Positions 1-64,000 of a stretch of 64,000 nt of DNA are shown in pieces (within the stretch, counting starts at the first letter, position 1; each line of letters opens with the position of its first letter). Made by a program: the position numbers and the translations under genes. Source of the stretch: Desulfoferula mesophila (GTDB lineage Bacteria > Desulfobacterota > Desulfarculia > Desulfarculales > Desulfarculaceae). The stretch covers positions 2,929,501 through 2,993,500 of the forward strand of contig NZ_AP028679.1 of NCBI RefSeq assembly GCF_037076455.1. Reading direction: 5' to 3'. The notes beneath the pieces are model-generated. The model worked only from the letters and a program-made list of their open reading frames with translations. It had not been told where the DNA came from and did not search any database.

Positions 1-636
1 GGCCTTTTGCCCCCCAGCTCGGGCGGGGTGGAGCTGTTGGGCCGCAAAATCGGCTCCTACACCAGGGTGGAGGTGGCCCGCCTTCTGGGCCTGGTGCCCC
101 AAGACGCCGAACTGGCTCCGGGCTTCACCGTGCGCCAGACGGTGCTCACCGGCCGCTTCGCCCTGCAAGGGGGGCGGATGTTTGAGAACCACGAAGACCT
201 GGCCGCCGCCCAAAAGGCCCTCGACGACACCGGCATGAGCGGTCTGGCCCAGCGCCAGACCGGTGAGCTGTCCGGCGGCGAGCGCCAGCGTCTGGCCCTG
301 GCCAGGGCCCTGGTCGCCGAGCCCCGGGTGCTGCTTTTGGACGAACCCACCAGCGCCCTGGACCTCAAGCATCAGTTGGGCATGATGAGCCTCTTGGAAC
401 TCGCCTGCGCCCGCGACCGCCTGGCCGTGTGCCTGGTGAGCCACGATCTCAATCTGGCGGCCCTGTTTTGCCACCGCCTGCTTTTGATCAGCCAAGGGCA
501 GTCCCTGGCCTGGGGCCCGCCCCAGGAGGTGCTCACCCCCGATCTGCTGGCCCAGGCCTATGGGGTGGAGGTGTTGGTGGACCGCGAACCCAGCCGGGGC
601 AGGCCCCGAGTGACCCTCAGCGCACCCCGGCCTTGA
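1..636 (+). CDS. ABC transporter ATP-binding protein, FecE/BtuD type (5' truncated)
   Basis: The reading frame is open from base 1, so the gene starts outside the window and the Walker A loop is missing. What remains has the Q-loop (VPQD), the ABC signature LSGGERQR, Walker [12 protein letters not shown] and the H-loop SHDLN. It is the nucleotide-binding subunit of an importer that powers uptake across the inner membrane. Sequence style and length match the iron-siderophore/cobalamin (FecE, BtuD) group; the substrate cannot be read here. Its stop codon lies inside the promoter of the Cys-rich peptide gene that follows, which suggests a link in metal or metallophore uptake. The permease and binding protein are presumably upstream. 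Confidence 0.9.
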
Positions 637-661
637 CAAAGCCCTCCGAAGCTCCAATAAT
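633..661 (+). promoter_or_regulatory. Sigma-70-type promoter of the Cys-rich peptide gene
   Basis: TTGACA (633-638) and AATAAT (656-661) are separated by exactly 17 bases. This is one of the best consensus matches in the window. The -35 box overlaps the stop codon of the upstream ABC ATPase. Transcription would start near 668. A short inverted repeat, GTCCC/GGGAC at 676-690, lies in the leader just before the ribosome-binding site. Confidence 0.75.
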
Positions 662-707
662 TTATCTAATAACTCGTCCCATGAAGGGACCAACTGGAGG
701 ACAGATC

Positions 708-770
708 ATGAAGATCCAAAAAGTAGTGCGCACGCAGCGCGGGCTCTGCAAGTGCAAGAGCTCCTGCTAG
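708..770 (+). CDS. 20-residue basic Cys-rich peptide, candidate RiPP precursor
   Basis: ATG at 708 follows GGAGGA (696-701) with a 6-base spacer, so this start is well supported; an in-frame ATG at 681 has no such site. The peptide is 20 residues, has no acidic residue, and ends GLCKCKSSC with cysteines at 14, 16 and 20. It has its own strong promoter and is followed by a terminator, then by a radical SAM/SPASM operon. This is the arrangement expected for an abundant precursor and less abundant modifying enzymes. I recall a TIGRFAM-style pair (CbpA peptide, CbpB radical SAM enzyme) with a similar layout but cannot confirm membership. A metal-chelating peptide is an alternative. Translation itself is inferred. 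Confidence 0.7.
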   Translation: MKIQKVVRTQRGLCKCKSSC

Positions 771-787
771 CTTAAGCTAGCTATAAA

Positions 788-820
788 GGGGAGGCACCAC
801 GAGGGCCTCCCCTTTTTCTT
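788..820 (+). terminator. Rho-independent terminator between the peptide gene and its operon
   Basis: GGGGAGGC (788-795) pairs perfectly with GCCTCCCC (805-812) around a 9-base loop and is followed by TTTTTCTTT. It lies between the peptide gene and the DUF192 gene, so it should limit read-through and keep downstream enzyme levels below that of the peptide. Confidence 0.85.
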
Positions 821-838
821 TGCCTATAGGAGCCGTTT

Positions 839-1348
839 TTGACCATCGCGAGACTAACGCGCAAGATCGTCCTGGTCGTTTTGGGGCTGGTCCTGCTCAC
901 CCTAGCCGTGGCCTGGGATTCGCCGCCCGCGGGGGGCATGCCTATGGTCAGGGTCTCCTTCGGCCAACACCAGGTGTTGGCCGAAGCGCCGGTGAGCCCG
1001 GCCCAGCGTCTCAAGGGATTGGGCGGCCGCCAGAACCTGGCGCCGGGCCAGGGCATGCTGTTCATCTTTGCCGGCCGGGCCCTGGGCATGTGCATGCGCG
1101 ACATGAAATTCCCCCTGGATTTCGTCTGGCTGGACCAAGGCAAAGTGTGCCAGATCGACCCCAACGTGCCCGCCGGGGGCGAACGGGTCACGGTGCGAGC
1201 CAAGGTTCCGGCCCAGATGGTGTTGGAGGTGCCCTCCGGCTGGGCCCAGGAGCATGGGGTGTACGTGGGCCAGGAGGTGAGGGTCGACCTCGTAAGCGGG
1301 CAGTTGCCCGAATCCCTGGCCAAAGTCATAGGAAACAACCGGACATGA
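839..1348 (+). CDS. DUF192 family secreted protein
   Basis: The start is TTG at 839, six bases after AGGAG. Residues 1-25 form a hydrophobic signal sequence or anchor. The body carries the DUF192 core, including MCMRDMKFPLDFVWLD, where family members usually have a W/M-N-x-x-FPLD-type motif. Length, 169 aa, is normal for the family. The biochemical role of DUF192 is not established; members are small periplasmic or secreted beta proteins. The stop overlaps the next start (ATGA), so it is coupled to the Cys-rich protein and the radical SAM enzyme. Whether it takes part in peptide export or metal handling is inference from context. Confidence 0.85.
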   Translation: MTIARLTRKIVLVVLGLVLLTLAVAWDSPPAGGMPMVRVSFGQHQVLAEAPVSPAQRLKGLGGRQNLAPGQGMLFIFAGRALGMCMRDMKFPLDFVWLDQGKVCQIDPNVPAGGERVTVRAKVPAQMVLEVPSGWAQEHGVYVGQEVRVDLVSGQLPESLAKVIGNNRT

Positions 1349-1698
1349 CCTCCCTTGAAAGCCAGGCCGACCTGCTGCGGCGCACCGCCTGCGCCGGGCT
1401 GTGCCGCTATTACAAGCCCCACAAGCGCGAAGATCCTGGCTGCGGCGGAGTGGAACTGCTCAAGCGCCGCCCGGACCTGGCCCCCCTTTTGGAGGCCCTG
1501 CCCTCGCCCCCGGACGACGGCCTGTTCGCCCTGGCCGAGGACGATCCCCGCCTGCTGGCGGTGTGCGGGGCCTGCGAATTTCGCATCGACGGCTGCGATT
1601 TCCGCGATCCGGCGGTGGCTCGCGACCAGTGCTCGCCTTGCGGCGGCCTGCGGGCCGTGGCCTGGCTGCTGGACGAGAACCCGGAGCTGAAGCTGTGA
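1345..1698 (+). CDS. Small Cys-rich protein, likely metal or Fe-S binding
   Basis: This 117-residue protein starts at the ATG that overlaps the DUF192 stop. Cysteines cluster as CAGLC plus a GCGG further on, then CGAC-x6-C, then CSPCGG near the C-terminus. The spacing suggests an Fe-S cluster or a zinc site. There is no signal peptide. It sits between the DUF192 gene and the radical SAM gene with 4-base overlaps at both ends, so it is almost certainly co-translated with the enzyme. It could be an electron donor, a metallochaperone or a maturation partner. I do not recognise a named family. Confidence 0.75.
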   Translation: MTSLESQADLLRRTACAGLCRYYKPHKREDPGCGGVELLKRRPDLAPLLEALPSPPDDGLFALAEDDPRLLAVCGACEFRIDGCDFRDPAVARDQCSPCGGLRAVAWLLDENPELKL

Positions 1699-2864
1699 GC
1701 CCCCCCAACCCGGCGCATTACCTGCGCCTGGCCCCCCACGTGTGCCTGCGCCAGTTGGAAGAGCCTTATCTCTACGATCGCCGGGCCGACGAACTCTACG
1801 AACTGAACCAGGAGGGCCTGGAGGCCTTGCAAAAATGCCGGGGCCACCTGACCATGGAGCAGGCGGGCCTGGAGCCCGAGTTCGCCCAGGTGTGCCTGGA
1901 GGAGGGGCTGCTGGAGCTTAATCCCGACCCCTGGCCCATGCCCCTGGCCCTGGGGCCCGGCCCCTCGCCTTCCCTGCGCTATCTGGAGCTGCAGGTTACC
2001 TGGCGCTGCAACCTGGCCTGCGCCCACTGCTATTTGGGCGCGGCCCAAAAGGTGGACCTGCCGGTGGAGCGGGTGGCCGCCATTTTGCGCGAGTTCGAGG
2101 CCATGGGCGGGCTCAGGGTGATGCTCTCGGGCGGCGAACCCCTGATGCACCCCCGGTGGGACGAGATCAACGCCCTGCTGGCCGCCCTGCCGCTGAGGCG
2201 GGTGCTCTTGTCCAACGGCCTGCTCCTGCCCCAGGCCCTGGAAAAGCTCAACTGCGACGAGGTGCAGGTCAGCCTGGACGGGTTGCAAGCGGGCCATGAG
2301 CGCCTACGGGGCAAAGGCAACTTTGCTCAGGCCGTGGCCGCGGCCCGGGCGGTGCGGGAGTCGGGGCGCGACTTGTCCATCGCCACCATGGTGCACGCCT
2401 ACAACCTGGAGGAGATGGCCGGCCTGGAGGAGTTGGTGCGCGAGCTGGGGGCCGGCGAATGGGGCATCGACGCCCCCTGCCTCGTCGGACGCCTGGGGGA
2501 GCACCCCGAGCTGGCCGTTACCCCGGCCCAGGCGGTGGAGGCCATGTCCCGCGCCTATGGCGGGGCCTTTCACGGCGGAGGCGGCGGCATGGCCTGCGGC
2601 CTGCACCTGGCCACCGTGGCCGCCGACGGCAAGGTGGCCCAGTGCGGCTTCTACCTGGACCAGCCCCTGGGCAGGGCCGAGGAAGGGCTGTGGACCTGCT
2701 GGGCCCGGCGCCGGGCGCTGGCCATCAAGGATTTATCCGGCTGCCGGGACTGCGCGGTGGCCGACGACTGTGGCGGCGGCTGCCGCTTCCGGGCCCTGGA
2801 CCCCCGAGGGCCGGACCTGGTGATGTGCGCCGCGTACGGCATGGAGCCAAAGGAGGAGGCATGA
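1695..2864 (+). CDS. Radical SAM/SPASM protein, probable peptide-modifying enzyme
   Basis: GTG at 1695 overlaps the previous stop (GTGA), giving 389 aa. Residues 1-75 resemble a PqqD-like peptide-recognition region. The radical SAM motif is CNLACAHC (C-x3-C-x2-C), followed by LSGGEPL, which binds SAM. The C-terminal third has a SPASM/Twitch-type layout: a Cys in MACGLH, then VAADGKVAQCGFY, then CRDC, DDCGGGCRF and a final MCAAY. Enzymes of this shape install thioether, C-C or related crosslinks in short peptides, and the 20-residue Cys peptide upstream is the obvious substrate. The chemistry is inferred. The gene is coupled to the cupin gene downstream by an ATGA overlap. Confidence 0.9.
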   Translation: MSPPNPAHYLRLAPHVCLRQLEEPYLYDRRADELYELNQEGLEALQKCRGHLTMEQAGLEPEFAQVCLEEGLLELNPDPWPMPLALGPGPSPSLRYLELQVTWRCNLACAHCYLGAAQKVDLPVERVAAILREFEAMGGLRVMLSGGEPLMHPRWDEINALLAALPLRRVLLSNGLLLPQALEKLNCDEVQVSLDGLQAGHERLRGKGNFAQAVAAARAVRESGRDLSIATMVHAYNLEEMAGLEELVRELGAGEWGIDAPCLVGRLGEHPELAVTPAQAVEAMSRAYGGAFHGGGGGMACGLHLATVAADGKVAQCGFYLDQPLGRAEEGLWTCWARRRALAIKDLSGCRDCAVADDCGGGCRFRALDPRGPDLVMCAAYGMEPKEEA

Positions 2865-3220
2865 AAGAAGTATACGACCTGGAAGGACGGGTGCGCCGGG
2901 AAGGCGGCGAAACCATCCTGGGGCTTAAGGATCTTGACACCCACGCCTGCTACCTGATTTACGGGGTGCTGGACCCCGGCGGACCGGCCCGCATACTCAA
3001 GCCGGGCGACGGCCACGAGGAGATCATCCTGGCCACGGGCGGCACCATACGCCTCAAGGGCGGCGGCAACGAGGTGTTGCTGCGCCCCGGCCAGGCGGTG
3101 TACCTCAAGGGCGTGGAGACCTGGGAGGCCTATTGCGAGGGCGAGTACGAGGCCCGCTACGTGGCCGCCGGGGGGCATACGCCCGGCCGGGAGCACGGGC
3201 ATGGAGAGCATTCGCATTAG
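2861..3220 (+). CDS. Cupin-fold protein with His-rich C-terminus
   Basis: This is a 119-residue single-domain protein. Motifs such as KPGDGHEEIILATGG and LRPGQAVYLKG follow the two cupin motifs, and the C-terminus is a His-rich tail, GREHGHGEHSH, suited to binding Ni, Co or Zn. The ATG overlaps the radical SAM stop (ATGA) after an AGGAGG site. It closes the putative peptide-modification operon. It may bind the mature metal-peptide complex, act as a sensor, or carry out a further oxidation; none of this can be decided from sequence. A bidirectional terminator follows about 120 bases downstream. Confidence 0.8.
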   Translation: MKEVYDLEGRVRREGGETILGLKDLDTHACYLIYGVLDPGGPARILKPGDGHEEIILATGGTIRLKGGGNEVLLRPGQAVYLKGVETWEAYCEGEYEARYVAAGGHTPGREHGHGEHSH

Positions 3221-3230
3221 CGGGGTAGGC

Positions 3231-3315
3231 GGCTGCGCCAGACAGCGGCATACGGCGTTGCCGGCATAGCTCGCTTCCTCGGCGTATTAGCCATACGCCT
3301 GCAGATCTCGCTCGC
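3231..3315 (-). repeat. Interspersed palindromic repeat, copy A
   Basis: Read on the minus strand, this segment aligns over about 85 bases with 13293-13378. It shares GCAGGCGTAT-N3-TAATACGCCGAGG and the tail CAACGCCG...CTGGCG-AGCCG. The core is an imperfect palindrome, so RNA from either strand would fold into a hairpin. It lies in the 3' region of the cupin gene, inverted relative to copy C at 3484. Confidence 0.75.
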
Positions 3316-3341
3316 CGAAGGCCTCGCACGCCGTTACGTAT

Positions 3342-3384
3342 AAAAAATGGCGGCCTCATCTGCTAGATGGGGCCGCCATTTTTT
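3342..3384. terminator. Bidirectional terminator
   Basis: AAAAAATGGCGGCC (3342-3355) is perfectly complementary to GGCCGCCATTTTTT (3371-3384). The stem ends in a T run on either strand. It separates the convergent cupin operon (plus) and permease gene (minus) and should stop transcription from both sides. It lies between two inverted copies of the interspersed repeat. Confidence 0.9.
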
Positions 3385-3483
3385 CGCCTCGCGCCCAGGG
3401 CAGCGCCCGGCAATCTTGTCTTCGCTTTACATCAACCGCCAACCGGCACAGCCAGGCGGCGGCGGACAGGGCGACCGGCGAAC

Positions 3484-3568
3484 GACAGCCGGAGCTATAG
3501 CCACGCCTACAGCGAGGCTGGAGAGAGGCCGGCAACGCGGTATGCCGTCGTCTGGCGAAGCCGGCCAA
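3484..3568 (+). repeat. Interspersed repeat, copy C (diverged)
   Basis: The right half, GGCAACGCGGTATGCCGTCG followed by TCTGGCGAAGCCGG, matches copies A and B closely. The left half keeps CGAGGCT and the overall spacing but has lost the clean GCGTAT palindrome. The copy ends at the base next to the permease stop codon. Copies A and C form an inverted pair around the terminator. Confidence 0.6.
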
Positions 3569-4723
3569 CTAATGCTGGTGGCCGCAGCCGCAGGAGCTGG
3601 ACCCGCAGGAAGACACCGGAGCCAGGCTGTCCAGGCTCTGCAAGCCGCCCCGCTGGCGGCCCAGCTTGCGCCTGGCCAAACGCCACAGCGGGGCGATGGA
3701 CAGCAGCACCAAGAAGCCCGCCCCGGCCTGGCGCAGCCAATCGGGCAGAATCTCGCCCGCCGCGCCGGCCACGGCCAGGGGGCTGAGGCCGCTGAGGGCG
3801 AAGACCTGGTCCAACAAGAGGCCCGAGGCCACCGCGCCCAGGGCGATGCCCGCCAGATACAGGGCGGTTCCCCGCTTGCCCAACACCCCCACCAGCACGG
3901 TGAGGGAGGTGACGTTGGTGGCCGGTCCGGCCAACAGGAACACCAAGGCCGCGCCGGGGCTGACCCCCTTGAGGATCAGGGCCGCGGCGATGGGGGTGGA
4001 GGCGCTGGCGCAGATGTACAGCGGTATGCCCACGGCCAGCATGATGAGCATGGAGCCCATGCCCCCGCCCAGATAGCGAGTGAGGAACTCTGCCGGGACC
4101 AGGGCGGCGATGACGCCCGCCAGGAGGATGCCCAGCCAGAACCAGGCGGCCAGGTCTTCCCACAGCTCGCCCCGGGCAAAGGCCATGCCGGCCCGGGTCC
4201 GCTGCCAGAAGGTGTGGTGATGAGCGTGGTCCTTTGGGGCGCAGTCCACACCGTCGCAGCAGGCGTCCACCGGGCAGGTGAGGTCCGGCGGCGCGGCGGG
4301 CTGCTCGCGCTTTTCCGGCAGGAGCCCCATGCCCAGGCCGGTCAACAAGGCGGTGACCACGGCGGCCAGGGGCCGGGCCACGGCCATCACCGGGCCCAAG
4401 AGGGCGTAGGTAAGGGCGATAGAGTCCACGCCGGTCTCCGGGGTGGAGACCAAAAAGGAGGCCACCGCCCCCCGGCCCGCGCCCTGACGCTTGAGACCGG
4501 CGGCGGCGGGCAGCACCCCGCAGGAGCACAGGGGCAGGGGCAGACCCAGCAGGGCGGCCTTGAACACCGGCCCCACCTTGCCTTGGCCCAGGTTGCGGCT
4601 GACGAAGTCGGGGCTCAGGAAGGCCTTCAAGAGCCCGGCCACCAGCAGCCCGAAGACTATGTAGATGGAGGCCTCGGCCAGCAGGCGCCAGCACTCGGCC
4701 AGGATGTCCACGATGATGTGCAC
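3569..4723 (-). CDS. SO_0444/YraQ-type permease, putative metal or metalloid efflux
   Basis: This 384-residue membrane protein has two blocks of four to five hydrophobic helices separated by a hydrophilic loop. The loop contains CPVDACCDGVDC and HAHHH. The sequence LPLCSCGVLP and the later ICASASTP are hallmarks of the DUF318/ArsP-like permease family. The C-terminus, SSCGSSSCGCGHQH, is a likely soft-metal binding tail. Members export Cu, Zn or organoarsenicals. It follows the ArsR gene in the same direction with a short gap, so both are probably co-transcribed and derepressed by the exported metal. The actual substrate is not determined. Confidence 0.85.
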   Translation of the reverse strand: MHIIVDILAECWRLLAEASIYIVFGLLVAGLLKAFLSPDFVSRNLGQGKVGPVFKAALLGLPLPLCSCGVLPAAAGLKRQGAGRGAVASFLVSTPETGVDSIALTYALLGPVMAVARPLAAVVTALLTGLGMGLLPEKREQPAAPPDLTCPVDACCDGVDCAPKDHAHHHTFWQRTRAGMAFARGELWEDLAAWFWLGILLAGVIAALVPAEFLTRYLGGGMGSMLIMLAVGIPLYICASASTPIAAALILKGVSPGAALVFLLAGPATNVTSLTVLVGVLGKRGTALYLAGIALGAVASGLLLDQVFALSGLSPLAVAGAAGEILPDWLRQAGAGFLVLLSIAPLWRLARRKLGRQRGGLQSLDSLAPVSSCGSSSCGCGHQH

Positions 4724-4738
4724 GTAACGCCTCGCAGT

Positions 4739-5116
4739 CTAGTCGTGGTGCAGGTGCTCCAGGCTGGCGGCCAGGAGCTGATCCACGTGCTCGTCGTCCA
4801 GGGAGTAGTAGAGCATCTGGCCATCGCGGCGGTTGTTGACCAAGGCCAGGTCCTTGAGGCGGCGCAGGGCGTGGCTAACCGCCGAATCGCTGACCCCGGT
4901 GAGGGCGGCCAGGTCGCACACGCACATCTCCCCTCCCCGGAGGGCCAGGAGGATGCGCAGCCGGTTGGGATCGCCCATGGCCTTGTACAGCTCGGCCAGG
5001 CGGCCCAACTCCGGGTCCGATGGGGCCTGCTCGCGGGCCCGGCGCACCCGATCCAGGTGCACCATCTTTACCCGGCAGCCCTCTTCTTCTATGAGCTTGC
5101 TCTTCTTGGCTACCAC
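4739..5116 (-). CDS. ArsR/SmtB family metal-responsive repressor
   Basis: This 125-residue winged-helix protein carries DPNRLRILLAL and VSDSAVSHALRRLKDLALV in the recognition helix. The motif EMCVCDL is the ArsR-type metal site (CxC before the recognition helix), and the C-terminal EHLHHD could add ligands. Repressors of this family leave DNA when they bind As, Cd, Zn or Cu. A perfect palindrome, TTGAACATATGTTCAA, lies just upstream between this gene and the divergent thioredoxin-like gene, so it is likely to control both directions. The permease it precedes is the expected target. Confidence 0.93.
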   Translation of the reverse strand: MVAKKSKLIEEEGCRVKMVHLDRVRRAREQAPSDPELGRLAELYKAMGDPNRLRILLALRGGEMCVCDLAALTGVSDSAVSHALRRLKDLALVNNRRDGQMLYYSLDDEHVDQLLAASLEHLHHD

Positions 5117-5131
5117 GCCGCGCCTCCATAC

Positions 5132-5147
5132 TTGAACATATGTTCAA
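5132..5147. promoter_or_regulatory. ArsR-family operator palindrome
   Basis: TTGAACATATGTTCAA is a perfect 16-base inverted repeat between the divergent arsR and thioredoxin-like genes, 16 bases upstream of the arsR start. It contains the TGAA...TTCA pattern typical of SmtB/ArsR operators. One dimer here could repress both transcripts. Confidence 0.75.
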
Positions 5148-5230
5148 ATATATCATTAGGTATTTTATGCGCAAGCCTGGTTGCCAAATTTTTCCCGCCG
5201 GGCTATAGCCCAAGTAAGGGAGGCGCGGCC

Positions 5231-5740
5231 ATGAAGGATGTGCGGCAGATCAAGGTTAACGGACACCAGGTGGGCATCCGGGGACTGGACCGGGTGCTGG
5301 AAGAGCTGGCCCCGGCCTATGCCCCGGAGCGCGAGGAGGAACTGGCCGCCCAGCTTATGGAGCGCCTGCGCCACGAAAACTACATCCCCGACTCGGCCCG
5401 CCAGGCCTATGCCCAGGCCCTGCGCGACCAGCTGCGCCGGGCGGTGGGGCTGGAGCCCTTGAGCGCCTCCAGCGGCGGTCTGAGCATCCAGGTGGCCTGT
5501 GGGGGCTGCGCGGGGGGCGACCAACTGCTCCAAGCGGTGTACGACGCCCTGTCCCGCCTGGGCCTTAGCGGCGAGGTGGAGCGGGTGAGCGACGCCCTGG
5601 AGATAGCAGCCCTGGGCCTTAGGGGCACCCCGGCCCTGGTCGTCAACGGCGAGGTAAAAGCGGTGGGCTCCATTCCCTCGGCCGGGCAGATAGACGACTG
5701 GCTGGGCCGGGCCGCCGAGGTGAAGCCGTCGAAACACTAG
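5231..5740 (+). CDS. Thioredoxin-fold protein (Thioredoxin_3 type) with N-terminal helical domain
   Basis: ATG at 5231 follows GGGAGGC. The C-terminal ~75 residues form a small thioredoxin-like domain with a CGGC active site and a cis-proline loop (GTPALVVNG), as in the small redox-active disulfide protein 2 family. The first ~85 residues are charged and helical and are not part of the usual short family form. The gene is divergent from arsR/permease across the operator, a setting where such proteins accompany metalloid efflux. A redox role in metal or arsenic handling is likely but inferred. Total length is 169 aa. Confidence 0.8.
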   Translation: MKDVRQIKVNGHQVGIRGLDRVLEELAPAYAPEREEELAAQLMERLRHENYIPDSARQAYAQALRDQLRRAVGLEPLSASSGGLSIQVACGGCAGGDQLLQAVYDALSRLGLSGEVERVSDALEIAALGLRGTPALVVNGEVKAVGSIPSAGQIDDWLGRAAEVKPSKH

Positions 5741-5838
5741 CTATCGCGTAGGCATATTAATAAACTGCTGCTCGGGCGACTTTGGGTCCCAGGTTTTGGC
5801 TCAGGAATTTGTCGGTTCATGCCCAGGGAGGTCCAACT

Positions 5839-6393
5839 ATGCAACGAGTCATCTTGCTTCTTACCCTGCCGCTCATCATCTGCCTCGGGGCGGGGGCGGC
5901 CTTTTCGGACCACGGCGAAAACGGCCGCCAGCGTCAGCGTTATCAGGAGGGACGGGGCTTGGGGGAGCACCGGGTACCTCCGGTGAACAACCCCCTGTAC
6001 CGGCAACAGTGCGGTGAGTGCCACATGGCCTACCAGCCGGCCTTGCTGCCCGCCGCCTCTTGGGAGGCCATCCTGGCCAAGCTGCCGGAGCACTTCGACG
6101 ATCAGGTGAATCTCTCCTCTCAGGACCGCGCCGCCGTCGCTGCCTACTTGCGCTCCAGCGCGGCTGAATACTGTGATTGCAAGATATCCCGCAAGATAAT
6201 CAAAAGCCTGAGGGGTGATACGATCCTACGCATCAGCCAGGTGCCCTACATCCTCCACAAACACGAATATGACGACATCCCCGCCGGAGCCTTTGCCCGC
6301 AAGGCGGTGGGATCGCGGGGCAACTGCCTGGCCTGCCACACCACGGCCAACCAGGGCTGCTATAGCGAAGACCTGGTACGCATACCCCGCTGA
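5839..6393 (+). CDS. Diheme cytochrome c (DHC family)
   Basis: Residues 1-22 are a Sec signal peptide ending near GAAFS, followed by a mature domain with two heme c motifs, CGECH and CLACH. This fits the small periplasmic diheme cytochrome c (DHC) family in length (184 aa) and in the phrase PLYRQQCGECHMAYQP. Extra cysteines occur in YCDCK and GCYSED. It would carry electrons in the periplasm. It is monocistronic, with a GGGAGG site before the ATG, and no obvious redox partner sits next to it. Confidence 0.88.
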   Translation: MQRVILLLTLPLIICLGAGAAFSDHGENGRQRQRYQEGRGLGEHRVPPVNNPLYRQQCGECHMAYQPALLPAASWEAILAKLPEHFDDQVNLSSQDRAAVAAYLRSSAAEYCDCKISRKIIKSLRGDTILRISQVPYILHKHEYDDIPAGAFARKAVGSRGNCLACHTTANQGCYSEDLVRIPR

Positions 6394-6473
6394 GCCCGGG
6401 CTTCGCGCGCGTTTGACACCACCCGCCCCCTGGCTTAAGCTTGGCCCCATAATCACCCAGGGAGGCTAGATAA

Positions 6474-7976
6474 ATGCGCCCCGATCAATTCGCGCCCGAG
6501 GACCAGAAACACCTGTTGCCCCAGCCCGGGGGGGACTTGGTCTACCGCTGCCTGGACTGCGGCTCCGAGCACTCCATCTCCGAGTTGCTCTACACCTGCC
6601 CCTCCTGCGGGGAGGTGCTGCTCATCGAAGACAAGGGCTTCGACCAGCTCAAAAAGCTCAGCGGAGCCCAGTGGCGGCGGGTGTTCGACCTCAGGCGCAT
6701 GCTCAACATCCCCGCCCTCAAGGGCATCTTCCGCTACGCCGAGTTGCTGGCCCCGGTGATCCCCCTGGACAGCGTGCTCTACCTGGGCGAGGGGCACACT
6801 CCCCTGGTGGAGGCCAGCGATCTGCTCAAGGGCGAGTTGGGCGCGGACTTCTGCTTCAAGAACGACGGCCAGAACCCCTCGGCCTCCTTCAAGGACCGGG
6901 GCATGGCCGTGGCCCTGAGCTACATCAACTACCTGGTCAAGCACCAGGGGGCCGGGGAGATTCTGAGCGTGTGCGCCTCCACCGGCGACACCTCGGCCGC
7001 CGCGGCGCTCTACGCCTCCTACCTGGCCCCGGAGGTAAAGAGCGCGGTGCTCTTGCCCCAGGGCAAGGTGACCCCGGCCCAGCTCAGCCAGCCCTTGGGA
7101 GCCGGGGCGCGGGTCTTGGAGATCCCAGGCGTGTTCGACGACTGCATGAAGGTGGTGGAGCATCTGGCCGATAATTACCAGGTGGCCCTGCTCAATTCCA
7201 AGAACGCCTGGCGCATCCTGGGCCAGGAGTCCTACGCCTACGAGGTGGCCCAGGACCTGGACTGGGACCTCACCGGCCGGGTGATCCTGGTGCCCATCGG
7301 CAACGCGGGCAACATCAGCGCCATCATGAGCGGCTTCATGAAGCTGCACCAGCTGGGCATCATCGACGAGCTGCCCAAGGTCATCGGGGTGCAGAGCGAG
7401 CATGCCGACCCGGTGTTCCGCTATTACCAGGAGAACGACCCCGGCAAGCGGGTATGGCGGCCGGTGACCGTGCAGCCCTCGGTGGCCCAGGCGGCCATGA
7501 TCGGCAACCCGGTGTCCATGCCCCGGGTGGTGGAGCTGGCCCGGCGCTACGAGGCCCAGGCGGGCGGCCCCAGGGTGTACGTGGTGCAGGTGAGCGAGCA
7601 GGAGATCATGGACCACATGATCCTGGCCAACCGCCACGGCCACGTGGTATGCACCCAGGGCGGCGAGTCCCTGGCCGGGCTGTTGCGGGCCCAGGCGGCG
7701 GGCATCGTGAGCGCCGGCGAGAAGGCCATCTGCGACGCCACGGCCCACCACCTGAAGTTCGTGGGCTTCCAGCAGATGTATTTTGAAAACACCTTCCCGC
7801 CGGACTACGGGGTCAAACCCCGTCCCGAGTTGGTCAACCGGCCCGAAGAGGTGTTGGCCCTGGCCGAGCAGGAAATGCCCGGTCCGGGGCGTCCCCTGAG
7901 CGGCGAGGCCTTTGCCAAGTTCGTCAAGGCCACCGCCCTGGAGGTGGCCGCGCGTCTAGGCCTGGAGAAGCGTTAG
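6474..7976 (+). CDS. thrC: Threonine synthase
   Basis: The 500-residue protein starts with a zinc ribbon (CLDCGSE...CPSCGE), followed by a fold-type II PLP domain. The PLP lysine is in NPSASFKDRGM and the cofactor phosphate loop is in GNAGN. It converts O-phosphohomoserine to threonine. GGGAGG precedes the ATG. A TTGACA at 6413-6418 with a weak -10 17 bases on may be its promoter. Its stop overlaps the GTG of a thioesterase gene, and rlmH follows, so the three are one transcript. Confidence 0.96.
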   Translation: MRPDQFAPEDQKHLLPQPGGDLVYRCLDCGSEHSISELLYTCPSCGEVLLIEDKGFDQLKKLSGAQWRRVFDLRRMLNIPALKGIFRYAELLAPVIPLDSVLYLGEGHTPLVEASDLLKGELGADFCFKNDGQNPSASFKDRGMAVALSYINYLVKHQGAGEILSVCASTGDTSAAAALYASYLAPEVKSAVLLPQGKVTPAQLSQPLGAGARVLEIPGVFDDCMKVVEHLADNYQVALLNSKNAWRILGQESYAYEVAQDLDWDLTGRVILVPIGNAGNISAIMSGFMKLHQLGIIDELPKVIGVQSEHADPVFRYYQENDPGKRVWRPVTVQPSVAQAAMIGNPVSMPRVVELARRYEAQAGGPRVYVVQVSEQEIMDHMILANRHGHVVCTQGGESLAGLLRAQAAGIVSAGEKAICDATAHHLKFVGFQQMYFENTFPPDYGVKPRPELVNRPEEVLALAEQEMPGPGRPLSGEAFAKFVKATALEVAARLGLEKR

Positions 7977-8440
7977 TGAGCGCCCTCACGGAAAACGATC
8001 TCACCAACACCGGCCATTGCTTTGCCTGCGGGGCGCGCAACGTCTACGGCCTGCGCATGCGGGTGGGCTACGAGGACGGGGCGGCGGTGTGCCGCCTGAC
8101 CCTGGGCCGCCAGTACCAGGGCTGGGACGATATCGCCCACGGGGGCATCGTATCCACGGTTTTGGACGAGATCATGGCCTACGCGGTGATCGGCTACGTG
8201 GGCCAGGGGCTCACCACCCGCATGGAGACCACCTATCGCAAGGCGGTGCCCCTGGGGGTTCCCCTCAAGGCGATGGGGCGGGTGACCACCCACCGGGGCC
8301 GCCTGGCCGTGGCCGAAGGGCGCATATACCTGGAAGAGGACGACACCCTCTTGGCCGAGGCCACGGCCCGCTGGGTCATCAAGCTGGGGCCGGACGGCCA
8401 GCCCCTGGACGGCACGCCCTGGCTGGACGCCCAGAAGTGA
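7976..8440 (+). CDS. PaaI-family hotdog thioesterase
   Basis: GTG at 7976 shares one base with the thrC stop. The 154-residue protein has the hotdog helix region GWDDIAHGGIVSTVLDEIMAY, where the HGG motif and the following Asp/Glu are typical of PaaI-like acyl-CoA thioesterases. CFACG at the N-terminus is common in this subgroup. It would hydrolyse an acyl-CoA or aryl-CoA in the cytosol. Substrate cannot be assigned. It overlaps rlmH by four bases (GTGA). Confidence 0.88.
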   Translation: MSALTENDLTNTGHCFACGARNVYGLRMRVGYEDGAAVCRLTLGRQYQGWDDIAHGGIVSTVLDEIMAYAVIGYVGQGLTTRMETTYRKAVPLGVPLKAMGRVTTHRGRLAVAEGRIYLEEDDTLLAEATARWVIKLGPDGQPLDGTPWLDAQK

Positions 8441-8910
8441 AGCACCTGCTGCTCACCGTGGGCAAGCCCAAGCAGACCTACCTGGCCCAGGGCATCGACG
8501 ACTACCTGGCGCGCCTCAAGCCCTACGGCGGCGGCTCCCTGGTGGGGGTGCGGCCCGCCAAGCTGGGCCCCAAGACCCCGGACGAGTCGGCCAAGGCCGA
8601 AGAGGGTCAGCGCCTGCTGGCCCGGCTGGACCAGCGCGATCTGGTGTGGGCTCTCGAGATAAAGGGCAAGGCCTGGAGCAGCCTGCAGTGGGCCAAGGCC
8701 TTGGAAAAGGCCCGCCTGAGCGGCCGGAGCCGCCTGGTGCTGGTTATAGGCGGGGCGCTGGGCCTGGACCCGGCGGTGGCTCGGCGAGCCGATCAGCTGG
8801 TGAGCTTCGGCCCCCCTACCCTGGCCCACGAGCTGGCCGCCCTGGTGGCCGCGGAGCAGCTTTACCGCGCCTGCACCATCCTGGCGGGCCTGCCCTATCA
8901 TCGGGCCTAG
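8437..8910 (+). CDS. rlmH: 23S rRNA (pseudouridine-1915-N3)-methyltransferase RlmH
   Basis: GTG at 8437 overlaps the thioesterase stop and gives a 157-residue protein of normal RlmH length. Conserved parts are the SPOUT-fold glycine loop LVIGGALGLDP, the LAHELAALVAAEQLYRA segment and the C-terminal GLPYHR. The enzyme methylates pseudouridine 1915 in helix 69 of 23S rRNA on assembled ribosomes. It is the last gene of the thrC transcript. The convergent ANTAR gene ends 9 bases beyond it, with no clear terminator between them. Confidence 0.95.
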   Translation: MKHLLLTVGKPKQTYLAQGIDDYLARLKPYGGGSLVGVRPAKLGPKTPDESAKAEEGQRLLARLDQRDLVWALEIKGKAWSSLQWAKALEKARLSGRSRLVLVIGGALGLDPAVARRADQLVSFGPPTLAHELAALVAAEQLYRACTILAGLPYHRA

Positions 8911-8919
8911 TTCGAGCCC

Positions 8920-9522
8920 CTACTTAGCCAATACCGCCTGGGCGCAGACCAGATCCCGAGCCACTTGGGCCAAGCCCACCCCCCGCCGCCGGGCCTCGCT
9001 TTGCAATCTTTGCTCCGCCTGATCCAGGCTCAGCCCCCGGCGTTCCATCAACACCCCCTTGGCCCGCTCGATGTCCTTGCGCTCGCTCAGGGCCTGGTCC
9101 AGCTCCCGCACCCGGCCTTCCAAATGACACAGGCGTTGGTGGTTGCGCCAAGCCATGGCCAGAATCGGGCCGACCAGGCTGGGCTCCCAGGGCGGGACGC
9201 AGTAGGCGCTGACCGAGGCGGGATCGGCCCCCGGCCCGGGCCGCTCGCAGCCGTTGCGGCTGATGATCAGCACCGGCAAGGGACGGCGGGCGTTCATGCG
9301 CCGGGCCGCCTCCACCCCGTCCAGGTTGGGCAGGTCCTGATCCAACATGGCCAGGTCCGGGCGCAGCTCATGGTGCAACAGGCAGGCCGCGCGGCCCTCG
9401 CGGGCCAGGCCGGCCACCTGGTGGCCCAGCTCTGTGAGGCAGCGGGCCAGCTCGGCCATGTCCCGCTCCCGCCGGGAGGCCAGCAACACCTTGAAAACGG
9501 ACTTTTCCCTGAATTGCTCCAT
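8920..9522 (-). CDS. ANTAR-domain RNA-binding regulator with degenerate receiver
   Basis: The chosen start is the ATG at 9522, behind GGGGGAG; the frame extends upstream but only through low-complexity Gly/Pro codons. Residues 1-120 are receiver-like and keep the phospho-acceptor Asp region (MLDQDLPNLDG). The acidic pair normally near residue 10 is replaced by SRRERD, and the conserved Lys is replaced in VPPWEP. The C-terminal ~60 residues form an ANTAR domain (KDIERAKGVLMERRGLSLDQA). Proteins of the AmiR/NasT type bind paired hairpins in mRNA leaders and prevent termination. Phosphorylation is doubtful, so a protein or ligand partner is more likely to control it. Confidence 0.85.
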   Translation of the reverse strand: MEQFREKSVFKVLLASRRERDMAELARCLTELGHQVAGLAREGRAACLLHHELRPDLAMLDQDLPNLDGVEAARRMNARRPLPVLIISRNGCERPGPGADPASVSAYCVPPWEPSLVGPILAMAWRNHQRLCHLEGRVRELDQALSERKDIERAKGVLMERRGLSLDQAEQRLQSEARRRGVGLAQVARDLVCAQAVLAK

Positions 9523-9590
9523 GCCGCCGCTCCCCCCGGCCCCGCCCCCCGGCGGCGCCAAATTGGCAGTATGGTTTTATGGGCAGGACA

Positions 9591-9623
9591 CCCGCTCCCG
9601 GCCGCGGTTGGGCCGGGAGCGGG
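9591..9623. terminator. Strong GC hairpin between nifU-like and ANTAR genes
   Basis: CCCGCTCCCGGCC pairs perfectly with GGCCGGGAGCGGG over 13 bases, with a 7-base loop. There is no T run on the minus side, so intrinsic termination is uncertain. It may be an attenuator or a transcript-stabilising hairpin in front of the ANTAR gene. Confidence 0.45.
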
Positions 9624-9646
9624 CGCTGTTTCGCTATAGCCGGGGC

Positions 9647-9868
9647 CTAGACCGATTCCACGCTCTTGACTTCGGGAATGGCCTGTTTGACCACCTTTTC
9701 GATGCCCATCTTTAGGGTCATCTGGCTCATGGGGCAGCCGCCGCAGGCGCCCACCAGCTTGACCTTGACCACGCCGTCGTCGGTGACGTCCACCAACTCC
9801 ACGTTGCCGCCGTCGCGTTGCAGGGCCGGGCGGATCTTCTCCAGGGCCTGTTCAACTTTTTCTTTCAA
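9647..9868 (-). CDS. NifU C-terminal domain protein, Fe-S scaffold
   Basis: This 73-residue protein consists only of the NifU C-terminal (Nfu) domain, with the cluster-binding CxxC in GACGGCPMS. Such proteins hold a 4Fe-4S cluster at a dimer interface and deliver it to target enzymes. The start is ATG at 9868. It lies 47 bases downstream of purC on the same strand. The short stand-alone form is common in anaerobes. Confidence 0.93.
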
Positions 9869-9915
9869 TTTACCTGCTCCTTTGCGGAGATGGCGGAGTT
9901 CCGCCTCGCTCTCTA

Positions 9916-10812
9916 CTAGGCCAGACCGTGGCCGGTAAGCCGGGTCAGGGCCTCCAGATAGCGCTGACGGGTGCCCTCGATCACCTCGGCGGGCAGCTTG
10001 GGAGCCGGGGGCTTCTTGTCAAAGCCGATGCTCTCCAGATAGTCCCGCACGAACTGCTTGTCATAGCTCTGTTGGCTCTGGCCGGGGGCGTACTTGTCCT
10101 CGGGCCAGAAACGGCTGGAATCCGGGGTCAGCACCTCGTCGATGAGGATCAGCTCGCCGTCGATAGTGCCGAACTCGAATTTGGTGTCCGCGATGATGAT
10201 GCCCTTGGTGGCGGCGAAGTCGCGGGCCCGGCCATAGATGGCCAGGGCGCGCTGGGCCACCGCCTGGGCCAGCTCGGCCCCCACGATCTTCTCGGCCTGG
10301 GCCAGGTCGATGTTCAGGTCGTGCTCGCCCAGCTCGGCCTTGGTGCTGGGAGTGAACAGGGGCTCGGGAAGCTTGTCGCTCTCCCGGAGCCCGGTGGGCA
10401 GGCTGTAGCCGCAGACCTTGCCGCTGGCCTGGTAATCCTTCCATCCGCTGCCCGAAAGATAGCCGCGCACGATGGCCTCGATGGCCAGGGGCTGGGCCTT
10501 TTTCACCAGCATGGAGCGTCCCTCGAGCACCTCGCCGAACTTCTGAAGTTCCTGGGGGAAATCGGCAACTTCCCAGGCCACCAGGTGGTTGGGAGTGATG
10601 TCGGCCATCTGCTGAAACCAGAACAGGGAAATCTGGGTGAGGACCTTGCCCTTGTCCGGAATGGGGTCGGGCAGCACGACGTCGAAGGCGCTGAGGCGGT
10701 CGGTGGCCACGATGAGCAGGTGATCGCCCAAGTCGTAAATATCGCGCACCTTGCCCCTGGCCTTCAGGGCAACCCCTTCCAGATTGGTTTCATGCACCGG
10801 TAATGTACTCAT
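9916..10812 (-). CDS. purC: Phosphoribosylaminoimidazole-succinocarboxamide synthase
   Basis: The start is ATG at 10812 after GAGGAG; an upstream ATG in the same frame adds only four residues. The 298-residue protein has the SAICAR synthase signatures GKVRDIYD near the N-terminus, [11 protein letters not shown], and the substrate loop [14 protein letters not shown]. It joins CAIR and aspartate with ATP in purine synthesis. The size fits the longer, yeast-like PurC form. Upstream is an intergenic region shared with the divergent mdh gene. Confidence 0.96.
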
Positions 10813-10858
10813 AACACTCCTCATTAAGGCCGCTCATGGAAAATATGAGCCGCTGGCG

Positions 10859-10888
10859 TTGACTCCGGATGAACTACGGTAGTATGTT
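10859..10888 (+). promoter_or_regulatory. Candidate mdh promoter
   Basis: TTGACT (10859-10864) and TATGTT (10883-10888) are 18 bases apart, about 50 bases before the mdh start. A small inverted repeat, GCTCAT/ATGAGC, lies at about 10833-10850 on the purC side. The -10 match is only partial. Confidence 0.5.
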
Positions 10889-10936
10889 TTTTTCGTTCCT
10901 TAAACCTAGCACAAAGCTCAGTAAGGAGAAAGCGAG

Positions 10937-11872
10937 ATGCTCCAGAAGATTACGGTTATCGGCGCCGGCAACGTGGGGGCCACCTGCGCCCAGCGCGCCG
11001 CCGAAAAAGAGTTGGCCGACGTAGTGTTGGTCGATGTCGTGGAAGGCATGCCCCAAGGCAAGGGTCTGGACCTTTGCGAGGCCTCTCCGGTGGAAAAGCA
11101 TGACGCCTTGATCACCGGTACCAACGACTACGACGCCACCGCCGACTCGGACATTATTATCGTCACCGCGGGCATCGCCCGCAAGCCCGGCATGAGCCGC
11201 GACGATCTGATCAAAACCAACGCGGGCATCGTGAACACGGTGTGCAAGGAAGCGGCCAAGCGCTCCCCCAAGGCGGTGATGATCATCGTGAGCAACCCCC
11301 TGGACGCCATGTGCCACGTGGCCCTGAAGGCCTCCGGCTTCCCCAGCGAGCGGGTGATCGGCATGGCCGGGGTTTTGGACTCTGCCCGCTTCCGTTTCTT
11401 CATCGCCGAGGCCCTGAACGTGTCCGTGGAAAACACCCACGCCTTCGTGCTGGGCGGCCACGGCGACACCATGGTGCCCCTGCCCCGCTTCTCCACCGTG
11501 TCGGGCATCCCCATCACCGAGCTGTTGCCCGCCGACAAGATCGCGGCCATGTGCCAGCGCACCGCCCAGGGCGGCGCGGAGATCGTGAGCCTCTTGAAAA
11601 CCGGCAGCGCCTACTATGCGCCCGCCTCCTCCGCCGTGGAGATGGCCGAGGCCATCTTGAAGGACAAGAAGAAAATCCTGCCCTGCGCGGTGTACCTGAA
11701 CGGCCAGTACGGCTACAACGACCTGTACATCGGCGTGCCGGTGAAGCTGGGCGTGGGCGGAGCCGAGCAGGTCATCGAAATCAAGCTGACCGCCGACGAG
11801 AAGGCCGCCCTGGACAAGAGCGCCGACGCGGTGCGCGGCCTGGTCAAGTTGCTGGGCGAGTTGGGCTACTAA
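10937..11872 (+). CDS. mdh: Malate dehydrogenase (LDH-like, MDH type 3)
   Basis: This 311-residue protein has the NAD loop GAGNVGAT, the acid discriminator VDVVEG, and catalytic residues in [16 protein letters not shown] and the HGDTMVPL loop. The substrate-loop arginine region is [11 protein letters not shown], as in malate rather than lactate enzymes. It interconverts malate and oxaloacetate in the TCA cycle. AAGGAGAAAG precedes the ATG, and a strong terminator follows, so it is monocistronic. Confidence 0.96.
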
Positions 11873-11895
11873 GCCTACTTCTGCTTTCGGCTATA

Positions 11896-11931
11896 ACCGG
11901 AGGGTCCGCAAGGACCCTCCGGTTTCTTTTT
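11896..11931 (+). terminator. Rho-independent terminator of mdh
   Basis: ACCGGAGGGTCC (11896-11907) pairs with GGACCCTCCGGT (11912-11923) around GCAA, followed by TTCTTTTT. A perfect 12-base stem makes this a confident call. Confidence 0.93.
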
Positions 11932-11951
11932 GGGTGACAATTATTGTTGCT

Positions 11952-11974
11952 TTATAAACAAACTATGTTTATAA
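11952..11974. promoter_or_regulatory. Operator-like inverted repeat of the toxin-antitoxin operon
   Basis: TTATAAAC and GTTTATAA form a perfect 8-base inverted repeat with a 7-base spacer, 35 bases upstream of the antitoxin start in AT-rich DNA. A second, overlapping repeat, CTATGT/ACATAG, extends to 11986. Xre-type antitoxins usually repress their own promoters, so these are the likely binding sites. Confidence 0.6.
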
Positions 11975-12008
11975 GTATACACATAGCAGTTGATTGGAGG
12001 ATGTGGAC

Positions 12009-12419
12009 ATGCCGTTGGCGCAAATTCAGGAAGCAACCCGACCGGACCTGGCCTCACCCCAGGCCCGTGAGGGCATGGCCAAGCTGGTCACCAACCTGTT
12101 CGACCGGTGGGGACTGGACACGGCGCAGCAGTTGCAACTGCTGGGCATGAGCCCCAGCAGCCGGGCAGCTTTGGGGCGCTACCGCCAGGGCCGCCCGCTT
12201 CCCGACAGCCGAGACCTGCGGGACCGCGTGGGTCTGCTGTTGGCCGTACACAAGGCCCTGGGCCTGCTCTACCCACACAACCCGAATCTCAAGTACGGCT
12301 GGGTAAAGCGGCGCAATCAGGCCTTTGACAATCGCACCCCCTTAGAGACGATGATCGAGCAAGGCATCGCCGGCCTGGCCAGGGTGGCTCGCTACCTTGA
12401 TTACGTGCGGGGCGTCTAG
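12009..12419 (+). CDS. Xre/MbcA/ParS-type antitoxin
   Basis: ATG at 12009 is eight bases after GGAGG; an in-frame TTG at 11994 overlaps that site and is less likely. The 136-residue protein has an Xre-like helix-turn-helix N-terminus (WGLDTAQQLQLLGMSPSSRAALGRY) and a C-terminal MbcA/ParS toxin-binding region ending in NRTPLETMIEQGIAGLARVARYLDYVRGV. The phrase NQAFDNRTPLE is typical of RES-toxin partners. It neutralises the toxin encoded next door and probably autoregulates through the inverted repeat upstream. Confidence 0.9.
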   Translation: MPLAQIQEATRPDLASPQAREGMAKLVTNLFDRWGLDTAQQLQLLGMSPSSRAALGRYRQGRPLPDSRDLRDRVGLLLAVHKALGLLYPHNPNLKYGWVKRRNQAFDNRTPLETMIEQGIAGLARVARYLDYVRGV

Positions 12420-12422
12420 AGC

Positions 12423-13112
12423 TTGCAGGGCGTGTTCGACCAATCCCGCGATTTTGACGACGACGTCTTTCGCAACATTGTCTCTTTGCGCGAGTCCCAG
12501 AACCTTTTCGCCGATCTGAGCGGGGGCGACGAAAGTCTGTCGCGGCTAGCCGTTGAATTGGAAATGCGCGCCAAAAAGGACATTCCTCCCGGTATGATCC
12601 ACCGGGGGTTTCACTACACCACGGCCATCCTCTACCCATTTGAAAGTGAACCCTACCTCCACTCCCGCTACGGCAACGGCTCCTACGGTGTGTGGTACGG
12701 CTCCCTAAGCCTGGAAACGAGCATCCACGAGACCACTTATCACATGATTAGAAGCGAGCTTAATATTGAGGGCCTGGACGAAACCGTAGTGCGGGAGCGG
12801 GCGGTGTATCTGGTGCACTGCCGGGCGGTCTTGGTTGATCTGAGCCGCAAGGGAGGCGAGCACCCGGCCCTGTTGGCCGATGATTACGCTTTCACCCAAG
12901 GTGTCGGCGCCCGCTTGCAGGGCGAAGGGCACCCCGGCCTGCTGGCTCCTTCGGCCCGGCACCGGGGAGGCACCAACCTGGCGGCTTTTCGGCCAGAGGT
13001 CTTGAGCGACCCCCGCCATCACTGCTACCTCACCTACCGCCTTGACCCTATAGCCCGGCGGCTTTGGGTTGAGCGCCAACCCGGCGAGATGGTGCTGGAG
13101 CTGCCTTTTTAG
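12423..13112 (+). CDS. RES-domain toxin
   Basis: The gene begins three bases after the antitoxin stop with TTG; a GTG at 12432 is an alternative start. The ~229-residue protein carries the RES family residues in GMIHRGFHY, VWYGSLSLETSIHETTYH and a late Ser-containing region. RES toxins degrade or ADP-ribosylate using NAD+, which halts growth when the antitoxin is lost. The order antitoxin then toxin is standard for the family. The operon lies in a local AT-rich pocket, consistent with horizontal acquisition. Confidence 0.9.
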   Translation: MQGVFDQSRDFDDDVFRNIVSLRESQNLFADLSGGDESLSRLAVELEMRAKKDIPPGMIHRGFHYTTAILYPFESEPYLHSRYGNGSYGVWYGSLSLETSIHETTYHMIRSELNIEGLDETVVRERAVYLVHCRAVLVDLSRKGGEHPALLADDYAFTQGVGARLQGEGHPGLLAPSARHRGGTNLAAFRPEVLSDPRHHCYLTYRLDPIARRLWVERQPGEMVLELPF

Positions 13113-13157
13113 AGGTTTGATGGGCCAAAAAGCGAGATGATTCTGGCCAAATTATTT

Positions 13158-13176
13158 CTTAATATATTTTATTAAG
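13158..13176. terminator. AT-rich hairpin after the toxin gene
   Basis: CTTAATA and TATTAAG form a perfect 7-base stem with a 5-base loop, 46 bases after the toxin stop. The stem is AT-only apart from its terminal pair and the following T run is short, so termination strength is doubtful. Confidence 0.35.
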
Positions 13177-13292
13177 TTTAAGTGTAACATTGCGCAATAC
13201 AAAACTATTAAACATGACTTCTACCCCTTCATCCAACACCGGACAGCTGCGAATAACCCCCGGCACGGCCAGGGAGTGTCAGGCAAGGCGGC

Positions 13293-13378
13293 GGTGAGCG
13301 TAGACCGCAGGCGTATTGTTAATACGCCGAGGTCTAAGCGACGCCGCCAACGCCGCATGGCGCTTCCTGGCGAAGCCG
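13293..13378 (+). repeat. Interspersed palindromic repeat, copy B
   Basis: This contains GCAGGCGTATTGTTAATACG followed by CCGAGG, an imperfect palindrome also present (inverted) at 3231-3315, followed by the shared tail CAACGCCGCATGGCGCTTCC and TGGCGAAGCCGG. It occupies the gap between the toxin gene and the HD-domain gene. The whole 13113-13391 gap holds no gene beyond this repeat and the AT-rich hairpin. Confidence 0.75.
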
Positions 13379-13391
13379 GGTTGTGTGAAAA

Positions 13392-13946
13392 TTAAAGGCC
13401 TAAATCGTCGCTGATTTCGCGCATGGCTTCCACGGCCAGGGCGGCGAACTCGGGCAGGGGGATGCCCAGCTCTTCGCAGAGCCGGATGTGGTCGCGGTTG
13501 ACGCTGGCGGCGAAGGCCTTTTCCTTCATCCGCTTGGTCACGCTCTTGGGCTTTACGCTGGCCAGCTTCTTGTCCGGGTACACCATGGTGGTGGCCATCA
13601 CCAGGCCGGTGATGGTCTCCCCGGCGGTGAGGGCCAGGTCCAGGGGGGTGCTGCGCTTGAGCCCCAGGTTCTCGGCGTTGTGGGCCTTGATGGCCTCCAC
13701 CACCTCGGGGGGCAGGTCGGTGTCCGCCAACAGCTCGGCGGTCACCAGGCCGTGGCGGTGCATCTGATCGGCGGTTTGGCCGTAGTCCAGATCGTGCAAC
13801 AGCCCGGCCAAGGCCCAGGTCTCCTCGTCCTGGCCCAAACGGCGAGCCAGGGCGCGCAGAACCACGGCCGAAGCCAGGCTGTGCATGCGTATGCGTTCGT
13901 CGTCAACCTGACTCTTGAGAAGTTCCAGGCCGGCGGCGTAGTCCAT
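13392..13946 (-). CDS. HD-domain (HDIG type) phosphohydrolase
   Basis: This 184-residue protein has the HD metal motif LLHDLDYG with an upstream His in RIRMHSLASA, and further ligands in HRHGLV and IKAHN. The order H...HD...H...H matches small HDIG-related hydrolases. The substrate, a nucleotide or other phosphate ester, is unknown. It is the last gene of a leftward transcript and lies 2 bases beyond the SAP-like hypothetical gene. The C-terminal half carries a basic segment (KPKSVTKRMKEKAF) that may bind nucleic acid. Confidence 0.82.
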   Translation of the reverse strand: MDYAAGLELLKSQVDDERIRMHSLASAVVLRALARRLGQDEETWALAGLLHDLDYGQTADQMHRHGLVTAELLADTDLPPEVVEAIKAHNAENLGLKRSTPLDLALTAGETITGLVMATTMVYPDKKLASVKPKSVTKRMKEKAFAASVNRDHIRLCEELGIPLPEFAALAVEAMREISDDLGL

Positions 13947-13948
13947 GA

Positions 13949-14356
13949 CTAGCCTGCCGCGGACAGTCGCCGGGTCTTCTTCTTCAGGCGGCCGATGCGC
14001 TTGCGCAAAATATCGACCTGCTTGCTGTTGCCCTCTTCGCGGGCCTTGTCGCGGTCGCTCTTGAGCGCCCGGATCTCGACCTTGACCTTGGCGATTTCCT
14101 TGGCGAAGAGCTTGGCGCCCGAGGCGTCGTCGATGCCGATGGCCTCTTTGATGGCCTTGAGCAGCTCTTCCTTGTTCATGCTGTGCACGCCAACGATGTT
14201 GCCGATCTGCAGGGCGTATTCCCTCAGCTCCTTGGCGGTCATCTTCTCCAAGGGCTTGGGGGGATCGGGCACCTCGACGATGATTACGTCGTCTTGGGCG
14301 GCCTCGGCGGCGGGCTCTTCGCTGGTCTGGTCTTGCAGGGTTTCCTCGTCAGCCAT
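13949..14356 (-). CDS. Rho N-terminal/SAP-like small basic-tailed protein
   Basis: This 135-residue protein has three parts: an acidic N-terminus rich in E, Q and A, a helix-extended-helix of the Rho N-terminal or SAP type (MTAKELREYALQIGNIVGVH, then SMNKEELLKAI), and a coiled, strongly basic C-terminus (RKRIGRLKKKTRRLS). The fold suggests nucleic-acid binding. I do not recognise a named family. It is followed at once by the HD hydrolase gene, and the pair is conserved in spacing as if co-translated. Confidence 0.7.
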   Translation of the reverse strand: MADEETLQDQTSEEPAAEAAQDDVIIVEVPDPPKPLEKMTAKELREYALQIGNIVGVHSMNKEELLKAIKEAIGIDDASGAKLFAKEIAKVKVEIRALKSDRDKAREEGNSKQVDILRKRIGRLKKKTRRLSAAG

Positions 14357-14424
14357 GGTTCGTCTACTCTCCTGATATTGCTTGCCGAAGGGGGCGTGCG
14401 GCCCCCACCGTTGAATGGGGGAGT

Positions 14425-15216
14425 TTACTCGCTGGAGCCGTTCTTTTCAACCATTTTAAGAAACGGCTTGAACAGGTCCAGGGGCAAGGGGAACAAGGTG
14501 GTGCTGTTGTTTTCGCTGGCGATCTCCCTTAGCGTCTGCAAATAGCGCAATTGCAGGGCCTGGGGATGGGTGCTGATTATCTCCGCCGCCTGGGCCAGCT
14601 TCTCGGCTGCCTGGAACTCGCCCTCGGCGTTGATCACCTTGGCCCGCCGCTCGCGCTCGGCCTCGGCCTGGCGGGCCATGGCCCGCTGCATCTCCTGGGG
14701 CAGGTCGATGTGCTTTACCTCCACGGTGCTGATCTTGATGCCCCAGGCGTCGGTGTGCTGGTCCAGGATCTGCTGCAACTCGCCGTTGATCTTCTCCCGC
14801 TCCGAGAGCAGCTCGTCCATCTCCACCTGGCCGCACACGCTACGCAGGGTGGTCTGGGCCAACTGGCTGGTGGCGAACAAATAGTCCTCCACCTGCACGA
14901 TGGCGTTGGTGGGGTCCATGACCCGGAAATAGATCACCGCGTTTACCTTGACCGACACGTTGTCCCGGGTGATCACGTCCTGGGGCGGCACGTCCATGGC
15001 CACGGTCCGCAGGCTCACCTTGGTCATGCGGTCGATGATGGGAATGAGGATGATCAATCCCGGGCCCTTGGCGGCGATTACCCGGCCCAGGCGGAAGATG
15101 ACCCCCCGCTCGTACTCCTTGAGCACCCGGAGCGACACCGCCAGGAACAGGATGAACAAGATCACCACCGGCAGCAGGCCGCCCAGCAGAGATATTATGG
15201 TCGATATGATGCCCAT
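14425..15216 (-). CDS. Slipin, SPFH/stomatin-like membrane protein
   Basis: One N-terminal membrane segment (residues ~5-28) is followed by an SPFH/Band 7 domain starting at [15 protein letters not shown] and a long helical region rich in A, E, R and Q. Motifs [20 protein letters not shown] and [20 protein letters not shown] are standard for bacterial slipins. Length is 263 aa. It lies directly downstream of an NfeD gene, the classic partner pairing, and probably forms ring-like membrane assemblies with it. Confidence 0.95.
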
Positions 15217-15231
15217 TGACCCGGCCTCCCT

Positions 15232-16545
15232 TTAATCGTGTGGTTCCTGGGGCGCCGAAGGCCGTACCTCGACCTCCAGGCCGTTGACCGAAACTACTTC
15301 CACCTTTTGCCCCGGCTCCAGGGACTGGTCGCTAGTGAAGCTCCAAAGCTCACCCAGCACGCGCACCCGCCGCGCGTCCACCACCACCCCGTGGGCTCCC
15401 AACAGGCCCTCCTTGCCGGTGACCGACTTGGCCATTTGGGCCTTGCCGGCCAGATAGGCCACCCCGCCGAAAAACAGGATCATGGCCAAGGCGGTGGGCA
15501 CCAGCACGGTAAGGGACACGGCCACCACCGTCTCCCCGGACTTGAACAGCATCACCGAACCCAGGATCAGCGAGACCGCCCCGCCCGCCGACAGCAGGCC
15601 GTAGCTGGTGATCTTGATCTCGGCGAAAAATAGCACCACGGCCAGCCCGATCAGCGCCAACCCGGCGTAGCTCACCGGCAGGGTGCTCATGGCGAAAAAG
15701 GCCAGGATCAGGGCCAGGCCGCCCACCACCCCCGGGAAAACCGTCCCCGGATGGCTCAGCTCGAAATAGATGCCGGCCAGGCCGATCATCAGCAGGATGT
15801 AGGCCAGGTTGGGGCTGGCCAACAGGCTCAAGAGCTTGTCCCGCCAGCCGGGCTGATAAAAGCGGATGGTCTTGCCCTTGGTGTCGATGACCTTTTCGCC
15901 GTCGGCGGTGGGCACCTTGCGGCCCTGCAGGGACTGGAGCAGCTGGCCCAGGTCCCGCGCCACGATGTCGGCCAGGCCCAGTTCCTTGGCCTTTATGGCG
16001 TCGAAGCTGGTGGACTTGACCACCATCTCCTCGGCCAGCTTGGGGTCGCGTCCCCGGCGCTTGGCCAGGCTCACGGCCAGGGCCTTGAGGTCGCTCACCG
16101 CCTTTTCGCCCATGGTGCCCTTGATGTCCTGGCCCTGGCCCCCCACCGGATGGGCCGCGCCCACGTGGGTGGCCGGGGCCATGGCCGCCACCGGCGCGGC
16201 CAGTATGATGAATGCCCCCGCGCTGGTGGCCCGCGCCCCGGCCGGGGCCACGTAGACCACCACCGGCACCGGGCAGGCCAGGATGGCCTTGACCATCTCA
16301 CGCATGGAGGTGACCAGGCCGCCGGGGGTGTCCATGCGGATCACCACCAGGGAGGCCCCCGCCACGGCCGCCTGGTCCAGGCCGTTCACCAGATACTCGG
16401 CGCTGCCGGGGTTGATGGTGTCGCTCAGCTCGATGACCCACACCTGGCCCCCGCCGACCTGGGCCGGGGCCGAAGCCGAGGCCGAGGCGGGCGCGGCCAG
16501 CACCAGGAGCAGCAACAGCAGCGGCGCAAGGAGATAACGGGGCAT
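15232..16545 (-). CDS. NfeD-type membrane serine protease, slipin partner
   Basis: The ATG at 16545 follows GGAGGGG and begins a clear signal peptide (LLLLLLVLAAPASA); the longer upstream frame is GC-driven. The ~437-residue protein has a ClpP-like domain with the nucleophile Ser in ATSAGAFI and a candidate base Lys in VVKSTSFDAIKAKELGL, four to five membrane helices, and a C-terminal OB-fold NfeD domain. Such proteases cut stomatin-like proteins near their C-termini. The slipin gene follows 15 bases downstream. Confidence 0.93.
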   Translation of the reverse strand: MPRYLLAPLLLLLLVLAAPASASASAPAQVGGGQVWVIELSDTINPGSAEYLVNGLDQAAVAGASLVVIRMDTPGGLVTSMREMVKAILACPVPVVVYVAPAGARATSAGAFIILAAPVAAMAPATHVGAAHPVGGQGQDIKGTMGEKAVSDLKALAVSLAKRRGRDPKLAEEMVVKSTSFDAIKAKELGLADIVARDLGQLLQSLQGRKVPTADGEKVIDTKGKTIRFYQPGWRDKLLSLLASPNLAYILLMIGLAGIYFELSHPGTVFPGVVGGLALILAFFAMSTLPVSYAGLALIGLAVVLFFAEIKITSYGLLSAGGAVSLILGSVMLFKSGETVVAVSLTVLVPTALAMILFFGGVAYLAGKAQMAKSVTGKEGLLGAHGVVVDARRVRVLGELWSFTSDQSLEPGQKVEVVSVNGLEVEVRPSAPQEPHD

Positions 16546-16559
16546 GGCCCCTCCGCGGG

Positions 16560-17249
16560 TTAGGGTGTGGGGCCCTTTACCAGGGCCTTCAAGTCGGCGT
16601 AGGCCAGGGCCTTGGCCTCCGGGGTGCGCAGGAGGTAGGCCGGGTGATAGGTGGGCAGCACCGGCACCCCCAGGGCCCGGCTCCATTGGCCCCGCAGGCG
16701 GCCCATGGGCGCGTCGCTTCCTAGCAGGGCGTGGGCCGCGGGTCGTCCCAGGGTGCAGATGGCCGCCGGGGCGATGACCTTAACCTGGGCCTCCAGGAAG
16801 GGGCGGCAGGCGGCCACCTCCTCGGTCTGGGGATCGCGGTTGCCCGGAGGCCGGCACTTGACGATGTTGGCGATGTACACCTGCTCCCGCCTGAGACCCA
16901 CCGCGGCCAGCATGGCGTCCAGGAGCTTGCCCGCCGGGCCCACGAAGGGCAGCCCTTGGCGGTCCTCCTGGGCCCCCGGCCCCTCGCCGATGAACATGAT
17001 GCGGGCGTCCTCGGGGCCGCTGCCGAACACGATCTTGTTGCGCCCCCGGCTAAGAGAGCACCTAGTACATTCTCCCATCCATTGACGTACCTGGGCAAGG
17101 CTGGTGAAGCGGGGAGTGGGGGCGGCGGGCATCACCGCGTCCATGAGCTGGGCCAGGTCTTCCCGGCTGCCCGCCACCTTGCTGAGACCCAGGCGGGAAC
17201 GGCAGGCCAGGTTGTCGGCCAGCTCCGCCAGGCGGCGGGAATCGTTCAA
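16560..17249 (-). CDS. Family 4 uracil-DNA glycosylase (Fe-S)
   Basis: The frame runs upstream into coaBC, but the likely start is TTG at 17249, two bases after the coaBC stop, giving 229 aa. It carries the UDG motifs GEGPGAQEDRQGLPFVGPAG and HPAYLLR, and four cysteines that bind a 4Fe-4S cluster: CTRC, then KCRPPGNRDPQ and ACRPFL. It removes uracil from DNA after cytosine deamination. The neighbouring coaBC and lipoprotein genes share its transcript; there is no functional reason for the link. Confidence 0.93.
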   Translation of the reverse strand: MNDSRRLAELADNLACRSRLGLSKVAGSREDLAQLMDAVMPAAPTPRFTSLAQVRQWMGECTRCSLSRGRNKIVFGSGPEDARIMFIGEGPGAQEDRQGLPFVGPAGKLLDAMLAAVGLRREQVYIANIVKCRPPGNRDPQTEEVAACRPFLEAQVKVIAPAAICTLGRPAAHALLGSDAPMGRLRGQWSRALGVPVLPTYHPAYLLRTPEAKALAYADLKALVKGPTP

Positions 17250-17251
17250 GC

Positions 17252-18457
17252 TCAGGCCCCTTCCAGCAGGCGGCCCACCCGGTCCAACAGGCGCTGGGCC
17301 ACCTCCTGCTTGCTCATCAGCGGCAGAGTCTCCACCTCGCCGTCCGGGGTGAGGAAGTGCACCCGGTTGGTCTCCACGGCAAAGCCGGCGTCCGCGGCGC
17401 TCACGTCGTTGGCCACCATCAGGTCCAGGTTCTTGGCCTGCATCTTGGCCCCGGCGTGGGCCAGCACCTCGTCGGTTTCGGCGGCGAAGCCCACCAGGAT
17501 GCGCTCGCCCTTGTCGCGGCCCAGGGCGGCCAGGATGTCGGTGGTGGCCACCAGCTGGCAGGCTTCTCCCTGGCCGGTCTTCTTGACCTTGGTGGGATGG
17601 CATTTCTCCGGGCGGAAGTCGCCCACCGCCGCCGCCTTGACCACGACCTTTTGGGCCGGGGCCAGGCGGGCCACCGCCTCGGCCATATCCTGGGCCGAGG
17701 TGACGCCTACCACATTAACGCCAAAGGGCGGTTCCAGGTGGGTGGGACCCAAGACCAGGGTGACCTCGGCCCCCCGGCGGCGGGCCATGCGGGCGATCTC
17801 CAGGCCCATGCGCCCGCTGCTGGGATTGGACAAATAGCGCACCGGGTCCAGGTGTTCCCGGGTGGGCCCGGCAGTGACCAGGATGGGCACCCCCTCCAGG
17901 TCGCGGACCGCCATGAGGTCCAGGGCGTGCTCGGCGATGAGCGCCGGCTCCACCATGCGCCCGGCCCCCTCCTCGCCGCAGGCGGTGTGCCCGGCGGCCG
18001 GGCCCACCAGGCGCGCCCCGCGCTGGGCCAGGCGGTCCAGGTTTTCGCCCACCGTGGGATGGGCGTACATCTGGGGATTCATGGCCGGGGCGATGAGCAG
18101 CGGGGCGGTGGTGGCCAGCAGGATGGTGGACAACAGGTCGTCGGCCAGACCCAGGGCCGCCTTGGCGATGAAGTTAGCCGTGGCCGGGGCCACCACCACC
18201 ACCTGGGCCCAGCGGGCCAGGTCGATGTGGCTGATGGTGGCCTCCTGGTCCGGATCGAACCAGTCGCCGGGCACCGGGTGGCCGGTGAGGGCGGTGAAGG
18301 TGAGCGGCCCCACGAAGCGCCGGGCGTGGTCGGTCATCACCACCCGCACGTCGCAGCCCGCCTGGCACAGGCGGCTGGCCAGCTCGGCGGCCTTATAGGC
18401 GGCTATGCCCCCGGTGATCCCCAGGAGCACCCGCGCCTTGTCGTCGTTCTGCTCCAT
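17252..18457 (-). CDS. coaBC: Phosphopantothenoylcysteine decarboxylase / phosphopantothenate-cysteine ligase
   Basis: The ATG at 18457 overlaps the preceding stop (TGATG). The ~401-residue protein is the usual fusion. The N-terminal flavoprotein CoaC half has GITGGIAAYKA, the catalytic His in SHIDLARWA, APAMNPQMY and the active-site Cys in TACGEEGAGRM. The C-terminal CoaB half has VTAGPTREHLDPVRYLSNPSSGRMG. It performs two consecutive steps of coenzyme A synthesis. Length and motif order are normal. Confidence 0.96.
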   Translation of the reverse strand: MEQNDDKARVLLGITGGIAAYKAAELASRLCQAGCDVRVVMTDHARRFVGPLTFTALTGHPVPGDWFDPDQEATISHIDLARWAQVVVVAPATANFIAKAALGLADDLLSTILLATTAPLLIAPAMNPQMYAHPTVGENLDRLAQRGARLVGPAAGHTACGEEGAGRMVEPALIAEHALDLMAVRDLEGVPILVTAGPTREHLDPVRYLSNPSSGRMGLEIARMARRRGAEVTLVLGPTHLEPPFGVNVVGVTSAQDMAEAVARLAPAQKVVVKAAAVGDFRPEKCHPTKVKKTGQGEACQLVATTDILAALGRDKGERILVGFAAETDEVLAHAGAKMQAKNLDLMVANDVSAADAGFAVETNRVHFLTPDGEVETLPLMSKQEVAQRLLDRVGRLLEGA

Positions 18458-18930
18458 CAATCCACCGCGGGGGCCACCCAGATGCTTATGTTGGTGCTGA
18501 AGGTGTCTTCCACGATGTTGATGATCGCGGTCTTGCCCTTCTTGGCAAAAAACAACACCACCCGGGGGTACTTGTAGGATCCTTGCAGGACCCAGTTGTC
18601 CTTTTGCATGGAGTCGATGAAGAAGTTGATCAGGCTCTGCACTTCCACGTTGCCGGTGAAAGCCAGCACCCCGGCCTTGAACTTGCCCGCCCGGAAGATG
18701 AGCGAGTGCTTCTTGTCCAGCTTGAGGGCGTTGGGCACCTGGATGTCGTCAAAGTCGTAATAGCGCCCGATGGCCGCGGGCGCGGTGGTGCCCTTGCCGT
18801 CCTTGGTGGCCTGGGTTCCGGCAGCGCCGGACTCCGCGCCCACCGGCTGGGCCGAGAAGATGGAACATCCGCCGAGCCACAGCAGGCTGTAGCCCAACAC
18901 CGCCACCAGGGCGATTTTACCTATTCTCAT
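18457..18930 (-). CDS. Lipoprotein of unknown function
   Basis: The N-terminus has a signal peptide with a lipobox (LLWLGGC), so the protein is likely lipid-anchored at Cys 22. The remaining ~135 residues include a short disordered stretch and a mixed alpha/beta region (YYDFDDIQVPNALKLDKKHS, later INFFIDSMQKDNWVLQG). The style resembles small deltaproteobacterial outer-membrane lipoproteins, but I cannot name a family. The stop overlaps the coaBC start. Total length is 157 aa. Confidence 0.75.
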   Translation of the reverse strand: MRIGKIALVAVLGYSLLWLGGCSIFSAQPVGAESGAAGTQATKDGKGTTAPAAIGRYYDFDDIQVPNALKLDKKHSLIFRAGKFKAGVLAFTGNVEVQSLINFFIDSMQKDNWVLQGSYKYPRVVLFFAKKGKTAIINIVEDTFSTNISIWVAPAVD

Positions 18931-18979
18931 GATATGGCGACTCCCCTCTTAGCAAGATTGGGGTCAGGAATTCCGGCGA

Positions 18980-19492
18980 TTAAAAACGGCCCACCACCAG
19001 CTCGTCCATTTCCTTGCGGGTGGGCTTGCTGGTGCCGCCGTCGGGATGGCCCAGGGCCACCACGGCCATCAACTCCAGCTCCTCGGGCAAGCCAATGGTC
19101 TCGCGGACCTCCTTGGCGTTCTTGAGTATCTCGCCCAGCCACACCGCGCCCAGGCCCAGGCCGTGGATCATCAGCAGCATGTTCTCAAGGCAGGCGCCCA
19201 CCGCCTGGTGGTCCTTGGTGTCATTGTACATGGAAGGAGTGTGGATCATGGTGCAGATGAGCACCGGGGCGTTTTTGATCACCGCGCCGAACTTGGTGTA
19301 CTGGGCGATCTTGCCCCGCAGCTCGGCATCGCGCACCACGCAAAAGCGCCAGGGCTGGTTGTTGTTGCCGCTGGGAGCCCAGCGCCCGGCCTCCATGATG
19401 GTGTTTAACATGTCGTCGCTCACGTCCTCGGAGGTGAAGCGGCGGGTGCTGCGGCGGGACTTGATGAAATCCAGTAATTGTCCGTCTTGCAT
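18980..19492 (-). CDS. Nitroreductase family flavoprotein
   Basis: This 170-residue protein shows the FMN-binding arginines of the family in KSRRSTRRF, the APSGNNNQPWRF loop, and a late GLGAVWLG glycine segment. It is a short nitroreductase-type enzyme that uses NAD(P)H and FMN. Substrate is unknown. It is transcribed toward the lipoprotein gene with a 49-base gap, and diverges from the peptide ABC transporter operon. Confidence 0.92.
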   Translation of the reverse strand: MQDGQLLDFIKSRRSTRRFTSEDVSDDMLNTIMEAGRWAPSGNNNQPWRFCVVRDAELRGKIAQYTKFGAVIKNAPVLICTMIHTPSMYNDTKDHQAVGACLENMLLMIHGLGLGAVWLGEILKNAKEVRETIGLPEELELMAVVALGHPDGGTSKPTRKEMDELVVGRF

Positions 19493-19650
19493 TTGAACCT
19501 CTCTTGGGTGTTACTGGGCATGGTAACAAGGCGTCTCAGGGGCGTCAAGCTCCCGGCCTGGCGTACAAAACCCCCTTGCGCCCCTGGCCGCCCACAGCTA
19601 GACTGACACCCAGGGGCCTAGCCGCAGTGCCCCTTTTTGCTGGAGGCCGC

Positions 19651-21246
19651 ATGCCCAAGATAACCGCCGCGCTGATTTTATGCCTCCTTTTGGCCCTGTC
19701 TGCGGGCGGGGCGGGCGCGGTGGACGACGGCGGCTCCCTGGTCATGGGCACCATCGGCGACGCCACCAGCATGATCCCCATGATAACCTCCGACTCTGCC
19801 AGCCACGAGATGAGCGGCCTGGTCTACAACGGCCTCTTAAAATACGACAAGGATCTCAATCTCATAGGCGACCTGGCCCGGTCATGGACCGTGAGCCCCG
19901 ACGGCCTGACCATCACCTTCAAGATCCGCGAGGGGGTCACCTGGCAGGACGGCAAGCCCTACACCGCCAAAGATGCGTTGTTCAACTGGCGCTTCATGGT
20001 GGACCCCAAGACCCCCACCGCCTACTCCGGCGACTACATGAAGGTGACCAAGGCCGAGGCCCCGGACGAGCACACCTTCGTGGTGCACTACGACGAGCCC
20101 TTCGCGCCGGGGCTGGCCTCCTGGACCTTGACCCAGATGCCCCGGCACCTGCTGGAGGGCCAGGACGTGCGCGCCTCGGAGCTGAACCGCCACCCCGTCG
20201 GCACCGGACCCTACGAGTTCGTGCGCTGGGACCCGGGAGCGCGGGTGGTGCTGCGCTATTATCCCGATTACTTCGAGGGCCGGGCCCATATCTCCCAGGT
20301 GACCTACCGGGTGATCCCCGACATGGCCACCATGTTCCTGGAGCTCAAGTCCGGCGGCCTGGACTGGATGGGGCTCACCGCCCTGCAATACCGCCGCCAG
20401 ACCGAGACGCCCTTTTTCAAGAAAAACTTTGTCAAATACCGCTATCTTTCCTCCGGCTACACCTACCTGGGCTACAACCTCAAGGACCCGCGTTTCGCCG
20501 ACAAGCGGGTGCGCCAGGCCCTGAGCTACGCCATCGATAAAGAAGAGTTGATCAAGGGGGTGCTCTTGGGCCTGGGCCGGGTGTGCACCGGGCCCATCAA
20601 GCCGGGCACCTATTGGTACAACCCCCAGGTGAAGCGCTACCCCCACGACCCGGCCAAGGCCAAGGAGCTCTTGGCCGCCGCCGGTTGGCGCGACACGGAC
20701 GGCGACGGGTTGCTGGACAAGGACGGGCGGCCCTTCGAGTTCACCATCCTGACCAACCAGGGCAACTCCTACCGGGCCAACACCGGGGTGATCATCCAGC
20801 AGCGCCTGTCCCAGATCGGGGTGCGGGTGAAGCTCAGGACCGTGGAATGGGCCGCCTTCATCAAAGAGTTCATCAACAAGGGCCGCTTCGAGGCGGTGCT
20901 CCTGGGCTGGACCATCACCCCGGACCCGGACCAGTTCGACATCTGGCACTCTTCCAAGGCCCAGCCCGGCCAGCTCAACTTCACCTATTACAAGAACCCC
21001 GAGGTGGACCGCATCCTCACCGAGCAGCGCCGCACCTTTGACCGGGAAAAGCGCCGCGCCCTGATCTTCAAGTTGCAGGAGATCCTGGCCGAGGATCAGC
21101 CCTACACCTTCCTCTACGTAGCCAACGCCCTGCCCGTCCTGGCCGCGCGCATCAAAGGCATCGCCCCCGCCCCGGCTGGCATCAGTTACAACTTCACCGA
21201 ATGGTGGGTTCCCAAGGCCCTCCAGCACCCGGCCATGAAGAGGTAA
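19651..21246 (+). CDS. ABC transporter substrate-binding protein, peptide/nickel (SBP family 5)
   Basis: The ATG at 19651 follows GGAGG and opens a signal peptide ([15 protein letters not shown]). The mature 500-residue protein has the family 5 signatures [29 protein letters not shown], and the late [11 protein letters not shown]. It binds oligopeptides or similar ligands in the periplasm and hands them to the two permeases encoded next. No ATPase genes follow in the window, so they are encoded elsewhere. Peptide is the most likely ligand; nickel or a glycopeptide is possible. Confidence 0.94.
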
Positions 21247-21251
21247 GGCGG

Positions 21252-22226
21252 ATGCTCACCTACCTCGCCAAACGCCTGGCCATGATGGTGCCGCTTTTGA
21301 TCGGCATCACCTTCATCAGCTTTCTCATCATGCACCTGGCCCCGGGCAGCCCCACCGACCTGGCCACGGACCTGAACCCCAAGATGAGCGAGATAGCCAA
21401 GGAACGCCTGACCAAGCTCTACGGCCTGGACAAGCCCCTGCCCGTGCAGTACTGGACCTGGCTCAAGCGCCTGGCGGTGCTGGATTTCGGGCGCTCCTTC
21501 GCCCCGGACGGCCAACCGGTGCTCAACAAGATCGCCGACCGCCTGCCCATCACCGTGACCATCAACCTGCTGTCGTTGCTTCTGGTGCTGGTCATCGCCG
21601 TGCCCATAGGGGTGTATTCGGCCACCCACCGGGGCTCGCTGTTCGACCAGGCCACCACGGTGTTCGTCTTCCTGGGCTTTGCCACGCCCACTTTCTGGCT
21701 GGCCCTGTTGTGCATGATTCTGTTCGGGGTGGTGTTGGGCTGGCTACCCATCAGCGGCATCAAGAGCCTGAACCACGACCAGCTCTCCTGTGCGGGCCAG
21801 CTGCTGGACTACGCCCGCCACCTGGCCCTGCCGGTGCTCCTGAGCGCCTTCACCTCCCTGGCGGGCATGAGCCGTTACATGCGCGGCAACATGCTGGAGG
21901 TGATCCGCCAGGACTACGTGACCACCGCCCGGGCCAAGGGCCTGCCCGAGCGTTTGGTGATCTACAGCCACGCGCTCAGAAACGCCATGATGCCGGTGAT
22001 CACCATCCTGGGCCTGTCGGTGCCGGCCTTGATCGGCGGCTCGGTGATCTTCGAGTCCATCTTCGCCATACCGGGCATGGGTAAGCTGTTCTACGACGCG
22101 GTCATGGCCCGGGACTATCCGGTGGTCATGGGCGGCCTGGTCATCGGCGCGGTGCTCACCCTGGTGGGCAACCTCCTGGCCGACCTGGGCTACGCCCTGG
22201 TGGACCCCAGGGTGCGCAGCAAATGA
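21252..22226 (+). CDS. ABC transporter permease, DppB type
   Basis: This 324-residue membrane protein starts with the DppB-like [20 protein letters not shown] and has about six helices. The coupling motif reads [13 protein letters not shown], as in EAA-loop permeases. It is the first permease of the peptide importer. It starts five bases after the binding-protein stop and overlaps the next permease by four bases (ATGA), so the three genes are translated together. Confidence 0.94.
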
Positions 22227-23080
22227 GCTCGGGAGGCGAATACCGGGGCCTATGGGGCCAGTTCGTGCACAACCTGGCGGCCAACCGCCTGGCCCTGCTG
22301 GGGCTGGTGGTGGTGCTGGGCCTGCTGGTGGTGGCGGTGCTGGCCCCCTGGATCACCATGCACCCGCCCAACAACATCGACGTGGAGGCCATCCTGCTGC
22401 CCCCCAGCCTGTCCCACCCCTTTGGCACCGACGAGCTGGGCCGCGACGTGTTCTCGCGCATGATCATGGGCTCGCGGGTCAGCCTGGAGGTGGGGCTCAT
22501 CTCCGCCGGGCTGGCCACCCTCATCGGGGTGATCCTGGGGGCCTTGGCCGGCTACTACGGCGGCTGGGTGGAGTCGTCCATCATGCGCTTCACCGACATG
22601 ATGCTCTGCTTCCCCACCTTTTTCCTGATCCTGGCGGTGATCGCCCTGCTGGAGCCCTCCATCCTCAACATCATGGCGGTGATCGGCCTGACCTCCTGGA
22701 TGGGGGTGGCCCGCCTGGTGCGGGCCGAGTTCCTTAGCCTCAAGGAGCGCGAGTACGTGGTGGCGGCCAAGAGCCTGGGCGCGGGCGATCTGAGGATCAT
22801 CTTCCGCCACGTGCTGCCCAACGCCATGGCCCCCGTGCTGGTGGCCGCCACCCTGGGGGTGGCCGGGGCCATCCTGGTGGAGAGCGGTCTGTCCTTCCTG
22901 GGCCTGGGGGTGCAGCCCCCGGCGGCCAGTTGGGGCAACATCCTCAACCAGGGCAAGGCCAACATCGAAATCGCCTGGTGGCTGAGCTTGTTCCCCGGCC
23001 TGGCCATCCTGGTCACCGTTTTGGGCTACAACCTTTTGGGCGAAGGCATCCGCGACGCCCTGGACCCCAGATTGCACTAA
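22223..23080 (+). CDS. ABC transporter permease, DppC type
   Basis: This 285-residue partner permease has an N-terminal helix after [13 protein letters not shown], the family phrase [16 protein letters not shown], and the EAA coupling loop [24 protein letters not shown]. It overlaps the DppB gene by four bases. Together they form the membrane channel for the family 5 binding protein. The C-terminus ends [11 protein letters not shown], typical of the group. Confidence 0.94.
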
Positions 23081-23097
23081 CCTCTCTGGAGAAAACC

Positions 23098-23301
23098 ATG
23101 CCCTACGTAAACGTGAAGATCGCCGGCACCGCCACCACCGAGGAAAAGCGCCAGATCATGGCCGGCATGACCGAGGTGCTCCACAAGGTGCTCAATAAAA
23201 AGCCCGAGAGCACCTACGTGGTCATCGAAGAACACTCCCCGGACAACTGGGGCGTGGGTGGCGAGAGCCTCACCGTGCGCCGCTCCCGCGCCCAGGGCTA
23301 G
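23098..23301 (+). CDS. 4-oxalocrotonate tautomerase family protein
   Basis: This is a 67-residue protein beginning MPYVNVKIAG. Met removal exposes the catalytic N-terminal proline of the tautomerase family, and the arginine near residue 62 (TVRRSR) fits the substrate site. Such enzymes act as small homo-oligomers on enol-keto substrates. It lies 17 bases after the permease gene and 3 bases before the GNAT gene. Its physiological substrate is unknown. Confidence 0.92.
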   Translation: MPYVNVKIAGTATTEEKRQIMAGMTEVLHKVLNKKPESTYVVIEEHSPDNWGVGGESLTVRRSRAQG

Positions 23302-23304
23302 GCC

Positions 23305-24156
23305 GTGCCCGATCCCGTGGAGGGCCTGCGGGTCCGCTCCATGACCCTGGAGGAGCTGCGCGAGGTGGCCCTGCCCTGGGCCGGGGCCGAGGGCTGGAAC
23401 CCCGGCCTGAACGACGCGGAGGTGTTTTTCGCCACCGACCCTCAGGGCTTTTTCCTGGCCGAGGCCGGGGGAGAACCTCTGGGCTGCATTTCGGCGGTGA
23501 ATTACGGCCCCGCCTACAGCTTCCTGGGCTTTTTCCTGGTCCAGCCAGCCATGCGCGGCCGGGGCATCGGCCGGGCCATGAGCCAGGCGGCCCTGGCCCA
23601 CGCCGGGGAGCGGATCATGGGCCTGGACGGGGTGGTGGCCCAGCAGGCCAACTACCGCGCCGCCGGTTTCGCGCCGGCCTTTAGGAGCGTGCGCTATGCC
23701 CGCCCCGGCGGCGGGCCCGAGCCCCTGGGGGCCATGGAGCTGGCCGCCCTGCCCTGGGAGATGGTGCTGGCCTATGACACGGCCCACTTCCCGGCCCCCC
23801 GGCCCGAGTTTTTGCGCGGCTGGCTGGCCATGCCCGGCGCCACGGCCCTAGGCCTGATGGAGGGCGGCGAGCTGGCGGGCTACGGGGTGCTGCGGCCCTG
23901 CCAGGAGGGCTACAAGGTCGGGCCGCTGTTCGCGGCGGGACTGGACCAGGCCCGCACGCTGTACTTGTCGTTGGCCTCGCGGGCCGAGGGGGCCACGGTC
24001 TATCTGGACGCGCCCCACAACAACCCGGCGGCGGTGGAACTGGCCGGGGAACTGGGCATGGAGCCGGTGTTCGAAACGGCGCGCATGTACAAGAACGGAG
24101 CCCCCGCCTGGCCGGCGGAGGAGGTATTCGGCATCACCACTTTTGAACTAGGTTAG
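23305..24156 (+). CDS. Two-domain GNAT N-acetyltransferase
   Basis: GTG at 23305 gives 283 aa. Residues ~10-130 are a GNAT domain with the acetyl-CoA loop VQPAMRGRGIGRAM. The C-terminal half (YGVLRPCQEGYKVGPLFAAG and a later LDAPHNNPAAV) matches the second domain found in a subgroup of GNATs. The acceptor molecule cannot be deduced. It follows the tautomerase gene and is followed by a cupin gene after an AGGAGG site, so the three are likely co-transcribed. Confidence 0.9.
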   Translation: MPDPVEGLRVRSMTLEELREVALPWAGAEGWNPGLNDAEVFFATDPQGFFLAEAGGEPLGCISAVNYGPAYSFLGFFLVQPAMRGRGIGRAMSQAALAHAGERIMGLDGVVAQQANYRAAGFAPAFRSVRYARPGGGPEPLGAMELAALPWEMVLAYDTAHFPAPRPEFLRGWLAMPGATALGLMEGGELAGYGVLRPCQEGYKVGPLFAAGLDQARTLYLSLASRAEGATVYLDAPHNNPAAVELAGELGMEPVFETARMYKNGAPAWPAEEVFGITTFELG

Positions 24157-24168
24157 GAGGTGGCCTGC

Positions 24169-24525
24169 ATGTTGGTGCGCAACCTGGAGCATCCCGACAC
24201 CCAACTCACCCGCTACCGGGCTCATGGCGGCGGGGTGGCCCACATGATCCTGGACGTGCGCCGCCACCTGGACACCGTGATGTTTTTGGCCCACGCCTCG
24301 GTGCCGCCGGGCAACAAGCTGGAGGGCCACATCGATCCCATGGAGGAGATTTACATCATCCAGAGCGGCAAGGGGATCATGCAGGTGGATGAGGAGAAGC
24401 GCGAGGTGTTTCCCGGCGACGCCATTCACCTGCCCATCGGCTCCTGGCACGAACTGACCAACCACGGCGAGGAGGAGCTGACCATCCTGGTGGTGGCCGG
24501 CCTCATCCCCGGCGAACAGGCCTAG
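24169..24525 (+). CDS. Single-domain cupin protein
   Basis: The ATG at 24169 is eight bases behind AGGAGG; an in-frame GTG at 24160 overlaps that site. The 118-residue protein has both cupin motifs, H-x3-EEIYIIQSGKG with the earlier GHIDPMEE, and PGDAIHLPIGSWHELTNH. The histidines and glutamate form a typical metal site. Enzyme or sugar isomerase roles are both possible. It converges on the LexA-like gene 11 bases downstream with no terminator. Confidence 0.85.
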   Translation: MLVRNLEHPDTQLTRYRAHGGGVAHMILDVRRHLDTVMFLAHASVPPGNKLEGHIDPMEEIYIIQSGKGIMQVDEEKREVFPGDAIHLPIGSWHELTNHGEEELTILVVAGLIPGEQA

Positions 24526-24536
24526 CGGCCTGCGGG

Positions 24537-24974
24537 CTAATGACGGCGGTAGTGACGAATAAGGCCCGCCACCACCCCCAGCACCCGAACCTGTTCATGG
24601 CGCAGGACGATGGGGTCCATGGCGGGGTTGGCCGGCTCCAAGCGGATGTGGTCGGGCTCCAGGTAGAATTTCTTGAGGGTCACGTCGCTTTCGTTGATCA
24701 GGGCCACCACGGTCTGGCCGTTCTCGGCGGTATGGCGCTCTTCCACCACGATGACGTCACCGGGTCGGATGTTCTCCTCGATCATGGAGTCGCCCTTAAC
24801 CTCCAGGGCGAAGGTGCGGTAGCGCCCCAGCATGTCCTGGGGGATGGACACGGTGCGGCTCTCGGCCACCGCCTCGATGGGCGCGCCCGCCTGCACCACT
24901 CCCAACAGGGGCACCTCCACCTCGTCCAGGGATATCTCGCAAAAGCCCAAATCCTCCAGAGTTATGCCTGCCAT
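24537..24974 (-). CDS. LexA/UmuD-like S24 self-cleaving protein lacking a DNA-binding domain
   Basis: This 145-residue protein has the S24 fold: a cleavage site A29-G30 (VVQAGAP), the nucleophile Ser in KGDSMIEENIRPGD and the catalytic Lys in VTLKKFY. The N-terminal winged helix that LexA uses to bind DNA is absent. An in-frame TAG upstream and an AGGAG site with a 6-base spacer fix the start. It therefore resembles UmuD or a LexA core, but no umuC-like gene is adjacent. Autocleavage with RecA filament is expected but unproven. Its promoter overlaps an inverted repeat. Confidence 0.85.
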   Translation of the reverse strand: MAGITLEDLGFCEISLDEVEVPLLGVVQAGAPIEAVAESRTVSIPQDMLGRYRTFALEVKGDSMIEENIRPGDVIVVEERHTAENGQTVVALINESDVTLKKFYLEPDHIRLEPANPAMDPIVLRHEQVRVLGVVAGLIRHYRRH

Positions 24975-24992
24975 AGTCGTCTCCTGTTGATA

Positions 24993-25036
24993 TACGTTCG
25001 TCTAGTATGCTATACAAACGTAGGCATTCTTGTCAA
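24993..25036 (-). promoter_or_regulatory. Promoter and operator-like repeat of the LexA-like gene
   Basis: On the minus strand, TTGACA (25036-25031) and TATAGC (25014-25009) are 16 bases apart. TACGTTCG (24993-25000) and CAAACGTA (25015-25022) form an imperfect inverted repeat that flanks the -10 box. A repressor bound here would block transcription, as expected for an SOS-type or phage-type control. Confidence 0.55.
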
Positions 25037-25088
25037 CCCCCGCAAGCGCCGCTTTACCATCCCGGCGAGTAATTGATATAGTGCCGTT

Positions 25089-25922
25089 ATGATCATCGAT
25101 GTGCACACCCATATTTTCCCGCCCGAGATGCTCTCCGACCGGGCACGTTTTTGCGAAGGCGAACCGGCCTTTGCGGCCATATACGCCGATCCCACGGCTC
25201 CCATGGTCACGGCGGAGGGCCTGGTGGAGGCCATGGACTTAGACCAGGTGGACGTCTCCTGGGCGGTGGGCTTTCCCTGGCTCAAGGAAGAAAATGCCCG
25301 TCTGCACAACGACTATCTCATGGACGCGGTAGCTCGTTTTCCCCAGCGTTTGCGGGGCCTGGCCGCGGTGCACCCGCCCCAGGGCTGGGCCCGGCGCGAG
25401 GCGGAGCGGGCCCTGGCCGGAGGGCTGCACGGCCTGGGCGAGGTGGCCTTTTACGACAGCGACCTGGACGTGGCCAGCCTGGCCCCCCTGTGCCGCCTGA
25501 GCTACGAGGCCGACCGTCCCATCTTGTTGCACACCAACGAACCGGTGGGCCACCAGTATCCCGGCAAGGCGCCCATGACCCTGGTCGCCTTGTACAAGCT
25601 GGTCACCGAGCATTGCCACACCAAGCTGATCCTGGCCCACATGGGCGCGGGGTTGTTTTTCTACGCCTGCCTCAAGCGCGAAGTGTCCCAGGCCCTGGCC
25701 AACGTATGGCTGGATACCGCGGCCGCGCCCTTCCTCTACCGGCCCAGGGCCTATGCCCTAGCTTTGGAGCTGATGGGCGACGACAAGGTGCTCATGGGCA
25801 GTGATTACCCACTCTTGCCGGTGTCGCGTTACCGACGCGAGCTGTCCGACCCCTCGGCTGGCCTCAGCGCCCGCCAGATGGAGATGGTCATGGGCCGCAA
25901 CGCCGCATACCTGATTTCCTGA
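25089..25922 (+). CDS. Amidohydrolase family 2 metal-dependent hydrolase
   Basis: This 277-residue protein has the metal site DVHTHIFPP (HxH) at the start, further ligands in HTNEPVGH and LAHMGAG, and the terminal Asp in GSDYPLLPV. This is the TIM-barrel amidohydrolase/decarboxylase type. The substrate is unknown; relatives hydrolyse or decarboxylate small cyclic or aromatic acids. It starts the transcript that leads to the nuclease/ATPase pair, four bases apart, which is an unusual association. Confidence 0.88.
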   Translation: MIIDVHTHIFPPEMLSDRARFCEGEPAFAAIYADPTAPMVTAEGLVEAMDLDQVDVSWAVGFPWLKEENARLHNDYLMDAVARFPQRLRGLAAVHPPQGWARREAERALAGGLHGLGEVAFYDSDLDVASLAPLCRLSYEADRPILLHTNEPVGHQYPGKAPMTLVALYKLVTEHCHTKLILAHMGAGLFFYACLKREVSQALANVWLDTAAAPFLYRPRAYALALELMGDDKVLMGSDYPLLPVSRYRRELSDPSAGLSARQMEMVMGRNAAYLIS

Positions 25923-25925
25923 GCC

Positions 25926-27179
25926 ATGGCTGATCTGCGCATACTTCTGGCCGCGGATCTGCACCTGGGCGGCCCCGTGGCCGCTCCCGATCCGGAGATG
26001 GAGGCCTCGGCGGGAAACGCCCGGGAACAATCCCTGGAACGGATGGTGGAGCTGTCCCGCCAACATTCGGTGGCCTTGGTGCTCTTGCCGGGCGACGTAT
26101 TCCACACCCCTGAGCCTCCCCTGGGGGCCATATTGGCTCTGCAAAAGGCTCTGGCCGCCTGGCGCGATATGGGCGCCCAGGTGTTCATCTCCCCCGGCAA
26201 CCACGACCCCTGGCTGCCCGGGGGGTTGTGGGAGAGCTGGCCGGAGACCGAGGGCCTGACCATTTTCAGTTCCGAGTCCCAGGGGGTCGAGCTGGCCGAG
26301 ATGGGCCTGTGGGTGGCGGGCGTGGCCCACTCCTCGGAACAGGAGACCGAAGACCTGTCGTGGCTCTTGCCCCCTCCCCCGCCGGGACGCACCGGTTTGG
26401 CGGTCCTGCACGCCAATCTGTCAGGAACCCCCAAACCGGGCAAGCACGAGCCCTACGCCCCGGCGGTGTTGCAGAACCTGCTTTCGGCAACCTTCGACCT
26501 ATGGGCCCTGGGTCACATTCACATTCCCCAGGAGATGGGGCAGCACCCCAAGGTCATTTACGCGGGCACCCCGCAGGGCGCCCACCTGGGCGAGACCGGC
26601 CCCAGAGGGGCCTGGTTGCTGACCTTGTCGGAAGGAGCCCTGAGCGCGGAGTTGGTGAACCTGGCCCCGCTGGTGTTCCACGACCTGGTCCTGGACGATC
26701 TCATGCCGCTGGGAGACCCGGCCGCCTTGGTGGCCAGGTTGAAGGAAAAGCTGGCGAGCGACGCCTCGCCCTGGCCCCAGGAGCACTGCCTGCGCTTGAA
26801 GCTGACCGGCCCCTCGCCTTTGTGGCGGCTGCTGGAACGGGAAGATCCCGAAGTTTTGGCCGCCTCGTTGAAGCGGGAGCTGGGTCTGGCCGGATTGGTG
26901 CTCGATCTGAGCTGCCTGTGCCCCCCGGTGAATGCCCAGGCCCTGGCCACCAGGCCCGACGTGCTGGGCCGCGCCCTGGCCCTGTTGGCCAGGGTGGATG
27001 ATGACGATGCGATCCTGCTCGATCTTGAGCAAGAGTTTATCGGTTTGCTGCACCCGGACACGCGCCGCCTGTCCGACGACGAGCGCCTGGATTGGATGAA
27101 GGGCCTGTTGGACGAAACCCGTTCCCTGACCCTGCGCGACCTGTGGCAAGGCGGTTCGGAGGACGGCGATGCGAATTGA
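25926..27179 (+). CDS. YhaO/SbcD-like DNA metallophosphoesterase
   Basis: This 417-residue protein carries the calcineurin-like motifs AADLHLGG, PGDVFHT, SPGNHDP and LGHIHIPQ in that order. Such proteins are Mn-dependent nucleases that act with an SMC-like ATPase on DNA ends. The following gene supplies that ATPase and overlaps by 11 bases. The C-terminal ~150 residues (from VARLKEKLASDASPW) form the partner-binding region. The YhaO subgroup, rather than SbcD, is suggested by the partner's central membrane segments. Confidence 0.9.
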   Translation: MADLRILLAADLHLGGPVAAPDPEMEASAGNAREQSLERMVELSRQHSVALVLLPGDVFHTPEPPLGAILALQKALAAWRDMGAQVFISPGNHDPWLPGGLWESWPETEGLTIFSSESQGVELAEMGLWVAGVAHSSEQETEDLSWLLPPPPPGRTGLAVLHANLSGTPKPGKHEPYAPAVLQNLLSATFDLWALGHIHIPQEMGQHPKVIYAGTPQGAHLGETGPRGAWLLTLSEGALSAELVNLAPLVFHDLVLDDLMPLGDPAALVARLKEKLASDASPWPQEHCLRLKLTGPSPLWRLLEREDPEVLAASLKRELGLAGLVLDLSCLCPPVNAQALATRPDVLGRALALLARVDDDDAILLDLEQEFIGLLHPDTRRLSDDERLDWMKGLLDETRSLTLRDLWQGGSEDGDAN

Positions 27180-29814
27180 GCGGCTGAGCATCGGCGGCTT
27201 CGGAAGCTTGTCCCCCGGGATGGTGTTGGGTCTGGATCCCGGGCTCAACCTGGTGCTGGCCCCCAACGAGTGGGGCAAGACCACCTTGAGTCATTTCATC
27301 ACGGGGTTGTTCTACGGCTTCGGCCAGCGCAGGGGAGGAAGGCATCCCTACGAGCCCTGGGGCGGCGGCGATACCGGCGGCGAGCTGGTCTACAGCCTGG
27401 ATTCGGGACAGTCCTTCACCTTGGGTCGTCACCTGGACAAGCGCGAGATCCTGACCCTGCGCGACGAGGCGGGCCGGGATGTGCCCCTGGAAAGGCAGCA
27501 GCCCGGCGAGCTCCACCTGGGCCTGAGCCGGGGGGCCTTTTTGACGGTAAGCCGCATAGAGCTGGACGACTTGCAACAGGCCCTGTATGCCGGCGGCGTG
27601 GGTAAAGAGCTGGATAACACCCGCCAGTGGCTGTCCGGCTATTTTTTCGGTGAAGCCGCCACCCGAGGGGAAGTGGCCAACCCGGTGAGCGTTTTGCAAC
27701 GCTGGGCCGCCGAGCGCGAAAGGCTCTACTCCGAAGACCGCCGCAGAGGGGCCGAGACCAAAGCGCTGGCCCAACGCACGGCCCAGGCTCGCGAAACCTT
27801 GGCCCTGGCCCAGGGCCGCGAGGCCCAACTCCGCCAGGTGCGCCGCGAGTTGGAAGACCTGACCAAGCAGACCAAAGAGCTGACCGGTGAGCGCGACGCC
27901 GCCGCTCTTGCGGTGCGGGAGGCGACCAAACACCTGGAACAGGCCCAAACCCTGGCGCGGCGCGACCAGCTGCTGGAAAAGATAGAACAGCTCGCCGCGC
28001 TAGGCCTGGCCGGCGAGGCCGACGAGGCCAGGGCGCGAGACTTGCAAGGCCGGGCCGATTCGTCGGCCAAGCGGGCCGAGTCCGCCAAAACCCAGGCCCA
28101 GCAGGCACGGGAAATGGCGGCGGAGCTGGCGCCCGGCGGGGAGCCGGAGCGCCTGGAGGCCCACCTGCAGGGCCTGCAGGGGTTGCGCTCCGAACTCAAC
28201 GCGACCCACCGCATGCAAGAAGCGGCGGAAAACGACCTGAACCGCCAAACGCGGGCTTTGCAGGACCGCTGGGGCCTGGACACCGCGGCCTTGGCTTCCA
28301 TCGACCCTCACACCTTCCAGGAGGTGGAGCGGCTACGTGGCCAGGCCAGGGAATCCGCCAAGATCAACGAGGCCGCGCGCGTTACCATGATGGCTTCCCT
28401 GCCCGAGTCCAAGCAACTGCCCAAATGGTGGATAGTGGTGGCGTTCATGGCGGGGCTGGGCGGAATCGCCCTCCTGGTGCTGACCTTTCTGACCTATCTG
28501 CCTTGGTGGTGCTCGCTCATCGGCGCGGCCACCATCATGGGCGGTGGGGCCTTGCTCTTGCTATGGCGGGCGCGGCGCAACTACAACAAACTGGCCGACG
28601 AAAAGCTGGCCCAGGCGCTGGCCGCCGCGGAGGAGGCCGAGGCCAAGCACGCGGTCACCGAAAAGGAGTTGGCCCAGGCCCAGGAAAAGCTTCCCCAGGC
28701 TTTGCGCGAGGCTGAAATCATGGACGTCAGCCAGGCCCTGGCCGAGGCCCGCCGGCTGGAGGGCGAACGCGCCTCCCGGGCGAAGGAACGCGCTGAGCTG
28801 GAGAAAAAGCGCGAGGAACTTTTGGCCCAGGCCAAGCAGGCCGCCCCCATGGCTTCGGGGACCATGGAATCGGCCCTGGAAGAGATGCGCAAAAGGGCCC
28901 GCCAGGCCCAGCAGGCGCTGGCCCATGCCGATCGCCTGGACGAGCAGGCCCAGCGGGACGAGGAGATGGCCGCATCCCTGCAGGAGGATCTCAAGCAGCT
29001 TCTCGCCTCCCTCAAACTGACCGACATCGAAGCCCTGGCCCAGGCCCGGGAGCGCGGCCGCCAAATCGACAAGCTGCGGGCCGCGGTCTGGGAGTTGGAG
29101 CAAAACCTGCAAGCGTGCGACCTTCTAACGCCCCACTCGCCGGAGCTGGCCGGAAAAACCCTGGAAAAGCTCCGGGAAGACTTTGCCGCCCTGGACCGCA
29201 AGACCCATGACTTGTCCATACGTCGCGGCGAGTTGACCGGGGAGTTGGAGCACCTGGGCAAAAGCGAGTCGGCGGCCCAGGCCCAGGCCCGCCTGGACTC
29301 CTTGCAACAAGAGCGGGTCGAGCTGGCCCGCAGGCACGACGCCCTGCTGCTGGCCGAGGCCATCCTGACCCGGGCCATGGAGGAGTTCCGTTTGGAGGCC
29401 CAGCCGGGGTTGCTGAAGAAAGCGGGGCGTTTTTTGGCCATGGCCACCGTAGGAGCCTACGAATGGCTGGGCACCGATCTTTTCGACGCGCCGACCAAGG
29501 GAGACCCCGAGATAAGCACCCGGTCCGGCCCCGGCGCGCCGGAACGCGAGATAATCGCGCTGTCCCGGGGCACCAGGGACCAGCTCTACCTGTGTCTGCG
29601 CCTGGCCCTGGCCCAGGAAATCACCGAAAAGGGAGAGTCCCTGCCCTTGATCCTGGACGACCCCTTGGTGAACTTCGACGCGGCCCGCCTGCCGGCCACC
29701 CTGAACATGCTGGGCCGCCTGTCCGCCGAGCGTCAGGTGATCATGCTCACCTGCCATCCGCACCAAGCCGAGTTGTTGGAGCGCAAGTACGGGGCGCACC
29801 GCCTGGAGATTTAG
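27169..29814 (+). CDS. YhaN-like SMC ATPase with central membrane segments
   Basis: This 881-residue ABC-type ATPase has Walker A as APNEWGKTT (first Gly replaced by Ala), a long coiled coil, two adjacent hydrophobic segments near residues 417-465 (IVVAFMAGLGGIALLVLTFL, then a second hydrophobic stretch), a second coil, the signature LSRGTRDQLYLCLRLAL and Walker B LILDDPLVNFD. YhaN of Bacillus has the same internal membrane hairpin, unlike SbcC. It would hold or sense DNA near the membrane for the nuclease partner. The altered Walker A should be checked for activity. Confidence 0.9.
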   Translation: MRIERLSIGGFGSLSPGMVLGLDPGLNLVLAPNEWGKTTLSHFITGLFYGFGQRRGGRHPYEPWGGGDTGGELVYSLDSGQSFTLGRHLDKREILTLRDEAGRDVPLERQQPGELHLGLSRGAFLTVSRIELDDLQQALYAGGVGKELDNTRQWLSGYFFGEAATRGEVANPVSVLQRWAAERERLYSEDRRRGAETKALAQRTAQARETLALAQGREAQLRQVRRELEDLTKQTKELTGERDAAALAVREATKHLEQAQTLARRDQLLEKIEQLAALGLAGEADEARARDLQGRADSSAKRAESAKTQAQQAREMAAELAPGGEPERLEAHLQGLQGLRSELNATHRMQEAAENDLNRQTRALQDRWGLDTAALASIDPHTFQEVERLRGQARESAKINEAARVTMMASLPESKQLPKWWIVVAFMAGLGGIALLVLTFLTYLPWWCSLIGAATIMGGGALLLLWRARRNYNKLADEKLAQALAAAEEAEAKHAVTEKELAQAQEKLPQALREAEIMDVSQALAEARRLEGERASRAKERAELEKKREELLAQAKQAAPMASGTMESALEEMRKRARQAQQALAHADRLDEQAQRDEEMAASLQEDLKQLLASLKLTDIEALAQARERGRQIDKLRAAVWELEQNLQACDLLTPHSPELAGKTLEKLREDFAALDRKTHDLSIRRGELTGELEHLGKSESAAQAQARLDSLQQERVELARRHDALLLAEAILTRAMEEFRLEAQPGLLKKAGRFLAMATVGAYEWLGTDLFDAPTKGDPEISTRSGPGAPEREIIALSRGTRDQLYLCLRLALAQEITEKGESLPLILDDPLVNFDAARLPATLNMLGRLSAERQVIMLTCHPHQAELLERKYGAHRLEI

Positions 29815-29821
29815 GGAGGGG

Positions 29822-30754
29822 TCAGGCGGGCAAGGTGCAGAGCAAACGCTCCTCGTCGTCCAGCTTCAACAGCTCCCGCTCCAAAAGGTAGTCCAGGTTC
29901 TCCCGGAAGGCGGCCTCCATCTTGCCGCCGAAATACATCTGTGCCGTCTCGGGGAACCAGGGCGAGGCCATGAGCAAATCCCGCAGGCCCTCGCGGTGCA
30001 GGGGACCGCGCATGAGCACGGTGTAGAGCAGGATCTTGCGCACCTGGTCCTGGGCCATGCGCCGGGGGTCTTCGATAAAGGCCTCCACCCGGGCCAGGCA
30101 GGCCTGGATGGCCGCCGGGGCGTCATCCAGGATGGGGCCGTGGCCGGGCAGGATCTTTTGCACCTTGAGGCGCGACAGGCGCTCCAGGCTCTCGCGCAGC
30201 CTAAAGGGCGCGTCCAGGCCCTCCACGCGGGTGGTCAAGACCCCGAAGTCCCCGCCCCACAGGGTGTCGGCGCTGACCAGCCAGCCGGTGTCCAGGCAGT
30301 AGAGGGCGATCTGGCCCATGGCGTGGCCCGGGGTGTGCAGCACCAGCCAGTTCATCTCGCCCAGGGTGAGCACCTCGCCGTCGGTGAGCGAGTAGTGGGT
30401 GGGAAAGAAGGCGGCGTCCTGCCGGTAATAGCCCCACCAGGTGGCCCAGTCGTTGCGCTGGTCCACGAAATAGCGCTCAATCATATGCAGGGCCACCTTG
30501 CAGCCCGAGCGGCGCTGGAACTCGGCGTTGCCCCCGATGTGGTCGCAGTGGGCATGGGTGTTGACGATCAGCTCCACCTGCTCGATCTCGAGGCCGCACT
30601 GGGCGATGAGCGACTCGGTCTCGGCCGCGTCGCGGATGTAGCCGGTGTCGATCAGGGTGCGGGGACCACCGGTGAACACCAGGTGGTTGCCGTTGAGCCA
30701 GCCGCGCTGGATGAAAAACAGCTCGTCGGTGAGTCTAGTTATTCGGGGGTCCAT
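29822..30754 (-). CDS. MBL-fold metallohydrolase
   Basis: This 310-residue protein has the MBL motif THAHCDHIGG, then a second-site HTPGHAMGQ and the Asp of SADTLWGG, with a final His in LPGHGP. The ~80-residue C-terminal tail (from ARVEAFIEDPRRMAQDQVRK) resembles the helical extension of the glyoxalase-II-like/LACTB2 group. The substrate is unknown. The promoter seems to have been displaced: the AT-rich foreign gene stops only five bases before its ATG. Confidence 0.9.
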   Translation of the reverse strand: MDPRITRLTDELFFIQRGWLNGNHLVFTGGPRTLIDTGYIRDAAETESLIAQCGLEIEQVELIVNTHAHCDHIGGNAEFQRRSGCKVALHMIERYFVDQRNDWATWWGYYRQDAAFFPTHYSLTDGEVLTLGEMNWLVLHTPGHAMGQIALYCLDTGWLVSADTLWGGDFGVLTTRVEGLDAPFRLRESLERLSRLKVQKILPGHGPILDDAPAAIQACLARVEAFIEDPRRMAQDQVRKILLYTVLMRGPLHREGLRDLLMASPWFPETAQMYFGGKMEAAFRENLDYLLERELLKLDDEERLLCTLPA

Positions 30755-31666
30755 GATCTTTAACTATCTGTGTTGAATAGTGCACACAACACGGCGTCAA
30801 TAATAGCGTTAAGCCGCTCCAGGTTATGGTCTACAGCCATAACGGGGTCAATCAGATACGCAGTCCCATCATTTCTTTTAATATATATCATCCTTGAAGC
30901 AAGCATTTTCATTTTACTCATTTTCCACAGGGCTATATTTTGCTCCTCCATGCTTTTCATGCGTTCAGGAAAAATTTCATAAGCTTCTTTATGCTCTGCA
31001 CGCAATATCTTTCTTATTTCTTCATCAGACACATTAGGCTCTGAGCCTTTTTCTAATATAGCAGTAGGAACTTTAATAGTCTTATGGGCTGCGTGGTGGC
31101 GCATATCGGCTATGGTATTTATCCATTGTTGAATCGGTTTTGAGTATATAAAAGAATGTAAGGCCAAACTTTGTTTACTTATGTCTCTCCACAATTTATT
31201 ATTAGTTATTGAACAATTTTTTTCAGGATATTGCAAATTAAAACGCAAGTTAATAATAACAGACAAATGGTCGAGCATACCCCAAATCAACAGCATATAG
31301 TAGTTTAAATAGTAACCAAGAGTTAATGAATAACTTCGCTCAATCCCCCTTCTATAATAATAGTCTTCTTGAATTTCATAGAATTTAATCATATCTCTTG
31401 AAAGAATTATATAAGGGTACCTTTGCAGTAGTGCACCTTGAACGTTCGTCCGCAATTCATCATCTGCCATTGTATGTTTGGCTTTTTCAAACCAATCAAA
31501 AAACCGGCGTGCCTTATAGTGACTAATTTGGTAGTAAACGTCGGCGTTCGAATCATCGAAGGGATGATCAACTGATATTAAAAGTGAGTGACCATGAAAA
31601 AAAACTTCAAGGACATCAAAAACAGTATTAACGGGGACAATTCTTATTCGGAATTTTTAATAAATA

Positions 31667-31670
31667 CTAT
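31667..31670. repeat. Target site duplication CTAT, left
   Basis: CTAT immediately precedes the outer end TGTAAACCTC of the left IS and matches the CTAT at 34134-34137 that follows the outer end of the right IS. A 4-bp duplication is normal for one branch of the IS3 family. Confidence 0.65.
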
Positions 31671-31686
31671 TGTAAACCTCCCCCGA

Positions 31687-32496
31687 TTAGTGCCAGTCAA
31701 CAGTAGAAACTTCAGGTGAATTTATAGCGAGGTATTCGGCTGGTGTCAGGTTGCCGAGGGACTCATGAGGGCGTTCCTCGTTGTACTCCTTGAGCCAGCG
31801 ATCCGTGATTTCCCGCACCTCGCTTAGACGGGAAAATATGTAAAGGTCCAGCACCTCTTCCCGATAGGTCCGGTTGAAGCGTTCAATGTATGAATTCTGG
31901 GTGGGCTTGCCGGGCTGAGTGAAACCCAAATCGATACTATGCTCCTCGGCCCATTGGGCCATAGCTACACTGACCAGCTCCGGGCCGTTGTCCAGCCTCA
32001 GCCTGGACGGGTAGCCCCGCCAGGCAGCGATACGCTCCAGCACTCGGATTATCCTTTGGGCGGGGAGATTGACGTCCACCTCTATGGCCAGGGCCTCTCG
32101 ATTGAAATCATCCACCACATTAAAGGTCCTGAATCGCTGGCCGCCATACAGGGCATCGCTCATGAAGTCCACCGACCAGCAGATATTGGCCAGATCCGGC
32201 ACTGCAAGCGGCTGGGGATCACGAGTAGGCAGGCGCTTCTTACCCTTCCTGCGAAGGTTTAGCTTCAGGGCGCAGTACACTCGGTACACCCGCTTGTGAT
32301 TCCAGCCATGTCCATCCCGCCGAATTACTTGAAACAGTTTGGCAAAGCCGTATCTGGGATATTTGTCTGCCAGCGAAGTCAGCGCCTCGATGATCGGACC
32401 ATCGTCGCGGGGCTTGGGTCGGTAGGCATAAACCGACCGGCTCAGCCTCAGGGCGCGGCAGGCCCGGCGAATGCTCAGACCGTGCTCTTTGCACAT
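31687..32496 (-). CDS. IS3-family transposase OrfB (IS a)
   Basis: This 269-residue rve integrase-core protein has the DDE residues in SVDFMSDAL, LRLDNGPEL and NSYIERFN. Upstream of the ATG the frame stays open as KNIRPAGRRDLAKF, which joins orfA through a minus-one shift at the A-rich stretch before the orfA stop. The complete enzyme is the OrfAB fusion. It ends inside the terminal inverted repeat. Confidence 0.93.
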   Translation of the reverse strand: MCKEHGLSIRRACRALRLSRSVYAYRPKPRDDGPIIEALTSLADKYPRYGFAKLFQVIRRDGHGWNHKRVYRVYCALKLNLRRKGKKRLPTRDPQPLAVPDLANICWSVDFMSDALYGGQRFRTFNVVDDFNREALAIEVDVNLPAQRIIRVLERIAAWRGYPSRLRLDNGPELVSVAMAQWAEEHSIDLGFTQPGKPTQNSYIERFNRTYREEVLDLYIFSRLSEVREITDRWLKEYNEERPHESLGNLTPAEYLAINSPEVSTVDWH

Positions 32497-32528
32497 GAAC
32501 TTAGCCAGATCGCGCCGACCCGCTGGCC

Positions 32529-32795
32529 TTATATTTTTCTTTCGATGACGTCCTTCAGAGCCCGATTCTCAAGGCTCAAGTCGGCGTACATCTGCTTTAG
32601 ACGCCTGTTTTCTTCTTCAAGCTCCTTGAGCCGGACGATGTCCGAGGCCTCCATGCCCCCGTACTTGGACTTCCATTTGTAGTAGGTGGCGCTGCTGACA
32701 CCGTATTCCCGGCAGACCTCCTTGGCGGTCCTGCCCCCTTCCACCTCTTTCAGAATTTTGACGATCTGAGTTTCGCTGAATCTGGTCCTGCGCAT
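32529..32795 (-). CDS. IS3-family OrfA helix-turn-helix protein (IS a)
   Basis: This 88-residue protein has an HTH_Tnp_1-type recognition region (TAKEVCREYGVSSATYYKWK) and a leucine-zipper tail (RLKELEEENRRLKQMYADL). It binds the IS ends and, by minus-one frameshifting, is fused to OrfB. AAGGAGG lies nine bases before the ATG. The slippery run is at the GAAAGAAAAATATAA end. Confidence 0.92.
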   Translation of the reverse strand: MRRTRFSETQIVKILKEVEGGRTAKEVCREYGVSSATYYKWKSKYGGMEASDIVRLKELEEENRRLKQMYADLSLENRALKDVIERKI

Positions 32796-32901
32796 CGTGA
32801 AGAGTCCTCCTTGCAGACCTCAGTCTGTGACCTGCTTCCCGAATTCTGGTCCATATCGGATGAGAAAATCGTCATAATTCTCATTTGACCAGGAGGACTG
32901 G

Positions 32902-33168
32902 ATGAAGCGCAGGAGGTACACCGAGCCCCAGATCGTTTTTGCCCTGCAGCAGGCTGACAGCGGCACCCCGGTGGCGGAGATCGTGCGCAAGATGGGGGTG
33001 AGCGAGGCCACCTTTTACCGCTGGAAGAAAAAATTCGCGGGCATGGGCGTGGCGGAGATCAGGCGCCTGAAGCAGCTTGAGGAAGAAAACCGTAAGCTCA
33101 AGCAGCTGGTGGCTGACTTGAGCCTGGACAAGGCCATGCTGCAGGACGTCATAAAAAGAAAACTATGA
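32902..33168 (+). CDS. IS3-family OrfA helix-turn-helix protein (IS b)
   Basis: This 88-residue protein is clearly homologous to the OrfA of IS a, sharing the recognition helix (GVSEATFYRWKKKF) and the zipper RLKQLEEENRKLKQLVADLS. It ends in an ATGA overlap with orfB at an A-rich stretch (AAAAAGAAAAC) suited to minus-one frameshifting. CAGGAGG precedes the ATG. Confidence 0.92.
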   Translation: MKRRRYTEPQIVFALQQADSGTPVAEIVRKMGVSEATFYRWKKKFAGMGVAEIRRLKQLEEENRKLKQLVADLSLDKAMLQDVIKRKL

Positions 33169-34121
33169 AGCCTGTCCGCAAGCGTGCTCTGGCCGGCTAT
33201 TTGGAGAAGGTATTCAAGGTCAGTGAGCGGCGGGCCTGCCAGGTGCTCAAGTTTGCCCGCTCCAGCCATCGCTACCAGAGTATTGCGGACAGGCAGGACG
33301 AATTGCGCATGCGGCTGAGGGACCTGGCCGCGGTCCGGGTCAGCTATGGCTACCGGCGCCTGCATGTGCTCCTGAGGCGGGAGGGCTGGCTGGTCAACGC
33401 CAAGCGGGTTTATCGCCTTTATACCGAGGAGGGGCTGACCATGCGCCGCAAGCGCCCCCGGCGCCGGGTGAGCGCGACCCGCCGGGTGGTCAGCCAGCCA
33501 AAGCCCAAGAGGAGCAACGAGAGCTGGTCTATGGACTTTGTGTCCGATCAGCTTTATTCTGGGCATCAGCTCCGGGTGCTGACGATAGTGGACAACTTTA
33601 GTCGTGAGAGCCTTGCTTTGAAGGCTGGTCAGAGCCTACGGGGCGATGATGTAGTGGCAGTGCTCAACCAGCTGGTCGCTGAACGTGGAGCCCCCAAATC
33701 CATCAAAGTGGACAACGGGAGCGAATTCACCTCTAAAGTCCTTGATCAGTGGGCGTACTGGAACAAGGTGGAGCTTGATTTCAGCCGCCCAGGCAAGCCC
33801 ACGGACAACCCATTTATCGAGTCATTCAACGGACGTCTTCGGGAGGAGTGCTTAAACGAAAACTGGTTTGTGTCGGTGGTGGACGCCCAGGACAAGCTGG
33901 ACACCTGGCGGCTGGATTACAACCAACATCGGCCACACAGCTCCCTGGGTAACATGACCCCGGAGGCCTATGCCAAGCAGGTGGGACCTGCCCCCTGCGT
34001 GGCCTCCCCCAGGGCTCCATCTCCAAAGAAGCAAACCTGGGAATCTCTCATCTCACCTGGACCCGAAACGGGTAGCACCTCATCTGCCAGAAGTCTCTAC
34101 CTCAAACTGGCCCTATTTTAA
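33165..34121 (+). CDS. IS3-family transposase OrfB (IS b)
   Basis: This 318-residue protein has an HTH_21-type N-terminus (GYLEKVFKVSERRACQVLKF), and DDE residues in WSMDFVSDQL, IKVDNGSEF and NPFIESFNG. The C-terminus is extended and ends within the right inverted repeat. It seems intact. It is related to, but clearly different from, the OrfB of IS a, so the two elements are different members of the family. Confidence 0.94.
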   Translation: MKPVRKRALAGYLEKVFKVSERRACQVLKFARSSHRYQSIADRQDELRMRLRDLAAVRVSYGYRRLHVLLRREGWLVNAKRVYRLYTEEGLTMRRKRPRRRVSATRRVVSQPKPKRSNESWSMDFVSDQLYSGHQLRVLTIVDNFSRESLALKAGQSLRGDDVVAVLNQLVAERGAPKSIKVDNGSEFTSKVLDQWAYWNKVELDFSRPGKPTDNPFIESFNGRLREECLNENWFVSVVDAQDKLDTWRLDYNQHRPHSSLGNMTPEAYAKQVGPAPCVASPRAPSPKKQTWESLISPGPETGSTSSARSLYLKLALF

Positions 34122-34133
34122 GGGAGGGTTACA

Positions 34134-34137
34134 CTAT
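34134..34137. repeat. Target site duplication CTAT, right
   Basis: CTAT immediately follows the outer end of IS b (GGGTTACA) and matches the copy at 31667-31670, implying that the two IS elements entered as one unit. Confidence 0.65.
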
Positions 34138-34566
34138 AACGATGTTTAACTAATATTTTTTTGTCCGTGATTACCCCATCTGCTTGGCAATAATCTGCCA
34201 TCGCCATCAAATATAAAGAGTAAGCGGTTTCACTGTTATTTTCAGTATGATTTTTTTGAAATAATTTTTCATGACTCTCGTTCGGCTTTGGTTTCCAATC
34301 TTCAGGAACTATATTAAGCCATTTATAGGCTGGAATATCTATTGACGCTCCAACATAACCAGGAGGATATGAAGGTGCAAGTATTTCTATATCCAAATTG
34401 TACCAACTACTCTTTACACTTTCGAAAAATGTCTCTAGTAAAGAAGCCTTTAGCTCACCCAAAGCAAAAAAGCTTTCAATATCAAATACAAATCTAAGAT
34501 GCCTCGTTGGAAGGGTCGCCCTGATATCCTTTGATGTAATTCTTTGGTATGCTGCCATAAGTTCAA

Positions 34567-34603
34567 CTCAAACAAACGGGCCGGCCCTAAGAGGCCGGCC
34601 CGT
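34567..34603 (-). terminator. Terminator of the nuoE-nuoF transcript
   Basis: ACGGGCCGGCC and GGCCGGCCCGT form a perfect 11-base stem with a 6-base loop; on the minus strand it is followed by TTGTTTG. It lies just after the nuoF stop and marks the border of the AT-rich island. Confidence 0.8.
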
Positions 34604-34623
34604 CGATACTACAACAAAACACA

Positions 34624-36498
34624 CTAATAAATCGCGTCGTACTTACAGTTGTCCAGACAGGTCTTGCACTTGATGCACTTGTCCAGGTCGATGGACGCGG
34701 GCTCCTTCTTCTTCCAGGAGATGGCGTCCACCGGGCAGTTCTTGAAGCACAGGCCGCACTGCTTGCACTTGTCCACGTCCACCTTGAACTCCAACAGGGC
34801 CACGCAGGAACGGGCCGGACACTTCTTGTCCACCACGTGGGCCATGTACTCGTCGCGGAAATAGCGCAGGGTGCTGAGCACCGGGTTGGGGCCGGTCTGG
34901 CCCAGGCCGCAGAGGCTGCCCTGCTGGATCATCTCGGCCAGCTCTTCCAGGGTGTCGATGTCCTCGGGCACGCCCTTGCCCTCGGTGATCTTTTCCAGGA
35001 TCTGCAGCATGCGCCGGGTGCCCTCGCGGCAGGGGGTGCACTTGCCGCAGGATTCGTCCTGCACGAACTCCATGAAGAAGCGGGCCATGTCCACCATGCA
35101 GGTGCTGTCGTCCATGACGATCATGCCGCCGCTGCCCATGATGGCCCCGGCCTTGGCGATGTCCTCGTAGTCGCACAGGGTGTCCAGGTGCTCCTCGGGG
35201 ATGCAGCCGCCCGAGGGGCCGCCCAGCTGCACCGCCTTGAACTTGCGGTGCTTCTTGGGGATGCCCTCGCCGATCTCGTAGATGATGGTCCTGAGCGGGG
35301 TGCCCATGGGCACCTCCACCAGGCCTATGTTGTTGACGTGGCCGGTGAGGGCGAAGACCTTGGTGCCCTTGGAGCCCTCGGTGCCGATGGAGGCGTACCA
35401 GTCGCCGCCGTTGGTGATGATCTGGGCGATGTTGGCCCAGGTCTCCACGTTGTTCAAGATGGTGGGTTTGTTCCACAGACCCGCCTGGGCCGGGAAGGGG
35501 GGCCGCGGCCGGGGCATGCCCCGCTTGCCCTCGATGGAGCGCATCAGCGCGGTCTCCTCGCCGCAGACAAAGGCCCCCGCGCCCTGGTAGATCCGCAGGT
35601 CGAAGTCAAAGCCAGTGTCCAGGATGTTCTCGCCCAACAGGCCGTATTGTTTGGCCTGGTCTATGGCCAGCTGCAGGCGGTGCACCGCCAGGGGATACTC
35701 GGCCCGGCAGTAGACGTAGCCGTGGTGGCTGCCGATGGCCTTGGCCGCGATGACCATGCCCTCCACCACCGAGTGGGGATCGGCCTCCAGAATGGAGCGG
35801 TCCATGAACGCGCCGGGGTCGCCCTCGTCGGCGTTGCACAACACGTACTTGGTGTCGCCCACGGCCTTTTGGCAGAACTCCCACTTGAGGCCGGTGGGGA
35901 AGCCCGCCCCTCCCCGGCCCCTGAGGCCCGACTTTTTCACCTCGGCCACGATATCCTCGGGGCTCATCTCCTTGAGGGCCTTGGCCATGCCCTGGTAGCC
36001 GCCCCGGCCGATGTATTCGTCGATGCTCTCGGCGTCGAGCATGCTGCGGTTCTTGAGGGCGATGAGTCTTTGCAAGGCGAAGAAGGGGATGTCGCGCATG
36101 TGGGGGATGCGCTTTTTGGTGGAGGGGTCCTTGTAGAGCAGGCGCTCCACCGGCTCGCCGTTTTTGCAGTGGGACTCCACCAGCTCGGCGACGTCGCTCT
36201 CCTCCAGGTTCACGTAGAAGATCCCCTCGGGATAGGTGACCATCACCGGGCCCAAGGCGCAAAAGCCGTTGCACCCGGTCTCCACCACGGCGATCTCCTC
36301 CTCCAGCCCCTGCTTGGCGATCTCGGCCCGGAGGGCATTCATCACCGCCAGGCTGCCCGCGGCCTGGCAACCGGTGCCCCCGCAGATCAACAGGTGCATG
36401 CGCTGGGAGCCCACCCCGGGCTGACCATGGCGCAGGGCCTGGGCACGTTCGGACCTTTGTTGAATTTCGCCTAGATCACTAATGCTGATGTGCGACAT
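34624..36498 (-). CDS. NuoF/HydB-like NADH-binding flavoprotein
   Basis: This 624-residue protein has three parts: an N-terminal thioredoxin-like 2Fe-2S domain (CGGTGCQ...ETGCNGFC), a NuoF core with FMN/NADH loops (GLRGRGGAGFPTGLKW) and the 4Fe-4S motif SCGKCTPCREGT, then two C-terminal 4Fe-4S motifs (CKQCGLCFKNCP, CIKCKTCLDNC). This is the layout of the beta subunit of NAD(P)-linked [FeFe] hydrogenases and related bifurcating enzymes, not of complex I NuoF. No catalytic subunit lies in the window. The NuoE gene precedes it by 25 bases. Confidence 0.92.
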   Translation of the reverse strand: MSHISISDLGEIQQRSERAQALRHGQPGVGSQRMHLLICGGTGCQAAGSLAVMNALRAEIAKQGLEEEIAVVETGCNGFCALGPVMVTYPEGIFYVNLEESDVAELVESHCKNGEPVERLLYKDPSTKKRIPHMRDIPFFALQRLIALKNRSMLDAESIDEYIGRGGYQGMAKALKEMSPEDIVAEVKKSGLRGRGGAGFPTGLKWEFCQKAVGDTKYVLCNADEGDPGAFMDRSILEADPHSVVEGMVIAAKAIGSHHGYVYCRAEYPLAVHRLQLAIDQAKQYGLLGENILDTGFDFDLRIYQGAGAFVCGEETALMRSIEGKRGMPRPRPPFPAQAGLWNKPTILNNVETWANIAQIITNGGDWYASIGTEGSKGTKVFALTGHVNNIGLVEVPMGTPLRTIIYEIGEGIPKKHRKFKAVQLGGPSGGCIPEEHLDTLCDYEDIAKAGAIMGSGGMIVMDDSTCMVDMARFFMEFVQDESCGKCTPCREGTRRMLQILEKITEGKGVPEDIDTLEELAEMIQQGSLCGLGQTGPNPVLSTLRYFRDEYMAHVVDKKCPARSCVALLEFKVDVDKCKQCGLCFKNCPVDAISWKKKEPASIDLDKCIKCKTCLDNCKYDAIY

Positions 36499-36523
36499 GC
36501 GGCTTCCCCCGAAGCGGCTGGGG

Positions 36524-37030
36524 TTATTCGTAGCTTTCCACCAAATCCACGATCTTGTCGGCCATGACCTTGCGGTGGGTGTCCTGATCGGCCACCACCA
36601 CCGGGGCCACGCCGCAGGCGCCCAAACAGCGCACCTGCTCCAAGGTGAAGCGGCGGTCCTCGGTGGTGGTGTCCACCGGGATGTTCAAGTGGCGCTCCAG
36701 ACGCTCCAAGACTTCCTTGCCGCCGCGCACGTAGCAGGCGGTGCCCATGCACACCCGGATGGTGTGGCGCCCCCGAGGCTTCATGGAAAAGAAGGAGTAG
36801 AAGGTGGTGACCCCGAAAACCTCCTGGCCGGGCACGCCCAGCTTGTCGGCGATGTGCTCCTGCACCGGCACCGGCAGGTAGCCCACCAGTTCTTGGCATT
36901 TTTGCAACACGGGAATCAGGGCGCCGGGCTTGCCCCGGTTGGCCGCGCAAATCTCATCGATGCCGGCGAGCATCTCCGGGGTGACGTCCTCGGGCATGCT
37001 CACTGGGGTCAGATCGTGGGCCAGGCTCAT
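36524..37030 (-). CDS. NuoE/HydC-like 2Fe-2S subunit
   Basis: This 168-residue protein has the thioredoxin-fold NuoE core, with cysteines in VCMGTACYVRGG and RCLGACGVAPVVV that hold a 2Fe-2S cluster, and the family phrase GVTTFYSFFSMKPRG. It pairs with the NuoF-like protein to pass electrons between NADH and a ferredoxin-type partner. The start is ATG at 37030. It follows cobS across a 114-base gap in the same direction. Confidence 0.93.
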   Translation of the reverse strand: MSLAHDLTPVSMPEDVTPEMLAGIDEICAANRGKPGALIPVLQKCQELVGYLPVPVQEHIADKLGVPGQEVFGVTTFYSFFSMKPRGRHTIRVCMGTACYVRGGKEVLERLERHLNIPVDTTTEDRRFTLEQVRCLGACGVAPVVVADQDTHRKVMADKIVDLVESYE

Positions 37031-37144
37031 GGCCTACTCCTTGGGCATATGTACAAGTCAATAATAACGGAATGTTATGTCTTTGCTCCGGCAAGTGGCC
37101 GGACTTTATTGCAATAGCACAGGCTTTGGGGACAGGCAAGGTTT

Positions 37145-37882
37145 TTATCCCGCCACGCACCAGGCCAGCAAGGCAACCGTTTCGCCCAACTCGATGGCCG
37201 CCCCCAGGGTGTCGCCGGTGACCCCGCCTATGCGCCGCCAATACCACCAGGCCAACACCAGACCCAAAACGAGCACCGCCAGAGAGGCCACCGCCCCGGC
37301 CAGGCCGCCGGCCAACATGGCTATGCCCAGGGCGCAGGCCCCGCACAGGGCGTCGGGCCACAGGGCGCTTTCCTGGGCCACGGCCGCGCCCAGGCCCTGT
37401 CCGGGTCGGGCCGGGGGCATGAGCCCCGCCAGGATGCCGGCCAGGGCCCGCCCCAGGGCCGGAGCGGCCACCAGGGCGCCCCACAGCGAGGCCCCGGACA
37501 AGGAAGCCAAGGCCCCGAACTTGAGCAGCATGACCCCGGCCAGGGCGGCCACCCCAAAGGAGCCCAGGCGGGTGTCCTTCATGATCTCCAGGGCGCGCTC
37601 CCGGCTGGTGGTGTGCACCAGGGCGTCGGCGGTGTCGGCCACCCCGTCGTAGTGCAGAAAACGGGTCAGCGCCCCCCACAGGACCACCAGCAGCGCGGCC
37701 AGGGCCAGGGGCGGCAGCTTGTGGCCCAAGAGCCAGGCGGCCCCGGCCAGGAACAAGCCCAGCAGGCCGCCCACCAGCGCGTACCAGGCCCGGGAGCGGG
37801 ACAGGTCCCGGGAATCGGCCCTCAGCCCGGAGTTCACCGTGACCACGGTGAGGAACTGTAGGGCCAGGAGGAAGCTCTTCAC
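37145..37882 (-). CDS. cobS: Adenosylcobinamide-GDP ribazoletransferase
   Basis: This 245-residue integral membrane protein has about six helices. The CobS signature region is FLHYDGVADTADAL followed by REILKDTRLGSFG-like ALEIMKDTRLGSFG, where the acidic residues bind Mg. It joins adenosylcobinamide-GDP and alpha-ribazole to finish cobalamin. It starts three bases after the cobT stop. Length and hydropathy are as expected. Confidence 0.95.
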   Translation of the reverse strand: MKSFLLALQFLTVVTVNSGLRADSRDLSRSRAWYALVGGLLGLFLAGAAWLLGHKLPPLALAALLVVLWGALTRFLHYDGVADTADALVHTTSRERALEIMKDTRLGSFGVAALAGVMLLKFGALASLSGASLWGALVAAPALGRALAGILAGLMPPARPGQGLGAAVAQESALWPDALCGACALGIAMLAGGLAGAVASLAVLVLGLVLAWWYWRRIGGVTGDTLGAAIELGETVALLAWCVAG

Positions 37883-37885
37883 GGC

Positions 37886-38944
37886 TTAACCCTGGTGCCC
37901 GGTGACCCCGGCGTCGGCGAAGGTGGCCATCTCGTTGTAGATGGCCACGGCCGCGCGCACGATCTGCAGGGCCAGGGCCGCGCCGGTGCCCTCGCCCAGG
38001 CGCAGGTCCAGGCTGAGGATGGGGGTGAGCCCCATGGCCTTGAGCTGCACCTGGTGGCCGATCTCCACCGAGTTGTGCCCGGCCATGAGGTAGTCGGCCA
38101 CGGCCGGGGCCAGGCGGGTGGCCACCAGGGCCCCGCAACCGGCGATGAAGCCGTCCACGATCACCGGCACGCCCTGGGCCGCCGCCTCGAGCATGTAGCC
38201 GCAGATGGCCGCGATCTCCAGGCCGCCCAGCGCGGCCAGGGCCTCCAGGGGCCTCTCTGGCGAAGGCCGGTGCAGGGCCAGGGCTTTTTCGATTATCCGG
38301 ATCTTCTGGGCCAGGCCCTTTTCGTCCAGGCCCGCGCCCCGGCCGGTCACCTCGGCCACCGGGCGGCCGCTGAACAAGGCGGTGAGCGCCGCGCAGGGGG
38401 TGGTGTTGCCGATGCCCATTTCCCCGGCGATGAGCAGGTCCGCGCCGTCGGCGATGAGCTTGTTGGCCACCTGGGCCCCCACGCCGATGGCCTGGCGGGC
38501 CTCATCCAGGGTCATGGCCGCTTCCTCGGCCAGATTCTTGGTACCCATGGCCACCTTGGCCTGCACCAGGCCGGGGGTGTCGCCGAAGTCGTAGTTCACC
38601 CCCACGTCCACCACCGTGACCTCGGCCTCGGCCCGGCGGGACAGCACGTTGATGCCCGCGCCGCCGGCCAGGATGTTGAACACCATCTGGGGGGTCACCT
38701 CGGCGGGATAGGGACTCACCCCGGCCTGGGCCACCCCGTGGTCGGCCGCGAACACGGCCACCGCCGCCCGGGGCTGGGCGATGTCGGCGCTGCCGCGAAT
38801 CTCGGCCAAATGGCGGGCCAGCCGCTCCAGGTCGCCCAAGGCGCCCAGGGGCTTGGTCAGGTTGTCCAGACGGGCCTGGGCCGCCTCTCCGGCGCTACGG
38901 TCCAGGGGTTTGATGCGCGCGATGATTTCTTCCAGGGTGCTCAT
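37886..38944 (-). CDS. cobT: Nicotinate-nucleotide-dimethylbenzimidazole phosphoribosyltransferase
   Basis: This 352-residue protein matches CobT: LTKPLGALGDLERLA near the N-terminus, AADHGV, the GEMGIGNTT substrate loop, and the catalytic Glu region NSVEIGHQ. It makes alpha-ribazole phosphate, the lower-ligand precursor of B12. It lies between cobS and cobU in one leftward transcript, with gaps of a few bases. Confidence 0.96.
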   Translation of the reverse strand: MSTLEEIIARIKPLDRSAGEAAQARLDNLTKPLGALGDLERLARHLAEIRGSADIAQPRAAVAVFAADHGVAQAGVSPYPAEVTPQMVFNILAGGAGINVLSRRAEAEVTVVDVGVNYDFGDTPGLVQAKVAMGTKNLAEEAAMTLDEARQAIGVGAQVANKLIADGADLLIAGEMGIGNTTPCAALTALFSGRPVAEVTGRGAGLDEKGLAQKIRIIEKALALHRPSPERPLEALAALGGLEIAAICGYMLEAAAQGVPVIVDGFIAGCGALVATRLAPAVADYLMAGHNSVEIGHQVQLKAMGLTPILSLDLRLGEGTGAALALQIVRAAVAIYNEMATFADAGVTGHQG

Positions 38945-38957
38945 TGCTTCTCCAAAA

Positions 38958-39509
38958 TCATGACAGGGGCAGCGGCCCGCCCTTGAGGGCCAGAGGCAGG
39001 CCGGCGGTAATCAGTAAAACCGCGTCGCAGGCGCGGGCCAGGCGCTGGTTCAGGGAACCGGCCAGGTCGCGCCAGCGCCGGGCCAAGGCGTTTTCAGGCA
39101 CGATGCCCAGGCCCACCTCGTTGGCCACCAGGATTATTCGGGCCTCCAGGGAGGGCAGCAGGCGGGCCAGGGCCTCGCCCCGCTCCACCACCTGGTCGTC
39201 GTCCAGCTCGGCGGCCAACACCAGGTTGCTCAGCCACAGGGTGAGGCAATCCACCAAAAAGACGGCGCCCGGCCCGTCGGCCTCCTCAAGGGCCGCCTCC
39301 AGCGCCAGGGGCTCCTCCAGGGTGGACCAGGCCTCGCCCCGGTCGGCCTGGTGGCGGGCGATGCGCCGGGTCATCTCCGCGTCATGGGCTTGAGCCGTGG
39401 CCACGTAGACCAGCCGCCCGCCCCAGGACTCGGCCAGGGCCTGGGCGTAAGAGCTCTTGCCGCTCTTGGCCCCGCCCAGGATCAAGACGCTGTGAGGCGC
39501 GGGGCTCAT
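38958..39509 (-). CDS. cobU: Adenosylcobinamide kinase / adenosylcobinamide-phosphate guanylyltransferase
   Basis: This 183-residue protein has a P-loop GGAKSGKSSYAQ, then the histidine/aspartate region MTRRIARHQADR, and LVDCLTLWLSNL followed by ANEVGLGIVP. It phosphorylates and guanylylates adenosylcobinamide. The ATG overlaps the lolA stop (ATGA). No B12 riboswitch was seen ahead of the cob block; expression probably comes from upstream promoters. Confidence 0.95.
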   Translation of the reverse strand: MSPAPHSVLILGGAKSGKSSYAQALAESWGGRLVYVATAQAHDAEMTRRIARHQADRGEAWSTLEEPLALEAALEEADGPGAVFLVDCLTLWLSNLVLAAELDDDQVVERGEALARLLPSLEARIILVANEVGLGIVPENALARRWRDLAGSLNQRLARACDAVLLITAGLPLALKGGPLPLS

Positions 39510-40264
39510 TTGGCCTGGGGGTCCTTGGTGCCCATTATGGGCCGGTGGTCCACCAGCCGGTAATCGGCCGGGGGCTCGTAGTCGAACAGCGCCGGATTGA
39601 CGGCGGGGTTGATTTGCAGCGTGGAGAAACTGTAGGCGGTGCGGTCGCCCACCAGGTTGTAGATGACAAAGCCTCTCAGGGTCAGGTCGTTCCCCGCGAA
39701 AATCAGCACCAGTTCCTTGAGGTCGGCCCGCTGTTGGCGGGGCTCCAGGGAGAGCAGCGCGCTGCCCGCGGGAGCGGCGTCCCTTTCCTTTACCGAGGCC
39801 TCGCCCACCTTGTAGTCCCGCTCCAGGCCGGACAGGCCGCCCAGGGCGTCCAGGAGCGAGGTGAGCCCGCTGGTGAATTGGCTAAAGGGGTAGAGATCCG
39901 CCTGCTTGCGCCCCGGCCGCACCCACCAGGCCTCGCCTCCGCCGGTGATGATCATCTCCCGGCGCGGCTTCTCTTGATCCAGGCGCAGCTTCAGGGGCCG
40001 GGCCCATATCAGGTGGCCGGAGCCGACCACCTCGCGCCCGCCGCTTTGGGCCCCCAGGGATACGAAGCTGCTGGAGCGCTGGTAGTCGGCGGCCATGCTC
40101 TGCACGTTCCGATAGCGCTCCTGCACCCGCTGGGCCAGCAGGGCCGGGGATTCGGGTTGGGCGCTGCTGGTGGCCAGGGCTAACGAAGCGACAGCGAGCA
40201 GGTAGAGCGATACAAAAAATAGCAGAAGGCCGCAGGAAGATGTTTTGAAAAAAAAGTTTTTCAC
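39506..40264 (-). CDS. LolA-like outer-membrane lipoprotein carrier
   Basis: GTG at 40264 overlaps the stop of the small gene before it; the longer frame upstream has no signal peptide. The 252-residue product starts with a signal peptide (FFVSLYLLAVASLALA) and then has the LolA-type beta strands and MAADYQRSSS-style start, a GGGEAWWVRPGRKQADLY strand, and FDYEPPADYRLVD. It would carry lipoproteins through the periplasm. The neighbours ftsK and cob genes are functionally unrelated. Confidence 0.85.
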   Translation of the reverse strand: MKNFFFKTSSCGLLLFFVSLYLLAVASLALATSSAQPESPALLAQRVQERYRNVQSMAADYQRSSSFVSLGAQSGGREVVGSGHLIWARPLKLRLDQEKPRREMIITGGGEAWWVRPGRKQADLYPFSQFTSGLTSLLDALGGLSGLERDYKVGEASVKERDAAPAGSALLSLEPRQQRADLKELVLIFAGNDLTLRGFVIYNLVGDRTAYSFSTLQINPAVNPALFDYEPPADYRLVDHRPIMGTKDPQAK

Positions 40265-40506
40265 GTCAGCTCCCAAACACCGTTGGGCGAGATATGGGCG
40301 GGTTTCATCACTCCCCTGTCTCGCAGGTTTTTTGCAGCCCACCTGATGTCGTATTGCCAGGTAAAAAATAGGCCCTTGGGGGATTCTTTAAGATCGTATT
40401 CGTGGTGCTTCCAAACATATTCGCAGATGGGTACGATTTTAGCGCTGCCTCCGAGGTCTCTCAATGCTTCGACTAGCCAATCAGCCAAATCTTCCTTACT
40501 AGCCAT
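40261..40506 (-). CDS. Small winged-helix-like protein
   Basis: This 81-residue protein resembles the N-terminal winged-helix domain found in restriction endonuclease-like (Mrr N-type) proteins: a helical start (LADWLVEALRDLGGSAKIVPI) and an aromatic end (WQYDIRWAAKNLRDRGVM). It is less GC-rich in codon use than its neighbours. Alone, it may be a small regulator or a remnant. Its stop overlaps the GTG of lolA by four bases, which suggests translation. Confidence 0.65.
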   Translation of the reverse strand: MASKEDLADWLVEALRDLGGSAKIVPICEYVWKHHEYDLKESPKGLFFTWQYDIRWAAKNLRDRGVMKPAHISPNGVWELT

Positions 40507-40527
40507 TGCTCCCCCCCTTAATCCGAT

Positions 40528-42900
40528 TTAATCCCGCATCAACACCTGGCGGGGTTTGGAGCCCTCGCTGGGGCCCACGATTCCGTCGCGCTCCATCTGC
40601 TCGATGAGGTTGGCCGCCCGGTTGTAGCCCACCTTGAGGCGGCGCTGCACGTAGCTGATGGAGGCCTGGCCGCTCTCGCGCACCAGGGCCACCGCCTCGG
40701 GGTACAGCTCGTCGTCGGCCGCGCCACCCTCGCCGCCGTTGCCTTCCTCGGTGGCGGCAACCACGCTATCGTCGTACTCGGGCGGGGCCTGGCCTTTCCA
40801 AAAGGCGGTGACCCGGTCGATCTCCTCCTCGCTGACAAAGGCCCCGTGCAGGCGGCTGACCCCGGAGGTGTCCGGCGGCACGAAGAGCATGTCGCCCCGG
40901 CCCAAAAGGTGCTCGGCCCCCTGCTGGTCCAGGATGGTGCGGCTGTCCACCCGGCTGGCCACCTTGAAGGAGATGCGGGCCGGGAAGTTGGCCTTGATCA
41001 GCCCGGTGATCACGTCCACGCTGGGCCGCTGGGTGGCCAGGATCAGGTGGATGCCCGCCGCCCGGGCCATCTGGGCCAGGCGGGTGATGAGCCCCTCCAC
41101 CTCCTTGGAGCTGACCATCATCAGGTCGGCCAACTCGTCGATGAACACCAGGATATAGGGCAAGGGCTCCAGGTATTCCCGGCCGTTGTTGTCCACCCCC
41201 TCGGGCGCGGCGATGGGACCCCGATCGGCCAGGCGGCGGTTGAACGATTCGATGTTCTTCACCCCCAGCTCGGCCAACAGCTCGTAGCGCCGCTCCATCT
41301 CGCGCACCGCCCAGCGCAGCCCGGCGGTGGCCTCCTTGGGGCTGGTGATGATGGGGTAGAGCAAGTGAGGGATGTCGCTGTAAGCGGAGAGTTCGATGCG
41401 CTTGGGGTCCACCATGAGGATGCGCACCTGCTCCGGGGTGCAGCGGTAGAGGATGGACAGCACCAGGCAGTTGATGAACACGCTCTTGCCCGCGCCGGTG
41501 GCCCCGGCGATGAGCAGGTGGGGCATGCGGGCCAGGTTGGTCACCACCGGGTGGCCCAGGATGTCCTTGCCCACGGCCACGGTGAGCCGCGCGTTGTCCT
41601 TTTGGTAGACCTGGGCCGACAGGAGCTCGCGCAGGGCCACCATCTCCCGGGTGGGGTTGGGTATCTCGATGCCGATCACCGCCTTGCCCGGAATGGGGGC
41701 CACGATGCGGATGGACTTGGCCCGCATGACCATGGCCAGGTCGTCGGCCAGCCCGGCCACCTTGCTGATCTTCACCCCCGGCGCGGGCTTGAACTCGAAG
41801 CGGGTGACCACCGGACCGGGGGCCACCTCGCGCACCGCGCCCTGCACCCCGAAGTCGGCCAGCTTCTCCTCCAGCACCTTGCTGGTGGCCCGGAGCGCCT
41901 CGGCCTGCTCCGGCGGGGCCGGGCCGGGGCCGGGGTCCAGGAGATCCAGGTCGGGCAGCTTGAAGCGGCCCTTTTTGGGCGTGGGGGCCACCACCCCGGA
42001 GGCCGAGGCTCCCCCGGCCAGGCGGGGCTTGATCACCGGGCCCTCGCCGCCGTTCCGGGCGGCCGGCACCGGGTCGGGGTCGGGCTCCGCCGGGGCAACC
42101 GGTTCGGGAACCGGCTCCGGAGCCGGCTCGGGGCGGGAGATGATTATGTCAACCCTGGGCTCCGGCTCTAGCTCCGGCTCGGCGAACGTCCGGCCAGGTT
42201 CGTCCGGGCGCAGGCTGAGCGGCGATACCGCCTGCTGGGCCAGGGGGCCGTCTACCCGGGAGGCGCGCCACAAGGGCCCCAGCAGGGGCCACAGGGACCA
42301 GGCCAGCATGCCCAGAGAGGCTAAAACCACCAAAAGGGGCAACCCCCAAGCCAGCCAACTGCCCACCTGCCCCAGGCCCAGGGCGGCCGCCCGGCCCGCG
42401 CCGCCGCCCAGCGGCAGAGGCGCCCCGCCCAGGCCCACGCTGGCCCGGACCGCGCCCAAGAAGGCGGCCGAGGACACCAGCAGGCCCAGACCGGCGGCCC
42501 AATAAGGCAGCGTGCGCCCGGCGGCCCGGCCCGACCACAAGAGCCAGGCGGCGGGCAAAGGCAGGATCACCAGCCACCAAGCCCCCAGCCCGAAGATGCC
42601 GTAGGCCGCCCCGGCCAGGGCCGCGCCCGGCGCGCCCAGCAGATTGCCAGCCGGGCCCTTGGCTTGGTTCAGGGGCGAAGGGTCGGCCGCGCTATAAGAA
42701 GCCAGGGCCAGCCCCACCCCCAGGGCGACCAGCACCAACAGAGCCGCCCCCAGGGTGCGCCCCACCTGGGCCAGGGCGGCCAACGCCCGGTCGTTCAGGC
42801 CTTTGGAGGCCCTGCGCGGCTTGGGCGCCTTGGCCTTGCGAGGCTTGGGGGCCCGGGCCTTGGGGGGCTTGGTTTTCTTTTGGGGGCGTTTGGCGGACAA
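40528..42900 (-). CDS. ftsK: DNA translocase FtsK/SpoIIIE
   Basis: TTG at 42900 has a GAGGAAG site six bases upstream; an in-frame ATG at 42939 has none. The ~790-residue protein has a basic Lys/Pro/Ala tail, four membrane helices, a Pro/Glu-rich linker, the beta domain, and the ATPase with Walker A GATGAGKSVF and Walker B ILVFIDELADL. The C-terminal gamma winged helix (SISYVQRRLKVGYNRAANLIEQ) reads KOPS sites. It pumps chromosome DNA at the division septum. Confidence 0.95.
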   Translation of the reverse strand: MSAKRPQKKTKPPKARAPKPRKAKAPKPRRASKGLNDRALAALAQVGRTLGAALLVLVALGVGLALASYSAADPSPLNQAKGPAGNLLGAPGAALAGAAYGIFGLGAWWLVILPLPAAWLLWSGRAAGRTLPYWAAGLGLLVSSAAFLGAVRASVGLGGAPLPLGGGAGRAAALGLGQVGSWLAWGLPLLVVLASLGMLAWSLWPLLGPLWRASRVDGPLAQQAVSPLSLRPDEPGRTFAEPELEPEPRVDIIISRPEPAPEPVPEPVAPAEPDPDPVPAARNGGEGPVIKPRLAGGASASGVVAPTPKKGRFKLPDLDLLDPGPGPAPPEQAEALRATSKVLEEKLADFGVQGAVREVAPGPVVTRFEFKPAPGVKISKVAGLADDLAMVMRAKSIRIVAPIPGKAVIGIEIPNPTREMVALRELLSAQVYQKDNARLTVAVGKDILGHPVVTNLARMPHLLIAGATGAGKSVFINCLVLSILYRCTPEQVRILMVDPKRIELSAYSDIPHLLYPIITSPKEATAGLRWAVREMERRYELLAELGVKNIESFNRRLADRGPIAAPEGVDNNGREYLEPLPYILVFIDELADLMMVSSKEVEGLITRLAQMARAAGIHLILATQRPSVDVITGLIKANFPARISFKVASRVDSRTILDQQGAEHLLGRGDMLFVPPDTSGVSRLHGAFVSEEEIDRVTAFWKGQAPPEYDDSVVAATEEGNGGEGGAADDELYPEAVALVRESGQASISYVQRRLKVGYNRAANLIEQMERDGIVGPSEGSKPRQVLMRD

Positions 42901-42944
42901 ATAGCTTCCTCTTTCAAGACTTGCACAGGCTATGGCCATACAAT

Positions 42945-43772
42945 CTAGGGGGCGCTAGGGGGGCTGTCAACCGGAGGTTCATCCCCGGCATTTCTCTGCA
43001 ACTCGAGGATGCGCTCCCGCACCAGCTCCGACAGATCTTCGCGATCCCCGGCCTTCAGCCCCTCGGTCTTTATGGGCTCGCCCAGGATAACCTCTATGGG
43101 GCCGGGGTCCAACAGCAGGCGGTCGTTGGCCAGGGCCTGGCGGGTGCCGTGCAGGTAAAAAGGCACCACCGGCTTGCCCGACTTGATGGCCAGCAGGAAC
43201 CCTCCGCTCTTAAAGGGCAAAAGCCTGCCGTCTTCGGAGCGGGTTCCCTCGGGAAAGATCACCACGCTGGCCCCGTCGCTCACCCGGCGGGAGGCCAAAA
43301 TCAGGCTTTGCATGGCCTGGCGGCTTTCCGAGCGGTCCACGGGTATATTGTTAAGGGCGCTCAGGGCCGGGCCGAACAAGGGTATGGAAAACAGCTCCTT
43401 TTTGGCCACCCAGCGGAAGTTTTTGGGCATCACCGATTGTAGGGAGGGGATATCCAGGGCCGAGGCATGGTTGCCCGCGAACACGTAGGCTTCCTCCGGG
43501 TCCAGGTCTTGCCCCCCCACCAGGCGCACCCGGCACAGGATGCCCCGCATGAGCAGCCGGGCCCAGCCCCGCGGAGCCCATTGCAGCTTGTGGGGATTGA
43601 CGCCCAGCGCTCCGCCGATTATGGCCGCCAGGGAAAAAGGAATGGTCAACAACACCATCAAAGATATTCCCCAGGCGGACCAAAGGTAGCGTACCGGCAG
43701 CCACCAGCGGCTCTTTTCATCTTTACCGGCCGCCGTCGGTTGCGGCCCCTTTTCACCTTGTGCTACAGTCAA
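42945..43772 (-). CDS. 1-acyl-sn-glycerol-3-phosphate acyltransferase (PlsC family)
   Basis: This ~275-residue membrane-associated protein has one hydrophobic segment ([19 protein letters not shown]) and the acyltransferase motifs NHASALD and FPEGTRS, then PVVPFYLHG. It adds the second acyl chain to lysophosphatidic acid. The start codon is probably TTG at 43772; the ftsK gene follows at once. It diverges from ssb. Confidence 0.92.
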
Positions 43773-43798
43773 CGTCTAAAATCCAAAGGAGTTGTCCA

Positions 43799-44257
43799 AT
43801 GGCCCGTGGCGTCAATAAAGTCATTCTCATCGGCAACCTGGGCGCAGACCCGGAACTGAAGTATACCCCAAGCGGCACGGCCGTGTGCACCTTCCGCTTG
43901 GCCACCAGCGAGTCTTTCAAGGACCGCGACGGCAATATGCAGGAGCGCACCGAGTGGCATCGCATAGTGGCCTGGACCAAGCTCGGCGAGATCGCGGCGC
44001 AATACCTGTCCAAAGGCCGCCAGGTCTACGTCGAGGGTTCCATCCGGACCCGTTCCTGGGAAGACCAAAGCGGCGAGCGTAAGTACATGACCGAAATCGT
44101 GGCCCGCGACATCCAGTTCCTGGGCGGCCAGGGCGGCGGCCAAGGCGGCGGCCAGGGCGGCGGCGGTTACGGCGGTGGTGGTGGGGGAGGCAATTATGGA
44201 GGCGGCGGCAACGACTTCGGCGGTCCGCCTTCCACGGACGACGATATCCCCTTCTAA
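43799..44257 (+). CDS. ssb: Single-stranded DNA-binding protein
   Basis: This 152-residue protein has an OB fold ([20 protein letters not shown] ... EWHRIVAW), a Gly-rich linker made of repeated GGGQ and GGG units, and the acidic tip DDDIPF that recruits replication and repair proteins. The ATG is preceded by AAAGGAGTTG. A strong terminator follows. It is the only gene on its transcript. Confidence 0.97.
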
Positions 44258-44294
44258 AATCCTCGGTCCGGGGGGAGCGTTTTCATTGTCACAT

Positions 44295-44339
44295 AGTGGA
44301 AAGCGGCCGCAACCGGCCGCTCTCCACTACTCATTTTTT
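44295..44339 (+). terminator. Rho-independent terminator of ssb
   Basis: AGTGGA-a-AGCGGCCG pairs with CGGCCGCT-c-TCCACT with one mismatch and a CAAC loop, followed shortly by TTTTTT. Confidence 0.88.
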
Positions 44340-44446
44340 GACGTATGGCGGGTGGCGGCCTGGGCCACGCCGCGCCCGGCGGCGCCTTTCGTTCCCGGCC
44401 TTCCCCACCACGCAGTCAGGGTCGGTTTCACAACCAGGAGCCGGCC

Positions 44447-45478
44447 ATGAACTCAAATCCCGCCATCACCGTACTCATGCCGGCTTACAATTGCGGCCCC
44501 TACGTGGGCGAGGCCATCGAGAGCATCCTTGGGCAGACCTTCCGGGACTTCGAATTGCTCATAATCAACGACGGGTCCACCGACGACACCCGTGAGGTGA
44601 TCCTCTCCTTCCAGGACCCCAGGATCCGTTTTTTGGACAACGGGCGAAATCTGGGGGCGGCCAATTCCTCCAATATAGGCATGGGGCGGGCGCGCGGCGC
44701 CTACATCGCCAGAATGGACGCCGACGACCTCAGCCTGCCCTCTAGGCTGGAGCGCCAATACGAGTTTATGGAGGGCAATCCCCAGACCGTGGCCTGCGGC
44801 ACCGGCCTGGAGTTTTTTTCCGATGAGCCCCTGGACCGCTCCTGGCCGATGCGCAACGACCCGGAGCGCCTGAAGGTGGACCTGTTTTTTCATTCTCCCC
44901 TGATTCACGGCAGCCTGATGTTTCGCAGGTCCCCGCTGCGCCGCCACGGCATCCAATACGATCCCCGGTGCGTGGTCGCCCAGGACTATGACTTCATCAG
45001 CCGCCTGGCCCGGGTGGGCGACCTGGGGGCGGTGGAGGAAATACTTTACCGTTATCGCCGGTATGCGGACCAAGCCACGGTCAAGCGCCAGGTGGAGCAG
45101 GGGCGGACCTCCCGCCACATCCGGGCCCGCCTGCTGAAGGAGTTGGGCCTAGAGTTCACTCCCCAGGAGTTGGAGGTGCATAACCTGCTGGCCGTCCACC
45201 ATTTCACGGAGTTGGGCGGGCGGGTGGACGAGGCGGAGCGGTGGCTGGCCAAGCTCTACAGCGCCCTGACCGACGTTGGCGGCCATAGCCCGGACAAGGT
45301 CCGCGCCGCCTTGTGGAACTACTGTCTGCTCTTGTGCCTGTCCCTGCCCCCGCGCCGGGGCCTGGCCTGCCTGGCCAGGATATTCCGCCCGCCCCTGTCC
45401 GCCGTGTTTCCCTGGCAAAACATGTCGCCATACAAGATGTTGCTGTATTATTCGTATAGGAAGTTCGTCCGCACCTAG
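44447..45478 (+). CDS. Family 2 glycosyltransferase
   Basis: ATG at 44447 follows AGGAG; the longer frame upstream is low in supporting signals. The 343-residue protein has the GT-A start ITVLMPAYNCGPYVGEAIES, the DGSTDDT nucleotide-sugar motif, the metal-binding MDADD, and a late DYDFISRLA acceptor-side motif. It transfers a sugar to cell-surface glycan. The C-terminal ~80 residues include a hydrophobic segment near LLLCLSLPPR. No other polysaccharide genes are adjacent. Confidence 0.93.
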   Translation: MNSNPAITVLMPAYNCGPYVGEAIESILGQTFRDFELLIINDGSTDDTREVILSFQDPRIRFLDNGRNLGAANSSNIGMGRARGAYIARMDADDLSLPSRLERQYEFMEGNPQTVACGTGLEFFSDEPLDRSWPMRNDPERLKVDLFFHSPLIHGSLMFRRSPLRRHGIQYDPRCVVAQDYDFISRLARVGDLGAVEEILYRYRRYADQATVKRQVEQGRTSRHIRARLLKELGLEFTPQELEVHNLLAVHHFTELGGRVDEAERWLAKLYSALTDVGGHSPDKVRAALWNYCLLLCLSLPPRRGLACLARIFRPPLSAVFPWQNMSPYKMLLYYSYRKFVRT

Positions 45479-45549
45479 GTCCGCTCGGCGCGCGTCGGCC
45501 GCCCAGCCCCAAAGGGAGAGGTCCGCCGCCCCGGCTTGGAGATGAACCC

Positions 45550-46161
45550 GTGCTGTTAGAGATCAACCCCCAGAACCCCCAACCGCGCCTGATCGCCAGG
45601 GTGGTGGAGGTGTTGGAAAGCGGCGGGGTTGTGGCCTACCCCACCGACACGCTCTACGGCCTGGGCTGCGACATCCACAACAAAAAAGCCCTCAAACGGC
45701 TGCACCAGATTAAAGGCCAGCCCGAGTCCAAGCCTTTCTCCTTCATTTGCCCCGACCTCAGCGACCTCAGCCGCTACGCCCTGGTTACCAACTACGCCTA
45801 CAAAACCCTCAAACGCCTGCTGCCCGGCCCCTACACCTTCGTGCTCACCGGCAGCCGGGAGGTGCCGGGCATGATGCTCACCCGGCGCAAGACCGCGGGC
45901 ATCAGGGTGCCGGGCCATCCCATACCCCTGGCCATCGTGCAGGCCCTGGGGCGGCCCCTGGCCAGCGCCACCGCCACCGATCCCGACGGGCATGAGTATT
46001 TGCACGCCTGGGAGATCGACGAAGCCATGGGCAAGCAGCTCGACCTGGTGATCGACGGTGGGCCGGTTCCGGGCCAACCCTCCAGCGTCATCAGCCTGGT
46101 GGACGACCAGCCCGAAATCATCCGCGAGGGGGCCGGGCCGGTGGAGGAGTTCCGCCTGTAA
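45550..46161 (+). CDS. Sua5/YciO/YrdC family protein, YciO-like
   Basis: GTG at 45550 gives a 203-residue protein. It has the ATP/threonine-binding motif VAYPTDTLYGLGCD, KPFSFICPD, then LLPGPYTFVL and the RVPGHPIPLAI strand. Family members make threonylcarbamoyl-AMP for tRNA t6A; YciO-like ones lack proven activity. The start of the core is at residue 20. It follows the glycosyltransferase and precedes a racemase, with short gaps. Confidence 0.9.
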   Translation: MLLEINPQNPQPRLIARVVEVLESGGVVAYPTDTLYGLGCDIHNKKALKRLHQIKGQPESKPFSFICPDLSDLSRYALVTNYAYKTLKRLLPGPYTFVLTGSREVPGMMLTRRKTAGIRVPGHPIPLAIVQALGRPLASATATDPDGHEYLHAWEIDEAMGKQLDLVIDGGPVPGQPSSVISLVDDQPEIIREGAGPVEEFRL

Positions 46162-46199
46162 GGGGGCGTTGCCGCTCCCCCAAAAGCCCAGAGGGGATC

Positions 46200-46892
46200 A
46201 TGCGAAAAATCGGCTTGATCGGAGGCCTGGGGCCTGAATCCACCCTTGACTACTACAAGGGCATCATCAGCTCCTTCGCCGCCGCCGGGGCGAATTACGA
46301 CTATCCCGAGATTTTCATCCACAGCGTCAGTCTGGCCCGGTTCATGCGCCTGGCCAACGCGGGTGAGTGGGCCCAAGTGGCCGAAATGCTCTTGGAAAGC
46401 GTGGAGGCCCTCGGCCGCGCCGGAGCCGACTTCGCGGCCATCGCCTCCAACACGCCCCATCTGGTCTTTGAGGCGGTGAGCTCGCGCTCCCCCCTGCCCC
46501 TGGTCAGCATCGTGGAGGCCACCCTGCACCGCGCCGTGGTCATGGGCCTCAAGAGACCGGGGATGCTGGGCACCCGCCTCACCATGGACTCGCGGCTATA
46601 CCAGGACCGTTTCGAACCCGAGGGTATGGCGGTTGCAGTGCCCCTGCCCGAGGAACGCGAGCTCATCCAAAAGCGCCTGGACACCGAGATCGAGATGGGT
46701 ATTTTCAAGGACGCCACCCGGGGAGAGCTGTTGCGCATCGTCTCGCGTATGCGACGCGAGCAAGGCATCGATTCGGTCATCCTGGGCTGCACGGAGTTGC
46801 CGCTCATCCTGGGAGGCGACGAGTTGGGCCTGCCTTTTTTAAACACCGCGGCCATCCATGTGGCGGCCATAGTGGAGTACTGCCGCGCCTGA
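46200..46892 (+). CDS. Aspartate/glutamate racemase family protein
   Basis: This 230-residue protein has the family start IGLIGGLGPESTLDYYKGI. The first catalytic site, usually CNT, is SNT here (IASNTPHLVFE), while the second keeps its Cys (LGCTELPLIL). This asymmetric pair is found in broad-specificity amino-acid racemase relatives. It may act on aspartate, glutamate or other amino acids. The gene is the last in its group; AGAGGGGATC precedes the ATG. Confidence 0.9.
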   Translation: MRKIGLIGGLGPESTLDYYKGIISSFAAAGANYDYPEIFIHSVSLARFMRLANAGEWAQVAEMLLESVEALGRAGADFAAIASNTPHLVFEAVSSRSPLPLVSIVEATLHRAVVMGLKRPGMLGTRLTMDSRLYQDRFEPEGMAVAVPLPEERELIQKRLDTEIEMGIFKDATRGELLRIVSRMRREQGIDSVILGCTELPLILGGDELGLPFLNTAAIHVAAIVEYCRA

Positions 46893-46930
46893 TTGTGGCT
46901 TGGCCTAAGGACGTGTTCCGCGTCTGAAGC

Positions 46931-48421
46931 CTAGCGGCCCGTGCGGGCGGTGGGGGCCTCGCCCCGGCGGCGGCGCTCCAGCCACCAGGCCGCCATGCCC
47001 ACGGCGATACTGCTGCTGCCCAGCCAGGCAGCCATGCCGAACACCCCGTCCAGCCCGGCCACCAGGGCTTGGGGCGGGGCGGTCATCAGCTTGTCCGGGT
47101 CCAGACCCGGAGCCGCCGCCAACAGGTACACGCTGAAGACCGCACCCATGAGCGGCACCCCGGAGGTGTTGCCCAGGGTGCGCGACAGAGACACCAGGCC
47201 GGAAGACACCCCCAGCCGGTTGCGGGGGGAGCGGCCCATGATGGAGCTGTTGTTGGGCACCTGGAACAGCCCCAGGCCCAGGCCCAGGGGCAGCGTCCGC
47301 AAGACGTATTCCGTAACCGAGAGGTGCAGGGTGATTCCGCTGATGGTCAGGCAGCCGAGCACCAGGAGCACCAGCCCGGCCAGGCTGACCAGACGCGGCC
47401 CGAAACGGTCGGCGCACCAGCCGGCGGGGTGGGAGACGATGCCCATGCACACCGGCACCACCAACATGAGGAAACCCGCCTGTTGGGGGGAATAGCCCTC
47501 CGCCGCCTGCAGGTAGATGGGCAGGATGAACATCCCCCCCAGGATCAAAAAACTGTTCCAGCTCATGACCAGGCCCAGGGCGTACTCCGGATCCCGAAAC
47601 AGGGACAGGGGCATCATGGGCTGGGCGCTGCGTGCCTCCACCCACAAAAACAGGGCCACCCCCACCGCCGCCGCCAAAAACAACAGGGGCGAGGCGCCGG
47701 AGGAGAAGCCGTGGTGCTGGCCCAGGGTCATGGCCAGGGCGTAGCAGATAAGGGCGCTGAACAATAGCAGGGCCCCGGCCAGGTCGAAGCGCTCGCCCTT
47801 GCCGCTGTGGTGGTCGCCGGGCACGTAGCGCAGGACCATGTACCAGGAGATGAGGCACACCGGCAGGTTGACCCAGAAGATGGCCCGCCAGCCCACGGTG
47901 CCCACCAAGAGCCCGCCCAGAGGATGGCCCACCGCCAGGCCCAGGGACACCGCCGTGCCGATGATGCCCATCACCCTGCCCCGCTGGCCGGCCGGAAATA
48001 TCTCGGTGACGATGCCCATGCCCAGGGCCTGCATCATCACCGCGCCGAGGGCCTGCACCCCCCGGAAGGCGATGAGGGTCCAGACGCTGGTGGCCAGGCC
48101 GCACAGGGCCGAGCCCGCTCCGAACACCGCGATACCCACCAGGTAGACCAGCTTCTTGCCGAACATGTCGCCCAGGCGGCCCACTCCCAGCATCAGCGAG
48201 GTGATGACCAGGGCGTAGCTCACCACCACCCACTCCACGCTGGCCAGGGAGGCCCCCAGGTCGTGCATGAGGGTGGGCAGGGCGATGACCACGATGCTGA
48301 TGTCCATGGTACCCATGAACACGCTGAGCCCGATGCCCAGCAGGGCCAGGCCGCGCCGGAAGTCGGGGTGCCCCTGGGCCGGGTCTATTTCCAGGGCTGG
48401 AGGCATGCTCGTCCGCCGCAT
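46931..48421 (-). CDS. DHA2-family MFS drug exporter (EmrB/QacA type)
   Basis: This ~496-residue protein has about 14 membrane helices, the N-terminal MDISIVVIALPTL motif, GRLGDMFGKK and the later LGLGLFQVPNNSSIMG, all typical of DHA2 proton antiporters. It exports toxic hydrophobic compounds. The start is ambiguous among TTG 48439, ATG 48421 and ATG 48406. No membrane-fusion partner is adjacent. Confidence 0.93.
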   Translation of the reverse strand: MRRTSMPPALEIDPAQGHPDFRRGLALLGIGLSVFMGTMDISIVVIALPTLMHDLGASLASVEWVVVSYALVITSLMLGVGRLGDMFGKKLVYLVGIAVFGAGSALCGLATSVWTLIAFRGVQALGAVMMQALGMGIVTEIFPAGQRGRVMGIIGTAVSLGLAVGHPLGGLLVGTVGWRAIFWVNLPVCLISWYMVLRYVPGDHHSGKGERFDLAGALLLFSALICYALAMTLGQHHGFSSGASPLLFLAAAVGVALFLWVEARSAQPMMPLSLFRDPEYALGLVMSWNSFLILGGMFILPIYLQAAEGYSPQQAGFLMLVVPVCMGIVSHPAGWCADRFGPRLVSLAGLVLLVLGCLTISGITLHLSVTEYVLRTLPLGLGLGLFQVPNNSSIMGRSPRNRLGVSSGLVSLSRTLGNTSGVPLMGAVFSVYLLAAAPGLDPDKLMTAPPQALVAGLDGVFGMAAWLGSSSIAVGMAAWWLERRRRGEAPTARTGR

Positions 48422-48510
48422 GAGTAACAAATCAGGCAAAACAGAAATTTTACCAGCAATGATCGAACAGTCTAGGGCGGGTCCGAAGCGGCCTCCTGGG
48501 GCCGGGCGCC

Positions 48511-49272
48511 TCAGGCGGCGGAGAGCGGGCGCTCCAGGTAGAGCAGAGTGCCGCCCATGGCCGCCAGGGGCAACAGGGCGAAGTTGACCACCGGCACCAG
48601 GCCTATGACCAGTACCGCGCTGCCGAAGCCCAACCAGCCCAGGCCCATGCCGCGCACGTAGCGCGACTTTTGCTGGAGGCTCAGGCCCCGGCGGTCCAGG
48701 GGATAGTCCATGAACTCCAGGGCCAGGAAATAGGCGGTGAACAGCCAGGCCAGCACCGCGTAGAGTATGGCCCCCACCCCGGGGACCAAGTTGACCAGCA
48801 GCAGGGGCAGCATCACCCCCAGGTAGATGACCAGGCGCTTAAGGCTCTGGCGCAGCACCCTGAGCATGTCGCGCAGCAGTCCGGCATCGCTCCAGGGCGC
48901 GCCGGCGGGCATGCCCTGGGCCAGGGCCTCGGTGCGGCGGGTGAGGATTTCCAGAAAGGGTTCGGCCACCACCCGGCCCACCACGGCGAACAGATATATC
49001 TGCGCCCCCAACAGGGCCAGGACCAGCAGCACCAGCGCCACGTACAACAGCGCCGCCCACCACCAGCCCTCTCCGCCGGGCAAAAGCCCCCGCACCCAGT
49101 CGCCCAGGTAGGCGTAGCTTAGCCAGAAGGCCAGGCCGAAGAGGATCAGGTTGAGCAAAAAGGGCGCCGCGGCCAGGGGCCACAGGCGCTTGTGGTCCCA
49201 CAACAAGCGCAGGCCTCGCAGAGGAGACCAAAAGGCGCGCAGAAAAGTCAGGGGATTGGCCGACGCCCTCAT
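48511..49272 (-). CDS. EI24/CysZ-like membrane protein
   Basis: This 253-residue protein has four to six hydrophobic segments and the EI24 phrase AEPFLEILTRRTEAL, with MDYPLDRRGLSL in the later loop as in CysZ. Members transport sulfate or affect cell envelope; the function here is unknown. The ATG overlaps the sppA stop, so the genes are co-translated. Confidence 0.85.
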   Translation of the reverse strand: MRASANPLTFLRAFWSPLRGLRLLWDHKRLWPLAAAPFLLNLILFGLAFWLSYAYLGDWVRGLLPGGEGWWWAALLYVALVLLVLALLGAQIYLFAVVGRVVAEPFLEILTRRTEALAQGMPAGAPWSDAGLLRDMLRVLRQSLKRLVIYLGVMLPLLLVNLVPGVGAILYAVLAWLFTAYFLALEFMDYPLDRRGLSLQQKSRYVRGMGLGWLGFGSAVLVIGLVPVVNFALLPLAAMGGTLLYLERPLSAA

Positions 49273-50165
49273 GGATTAAGGGGCGAGGCGGGCCAGCGGT
49301 AGTCCAAACCGGGCCGCAGGCCCAGATCGGTAGCCAGGTCCTTGAGGAGCACCCTGGCCTGGTCGCGCAGCAGCTCGGCCCAGAAGCCGCCCTTCTTTTC
49401 GGGCCACACCACGGTGGGCTGGCCCTTGATGCCGCCCAGGCGGGCGGCCAGATTGACCGCGTCCTGGAAGTTGCCCAGTTGGTCTACCAGGCCCAGTTGC
49501 TTGGCCTTGGCGCCGGTGTAGATTCCGCCGTTGGCCAGGGCCTTGACCTTGTCGTAGGGCATGCGGCGGCCCTTGGCCACGTCGCTCACGAACTGCTGAT
49601 AGGTCTGATCGATGAGTTCCTGGAAGTTGGCCCGCTCGGCCGGGCTGAGCGGGCGCGAAAGCATGCCCCCGCCCTTGAGCTCGCCGGAGCGCAAGACCTG
49701 CACCTTGACCCCCACCTTTTCCAGCAACTGGTGCAAGTCGGGAATGGTGGAGATGACCCCGATGGAGCCGGTGATGGTGGCCGGGGCGGCCACGATCTTG
49801 GTGCAGGCGGCGGCCAAATAATAGGCCCCGCTGGCGGCCACCCCGCCCATGGAGGCCACCACCGGCTTGACCTTGGCGGTGCGGGCCACCTCCATGTACA
49901 TCTCCTGGGACGCGGCCGCGCCGCCGCCCCCGGAGTTCAGCCGGATGATGATGGCCTTTACCGAGTCGTCGCGCCTGAGGCGGATCAAATATTTGTTGAA
50001 TTCCTTGGACGAGCTGATGAGGCCGGTGACGGGAAGCACGGCGATCTTGCCGCCGAAAAGGGCCTCGGGGCGGAGCCCCGGTTTGATAAACACCAGGGCT
50101 CCGCCGAACAAGGCCACGATCAGGGCACATACCCCAATGGCCAGGGCCAGGGGATGTTTTTTCAT
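49269..50165 (-). CDS. sppA: Signal peptide peptidase SppA
   Basis: This 298-residue protein has an N-terminal membrane anchor (ALAIGVCALIVALFGGALVF) and a ClpP-like fold. The nucleophile Ser is in MGGVAASGAYYLAAA and the candidate base Lys in TGAKAKQLGLVD. It degrades leftover signal peptides in the membrane. It lies 21 bases after rpsA and overlaps the EI24 gene. Length matches the short SppA form. Confidence 0.95.
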   Translation of the reverse strand: MKKHPLALAIGVCALIVALFGGALVFIKPGLRPEALFGGKIAVLPVTGLISSSKEFNKYLIRLRRDDSVKAIIIRLNSGGGGAAASQEMYMEVARTAKVKPVVASMGGVAASGAYYLAAACTKIVAAPATITGSIGVISTIPDLHQLLEKVGVKVQVLRSGELKGGGMLSRPLSPAERANFQELIDQTYQQFVSDVAKGRRMPYDKVKALANGGIYTGAKAKQLGLVDQLGNFQDAVNLAARLGGIKGQPTVVWPEKKGGFWAELLRDQARVLLKDLATDLGLRPGLDYRWPASPLNP

Positions 50166-50186
50166 ATAGCTACTTTCGGGAGACGG

Positions 50187-52052
50187 TTACTTGTCCTCGT
50201 CGGACTCGTTTCCGTTCTCCACGTCTTCCTTCTGGGCCAGGCCCTCCTTGAGCAGGGCGCCCAGGTTGCTGGTGGCGGCCTGGGTGGAGTTCACGTACTC
50301 GCTGTAGACCTGGCGCTCGGCTTCTTCGTCCAGGCGGCGCATGGACAGGCCGATCTTGCGCTCGCGGCGGTTCACGCTGACCACCTTGGCCTCGATCACG
50401 TCGTCCACGTTGAACATGCCCACGGGGGTCTTGATCTTGTCCTCGGCGATCTCGGACACGTGGACCAGGCCCTCGACGCCCTCTTCCAGCTCCACGAACA
50501 GGCCGAAGTCGGTGACGTTGGTGACCACGCCGTTGACCCGGGTGCCCACGCGGTACTTGTTGGGGATCTCCTCCCAGGGATCGCCCTCGAGCTGCTTGAT
50601 GCCCAGGGAGAAGCGCTCGTTTTCGCGGTCGATGTTGAGCACGATGGCCCGGACCTCGTCACCCTTCTTGTAGATCTCGCCGGGGTGCTTGATGCGCTTG
50701 GTCCAGGAGATGTCGGAGATGTGCACCAATCCGTCGATGCCCTCGTCGATGCCGATGAACAGGCCGAAGTCGGTGATGTTCTTGATGCGGCCCTCGATGG
50801 TGGTGCCCACGGGGTACTTCTCGGCGATGACGTCCCAGGGGTTGGGCTCCACCTGCTTCATGCCCAGGCTGATGCGCTTCTGCTCGGGGCTGATGGACAG
50901 CACCACCGCCTCGACCATGTCGCCCACGTTGACGATCTTGGAAGGATGACGCACCTTGCGGGTCCAGGACATTTCGCTGACGTGAATCAGGCCCTCGATG
51001 CCCTCTTCCACCTCCACGAATGCGCCGTAGTCGGCCAGGCTCACCACGCGGCCGTTGATGCGGGTGCCCACGGGGTAGCGCTCGGAGGCGTTGAGCCAGG
51101 GGTCTTCCTTGAGCTGCTTGAGGCCCAGGCTGACCCGCTCGCGGTCGCGGTCGAAGTTGAGCACCTTGACGGTGATCTCGTCGCCGATGTTGAACATCTC
51201 CGAGGGGTGGCCTACCCGGCCCCAGCTCATGTCGGTGATATGCAGCAGGCCGTCGATGCCGCCCAGGTCCACGAACACGCCGTAGTCGGTGATGTTCTTG
51301 ACCACGCCCTGCATGACCTGGCCCTCTTCCAGCACCGTGAGGGTCTTCTTCTTCTTTTCCTCGCGCTCTTCTTCCAGAAGCACCCGGCGCGACAGCACGA
51401 TGTTGGCGCGCTTCTTGTTGAACTTGAGGATCTTGAAATCAAAGTCCTGGCCGATGAGCGAATCCAGGTTGCGCACGGGCCTGAGGTCCACCTGGCTGCC
51501 GGGCAGGAAGGCGTTGACCCCGATGTCCACGCTCATGCCGCCCTTGACGCGGCCCACGATGGTGCCGTGGATCATGCCGTCGTCGTTGTACACCCGGCTG
51601 ATCTCGTCCCACACCTTGATCTTGGCGGCCTTCTCCTTGGACAGGATGATGGTGCCGTCCTCGTCCTCGGCCCGCTCCAGCAAGACGTCCACCTGCTGGC
51701 CGACCTCGGCCTTGATCACGCCGTCGGCGTCGCGGAACTCGTGTATGTTGATCTGACCTTCGGACTTGTATCCGATATCCACCACCACGTAGTCGTTTTC
51801 CACGGCCACGATGGTGCCCTTGGCCACCTCGCCTTCCTGGATCTCCTTCATCGACTGTTCGTAAGCCTGTTCAAGCTCCTCGGGAGTCAGGTCTCCTTCA
51901 TGCATGGCGGGGCTTTCAGGGGCGGGATCCTCAGGGGCGGGGCTTTCAGGGGCGGTGTTCTCGGAAGCGGAACCGGCGGTGGCGACGGTTTCCTCGGCGG
52001 CCTCGGGGGCGTCTTCCACCACCAAGTCCTTGGTAAGATCGTTATCGGCCAT
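50187..52052 (-). CDS. rpsA: 30S ribosomal protein S1
   Basis: This 621-residue protein has six S1 OB-fold domains in series, recognisable by repeated (D/E)G-(L/V)-(V/I)-H-(V/I)-S-E/D and GLxxxK motifs. An unusual acidic N-terminal extension of about 55 residues precedes the first domain. It helps the ribosome bind mRNA leaders. A leader of ~130 bases with two strong inverted repeats lies upstream. It is the first gene of the rpsA-sppA-EI24 group. Confidence 0.96.
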   Translation of the reverse strand: MADNDLTKDLVVEDAPEAAEETVATAGSASENTAPESPAPEDPAPESPAMHEGDLTPEELEQAYEQSMKEIQEGEVAKGTIVAVENDYVVVDIGYKSEGQINIHEFRDADGVIKAEVGQQVDVLLERAEDEDGTIILSKEKAAKIKVWDEISRVYNDDGMIHGTIVGRVKGGMSVDIGVNAFLPGSQVDLRPVRNLDSLIGQDFDFKILKFNKKRANIVLSRRVLLEEEREEKKKKTLTVLEEGQVMQGVVKNITDYGVFVDLGGIDGLLHITDMSWGRVGHPSEMFNIGDEITVKVLNFDRDRERVSLGLKQLKEDPWLNASERYPVGTRINGRVVSLADYGAFVEVEEGIEGLIHVSEMSWTRKVRHPSKIVNVGDMVEAVVLSISPEQKRISLGMKQVEPNPWDVIAEKYPVGTTIEGRIKNITDFGLFIGIDEGIDGLVHISDISWTKRIKHPGEIYKKGDEVRAIVLNIDRENERFSLGIKQLEGDPWEEIPNKYRVGTRVNGVVTNVTDFGLFVELEEGVEGLVHVSEIAEDKIKTPVGMFNVDDVIEAKVVSVNRRERKIGLSMRRLDEEAERQVYSEYVNSTQAATSNLGALLKEGLAQKEDVENGNESDEDK

Positions 52053-52098
52053 GGTTAATTCGCTTTAGCTCCTAATGGTTTAGCCACGCGGCAGCCTA

Positions 52099-52172
52099 GG
52101 CCGACAACTCGGCCCATACTCCGCAACTTGTAAAATTAAGTCTTCCTACCAGAAAGTACTGTATTTTACAAG
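52099..52172 (-). promoter_or_regulatory. Structured rpsA leader
   Basis: Two inverted repeats occur upstream of rpsA. GGCCGA/TCGGCC (52099-52114) forms a tight 6-bp hairpin with a CAAC loop. CTTGTAAAAT (52127-52136) and ATTTTACAAG (52163-52172) are a perfect 10-bp repeat with a 26-base loop. S1 often represses its own mRNA by binding the leader, so these may be the autogenous site; alternatively the second could end the hisC-cmk transcript. Confidence 0.5.
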
Positions 52173-52183
52173 GTTTCATTAGC

Positions 52184-52858
52184 CTATCGTTGGGTTCCTG
52201 AAATCCGGGTGCGCACCTGACGGGCCATGGTGGCCACCACCTGGGAAAGGCTGAGGGGAGTGGTGTCCAAGACCGTGGCGTCCCCGGCCGGGCGCAGGGG
52301 GCTCAGGCTGCGCCCCGAGTCGCGCTGGTCCCGGCGGCGCAGGTCGGCCAGGATCTCCGCCGGATCAACGTGTTGGCCGCTCTGACCCAGTTGCAACCAG
52401 CGGCGGCGGGCCCGCTCCTGTTCGCTGGCGGTGAGGAAAAACTTGGCCTCGGCCCGGGGAAAGACCACCGTGCCCATGTCCCGCCCCTCGGCCACCAGGT
52501 CGCCGCGCTCCCCGGCCGAGCGTTGCAGGCCCAAAAGATGCTCGCGCACCGGGGCCAGGGCCGACAGGCGGCTGGCCAGTTGGCTTATGGCCTCGTTGCG
52601 GATAAAGGGCTCCACGTCTTGGCCGTCCAGCAAGACCAGAAAGCGGCCGTCCGTGGGCTTGGCCTCCAGGGGCACCTTGGCCAGCCAGGCGGCCAGTTCG
52701 CTTTCAGCGGCCTCCTCGACCCCGTCGCGCCGGGCGGCCAGGGCGATGGCCCGGTACAGGGCCCCGGTGTCCAAATAGGCGAAGCCCAACTCGCGGGCCA
52801 AGAGGCGGCTGGCCGAGGACTTGCCCGTCCCCGCCGGCCCGTCCACCGTTACCACCAC
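52184..52858 (-). CDS. cmk: Cytidylate kinase
   Basis: This 224-residue protein has the P-loop VDGPAGTGKSSASRLLA, the YLDTGALYRAIAL segment, the VAEGRDMGTVVFP loop and the LID RRDQRDSGRSLSPL. It phosphorylates CMP and dCMP. The start is ATG at 52858, five bases after hisC. cmk-rpsA adjacency is common in bacteria. Confidence 0.95.
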   Translation of the reverse strand: MVVTVDGPAGTGKSSASRLLARELGFAYLDTGALYRAIALAARRDGVEEAAESELAAWLAKVPLEAKPTDGRFLVLLDGQDVEPFIRNEAISQLASRLSALAPVREHLLGLQRSAGERGDLVAEGRDMGTVVFPRAEAKFFLTASEQERARRRWLQLGQSGQHVDPAEILADLRRRDQRDSGRSLSPLRPAGDATVLDTTPLSLSQVVATMARQVRTRISGTQR

Positions 52859-52863
52859 CGGGG

Positions 52864-53970
52864 CTATCCCTCCCCAATGATGGCCTGGAGCTCATCCATG
52901 AAACGCCGGTTTTCCTGGGGCAGGCCCACGCTGACCCGCAGGAACTCGGGCAGATCGTAGGAGGCCATCTTGCGCACGATCACCCCGCGCCTGAGCAGCT
53001 CGTCGGCCACGGCCGAGGCCCGGGGCCCGATCTGGACCAGCACGAAGTTGGCCTGGCTGGGTACGTAGGTCAGGCCCAGTCGCTCGAAACAGGCGTAGAA
53101 GTCCTTGAGCCCCTGCCAGGTGACCTCCATAGTCTTGCGAAAGAATTCCTCGTCGGCCAACGCAGCGGTCCCGGCCGCCTGGGCCAGGATGGAGGTGTTG
53201 AAGGGCTGGCGCACCCGGTGCAGGATGTCCATGACCTCCACCGGCCCCAGACCGAAGCCTATCCTGAGCCCGGCCAGGCCGTAGGCCTTGGAGAAGGTGC
53301 GCATCACCACCACCGGCACCTGGTGGTCCAGAAAATCGGTGCCCTGGGCCACCTCGGGGTCGCTGGCGAACTCGATGTAGGCCTCGTCCAGGACCACGAT
53401 CACCCCCTCGGGCACCTTGGTCAAAAACTCGCTGAACTCGGCCTTGCTGAAGGCGGTGCCCGCCGGGTTGTCGGGGTTGTTCACGAACACCAACTTGGTG
53501 CTCGGCTCGATGGCCTCGGCCAGGGCGGCGAGGTCCAGGCGGTAGTCCTTGAGCGGCACCTCCTTGAGTCGGCCGCCGGCCACCTGCACCAGCTTGGAGT
53601 ACATGAGAAAGGACGGCGAGGCGGCCAGGGCCAGGTCGCCGGGGCGCAAAAAGGCGCGGCACAAGAGCTCGATGATCTCGTTGGAGCCGTTGCCCAACAC
53701 GATCTGCTCCTGGGCCAAGCCGTAGCGGGCGGCCAAGGCCTGGCGCAGCTCGAAGCCCGCCCCGTCGGGGTAGCGGTTCAGGCCGGGCAGGGCCTTGGCC
53801 ATGGCCTCTTGGGCCTTGGGCGAGGTGCCCAGGGGGTTTTCGTTGCTGGCCAGTTTGATGGCCCCGCTTATACCCAACTCCCGCTCCAGCTCCTCGATGG
53901 GCTTGCCCGGCTTGTAGGGCACCAAAGCCTCGATCTCGGGCGGTACGGGCGGTAGATTACGCTTACTCAC
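52864..53970 (-). CDS. hisC: Histidinol-phosphate aminotransferase
   Basis: GTG at 53970 is preceded by AAGGAG with a 6-base spacer, so it is preferred over the in-frame ATG at 53988. The ~368-residue fold-type I PLP enzyme has LASNENPLG, the PLP lysine in TFSKAYGLAGLRIGF, and GNGSNEIIELL. It makes histidinol phosphate; activity on tyrosine or phenylalanine is also possible in such enzymes. It heads the hisC-cmk group. Confidence 0.93.
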   Translation of the reverse strand: MSKRNLPPVPPEIEALVPYKPGKPIEELERELGISGAIKLASNENPLGTSPKAQEAMAKALPGLNRYPDGAGFELRQALAARYGLAQEQIVLGNGSNEIIELLCRAFLRPGDLALAASPSFLMYSKLVQVAGGRLKEVPLKDYRLDLAALAEAIEPSTKLVFVNNPDNPAGTAFSKAEFSEFLTKVPEGVIVVLDEAYIEFASDPEVAQGTDFLDHQVPVVVMRTFSKAYGLAGLRIGFGLGPVEVMDILHRVRQPFNTSILAQAAGTAALADEEFFRKTMEVTWQGLKDFYACFERLGLTYVPSQANFVLVQIGPRASAVADELLRRGVIVRKMASYDLPEFLRVSVGLPQENRRFMDELQAIIGEG

Positions 53971-54067
53971 TGGATGCTCCTTAAACATGGCCTAACTGCG
54001 TGGCCTAGCTGAAAAACGAGGCAAAACTTACCCCGCGCTCCGCGAGGCTGTCAAGGTCGGGGCTTCC

Positions 54068-54496
54068 CTAATCCAACTCCACATAGCTGGATTGTGTGGG
54101 CCCGGCCAAAAGCTGCATGGCGCGAACCTGCACCGCCAGCACCACGGCCGCCGGGTCGGCCACGATGCCCGCCAGGTGGGACAGTTCGCGGGCAAAGCGC
54201 GCCTTGAGCTCTTCCTGCTCCTCGGGCGGCGCGGGGGCGCAGGCGCCGCTCAGGCTCAGGGCCTTGACGGCTCCCACTTGGGCGGCTTCCCGGCGGTCGT
54301 CGATGAGCAGGCTCACCCGGGGCTCGGCCAGCACGTTGCGGTACTTTTGGGTTTGGCTGCTGGTTATCAGGTAGACGCGGCGTCCCCCCTCCCCGCTCAG
54401 ATAGGCCATCAGCGAGGTGTGGGGCTCTCCCTGGTGAACGGTGGCCAACACGCAAAGGTGGTTCCCTCGAACCAAGGCCAGCATGTCCTCCAACAT
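54068..54496 (-). CDS. Pyridoxamine 5'-phosphate oxidase-like FMN protein
   Basis: This 142-residue protein has the split-barrel flavin fold: HLCVLATVHQGEPHTSLMAY at the start, TSSQTQKYRNVLAEPRVSLLI, and a C-terminal VQVRAMQLL. Length is short for a true PdxH, so it may be an F420/FMN-type or heme-binding relative. It lies four bases after the cupin gene in the same direction. Confidence 0.85.
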   Translation of the reverse strand: MLEDMLALVRGNHLCVLATVHQGEPHTSLMAYLSGEGGRRVYLITSSQTQKYRNVLAEPRVSLLIDDRREAAQVGAVKALSLSGACAPAPPEEQEELKARFARELSHLAGIVADPAAVVLAVQVRAMQLLAGPTQSSYVELD

Positions 54497-54499
54497 GGC

Positions 54500-54919
54500 T
54501 TACTCCCGGTCGAAATCCACGGTCTGGTCGTCCTCGGCCTCATAGGGCCGGTCGCACAGTTCCACAAAGGTTAGGGTCTCCTGGGCGCGGAAACGATGGG
54601 CTACCCCAGGGGTGATGAACAGCCGGTCCCCGGCCTTGAGTTCCATTTCCAGACGCTCGCCCGTGGCCGGGCAAAAGAACTCGGCCTGGCCGCGCCCGGC
54701 GGCGATGTAGATGTACTCGCTCTTGCCGTGGTGCAGGTGGCCGCCCCGATAGCCCGCGCCGGGCTCCAGGGTGAACAACCCGGCCCGCCGCACAGTGGGG
54801 CCGTTGAGGATCAAATGGCCTTCGCCCCGGGTGTCGGCAAAGCGCTTTTCCGTGGCGAACTCGCTGGTAAAAGGCAGCCTGACCACCTCGATTCGCCGGG
54901 CCAAGGGAAGCTCAGGCAT
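54500..54919 (-). CDS. Cupin protein
   Basis: ATG at 54919 overlaps the end of the preceding gene by eight bases. The 139-residue protein has cupin motifs with histidines in GHLHHGKSEYIYIAAG and the second PGVAHRFRA. A role as a small mannose/GDP-sugar-like isomerase or sensor is possible. It is the middle gene of a block of small proteins between hisC and the SPOR gene. Confidence 0.85.
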   Translation of the reverse strand: MPELPLARRIEVVRLPFTSEFATEKRFADTRGEGHLILNGPTVRRAGLFTLEPGAGYRGGHLHHGKSEYIYIAAGRGQAEFFCPATGERLEMELKAGDRLFITPGVAHRFRAQETLTFVELCDRPYEAEDDQTVDFDRE

Positions 54920-55271
54920 CGGCTTTCTCCGCCGGGGCCGCCCCTTGGGGCGCTTGCTCCCCGGATTCGTCTTGCTCATCTTCCGTTTGGGCCGCGTCGT
55001 TGACCCCCGGCTGGAAGGCGTCGGGCGGACCCAGGGAGGGATCGGGCAATATGGCCAGGTCTTCCAGGGCCTGCTCCAAAAGATCCACCCGGTCGCCCAC
55101 CGGCTTGAGCCGGTCCACGAACAGATAGTAGCGGCCCTTGAACCAGCACAGGCCGCTCTTGAGGTGCAGCCCGGCGAATTGCAGCTTTTCATAGGCCAGC
55201 TGCACCCCCTTGCCCCGCACCTCGCGCTCCAGCTCGGCCAAGCGCTCCTTGCCCCGTCTCGCCGCGCTCAC
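54912..55271 (-). CDS. Small protein of unknown function
   Basis: This 119-residue protein has a basic coiled start (RRGKERLAELEREVRG), a short aromatic beta region (GLCWFKGRYYLFVDR) and a disordered acidic, Ala/Pro/Glu-rich C-terminus. No family is recognised. It precedes the cupin gene and overlaps it by eight bases. The aromatic-beta core and the next gene's similar small size suggest a functional unit. Confidence 0.7.
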   Translation of the reverse strand: MSAARRGKERLAELEREVRGKGVQLAYEKLQFAGLHLKSGLCWFKGRYYLFVDRLKPVGDRVDLLEQALEDLAILPDPSLGPPDAFQPGVNDAAQTEDEQDESGEQAPQGAAPAEKADA

Positions 55272-55283
55272 TTGAGCCCCGCC

Positions 55284-55583
55284 TCAGTCATCCCACTCGT
55301 CTCCTTGGCCGCCGAAGCCGCCCAACTCTTCCAGATAGCCGCGCACCACCGGCCGCAGATAAACCCCGTCCAGCTCCAGGCCCAGCAGTCCCAGGCCCAA
55401 GCGGCGGCAGCGCCCGGAGGTGTCTTGCCGCCGCTCGATGAATATTACCGGTTTTCCCCGCAAGCGGCAGAGGCCGCTGTGGGCCGGGGGGTCGTCACCC
55501 CCGTCCAGGCTCTCCAAGCGCACTTCCACCCCCAGGCCCTGGGCCACCTCGTTGAGCAGAAACCACAGGCGCTTGTCATCCAT
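55284..55583 (-). CDS. Small protein of unknown function
   Basis: The likely start is ATG at 55583, eight bases after the SPOR gene; the upstream frame runs into that gene. The 99-residue protein has a helical start (LWFLLNEVAQGLGVEVRLE), two cysteines (GLCRLRGK, GRCRRLG), and an acidic end GGQGDEWDD. It is not recognised. It lies between two unknown or SPOR-type genes in the same direction. Confidence 0.65.
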   Translation of the reverse strand: MDDKRLWFLLNEVAQGLGVEVRLESLDGGDDPPAHSGLCRLRGKPVIFIERRQDTSGRCRRLGLGLLGLELDGVYLRPVVRGYLEELGGFGGQGDEWDD

Positions 55584-55591
55584 GATCCGCC

Positions 55592-56773
55592 TCAGCGCAG
55601 GGGCAGCAAAAAGGCGTCGCTGATCAGCCCCTGCTCTTCCCAGGCCTGATATTGGCGCTTGGCCTCGGCCAGGCTGGCGAAGCCGCCCAGGCACACCCTA
55701 TACCAGACGCCCTTGTCTCCCAGGTCGGCCCGGCTCACCCGGGCGGCCAGGCCCTGCCCCGCCAGGCGCTGGGCATAGTTTTGGGCCATGGACTCGCGCC
55801 GGAAAGAAGCGGCGCATACCGTCCAGGCGTCCCGCTTGGCCGCCTCGGCCTCCTGAGGCTGGGCGGCGGGCGTAGGGGCCGGGGCAGCTGCCGGGGTCGT
55901 TTTGGTAGCACCCGGTTGGACCTGAGCCTCACTGGCTTGCGCCGGGCCGCCGGCGGCCTGCGGGCTTTCACCGCCGGTTGGAGCCGCGGCTTCGCCTCTA
56001 GGAGCTTGCTCCGTGGCCTGTCCCATGGCCGTTTGGCTCGGCTTCTCGGCGGCCGGGGTCTCACCGGCCTGGGCCGGGGCGCTCGCATCCTGCGGGCCCG
56101 CGTTGGCCTCGGATGACGCAGCGCCTTCTTCCGAAGCCTTATGCGTGGCCGGGACGGCGGCGGCCTGGCTCGGCTTTTCGGCGGCCGGGGTGGTGGCGGC
56201 CTGCGCCGGAGCTTGGCCAGCCTCGCTTTGGGAATCGGGGACGGAGTCGGCCGGGCCCTTCGGGGAGCCGCCTGCCACTTCCGGCTGGCCGGCGGTCTTT
56301 TCTACGGTAGTTTCCCCCGTGGTCTTTTCGCCGCCGCTGGCCTGGTTGCGGCCGGCCTCGGGCTTGACCTCCGGGGTGGCCGGGTTCTCGCCCGAACCCG
56401 CCGGAGCGGAGGCTACTGGAGCCTCGCGCGGGCTTTCCGGCGCTTGGGGGGCCGCAGGTTCGGCGGCCGGTAACGGGATGGGCATAGTCCCGACTTGGCC
56501 GCTCGCCACCATGGGAGGCGGCGAAGCGACAGGGCGCGCCAATGGAACCTCCGACGTGCCGCTCCCGGACCACCAGGCCACGACCCCGAAAGCGACGAAA
56601 AAGGCCACCCCCAGGGCGGCCGACCACAGGAAACGCCGCCGCTGGTCCCGCCACAGACGAGGCTCGGCGGGGCTCACCCGCCGGGAGGCGAGGCAGCGAT
56701 ACAAACGCAGCAGGGCGCTACCCAGGCACCACACGCCGCCCAGGAGCGAAACCAACAGGATAAGTGCAGACAT
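55592..56773 (-). CDS. SPOR-domain membrane protein
   Basis: This 393-residue protein has two N-terminal membrane segments, a ~220-residue Pro/Ala/Glu linker with repeated TPAAEKPSQ units, and a C-terminal SPOR domain (WTVCAASFRRESMAQNYAQR ... YRVCLGGFASLAEAKRQ). SPOR domains bind denuded septal peptidoglycan, so the protein probably localises to the division site. The linker differs from the standard FtsN type. It leads the small-protein block. Confidence 0.9.
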   Translation of the reverse strand: MSALILLVSLLGGVWCLGSALLRLYRCLASRRVSPAEPRLWRDQRRRFLWSAALGVAFFVAFGVVAWWSGSGTSEVPLARPVASPPPMVASGQVGTMPIPLPAAEPAAPQAPESPREAPVASAPAGSGENPATPEVKPEAGRNQASGGEKTTGETTVEKTAGQPEVAGGSPKGPADSVPDSQSEAGQAPAQAATTPAAEKPSQAAAVPATHKASEEGAASSEANAGPQDASAPAQAGETPAAEKPSQTAMGQATEQAPRGEAAAPTGGESPQAAGGPAQASEAQVQPGATKTTPAAAPAPTPAAQPQEAEAAKRDAWTVCAASFRRESMAQNYAQRLAGQGLAARVSRADLGDKGVWYRVCLGGFASLAEAKRQYQAWEEQGLISDAFLLPLR

Positions 56774-56868
56774 AACCCCACCGTAAAAGGCGCAACGGTG
56801 GGTTTACGCTAGCACTACCACCCCTGGTTTACAAGGCCCGGCTGGGGTTGACGCCACGTTCCGCTCGC

Positions 56869-56897
56869 TTGACAAGCCGCCGGGGCGCGCTCATTAT
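56869..56897 (+). promoter_or_regulatory. Candidate promoter of the IclR gene
   Basis: TTGACA (56869-56874) and CATTAT (56892-56897) are 17 bases apart, 30 bases before the ATG. No clear operator was seen. Confidence 0.5.
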
Positions 56898-56927
56898 GGG
56901 AGCCGATCTGTTCAGCGAGGAGAACGC

Positions 56928-57686
56928 ATGCCCCCCCAAGCCGGCTACCGCGCCCCATCCGTGGGCCGGGCCCTCAAAATCCTGGAACTGGTGGCCCAGA
57001 GCCGCGGCGGCATCGGAATCAGCGAGTTGGCCCGCCATCTGGGCATAAGCAAGGGCACGGTCTTTGGCCTGTGCAAGCAGCTGGAGGCCGGGGGGGCCTT
57101 GAACCGGGACCCGGAAACCAAGCGTTACGGCCTGGGCCCCCTGGTGGCCACCCTGGCCCGCCGCGGCTTTGCCCAGGCCAGCCTGCGCGACGCGGCCGGG
57201 CCGGAAATGACCCGCCTTTGCGGCCGCTTGGACGAATCGGTGTTTCTGGGGGTCATGGGACGCCGGGAGGTCATGGTGGTGGAGGCCCGCCAGCCGCCGG
57301 AGCAGATCCGCATCTCCGCCGGGCCGGGCACCCGCCTGCCCCTTTTGGCCGGGGCGGTGGGCAAGGTTTTTCTGGCCGGCCAGCCTCCGGCGGTGGTGGA
57401 CAAGATTCTGGCCCAGGGGCTGCCCCGCCACACCCCCAACTCGGTGACCGACCTGGATGAGTACCGCGAACAGTTGGACCAAGTGCGCGAACAGGGCTAT
57501 GCCGTGGAACACGATGAATACCTGGTGGGCATCTGGGGGGTGGCGGTGCCGGTGGGCAGCGCGGGAGGGCTGGCCTCGGCCCTTTACGTGGTGGGCTTCA
57601 CCTCCTCCTTGAAGCCGGGCCACCTGGACGAGGTGGTGCGCGAAACCATGGCCAGCGCCCGCGCCATCCGTAGTGATCTGCAATAG
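56928..57686 (+). CDS. IclR-family transcriptional regulator
   Basis: This 252-residue protein has an IclR winged-helix N-terminus (SVGRALKILELVAQSRGGIG, then GISKGTVFGLCKQLE) and a GAF-like effector domain with LPLLAGAVGKVFLAG and AVPVGSAGGLASALYVVG. It senses small metabolites and controls catabolic genes. No obvious target operon lies beside it; it converges on the zinc-ribbon gene. The ATG follows GAGGAGAA. Confidence 0.92.
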   Translation: MPPQAGYRAPSVGRALKILELVAQSRGGIGISELARHLGISKGTVFGLCKQLEAGGALNRDPETKRYGLGPLVATLARRGFAQASLRDAAGPEMTRLCGRLDESVFLGVMGRREVMVVEARQPPEQIRISAGPGTRLPLLAGAVGKVFLAGQPPAVVDKILAQGLPRHTPNSVTDLDEYREQLDQVREQGYAVEHDEYLVGIWGVAVPVGSAGGLASALYVVGFTSSLKPGHLDEVVRETMASARAIRSDLQ

Positions 57687-57699
57687 CCCGGCCGGGCGT

Positions 57700-57954
57700 T
57701 CAAGCCTTTACTTCAAACCAAGGACCGTCTATGCGCTGGCCCCGGCAGACGGGGCAGCGGCCCGGCGCGTCCAGACGGCGGCGATCCACGAACACATAGC
57801 CGCAGGCCCGGCACTGGGCCGGCTGGATTATCAGGCCCTTGCCCAGGGAACGCCGCAGATGCACCAGATGCTCCTCCACCTCCCGGCGGGTTAGCAGCAA
57901 GGCGGAGGCCAGCTCCAGGGCGCTCCAAGGCCCCTGGGTCAACATCTGGGACAT
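57700..57954 (-). CDS. Winged-helix protein with C-terminal zinc ribbon
   Basis: The likely start is ATG at 57954; the frame extends to 58038 but that part overlaps the SRP RNA. The ~84-residue protein has a winged-helix region (GPWSALELASALLLTRREVEEHLVHLRRS) shared with archaeal and bacterial small regulators and a zinc ribbon (CRACGYVF ... CPVCRGQ). The style resembles transcriptional regulators of the YjcF/DUF2240 type. It sits directly after the SRP RNA gene. Confidence 0.7.
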   Translation of the reverse strand: MSQMLTQGPWSALELASALLLTRREVEEHLVHLRRSLGKGLIIQPAQCRACGYVFVDRRRLDAPGRCPVCRGQRIDGPWFEVKA

Positions 57955-58028
57955 TGTCTGTCGGATGGTGAGAGACAAGGTTAAAACTTGCCTTTTAGAT
58001 GACCCCAGCCGCGCATCCCACTTTGAAT

Positions 58029-58270
58029 TCTTCGCCAAAGGGCATGCAAAACACGGGATTTGGCTCCAGAGCGCTCCGCGACACGCACCGCATCGCTTAT
58101 CGCTGCTTCCTTCCGGACCTGACGAGGTTCACGACCGTACGTCGCGCGGTGTCCGGAACAAACCCAGTGCTTACAAAACTCCTCGACGAACAACCCTAGG
58201 CGGGCCTTCAGCCCCGCGAAAGCGGATTTCGGGAAAAGGGCACCGCTAGCTCCCCGCCTAGCACGGCCGG
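58029..58270 (-). ncRNA. ffs: Signal recognition particle RNA, large type
   Basis: On the minus strand the universal SRP hairpin GTCAGGTCCGGAAGGAAGCA is present near 58103-58122. Long-range pairing extends its stem (GTAAGCAC...GGGTTTG with CAAAT-CCCGTG...TTTGC, and TTCGTC with GGCGAA). Further 5', CTAGGCGGG (58261-58253) pairs perfectly with CCCGCCTAG (58204-58196) and closes a separate folded domain. That matches an Alu-domain layout rather than the short 4.5S RNA of enteric bacteria. Ends are approximate. Confidence 0.85.
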
Positions 58271-58297
58271 GGTCAAAATGATCTTCCGGCTCCGTCG

Positions 58298-58332
58298 CAA
58301 AAAACAGCCCCGCCGCACAATCAGGGCGGGGC
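58298..58332 (-). terminator. Rho-independent terminator of the HU gene
   Basis: On the minus strand, GCCCCGCC and GGCGGGGC form an 8-base stem with a 10-base loop, followed by TGTTTTTTG. It separates the HU gene from the SRP RNA gene. Confidence 0.88.
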
Positions 58333-58387
58333 CGATTTCAATTATATCAGAAGCGCCGCGACACCGGCCGCTGGGCCGGATGTGGGT

Positions 58388-58669
58388 CTAGTCCATGGAA
58401 TCCACGCGCTCTTTGAGCTCTTTGCCCACTTTGAAAAAGGGCAGCTTCTTCTGGCCGACGTCGATGATCTCGCCCGTCTTGGGGTTGCGGCCCTGATAAC
58501 CGTCGTAGTCCTTGACTTTGAAACTGCCAAACCCGCGAATCTCCACCCGATCACCGAGAATGAGGGCATCCTCTACCGATCCGAAAATGGTGTTTATCAC
58601 CATCTCCGCTTTTTTGATGGTAAGGCCCTCGGCTTTAGCCAGCGCCTCTATTAGCTGAGACTTGTTCAT
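58388..58669 (-). CDS. HU/IHF-family DNA-bending protein
   Basis: This 93-residue protein has the HU fold: MNKSQLIEALAKAEGLTIKKA and the beta arm GFGSFKVKDYDGYQGRNPKTGEIIDVG. It is basic and bends DNA. A strong promoter upstream (TTGACA-17-TACAAT) and the downstream terminator show a single-gene transcript. Whether it is HU or IHF-like cannot be told from this sequence alone. Confidence 0.96.
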   Translation of the reverse strand: MNKSQLIEALAKAEGLTIKKAEMVINTIFGSVEDALILGDRVEIRGFGSFKVKDYDGYQGRNPKTGEIIDVGQKKLPFFKVGKELKERVDSMD

Positions 58670-58717
58670 TAACGGGCACTCCTTGCCGGTAATAAGGCTA
58701 TAAGGCTTTAGCTAACG

Positions 58718-58746
58718 ATTGTATGCAGTTGGCTTGCTTCTGTCAA
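58718..58746 (-). promoter_or_regulatory. Promoter of the HU gene
   Basis: On the minus strand, TTGACA (58746-58741) and TACAAT (58723-58718) are separated by 17 bases, about 50 bases before the HU start. Both boxes match consensus at five or six positions. Confidence 0.8.
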
Positions 58747-59179
58747 GCGGCTTAAGCAAAATGCCCTTAGCCACTCCCCAGTGACGCTTCTTCGTCTATC
58801 ATGCCTAGTTGACCCACCCCCGGCCTGTCAAGCTATTTTTTTAAATTTTTCTAGGCATTAGTCTAACTTTCGTCTCGCCTGAGCCTCGAAAAACCGGAGA
58901 ACGTTCCCTTGAGCGGCGCATCCCGGCCCGCTGGAATTTGGGGCAAGCCCTCCCACTCATGCTATTAATAAAGCTTACTTTAAGCGCCGTAGGCCGCCGC
59001 GGCAGGCCAGGCGCCATGTTTCCCGCGGCGACGGCAGAGCCCTGATTGCCGGCAAATGGCCGGCATCCCGGTGGACAATCGCCCGGAACCCGCGCCTTGG
59101 CTGCCCGCCCTCGCCCGGTCCGTCGGTTCCGGCTTGGCCCGGGCCCGGCAAGGAGCGCGCGCAAAAACCCGCGACTTGA

Positions 59180-59208
59180 TTGCATCTATTGCCCCAGCGG
59201 GCTATATT
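59180..59208 (+). promoter_or_regulatory. Candidate promoter of the uppP operon
   Basis: TTGCAT (59180-59185) and TATATT (59203-59208) are 17 bases apart, 27 bases before the uppP ATG. The -10 box is good, the -35 only partial. Confidence 0.6.
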
Positions 59209-59235
59209 CCCATTCAATCGCACCTTGGAGCGTTC

Positions 59236-60033
59236 ATGGAGCTTTGGCAAGCGGCGGTACTGGGAGTAGTGCAGGGGCTCACCGAGTTTCTGCCCATCAG
59301 TTCCTCGGGGCATCTGGTCCTGGGGCAGCGCCTGTTGGGCTTCACCGAACCGGAGCTGATGTTCGACGTGGCGGTCCACGTGGGCACCCTGGTGGCGGTG
59401 GTATCGGTGTTTTGGCAAGACCTGTGGGGAATTCTGCGCGGCCTGTTCGTGTATGACGACCAGGATGGCCGCCAGGGGCGTCTCCTGTTGTGGCTGGTGG
59501 TGCTGGGCAGCATCCCCACGGCCATAATCGGTTTCGCCTTCAAGGACCTGTTCGAGTCCATGTTCTCCTCGCTGCTCATCGTGGGCCTGGCCCTGATAGT
59601 CACCGGTTGGCTGCTCCTATCCACCGCCCTGGTGCGCCGCCCGGGTCGCCCTCTGGAAAAGATGGGCGCGGGCCGGGCGTTAATCATCGGCTTGGCCCAG
59701 GGCCTGGCCATAACCCCGGGCATCAGCCGCTCGGGCAGCACCATCTCCGTGGCCCTGCTCTTGGGGGTCAACCGCAAAGTGGCCGCCCACTACTCCTTCG
59801 TGCTGTCCATCCCGGCCATCCTGGGAGCCCTGGTGTTGCAGCTGCACGAGTTGGGCGTGCCGGAGGCGGTGCGCACGGCGCCCATGATCGTTGGCTTCGT
59901 CGCCGCGGCGGTTAGCGGCTACTTTGCCTTGCGCCTGCTGCTTAAAATCGTGCAGGCTGGGGCCTTCCATTGGTTCGCGCCCTATTGCTTCGCGGTGGGT
60001 ATCTTCGCCCTGGCCTGGAATTTTTGGGGATAG
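59236..60033 (+). CDS. uppP: Undecaprenyl-diphosphatase
   Basis: This 265-residue membrane protein has seven to eight helices and the BacA family motifs GLTEFLPISSSGHLVLGQ and GLAITPGISRSGSTIS. It recycles undecaprenyl diphosphate to the monophosphate for cell-wall synthesis. The ATG has TTGGAG just before it. manC follows after three bases, so wall-lipid recycling and GDP-mannose synthesis share a transcript. Confidence 0.96.
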   Translation: MELWQAAVLGVVQGLTEFLPISSSGHLVLGQRLLGFTEPELMFDVAVHVGTLVAVVSVFWQDLWGILRGLFVYDDQDGRQGRLLLWLVVLGSIPTAIIGFAFKDLFESMFSSLLIVGLALIVTGWLLLSTALVRRPGRPLEKMGAGRALIIGLAQGLAITPGISRSGSTISVALLLGVNRKVAAHYSFVLSIPAILGALVLQLHELGVPEAVRTAPMIVGFVAAAVSGYFALRLLLKIVQAGAFHWFAPYCFAVGIFALAWNFWG

Positions 60034-60036
60034 TCG

Positions 60037-61119
60037 ATGAATTTGTACGCGGTGATCATGGCCGGAGGCTCGGGCACCCGATTTTGGCCCGCCAGCCGCC
60101 AAAAGAGACCCAAGCAGCTGCTCACCCTCACCGGGGAGCGCAGCCTCTTGCAGCAGACGGTGGACCGCCTGGGCCCCCTGACCCCCCTGGAGCGGGTGCT
60201 GGTGGTCACGGGCAGCCTGCACGCGGACGAGGTGCTGGAGCAGCTTCCCGATCTGCCCCCCGAGAACGTGCTGGCCGAACCCATGGGCCGCAACACCGCC
60301 GCCGCCTGCGGCCTGGCCGCCGCCTGGGTGGCCCGGCGCGATCCCCAGGCGGTGTGCCTGGTGCTGCCCGCCGACCATCTGATCATCGACGAGATGTTGT
60401 TCCTGACCACCCTGCGGCGCGCCGCCGAGTTGGCCGCCGCCCAGCAGGTGCTGGTCACCCTGGGGCTCACCCCCCGTTTTGCGGCCACCGGCTTCGGCTA
60501 CATCGAGACCGGCCAGGTGGCCGATCCCCAGCCGCCGGCCATCAGCCACGTGGCCGCTTTCCACGAAAAGCCCGACCTGGCCACGGCCGAGGAATATCTG
60601 GGCAGCGGACGGCATTTGTGGAATTCGGGCATGTTCGCCTGGCGGGCCGGGGTGCTCCTGGACGAGCTGTCCCGGCATCTGCCTGATTTGGCCAAGGGGC
60701 TGGGCGAACTGGGCCCCTGCCTGGGCCAGGCGGACCAGGACGACACCATGCAATGCGTCTATCCGGACCTGCCCGCCATCAGCATAGACCACGGGGTGCT
60801 GGAGAAAAGCTCCCGACTCAGGGTGGTCAAGGCCGACTTCGGCTGGTCCGACGTGGGCTCCTGGGAGGCCATGAGCGAGCTGTGGGAGCTGGACCACCTG
60901 GGCAACGCCTGCCGGGAGGGAAAGCAGCAGATCCACGCGGTGGATTCCCACGGCAACGTGGTCTCCGCCGGGGGGCGGCTCGCCGCCCTGTTGGGAGTCA
61001 AGGACCTGGTGGTGGTGGTCACCGACGACGTGGTGCTGGTGGCCCCGCGCAGCAAGTGTCAGGAGGTGGGCCGCTTGTTGGACGAGCTGAAGGTGAAGGG
61101 CCGGGAGGAATATCTGTGA
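60037..61119 (+). CDS. manC: Mannose-1-phosphate guanylyltransferase
   Basis: This 360-residue protein has the nucleotidyltransferase start VIMAGGSGTRFWPASRQKRPKQ-like motif, LPADHLI, the FGWSDVGSWEAM sugar-site motif and a C-terminal beta-helix-like region. It makes GDP-mannose from mannose-1-phosphate. It lacks the C-terminal isomerase domain of bifunctional ManC, matching the presence of a separate manA. It lies in the uppP-manC-DedA-manA-manB operon. Confidence 0.95.
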   Translation: MNLYAVIMAGGSGTRFWPASRQKRPKQLLTLTGERSLLQQTVDRLGPLTPLERVLVVTGSLHADEVLEQLPDLPPENVLAEPMGRNTAAACGLAAAWVARRDPQAVCLVLPADHLIIDEMLFLTTLRRAAELAAAQQVLVTLGLTPRFAATGFGYIETGQVADPQPPAISHVAAFHEKPDLATAEEYLGSGRHLWNSGMFAWRAGVLLDELSRHLPDLAKGLGELGPCLGQADQDDTMQCVYPDLPAISIDHGVLEKSSRLRVVKADFGWSDVGSWEAMSELWELDHLGNACREGKQQIHAVDSHGNVVSAGGRLAALLGVKDLVVVVTDDVVLVAPRSKCQEVGRLLDELKVKGREEYL

Positions 61120-61142
61120 GCCGAAAGGGGACTAACTAGCGC

Positions 61143-61748
61143 ATGGAATGGATCAAGGAAATGGCCGCGTGGGTGGCCCACTTCGCCCAGACCCCCTACG
61201 GCGGCTGGGCCCTGTTCGCCCTGGCCTTTGCCGAAAGCTCGTTTTTCCCCATCCCCCCGGACGTGCTGCTCATGGCCCTGTGCGCGGTCAAGCCGGAGTA
61301 CAGCCTGTGGTTCGCCACCATCTGCACCGTGGCCTCGGTGCTGGGGGGCATGTTCGGCTATTTCATCGGCATCAAGGGCGGACGCCCCCTGATGTTCCGC
61401 TGGTTCTCCGCCGACAAGATCAAGCTGGTGGAGGGTTATTACCAACGCTACGACGTGTGGGCCGTGGGCGCGGCCGGGCTGACCCCCCTGCCCTACAAGC
61501 TGTTCACCATCACCGCCGGGGTATTCGACCTGAGCTTCCCCCGCTTCGTGGTGGCCTCGATAATCAGCCGGGGGGCCCGCTTCTACGCCCTGGGACTCAT
61601 CTTCTGGTACTTCGGGCCGGCCATCCAGGCCTGGGTCAAGGAGTACTTCGGCTGGATCGCGGTCAGCTTCTTCGTGCTGCTGGTGGGCGGCTTCTGGGTG
61701 GTAAAACACCTGGGCAGCAAGGCGGCCAAGAGCGGAGAGAGCCTGTGA
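61143..61748 (+). CDS. DedA/SNARE-associated (VTT) membrane protein
   Basis: This 201-residue protein has four to five hydrophobic segments with the VTT motifs FAESSFFPIPPDVLLMALC and GYFIGIKGG, and the later LTPLPYKLFTITAGVF. It may translocate lipid carriers such as undecaprenyl phosphate. Its place between manC and manA, near uppP, supports a link to cell-envelope lipid or sugar traffic. Confidence 0.9.
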   Translation: MEWIKEMAAWVAHFAQTPYGGWALFALAFAESSFFPIPPDVLLMALCAVKPEYSLWFATICTVASVLGGMFGYFIGIKGGRPLMFRWFSADKIKLVEGYYQRYDVWAVGAAGLTPLPYKLFTITAGVFDLSFPRFVVASIISRGARFYALGLIFWYFGPAIQAWVKEYFGWIAVSFFVLLVGGFWVVKHLGSKAAKSGESL

Positions 61749-62746
61749 GCCTTCCCTTCGGACCGCTCAGGCTCATCCCCGTGTTCTTGCCCAAGGTCTG
61801 GGCCGAGCCCCACTTTCCCGAGCCTTGGGCCTCCCGCCTGGGGGTTCCCCTGGGCATCGGCGAGGTCTGGCTGGCCTCGGACCGTTTGCACGTGACCAAG
61901 GTGGCCGCCGGTCCCCTAGTGGGCCAGGGCCTGGACCGGGTGGTGGCCCAGTGGCCGGACTACATCCTGGGGCCGGGCGCGGCCCCCGGCTTCCCCCTGC
62001 TGCTCAAGCTATTAAACGTGGGCCAGTGGCTCTCGGTGCAGGTGCACCCCGACGATCCCACCGCCGCGCGGCTGGAAAACGAGCCCTGGGGCAAGGGCGA
62101 GGCCTGGCACATCCTGCACGCCCAAACCGGGGCCCAACTGGTGCACGGCCTGAGCGCGGGCGCCGACGCCCGGCAGGTGGCCCAAGCCGCGGCCGAAAAC
62201 CGGCTGCCCGAGATCCTGGCCAAGGTCCCGGCCAACTCCGGCGACACCTTCGACGTGCCCGCGGGCACCCTGCACACCACCGGGCCGGGCCTGTTGATCC
62301 TGGAGGTGCAGCAGGCCTCGGACCTCACCTACCGCCTCTACGACTGGGACCGCCCCGGCCCGGACGGCAAGCCCCGGCCCCTGCACCTGCAGCGGGCCCT
62401 GGAGGCGCTCAAGCCCAGCGGGCCGGGCGAACCCACGCCCTCCCGAACCCTGTCGCCGCCGCCCTGGCAGGTGCAATCCCTGGTCACCACCGCTTCATTC
62501 GGGCTGCTCAAATATGCCATTATGGGTAAGGGCGCCCTGGAGCGCCCCGGCGGCGGACCCGGCCTGCTGTGGGTGGAACGGGGCCGGGGCAAGCTGGGCT
62601 TCCCCGGCGGCGAGCATCCCCAAGAGCAGCTCCGTCCGGGTCAGTGCTGGCTGTTGCCCGCCGGATTGGCGCCGGCCATGGTGGAGCCCGCCGAAGACAT
62701 GATTTTTTATCAAGCCTGGGCCCCCGGCCCCGGCGAGTCGGCCTAG
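61745..62746 (+). CDS. manA: Mannose-6-phosphate isomerase, class I
   Basis: GTG at 61745 overlaps the previous stop (GTGA). The ~333-residue cupin-fold enzyme has metal-site residues in VQVHPDD, GKGEAWHIL and PAGTLHTTG. It converts fructose-6-phosphate and mannose-6-phosphate. With manC and the mutase it makes GDP-mannose from central sugars. The start is more distal than the longer open frame. Confidence 0.93.
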   Translation: MSLPFGPLRLIPVFLPKVWAEPHFPEPWASRLGVPLGIGEVWLASDRLHVTKVAAGPLVGQGLDRVVAQWPDYILGPGAAPGFPLLLKLLNVGQWLSVQVHPDDPTAARLENEPWGKGEAWHILHAQTGAQLVHGLSAGADARQVAQAAAENRLPEILAKVPANSGDTFDVPAGTLHTTGPGLLILEVQQASDLTYRLYDWDRPGPDGKPRPLHLQRALEALKPSGPGEPTPSRTLSPPPWQVQSLVTTASFGLLKYAIMGKGALERPGGGPGLLWVERGRGKLGFPGGEHPQEQLRPGQCWLLPAGLAPAMVEPAEDMIFYQAWAPGPGESA

Positions 62747-62763
62747 AGAGGAGAACCCGAGTA

Positions 62764-64000
62764 ATGAACCCCAATATTTTCCGCGAATACGACATCCGGG
62801 GCGTGGTGGACCAGGACATTCACGACGCCGACGTGGTGACCCTGGGCAAGGCCATCGGCACCTACATGGAAGGCAAGGCGGTCAAGACCATAACCTTGGG
62901 CCGCGATTGCCGCCTGAGCGCCGACCGCTACCGCGACCTGCTCTGCGAAGGCCTGCTGTCCACCGGCCGCCACATCAAGGAAATCGGCGTGGTAACCACT
63001 CCCATGCTGTATTTCTCGGTGTTTCATTTCGAGACCGACGGCGGGGTGATGATCACCGCCAGCCACAACCCGGGCAATTACAACGGCTTCAAGGTGATGA
63101 TCGGCAAGAGCACCATCTACGGCGAGGAGATTCAAAAGCTCTACCAGATCGCCGAGGCCGGCCGGTTCACCCAGGGAGAGGGCTCCAGGGAAGAGGTGGA
63201 CGTGACCACACCCTACTCCGACTACCTGGTGGAACACATCGACATCCCCAAAAAGCTCAAGATCGCGGTGGACTCGGGCAACGGCACCGCCGGCCCGGTG
63301 GTGCTGCCCATCATGCAGCGCCTGGGCATCGAGGTGACTCCCCTGTATTGCGAGATGGACGGCACCTTCCCCAACCACGAGCCCGACCCCACCGTGCCGG
63401 CCAACCTCACCGACCTAATCGCCACGGTAAAGGACAAGGGCCTCATGGCCGGGGTGGCCTTTGACGGCGACTGCGACCGGGTGGGCGTGGTGGACGAAAA
63501 GGGCCAGATCATCTTCGGCGACATGCTCCTGGCCATCTTCGCCCGCAGCATCGTCAAGGAGCATCCCGGCGCCCTGTTCATCGGCGAGGTCAAGTGCTCC
63601 AAGAACCTCTACGACGACATCGAAAAGCACGGGGGCAAGGCCCTGATGTGGCGCACCGGCCACAGCCTGATCAAGCAGAAGATGGCCGAGACCGGGGCGC
63701 TTTTGGCCGGCGAAATGAGCGGCCACATGTTCTTCAAGCACCGCTGGTTCGGCTTTGACGACGGCATCTACGCCGCCCTGCGCTTCTGCGAGCTGCTGGC
63801 CGCCAGCCAAGCGCCCCTGTCCACCTGGTTGGCGGACATGCCCCCGGTGGTCTCCACCCCGGAGATCCGGGTGGAGTGCGCCGACGACATCAAGTTCCAG
63901 GTGGTGGAGCACGTGAAAAAGGCCATGTCCGGCGACTACGAGGTCATCGACGTGGACGGGGTGCGGGTGAACTTCCCGGACGGCTGGGGTCTGGTGCGGG
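62764..64000 (+). CDS. Phosphomannomutase/phosphoglucomutase (3' truncated by window end)
   Basis: The ATG at 62764 follows GAGAGGAGAA. About 412 residues are present and the frame is open at the last base. Conserved parts are the start FREYDIRGVVD, the phosphoserine loop TASHNP, the metal loop DGDCDRVG and the sugar-binding GEMSGH. It converts mannose-6-phosphate to mannose-1-phosphate for manC and may also act on glucose phosphates. The frame continues past base 64000. Confidence 0.94.
   Translation, partial: MNPNIFREYDIRGVVDQDIHDADVVTLGKAIGTYMEGKAVKTITLGRDCRLSADRYRDLLCEGLLSTGRHIKEIGVVTTPMLYFSVFHFETDGGVMITASHNPGNYNGFKVMIGKSTIYGEEIQKLYQIAEAGRFTQGEGSREEVDVTTPYSDYLVEHIDIPKKLKIAVDSGNGTAGPVVLPIMQRLGIEVTPLYCEMDGTFPNHEPDPTVPANLTDLIATVKDKGLMAGVAFDGDCDRVGVVDEKGQIIFGDMLLAIFARSIVKEHPGALFIGEVKCSKNLYDDIEKHGGKALMWRTGHSLIKQKMAETGALLAGEMSGHMFFKHRWFGFDDGIYAALRFCELLAASQAPLSTWLADMPPVVSTPEIRVECADDIKFQVVEHVKKAMSGDYEVIDVDGVRVNFPDGWGLVR

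Follow-up and report, generated by a model that had tools for sequence, protein, structure and literature searches.

A conserved 20-residue cysteine peptide and its radical SAM/SPASM enzyme: a probable RiPP system with a suggested cofactor-like product in Desulfobacterota

We identified a peptide of exactly 20 residues that accompanies a radical SAM/SPASM enzyme wherever that enzyme was found among the Desulfobacterota genomes studied. The pair is best explained, at a probability of about 0.8, as a radical SAM (rSAM)-dependent RiPP system consisting of a 20-residue precursor and an RRE-containing radical SAM/SPASM maturase, with a cofactor-like product suggested. The locus came from the analyzed window, a 64,000-nucleotide stretch of the Desulfoferula mesophila contig NZ_AP028679.1, for which an earlier note had proposed a RiPP-type pairing of a short Cys peptide with a radical SAM/SPASM enzyme. 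Strict co-occurrence of the two partners and a RiPP-maturase fold with an RRE-like domain bear this pairing out. The features of the locus are collected in Table 1.

Table 1 Features of the peptide-enzyme locus (positions in the window).
Feature	Position	Strand	Remarks
ATPase of corrinoid (BtuFCD-type) importer	1..636	+	Neighbor, judged outside the system
Peptide-gene promoter of sigma-70 type, TTGACA-17-AATAAT	633..661	+	11/12 match
20-residue precursor-like peptide, MKIQKVVRTQRGLCKCKSSC	708..770	+	Exactly 20 codons; kept in 38/38 enzyme-positive genomes
Intrinsic terminator between peptide gene and enzyme genes	784..822	+	Hairpin of ~-23 kcal/mol, then T run
DUF192 protein, N-terminal hydrophobic segment	839..1348	+	PF02643, E 6e-23
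Cys8 protein, 117 residues	1345..1698	+	8 Cys, 7 invariant in family; without Pfam family
Radical SAM/SPASM enzyme, 389 residues, N-terminal RRE-like domain	1695..2864	+	PF04055, E 3.5e-19
Small cupin, 119 residues, His-rich tail	2861..3220	+	Weak Cupin_2 match

Co-occurrence was assessed in a sample of 395 Desulfobacterota genomes searched with an enzyme profile (A1). The enzyme family was present in 38 genomes. With a strict DNA-level pattern, the peptide was matched in 31 of these but in no enzyme-negative genome (0/357), and a reversed-pattern control gave no match. For the remaining seven enzyme-positive genomes, the peptide was found by inspection and looser patterns, resulting in 38/38. 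The peptide is conserved across Desulfobacterota with its enzyme far beyond chance, the chance probability of the strict-pattern result being 1.1e-39 by genomes and 1.9e-30 by genera when relatedness is ignored. Enzyme-negative genomes were checked with the strict pattern and five of them (G012, G015, G146, G274 and G332) also with up to three mismatches, again yielding no match. Two family genomes lacking the enzyme also lacked the peptide, and G146 retained no more of the enzyme than a Cys8/RRE remnant and had no peptide. Conservation beside orthologous enzymes, the check suggested in the earlier note, came out positive, with nearly every enzyme orthologue adjoining this 20-residue ORF. The ORF itself, initially proposed from the window, is thus real: it is conserved phylum-wide and never occurred without the enzyme in the sample.

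Profile-level searching covered Desulfobacterota, and other phyla were covered by exact 8-residue patterns. A scan of 84,980 species with these patterns retrieved six close relatives, in records labeled Desulfarculaceae, Desulfarculus, Desulfobacca or unclassified Proteobacteria. Viral contigs gave no match and plasmids only distant radical SAM proteins. Sulfate reduction was considered as a linked trait and rejected; dsrA was detected in 24/38 enzyme-positive versus 14/38 chosen enzyme-negative genomes, a weak enrichment, and the trait is not required.

The Desulfobacterota relatives provided 40 distinct peptides, each of exactly 20 residues, with the consensus M-x-I-x-K-[VI]-x-[KR]-x5-C-K-C-x-x-[STA]-C. 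Positions M1, I3, K5, [VI]6, [KR]8, C14, K15, C16 and C20 are fixed in all 40, and position 19 is Ser or Thr and, once, Ala. Neither Tyr nor Trp occurs in any of these peptides. In the window, a ribosome-binding site (GGAGG) precedes the start codon. The gene is under purifying selection, with a dN/dS of ~0.14 in close pairs and codon changes that are mostly silent. We also sought selenocysteine versions at seemingly peptide-less loci and found none; the Cys peptide sits elsewhere in those genomes. Judged from its residues, the peptide may be able to bind metal.

Across families, the commonest gene order is peptide, Cys8 and enzyme, often with the cupin next. The peptide gene comes directly after that of the enzyme in f12 and in some other families, is ~20 kb away from it in G246 and sits on a different contig in G046 and G327. 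It is usually single-copy per genome, with two copies in G002 and G341 and a second, unlinked copy in G288. Redox genes (rubrerythrin and NAD(P)H-rubredoxin reductase-like) are located near some loci, a suggestive feature that is not constant.

The enzyme carries the hallmarks of a radical SAM/SPASM protein. PF04055 was matched in 41/41 enzyme sequences, and the CX3CX2C motif (C105, C109 and C112) is invariant in all of them. So is the SPASM Cys set C301-x15-C317 ... C350-x2-C353-x5-C359-x3-C363-x14-C378, despite which the enzyme sequences did not reach the Pfam SPASM model. An AlphaFold2 model (mean pLDDT 91.5) had SkfB as its top PDB match (Z 27.1, rmsd 4.6 over 323 residues), followed by SuiB (Z 25.9, rmsd 3.8 over 356 residues). 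In the predicted structure, these alignments start at model residue 14 or 9 and span the N-terminal recognition domain. The domain is thus predicted to be a PqqD-like RRE, in agreement with the initial annotation of a radical SAM/SPASM enzyme with a PqqD-like N terminus. By profile, the best solved relatives were SkfB and PqqE. Among curated NCBIfam radical SAM maturases, the window enzyme scored below cut-off on all of the best 25 models listed, with ScmE on top (84 versus 400 bits). Beyond domains at the level of PF02643 and PF04055, no specific Pfam or NCBIfam family was found for the peptide or the four operon proteins, and the system is best read as an unnamed rSAM-RiPP family outside both collections.

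The four genes behind the peptide (DUF192, Cys8, radical SAM/SPASM and cupin) overlap by 4 bases each and form the tightly coupled operon described at the outset, although the Cys-rich protein has eight cysteines rather than the nine originally counted. Cys8 is fused to the enzyme N terminus as a single ORF in several families, suggesting that the two act together. It was detected in 27/38 enzyme-positive versus 7/357 enzyme-negative genomes and is missing from families f12 and f26. Relatives of the cupin were present in 24/38 enzyme-positive versus 12/357 enzyme-negative genomes, leaving 14/38 positives without one. Because of these absences, the roles of Cys8 and the cupin are uncertain. The DUF192 gene is absent at most other loci and represents a genus-level accessory. 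A fold search with Cys8 returned no match, which does not demonstrate a new fold. The Cys8-like proteins in the seven enzyme-less genomes gave no clue, and the genomic context of cupin relatives without the enzyme was likewise uninformative.

From the precedent of known SPASM/RRE enzymes (SkfB, SuiB, PqqE and MftC), together with the co-occurrence, we infer that the peptide is the enzyme's likely substrate. In the proposed pathway, the peptide would be transcribed separately from the enzyme operon, and the RRE-like domain would bind its N-terminal half, which is basic and conserved (M-[KTS]-I-x-K-[VI]-x-[KR]). The target of the enzyme would then be the CKCxx[STA]C tail, with Cys as the most plausible site of modification, through a thioether or other Cys-centered link. 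Cys8 would most likely serve as an Fe-S or metal-binding enzyme partner in electron supply or substrate handling, with the cupin and DUF192 as optional parts, and the product would be a cell-internal redox or metal-binding cofactor-like molecule. Alternatively, the peptide might remain unmodified and assist the enzyme as a small partner, such as a three-thiolate metal or Fe-S ligand, an activator or a sensor. Metal binding through the three invariant Cys and a number of basic residues is conceivable, and near-invariance and strict co-occurrence would be expected of such a partner as well. We regard this alternative as unlikely, since an RRE-like domain and SPASM fold are typical of peptide-modifying enzymes and a short peptide encoded next to enzymes of this type normally serves as their substrate (compare PMC3023750).

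If the peptide is indeed a RiPP precursor, the mature molecule probably stays inside the cell and has a cofactor-like role. The peptide is nearly invariant, and no exporter, protease or immunity gene was found in the conserved core; both observations argue for such a product rather than for a bacteriocin or secreted metallophore. Although SkfB, the nearest solved fold, is a sactisynthase, a sactipeptide-type bacteriocin is very improbable for a peptide that hardly varies across the phylum, usually exists in one copy and lacks the three gene types just named. The cofactor suggestion draws on the resemblance to the mycofactocin precedent (PMC3023750); no partner enzyme using the putative cofactor was identified. 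More tentatively, and as a serious possibility rather than the expected outcome, the mature CKCxx[STA]C peptide might constitute a previously unknown intracellular cofactor of part of the Desulfobacterota, acting as redox carrier or thiolate metal ligand.

As initially proposed, the peptide gene has its own promoter and terminator, the latter a stem-loop at about 784-814, directly 3' of the ORF. One promoter site was observed at the gene versus 0.2 expected. Most relatives with an upstream peptide gene feature an equivalent promoter ~75 bases 5' of the start codon and a matching hairpin at the equivalent place. A short ORF with Cys codons and a terminator hairpin directly after it, as at most of these loci, could also represent a Cys-sensing leader, with the operon controlled by transcription attenuation. 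This explanation was ruled out: downstream, unlinked and multicopy arrangements of the peptide gene are incompatible with a fixed position 5' of the operon, and the low dN/dS and conservation of non-Cys residues point to a selected protein product.

An ABC-importer ATPase does precede the peptide gene, as annotated in the earlier note, but the further idea that the peptide product is taken up by this importer did not hold. Immediately upstream of the window lie genes for two binding proteins, one of them fused to CbiZ, and for a FecCD-type permease, and a cobalamin riboswitch precedes the importer genes. CbiZ is an adenosylcobinamide amidohydrolase. The fusion and the riboswitch identify the importer as a corrinoid transporter, and it adjoins the peptide-enzyme module only in the window's genus, so that its presence is not evidence of peptide uptake. 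For the same reasons, and with no exporter detected, a secreted metallophore re-imported by the adjacent system has a negligible probability despite the gene adjacency in the genus, and the importer was dismissed as a peptide transporter.

No description of the peptide-enzyme system was found in the literature searched, with subscription papers mostly outside its scope. Among the putative sactipeptide enzymes in a 2014 survey of RiPPs in anaerobes is Desac_0107 from Desulfobacca acetoxidans (PMC4289311), which may or may not belong to the present family. Although the 20-residue precursor is short, the shortest one is reported for the biarylitides (PMC12951456).

Several known systems resemble the locus in part. 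The GeoRSP system (NCBIfam TIGR04303) is likewise a radical SAM/SPASM family without assigned product, but the present enzyme attains only 74 bits against its cut-off of 400. SuiB, the streptide maturase that forms a Lys-Trp crosslink, was the second-best fold with its N-terminal domain included, while the present peptides lack Trp. SkfB and CteB, sactisynthases that make Cys-to-alpha-carbon thioethers, gave the best fold and profile matches and share the RRE, radical SAM and SPASM-type layout and a Cys-containing substrate; in contrast, the present 20-residue precursor lacks a separate long leader, and identity is ~20%. With the Cys-rich tail and the SkfB-like fold of the modeled enzyme, Cys thioether bridges of the sactipeptide or ranthipeptide type would fit, even though fold likeness to SkfB and SuiB does not fix the chemistry.

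The PQQ pathway (PqqA, PqqE and PqqD) also features a very short precursor, a radical SAM/SPASM enzyme and a PqqD-like recognition domain. However, its precursor contains Glu-x3-Tyr, and a Glu-Tyr crosslink is impossible here because no peptide contains Tyr; the enzyme scores 61 versus 381 bits on the PqqE model. A further parallel is mycofactocin (MftA and MftC with MftB), a cofactor derived from a peptide and first recognized from the pairing of a single radical SAM enzyme with a tiny, invariant-tail peptide (PMC3023750). In both systems, a short peptide with an invariant C terminus always occurs with one radical SAM/SPASM enzyme, the peptide is conserved at the protein level and transporter or immunity genes are missing (PMC3023750). 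They differ in that the mycofactocin precursor ends in CGVY and the present peptides in CKCxx[STA]C, that the enzyme reaches 54 bits against a model cut-off of 265 and that the RRE here forms part of the enzyme itself. On the strength of the peptide sequences and of the scores against the two models, the locus belongs to neither the PQQ nor the mycofactocin family. It presents a mycofactocin-like signature, but its core is a different one based on Cys, it lacks an exporter and it includes Cys8 as a fused partner. Its minimal form of two genes with a 20-residue precursor makes the chemistry directly testable and, should the mature peptide prove to be the new cofactor tentatively considered above, it would stand beside PQQ and mycofactocin as their counterpart with crosslinked cysteines at its core.

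Ahead of the window, a cobalamin riboswitch (109 bits) lies ~4.3 kb before its start and is followed by genes for a binding protein fused to CbiZ, for another binding protein and for a permease of the FecCD type. These riboswitch-led genes form an operon for corrinoid salvage, and the first gene of the window encodes its ATPase. On the other side, just beyond the module, genes for an ArsP-type permease and an ArsR-type regulator retain this position within the genus and in G009, another Desulfobacterota genome, with a further small gene past both. The intergenic region 3′ of the cupin gene is bracketed by a 43-nt inverted repeat (84% complementary).

Elsewhere in Desulfobacterota, the G341 locus L102 carries, in order, genes for the enzyme, the peptide, a methyltransferase, a cupin-like protein and the same peptide again. 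Family f12 has a gene for an ATP-grasp-like protein 3′ of the peptide or enzyme gene (L090, with equivalents in L089, L092-L095 and L097); its product may serve the system as an additional tailoring enzyme.

Coordinates of features in the window and in the L loci (L loci in their own coordinates)
Feature	Sequence	Position	Strand
Cobalamin riboswitch	L032	3577-3756	
Inverted repeat	window	3230-3272 / 3521-3563	
ArsP-type permease, ArsR-type regulator	window	3569-5740	opposite to module
isrN match	window	32388-32530	
Large SRP RNA	window	58009-58266	minus
ATP-grasp-like gene	L090	3817-4806	

Farther into the window lie a bacterial large SRP RNA and a match to Rfam isrN above the gathering score; isrN is a family of small RNAs described in Salmonella, and the match is unexpected in this lineage.

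Follow-up and report, generated by a model that had tools for sequence, protein, structure and literature searches.

What use could a bacterium with a normal LexA make of a second LexA-like protein that has no DNA-binding domain? The question is raised by a short gene in the 64-kb window (the whole stretch of DNA that was analysed), which comes from a genome, here G000, that consists of one contig of 4,479,191 bases.

24537–24974, minus strand: stand-alone S24 gene, 145 aa, apparently monocistronic, recognised by Pfam and NCBIfam matches and kept in 18 of 20 family genomes

Peptidase_S24 (E 1.1e-29, residues 22–135) is the sole Pfam family on the protein at E ≤0.01. The NCBIfam equivalog for lexA, TIGR00498, scores it at 116.6 bits, above the cut-off of 110.95, with the score deriving from profile positions 78–201 (of 203) only, and the UmuD model gives 65.5 bits, below its cut-off of 110. 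An N-terminal winged-helix DNA-binding domain is absent by Pfam, by reading of the frame and by a genome-wide domain search. The stop-to-stop frame is 154 aa, and the nine codons that precede the ATG contain no other start codon; with the divergent neighbour beginning at 25089, there is no room for such a domain. The original prediction of a stand-alone S24 protein that lacks both a DNA-binding domain and a longer start thus holds in both respects. The protein resembles LexA in its S24 domain, its Ala-Gly site, its Ser-Lys dyad and in passing the lexA cut-off, but lacks the DNA-binding domain and so is not expected to repress alone. Because that cut-off is passed all the same, automatic annotation may name the protein a repressor, and genomes of the family may carry a second ‘transcriptional repressor LexA’ annotation with no known DNA-binding domain.

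By sequence, the closest solved relative is the LexA of Thermotoga maritima (3k2z, 2.2e-22). An AlphaFold2 model is of moderate quality only (best mean pLDDT 76.8, the remaining four models 47–58); a structure search with it gave 41 matches at E ≤0.001, the best solved ones being LexAs, with UmuD, UmuD' and RecA-bound LexA/UmuD also among them.

The predicted cleavage site and catalytic dyad lie behind a short tail:

24888–24974, minus strand: N-terminal tail, residues 1–29, to be removed if self-cleavage occurs (alignment of 18 homologues)
24885–24890, minus strand: codons of the predicted cleavage site Ala29-Gly30, invariant in 18/18 homologues
24786–24788, minus strand: codon of the predicted catalytic Ser63, invariant in 18/18 homologues
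24672–24674, minus strand: codon of the predicted catalytic Lys101, invariant in 18/18 homologues

That the cleavage site and the Ser-Lys pair are intact, as first proposed, is borne out at the sequence level. The predicted cut leaves 29 residues before it and 116 after; for E. coli UmuD we take the number before the cut to be 24. The alignment of the 18 homologues has a pattern, L..LG..EI.....E.P, that spans the end of the tail with columns L6, G10, E13, I14, E20 and P22 invariant, and a highly conserved C-terminal strand, VLGVVAGLIRH. The tail is nevertheless the less constrained part of the protein, the dN of its first 28 codons exceeding that of the whole protein in 7/8 pairs. In size, in the short tail before the cleavage site, in the S24 domain and in apparent LexA control the protein is like UmuD; it differs in scoring below the UmuD cut-off, in forming a separate clade and in having no umuC beside it, with none seen in the genome. 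With no DNA-binding domain left for cleavage to set free, the invariance of the self-cleavage site calls for a different use of cleavage.

The family sample comprised 20 genomes (Desulfarculaceae-like, G000 included). The 18 stand-alone forms are 69–100% identical, and the other matches are mostly full-length LexAs at 31–43%. By eye, there is no helix-turn-helix upstream of any of the 18 genes, nor inside the longer upstream frames present at six loci (L016, L018, L020, L021, L023 and L029). For the nine genomes in which both proteins could be compared with those of G000, conservation of the stand-alone protein is close to that of LexA (80.7% against 71.6% identity in G002, 67.1% against 71.4% in G011). 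The dN/dS of the stand-alone gene is 0.05–0.19 (8 pairs) and that of lexA 0.07–0.10 (3 pairs), which indicates purifying selection on the stand-alone gene like that on lexA. One could suspect a truncated relic or sequencing artefact of a second lexA, given that the full-length proteins nearest to it are LexAs that carry a helix-turn-helix at the N-terminus, but the recurrence of the same short form in 18/20 genomes, the intact predicted active site in all 18, the low dN/dS and the lack of a winged helix nearby contradict this reading and leave it hardly credible. A frameshift that hides an upstream winged helix, the weak point named in the original prediction, and a missed upstream start are unlikely and were rejected, as the genome-wide domain search finds no winged helix nearby and the same architecture is present in 17 further genomes.

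The stand-alone gene was not found in G010 and G003, assemblies of 500–640 contigs; this may be an assembly gap, because the neighbouring amidohydrolase has no close copy there either. G020, a 99% complete genome from a different family of the order, has the amidohydrolase and no stand-alone S24 gene, its S24 search giving a LexA-length match only. Among 297 genomes sampled across the phylum there is no high-scoring short form outside the family, the weak matches of G155, G174 and G213 lying in short or interrupted frames. Eight of the nine IMG/VR matches are, by eye, repressors whose N-terminus is a DNA-binding domain; the ninth (L222) is a 109-aa frame with no such domain, 31% identical over residues 40–142. 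Phage records with a match number 147, and the two examined are full-length and LexA-like; a zetaproteobacterial match (L073) looks like a damaged gene. None of these is a convincing stand-alone relative outside the family.

The suggested search for a full-length lexA elsewhere in the genome was successful. Two S24 genes exceed the cut-off in G000, the stand-alone gene and lexA at 624 kb, which encodes a complete resident LexA (199 aa, DNA-binding domain included). This lexA is the only gene in the 4.48-Mb genome to pass the cut-off for the LexA DNA-binding domain, and none of 15 weaker matches to the domain lies near the stand-alone gene. These results bear on the idea that the protein is one half of a split repressor, dimerising with a separately encoded DNA-binding protein to control a second damage regulon, an idea suggested by a regulator domain that is otherwise complete and has no DNA-binding domain at all. 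The genome-wide search, which was for the LexA-type domain, offers no candidate partner other than LexA itself, and no conserved neighbour resembles a DNA-binding partner: of 18 loci, 12 have an amidohydrolase as the divergent gene, five a conserved NYN-domain-like protein (judged by eye) and one something else. We consider the split repressor improbable. The same variation, the divergent gene differing in 6/18 loci, led us to reject, as a general explanation, that the protein works together with its neighbours (amidohydrolase, SbcD-like phosphoesterase and AAA protein). The neighbourhood itself includes, divergent from the S24 gene at 25926–29814 of the window, an SbcD-like phosphoesterase followed by an AAA_27/SMC-like ATPase, a pair matched in 9/17 relative loci; an ORF at 31687–32496 resembles an IS3-type transposase by eye.

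The stand-alone protein is only 38% identical to the C-domain of the resident LexA, and its S24 domain is 57–61% identical to the nearest LexAs of Acidobacteriota (Blastocatellia/Pyrinomonadaceae being nearest by identity). A maximum-likelihood tree was made from 78 S24 domains and 128 columns; it contains several long branches and is rooted on two UmuDs. The 18 stand-alone proteins form one clade (support 100/99), which with that root joins nine Acidobacteriota and three Patescibacteria LexAs in a set (96/95), while the 13 resident LexAs form a clade of their own (100/98) and the two UmuDs another. The stand-alone proteins do not group with UmuD, which is represented by those two rows only. 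Taking tree and profile together, the protein is from the LexA branch of the S24 proteins and not a member of the UmuD family, so that of the earlier label ‘LexA/UmuD-like’ the LexA origin stands and UmuD-family membership does not. We read the protein as descended from a LexA that was foreign to the resident lineage, for which we infer transfer, and that lost the DNA-binding domain in the family ancestor. Among the other LexA-like frames gathered, one from Candidatus Jacksonbacteria (L058, 4782–6278) carries LexA_DNA_bind, Peptidase_S24 and N6_N4_Mtase, and so joins a LexA and an N6/N4 DNA methyltransferase in one protein. Two from Patescibacteria (L061 and L067) are similarly long, at 494 and 526 aa, their domain content not having been scanned.

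Control of the gene by a separate LexA, a possibility raised at the outset, can be judged from its promoter.

25007–25036, minus strand: sigma-70-like promoter, TTGACA (25036–25031) and −10 region, 10/12 matches
25010–25025, minus strand: LexA-type box 2, GCCTACGTTTGTATAG, covering the −10 region at a spacing of 20 bp from box 1, PWM 12.1
24990–25005, minus strand: LexA-type box 1, CTAGACGAACGTATAT, surrounding the likely transcription start, PWM 17.4, shuffle p 0.002
24993–25022, no strand assigned: inverted repeat of the first reading, arms of 13 nt (24993–25005 and 25010–25022), 85% complementary, 4-nt gap

The inverted repeat first noticed does exist, but its outer 8-mers, TACGTTCG (24993–25000) and CAAACGTA (25015–25022), 7/8 complementary and originally thought to be the operator, are probably not that. 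The left arm is not kept in relatives, and the repeat is better read as the product of the facing parts of two adjacent LexA-type boxes, the minus-strand sequences facing each other being CTAGACgaacGTATAT and GCCTACgtttGTATAG. Box 1 has one mismatch to a pattern derived from lexA promoters, and the two boxes are the only PWM sites scoring ≥10 in the window. The TTGACA-type −35 element and GTATAGCATAC are kept in the closest relatives; the box pair is present in G000 and in the five genomes nearest to it, where the second site is the weaker in every case (6.2–12.6). A pattern that combines both boxes has a single match in the genome, a circular result in that the pattern was taken from that site.

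The motif itself comes from the upstream regions of 12 family lexA genes, aligned by eye and made into a symmetric PWM, and its consensus, CTATAC-N4-GTATAG, is a candidate LexA operator for the family. When the best site in the 130 nt before each of the 18 stand-alone genes was compared with 500 dinucleotide shuffles, the motif was found at p ≤0.05 in 12/18 promoters, which are related and do not count as independent events. Three promoters (G002, G015, G016) gave p between 0.05 and 0.09 and three (G001, G004, G018) were clearly negative; those of G012, G013 and G017 (p 0.006) are weaker evidence because the ribosome-binding site GTGGAGG there supplies the right half-site. The G000 gene has a LexA-type box in its promoter by both PWM and pattern search. 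In the whole genome, CTAKACNNNNGTATAG matches exactly at lexA only, and with one mismatch at four further places, the stand-alone promoter among them; these top five places in 4.48 Mb thus include the stand-alone promoter, both promoters having been known when the pattern was written. With up to two mismatches the pattern carries no signal, since it is rarer (47 and 51 matches) than its reversed control (94 and 98).

Control genes matter for this motif because GTATAG overlaps the −10 element. The motif was found at p ≤0.05 in 0/16 dinB upstream regions and in 6/17 for recA, mostly as weak sites, with none upstream of recA in G000 (p 0.986). It was found upstream of imuB-like genes in 5/5 of the loci that could be anchored, three of the eight not being anchorable. 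These control counts leave out recA locus L161 and dinB locus L106, both with a partial gene frame, include at least one wrongly placed dinB start (L107), and rest on shuffles of blocks of two bases, cruder than the dinucleotide shuffles used for the 18 promoters. Seven stretches of 6–10 kb contained eight sites scoring >11: six imuB-like genes had one apiece, and of the other two one was at lexA and one elsewhere. The sixth imuB-like locus with the motif, in G006, has its site just inside the longest possible imuB-like frame. Thus, in G000 the motif marks lexA, an imuB-dnaE2-like operon and the stand-alone S24 gene, whereas recA and dinB are without it. The prospect of control by a separate LexA is strengthened in that a full-length LexA is present and a motif trained on lexA promoters matches the stand-alone promoter.

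The likeness to UmuD directs attention to the translesion polymerases. UmuD, which we take to be the manager of Pol V in E. coli, with MucA, ImpA and HumD as its relatives, loses a short tail on cleavage, and this alters its dealings with polymerases. Queries with DinB, ImuB, DnaE2 and E. coli UmuC found nothing at E 0.001 in the window, and nothing in the flanks of 3.5–12.5 kb in 17 relatives. G000 has two Y-family genes, one assigned to DinB by its family model and the other called ImuB-like, so that with both otherwise assigned no UmuC-type gene is seen there. The ImuB-like protein lacks the catalytic acids, having HLNVADF for the HVDMDAF of DinB and SGH for VDE, and in an alignment with DinB and UmuC these acids are lost from the copies of four relatives as well. 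In 6/6 loci read at length, G000 included, a DnaE-type polymerase gene lies directly behind the imuB-like gene; the copies of G013 and G006 match DNA polymerase III alpha models, and those of the five loci other than G013 are 66–73% identical to the G013 copy. By score, an ImuB-like gene is present in 8/20 family genomes and DinB in 17/20. Strict coupling of the stand-alone protein to ImuB-DnaE2 was rejected, since the S24 gene is in 18/20, including genomes in which DinB is the only Y-family gene found (for example G001, G002, G008 and G018; the G001 assembly is one contig, 99% complete).

The architecture of the protein, its conservation and the boxes before its gene are computed, and on these we propose that it is a LexA-controlled, RecA-triggered, self-cleaving accessory protein, of UmuD-like build and LexA-derived, that manages translesion polymerases. 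This is a tentative reading, with nearly as much chance of being right as wrong. For its working we infer LexA repression, damage induction, RecA-dependent cleavage and a polymerase partner. LexA would repress the gene in undamaged cells; RecA filaments on damaged DNA would cause LexA to cut itself, allowing expression; the protein would then dock on the filaments and cut between Ala29 and Gly30; and the cleaved (or uncleaved) dimer would bind and manage DinB and, where present, the boxed ImuB-DnaE2-like pair. It would then be an analogue of UmuD that evolved independently, out of a LexA, in a genome that yielded no UmuC. Several observations count against such a role. No Y-family, UmuC or DnaE2 gene stands near the S24 gene in the window or in the flanks of the 17 relatives, the protein occurs in some genomes with DinB as the sole Y-family gene found, and it is below the UmuD cut-off and outside UmuD in the tree. 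The candidate boxes are weak or missing in 6/18 promoters and the tail is less constrained. The moderate structure model is silent on partners, and polymerase binding is a prediction.

The main alternative is a damage-induced tuner of LexA that would set the timing of the SOS response, either by forming mixed dimers through the C-terminal domain, and so weakening operator binding, or by competing for RecA filaments, and so slowing further LexA cleavage. The C-terminal part of LexA dimerises and meets RecA, and what the stand-alone protein has kept is precisely a LexA-like C-terminal domain, with the strand VLGVVAGLIRH so well conserved, having lost the DNA-binding part; a gene under LexA-type boxes and a protein found also in genomes with no ImuB-like gene fit as well. 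Mixed dimers are made less likely by the low identity to the resident C-domain and by the different LexA clade, and a pure RecA competitor would have no obvious need of a cleavage site, yet the site is invariant. We regard the tuner as rather unlikely. Management of polymerases is favoured over it because invariant cleavage has a well-known parallel in UmuD; the data do not separate the two.

A bolder form of the polymerase proposal is that a UmuD-type manager had a second, independent origin, in which a LexA of foreign origin was stripped of its DNA-binding domain in the family ancestor, came under the resident LexA and now serves DinB, with or without an ImuB-DnaE2 mutasome, through RecA-triggered self-cleavage. 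This we hold to be conceivable but doubtful. If true, loss of its DNA-binding half would have turned a LexA into a UmuD-like protein, which bears on the origin of UmuD itself, and error-prone polymerases may have a self-cleaving manager even in bacteria that lack UmuC. The parts are known and, as far as searches show, their combination is apparently undescribed: a LexA-branch protein of UmuD size with no DNA-binding domain, beside a normal LexA, under its apparent control and kept in one family. Our literature search, of partial coverage, found no published account of the stand-alone protein among the matches listed. A comparable case is UmuDAb of Acinetobacter, an S24/UmuD relative that can exist without an intact umuC (in A. 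baylyi), has an extended N-terminus and is a repressor in bacteria without LexA (PMC3901139). As there described, UmuDAb shares with the stand-alone protein the ability to exist without an intact umuC; the stand-alone protein differs in having lost its N-terminal domain and in coexisting with a normal LexA.

Comparison can also be made with the ImuA-ImuB-DnaE2 mutasome, for which we know of no UmuD-like part. The likeness lies in the imuB-dnaE2-like pairs with the same box in G000 and relatives, and the difference in that no imuA was noticed beside these pairs. The boxed operons are at about 683.2–687.6 kb of G000:C1 (L200, 2234–6563) and at L201, L202, L203, L204 and L205, with neither imuA nor lexA noticed adjoining them at these loci. 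A further source describes Y-family operons with dnaE2 and without imuA, and YolD-type proteins as counterparts of UmuD in Gram-positives (PMC6511836). Near-perfect LexA-type palindromes, candidate operators, also lie at G000:C1:1094926 and 2656333 (L122 and L123); the gene downstream of one of the two matches the RecA family weakly.
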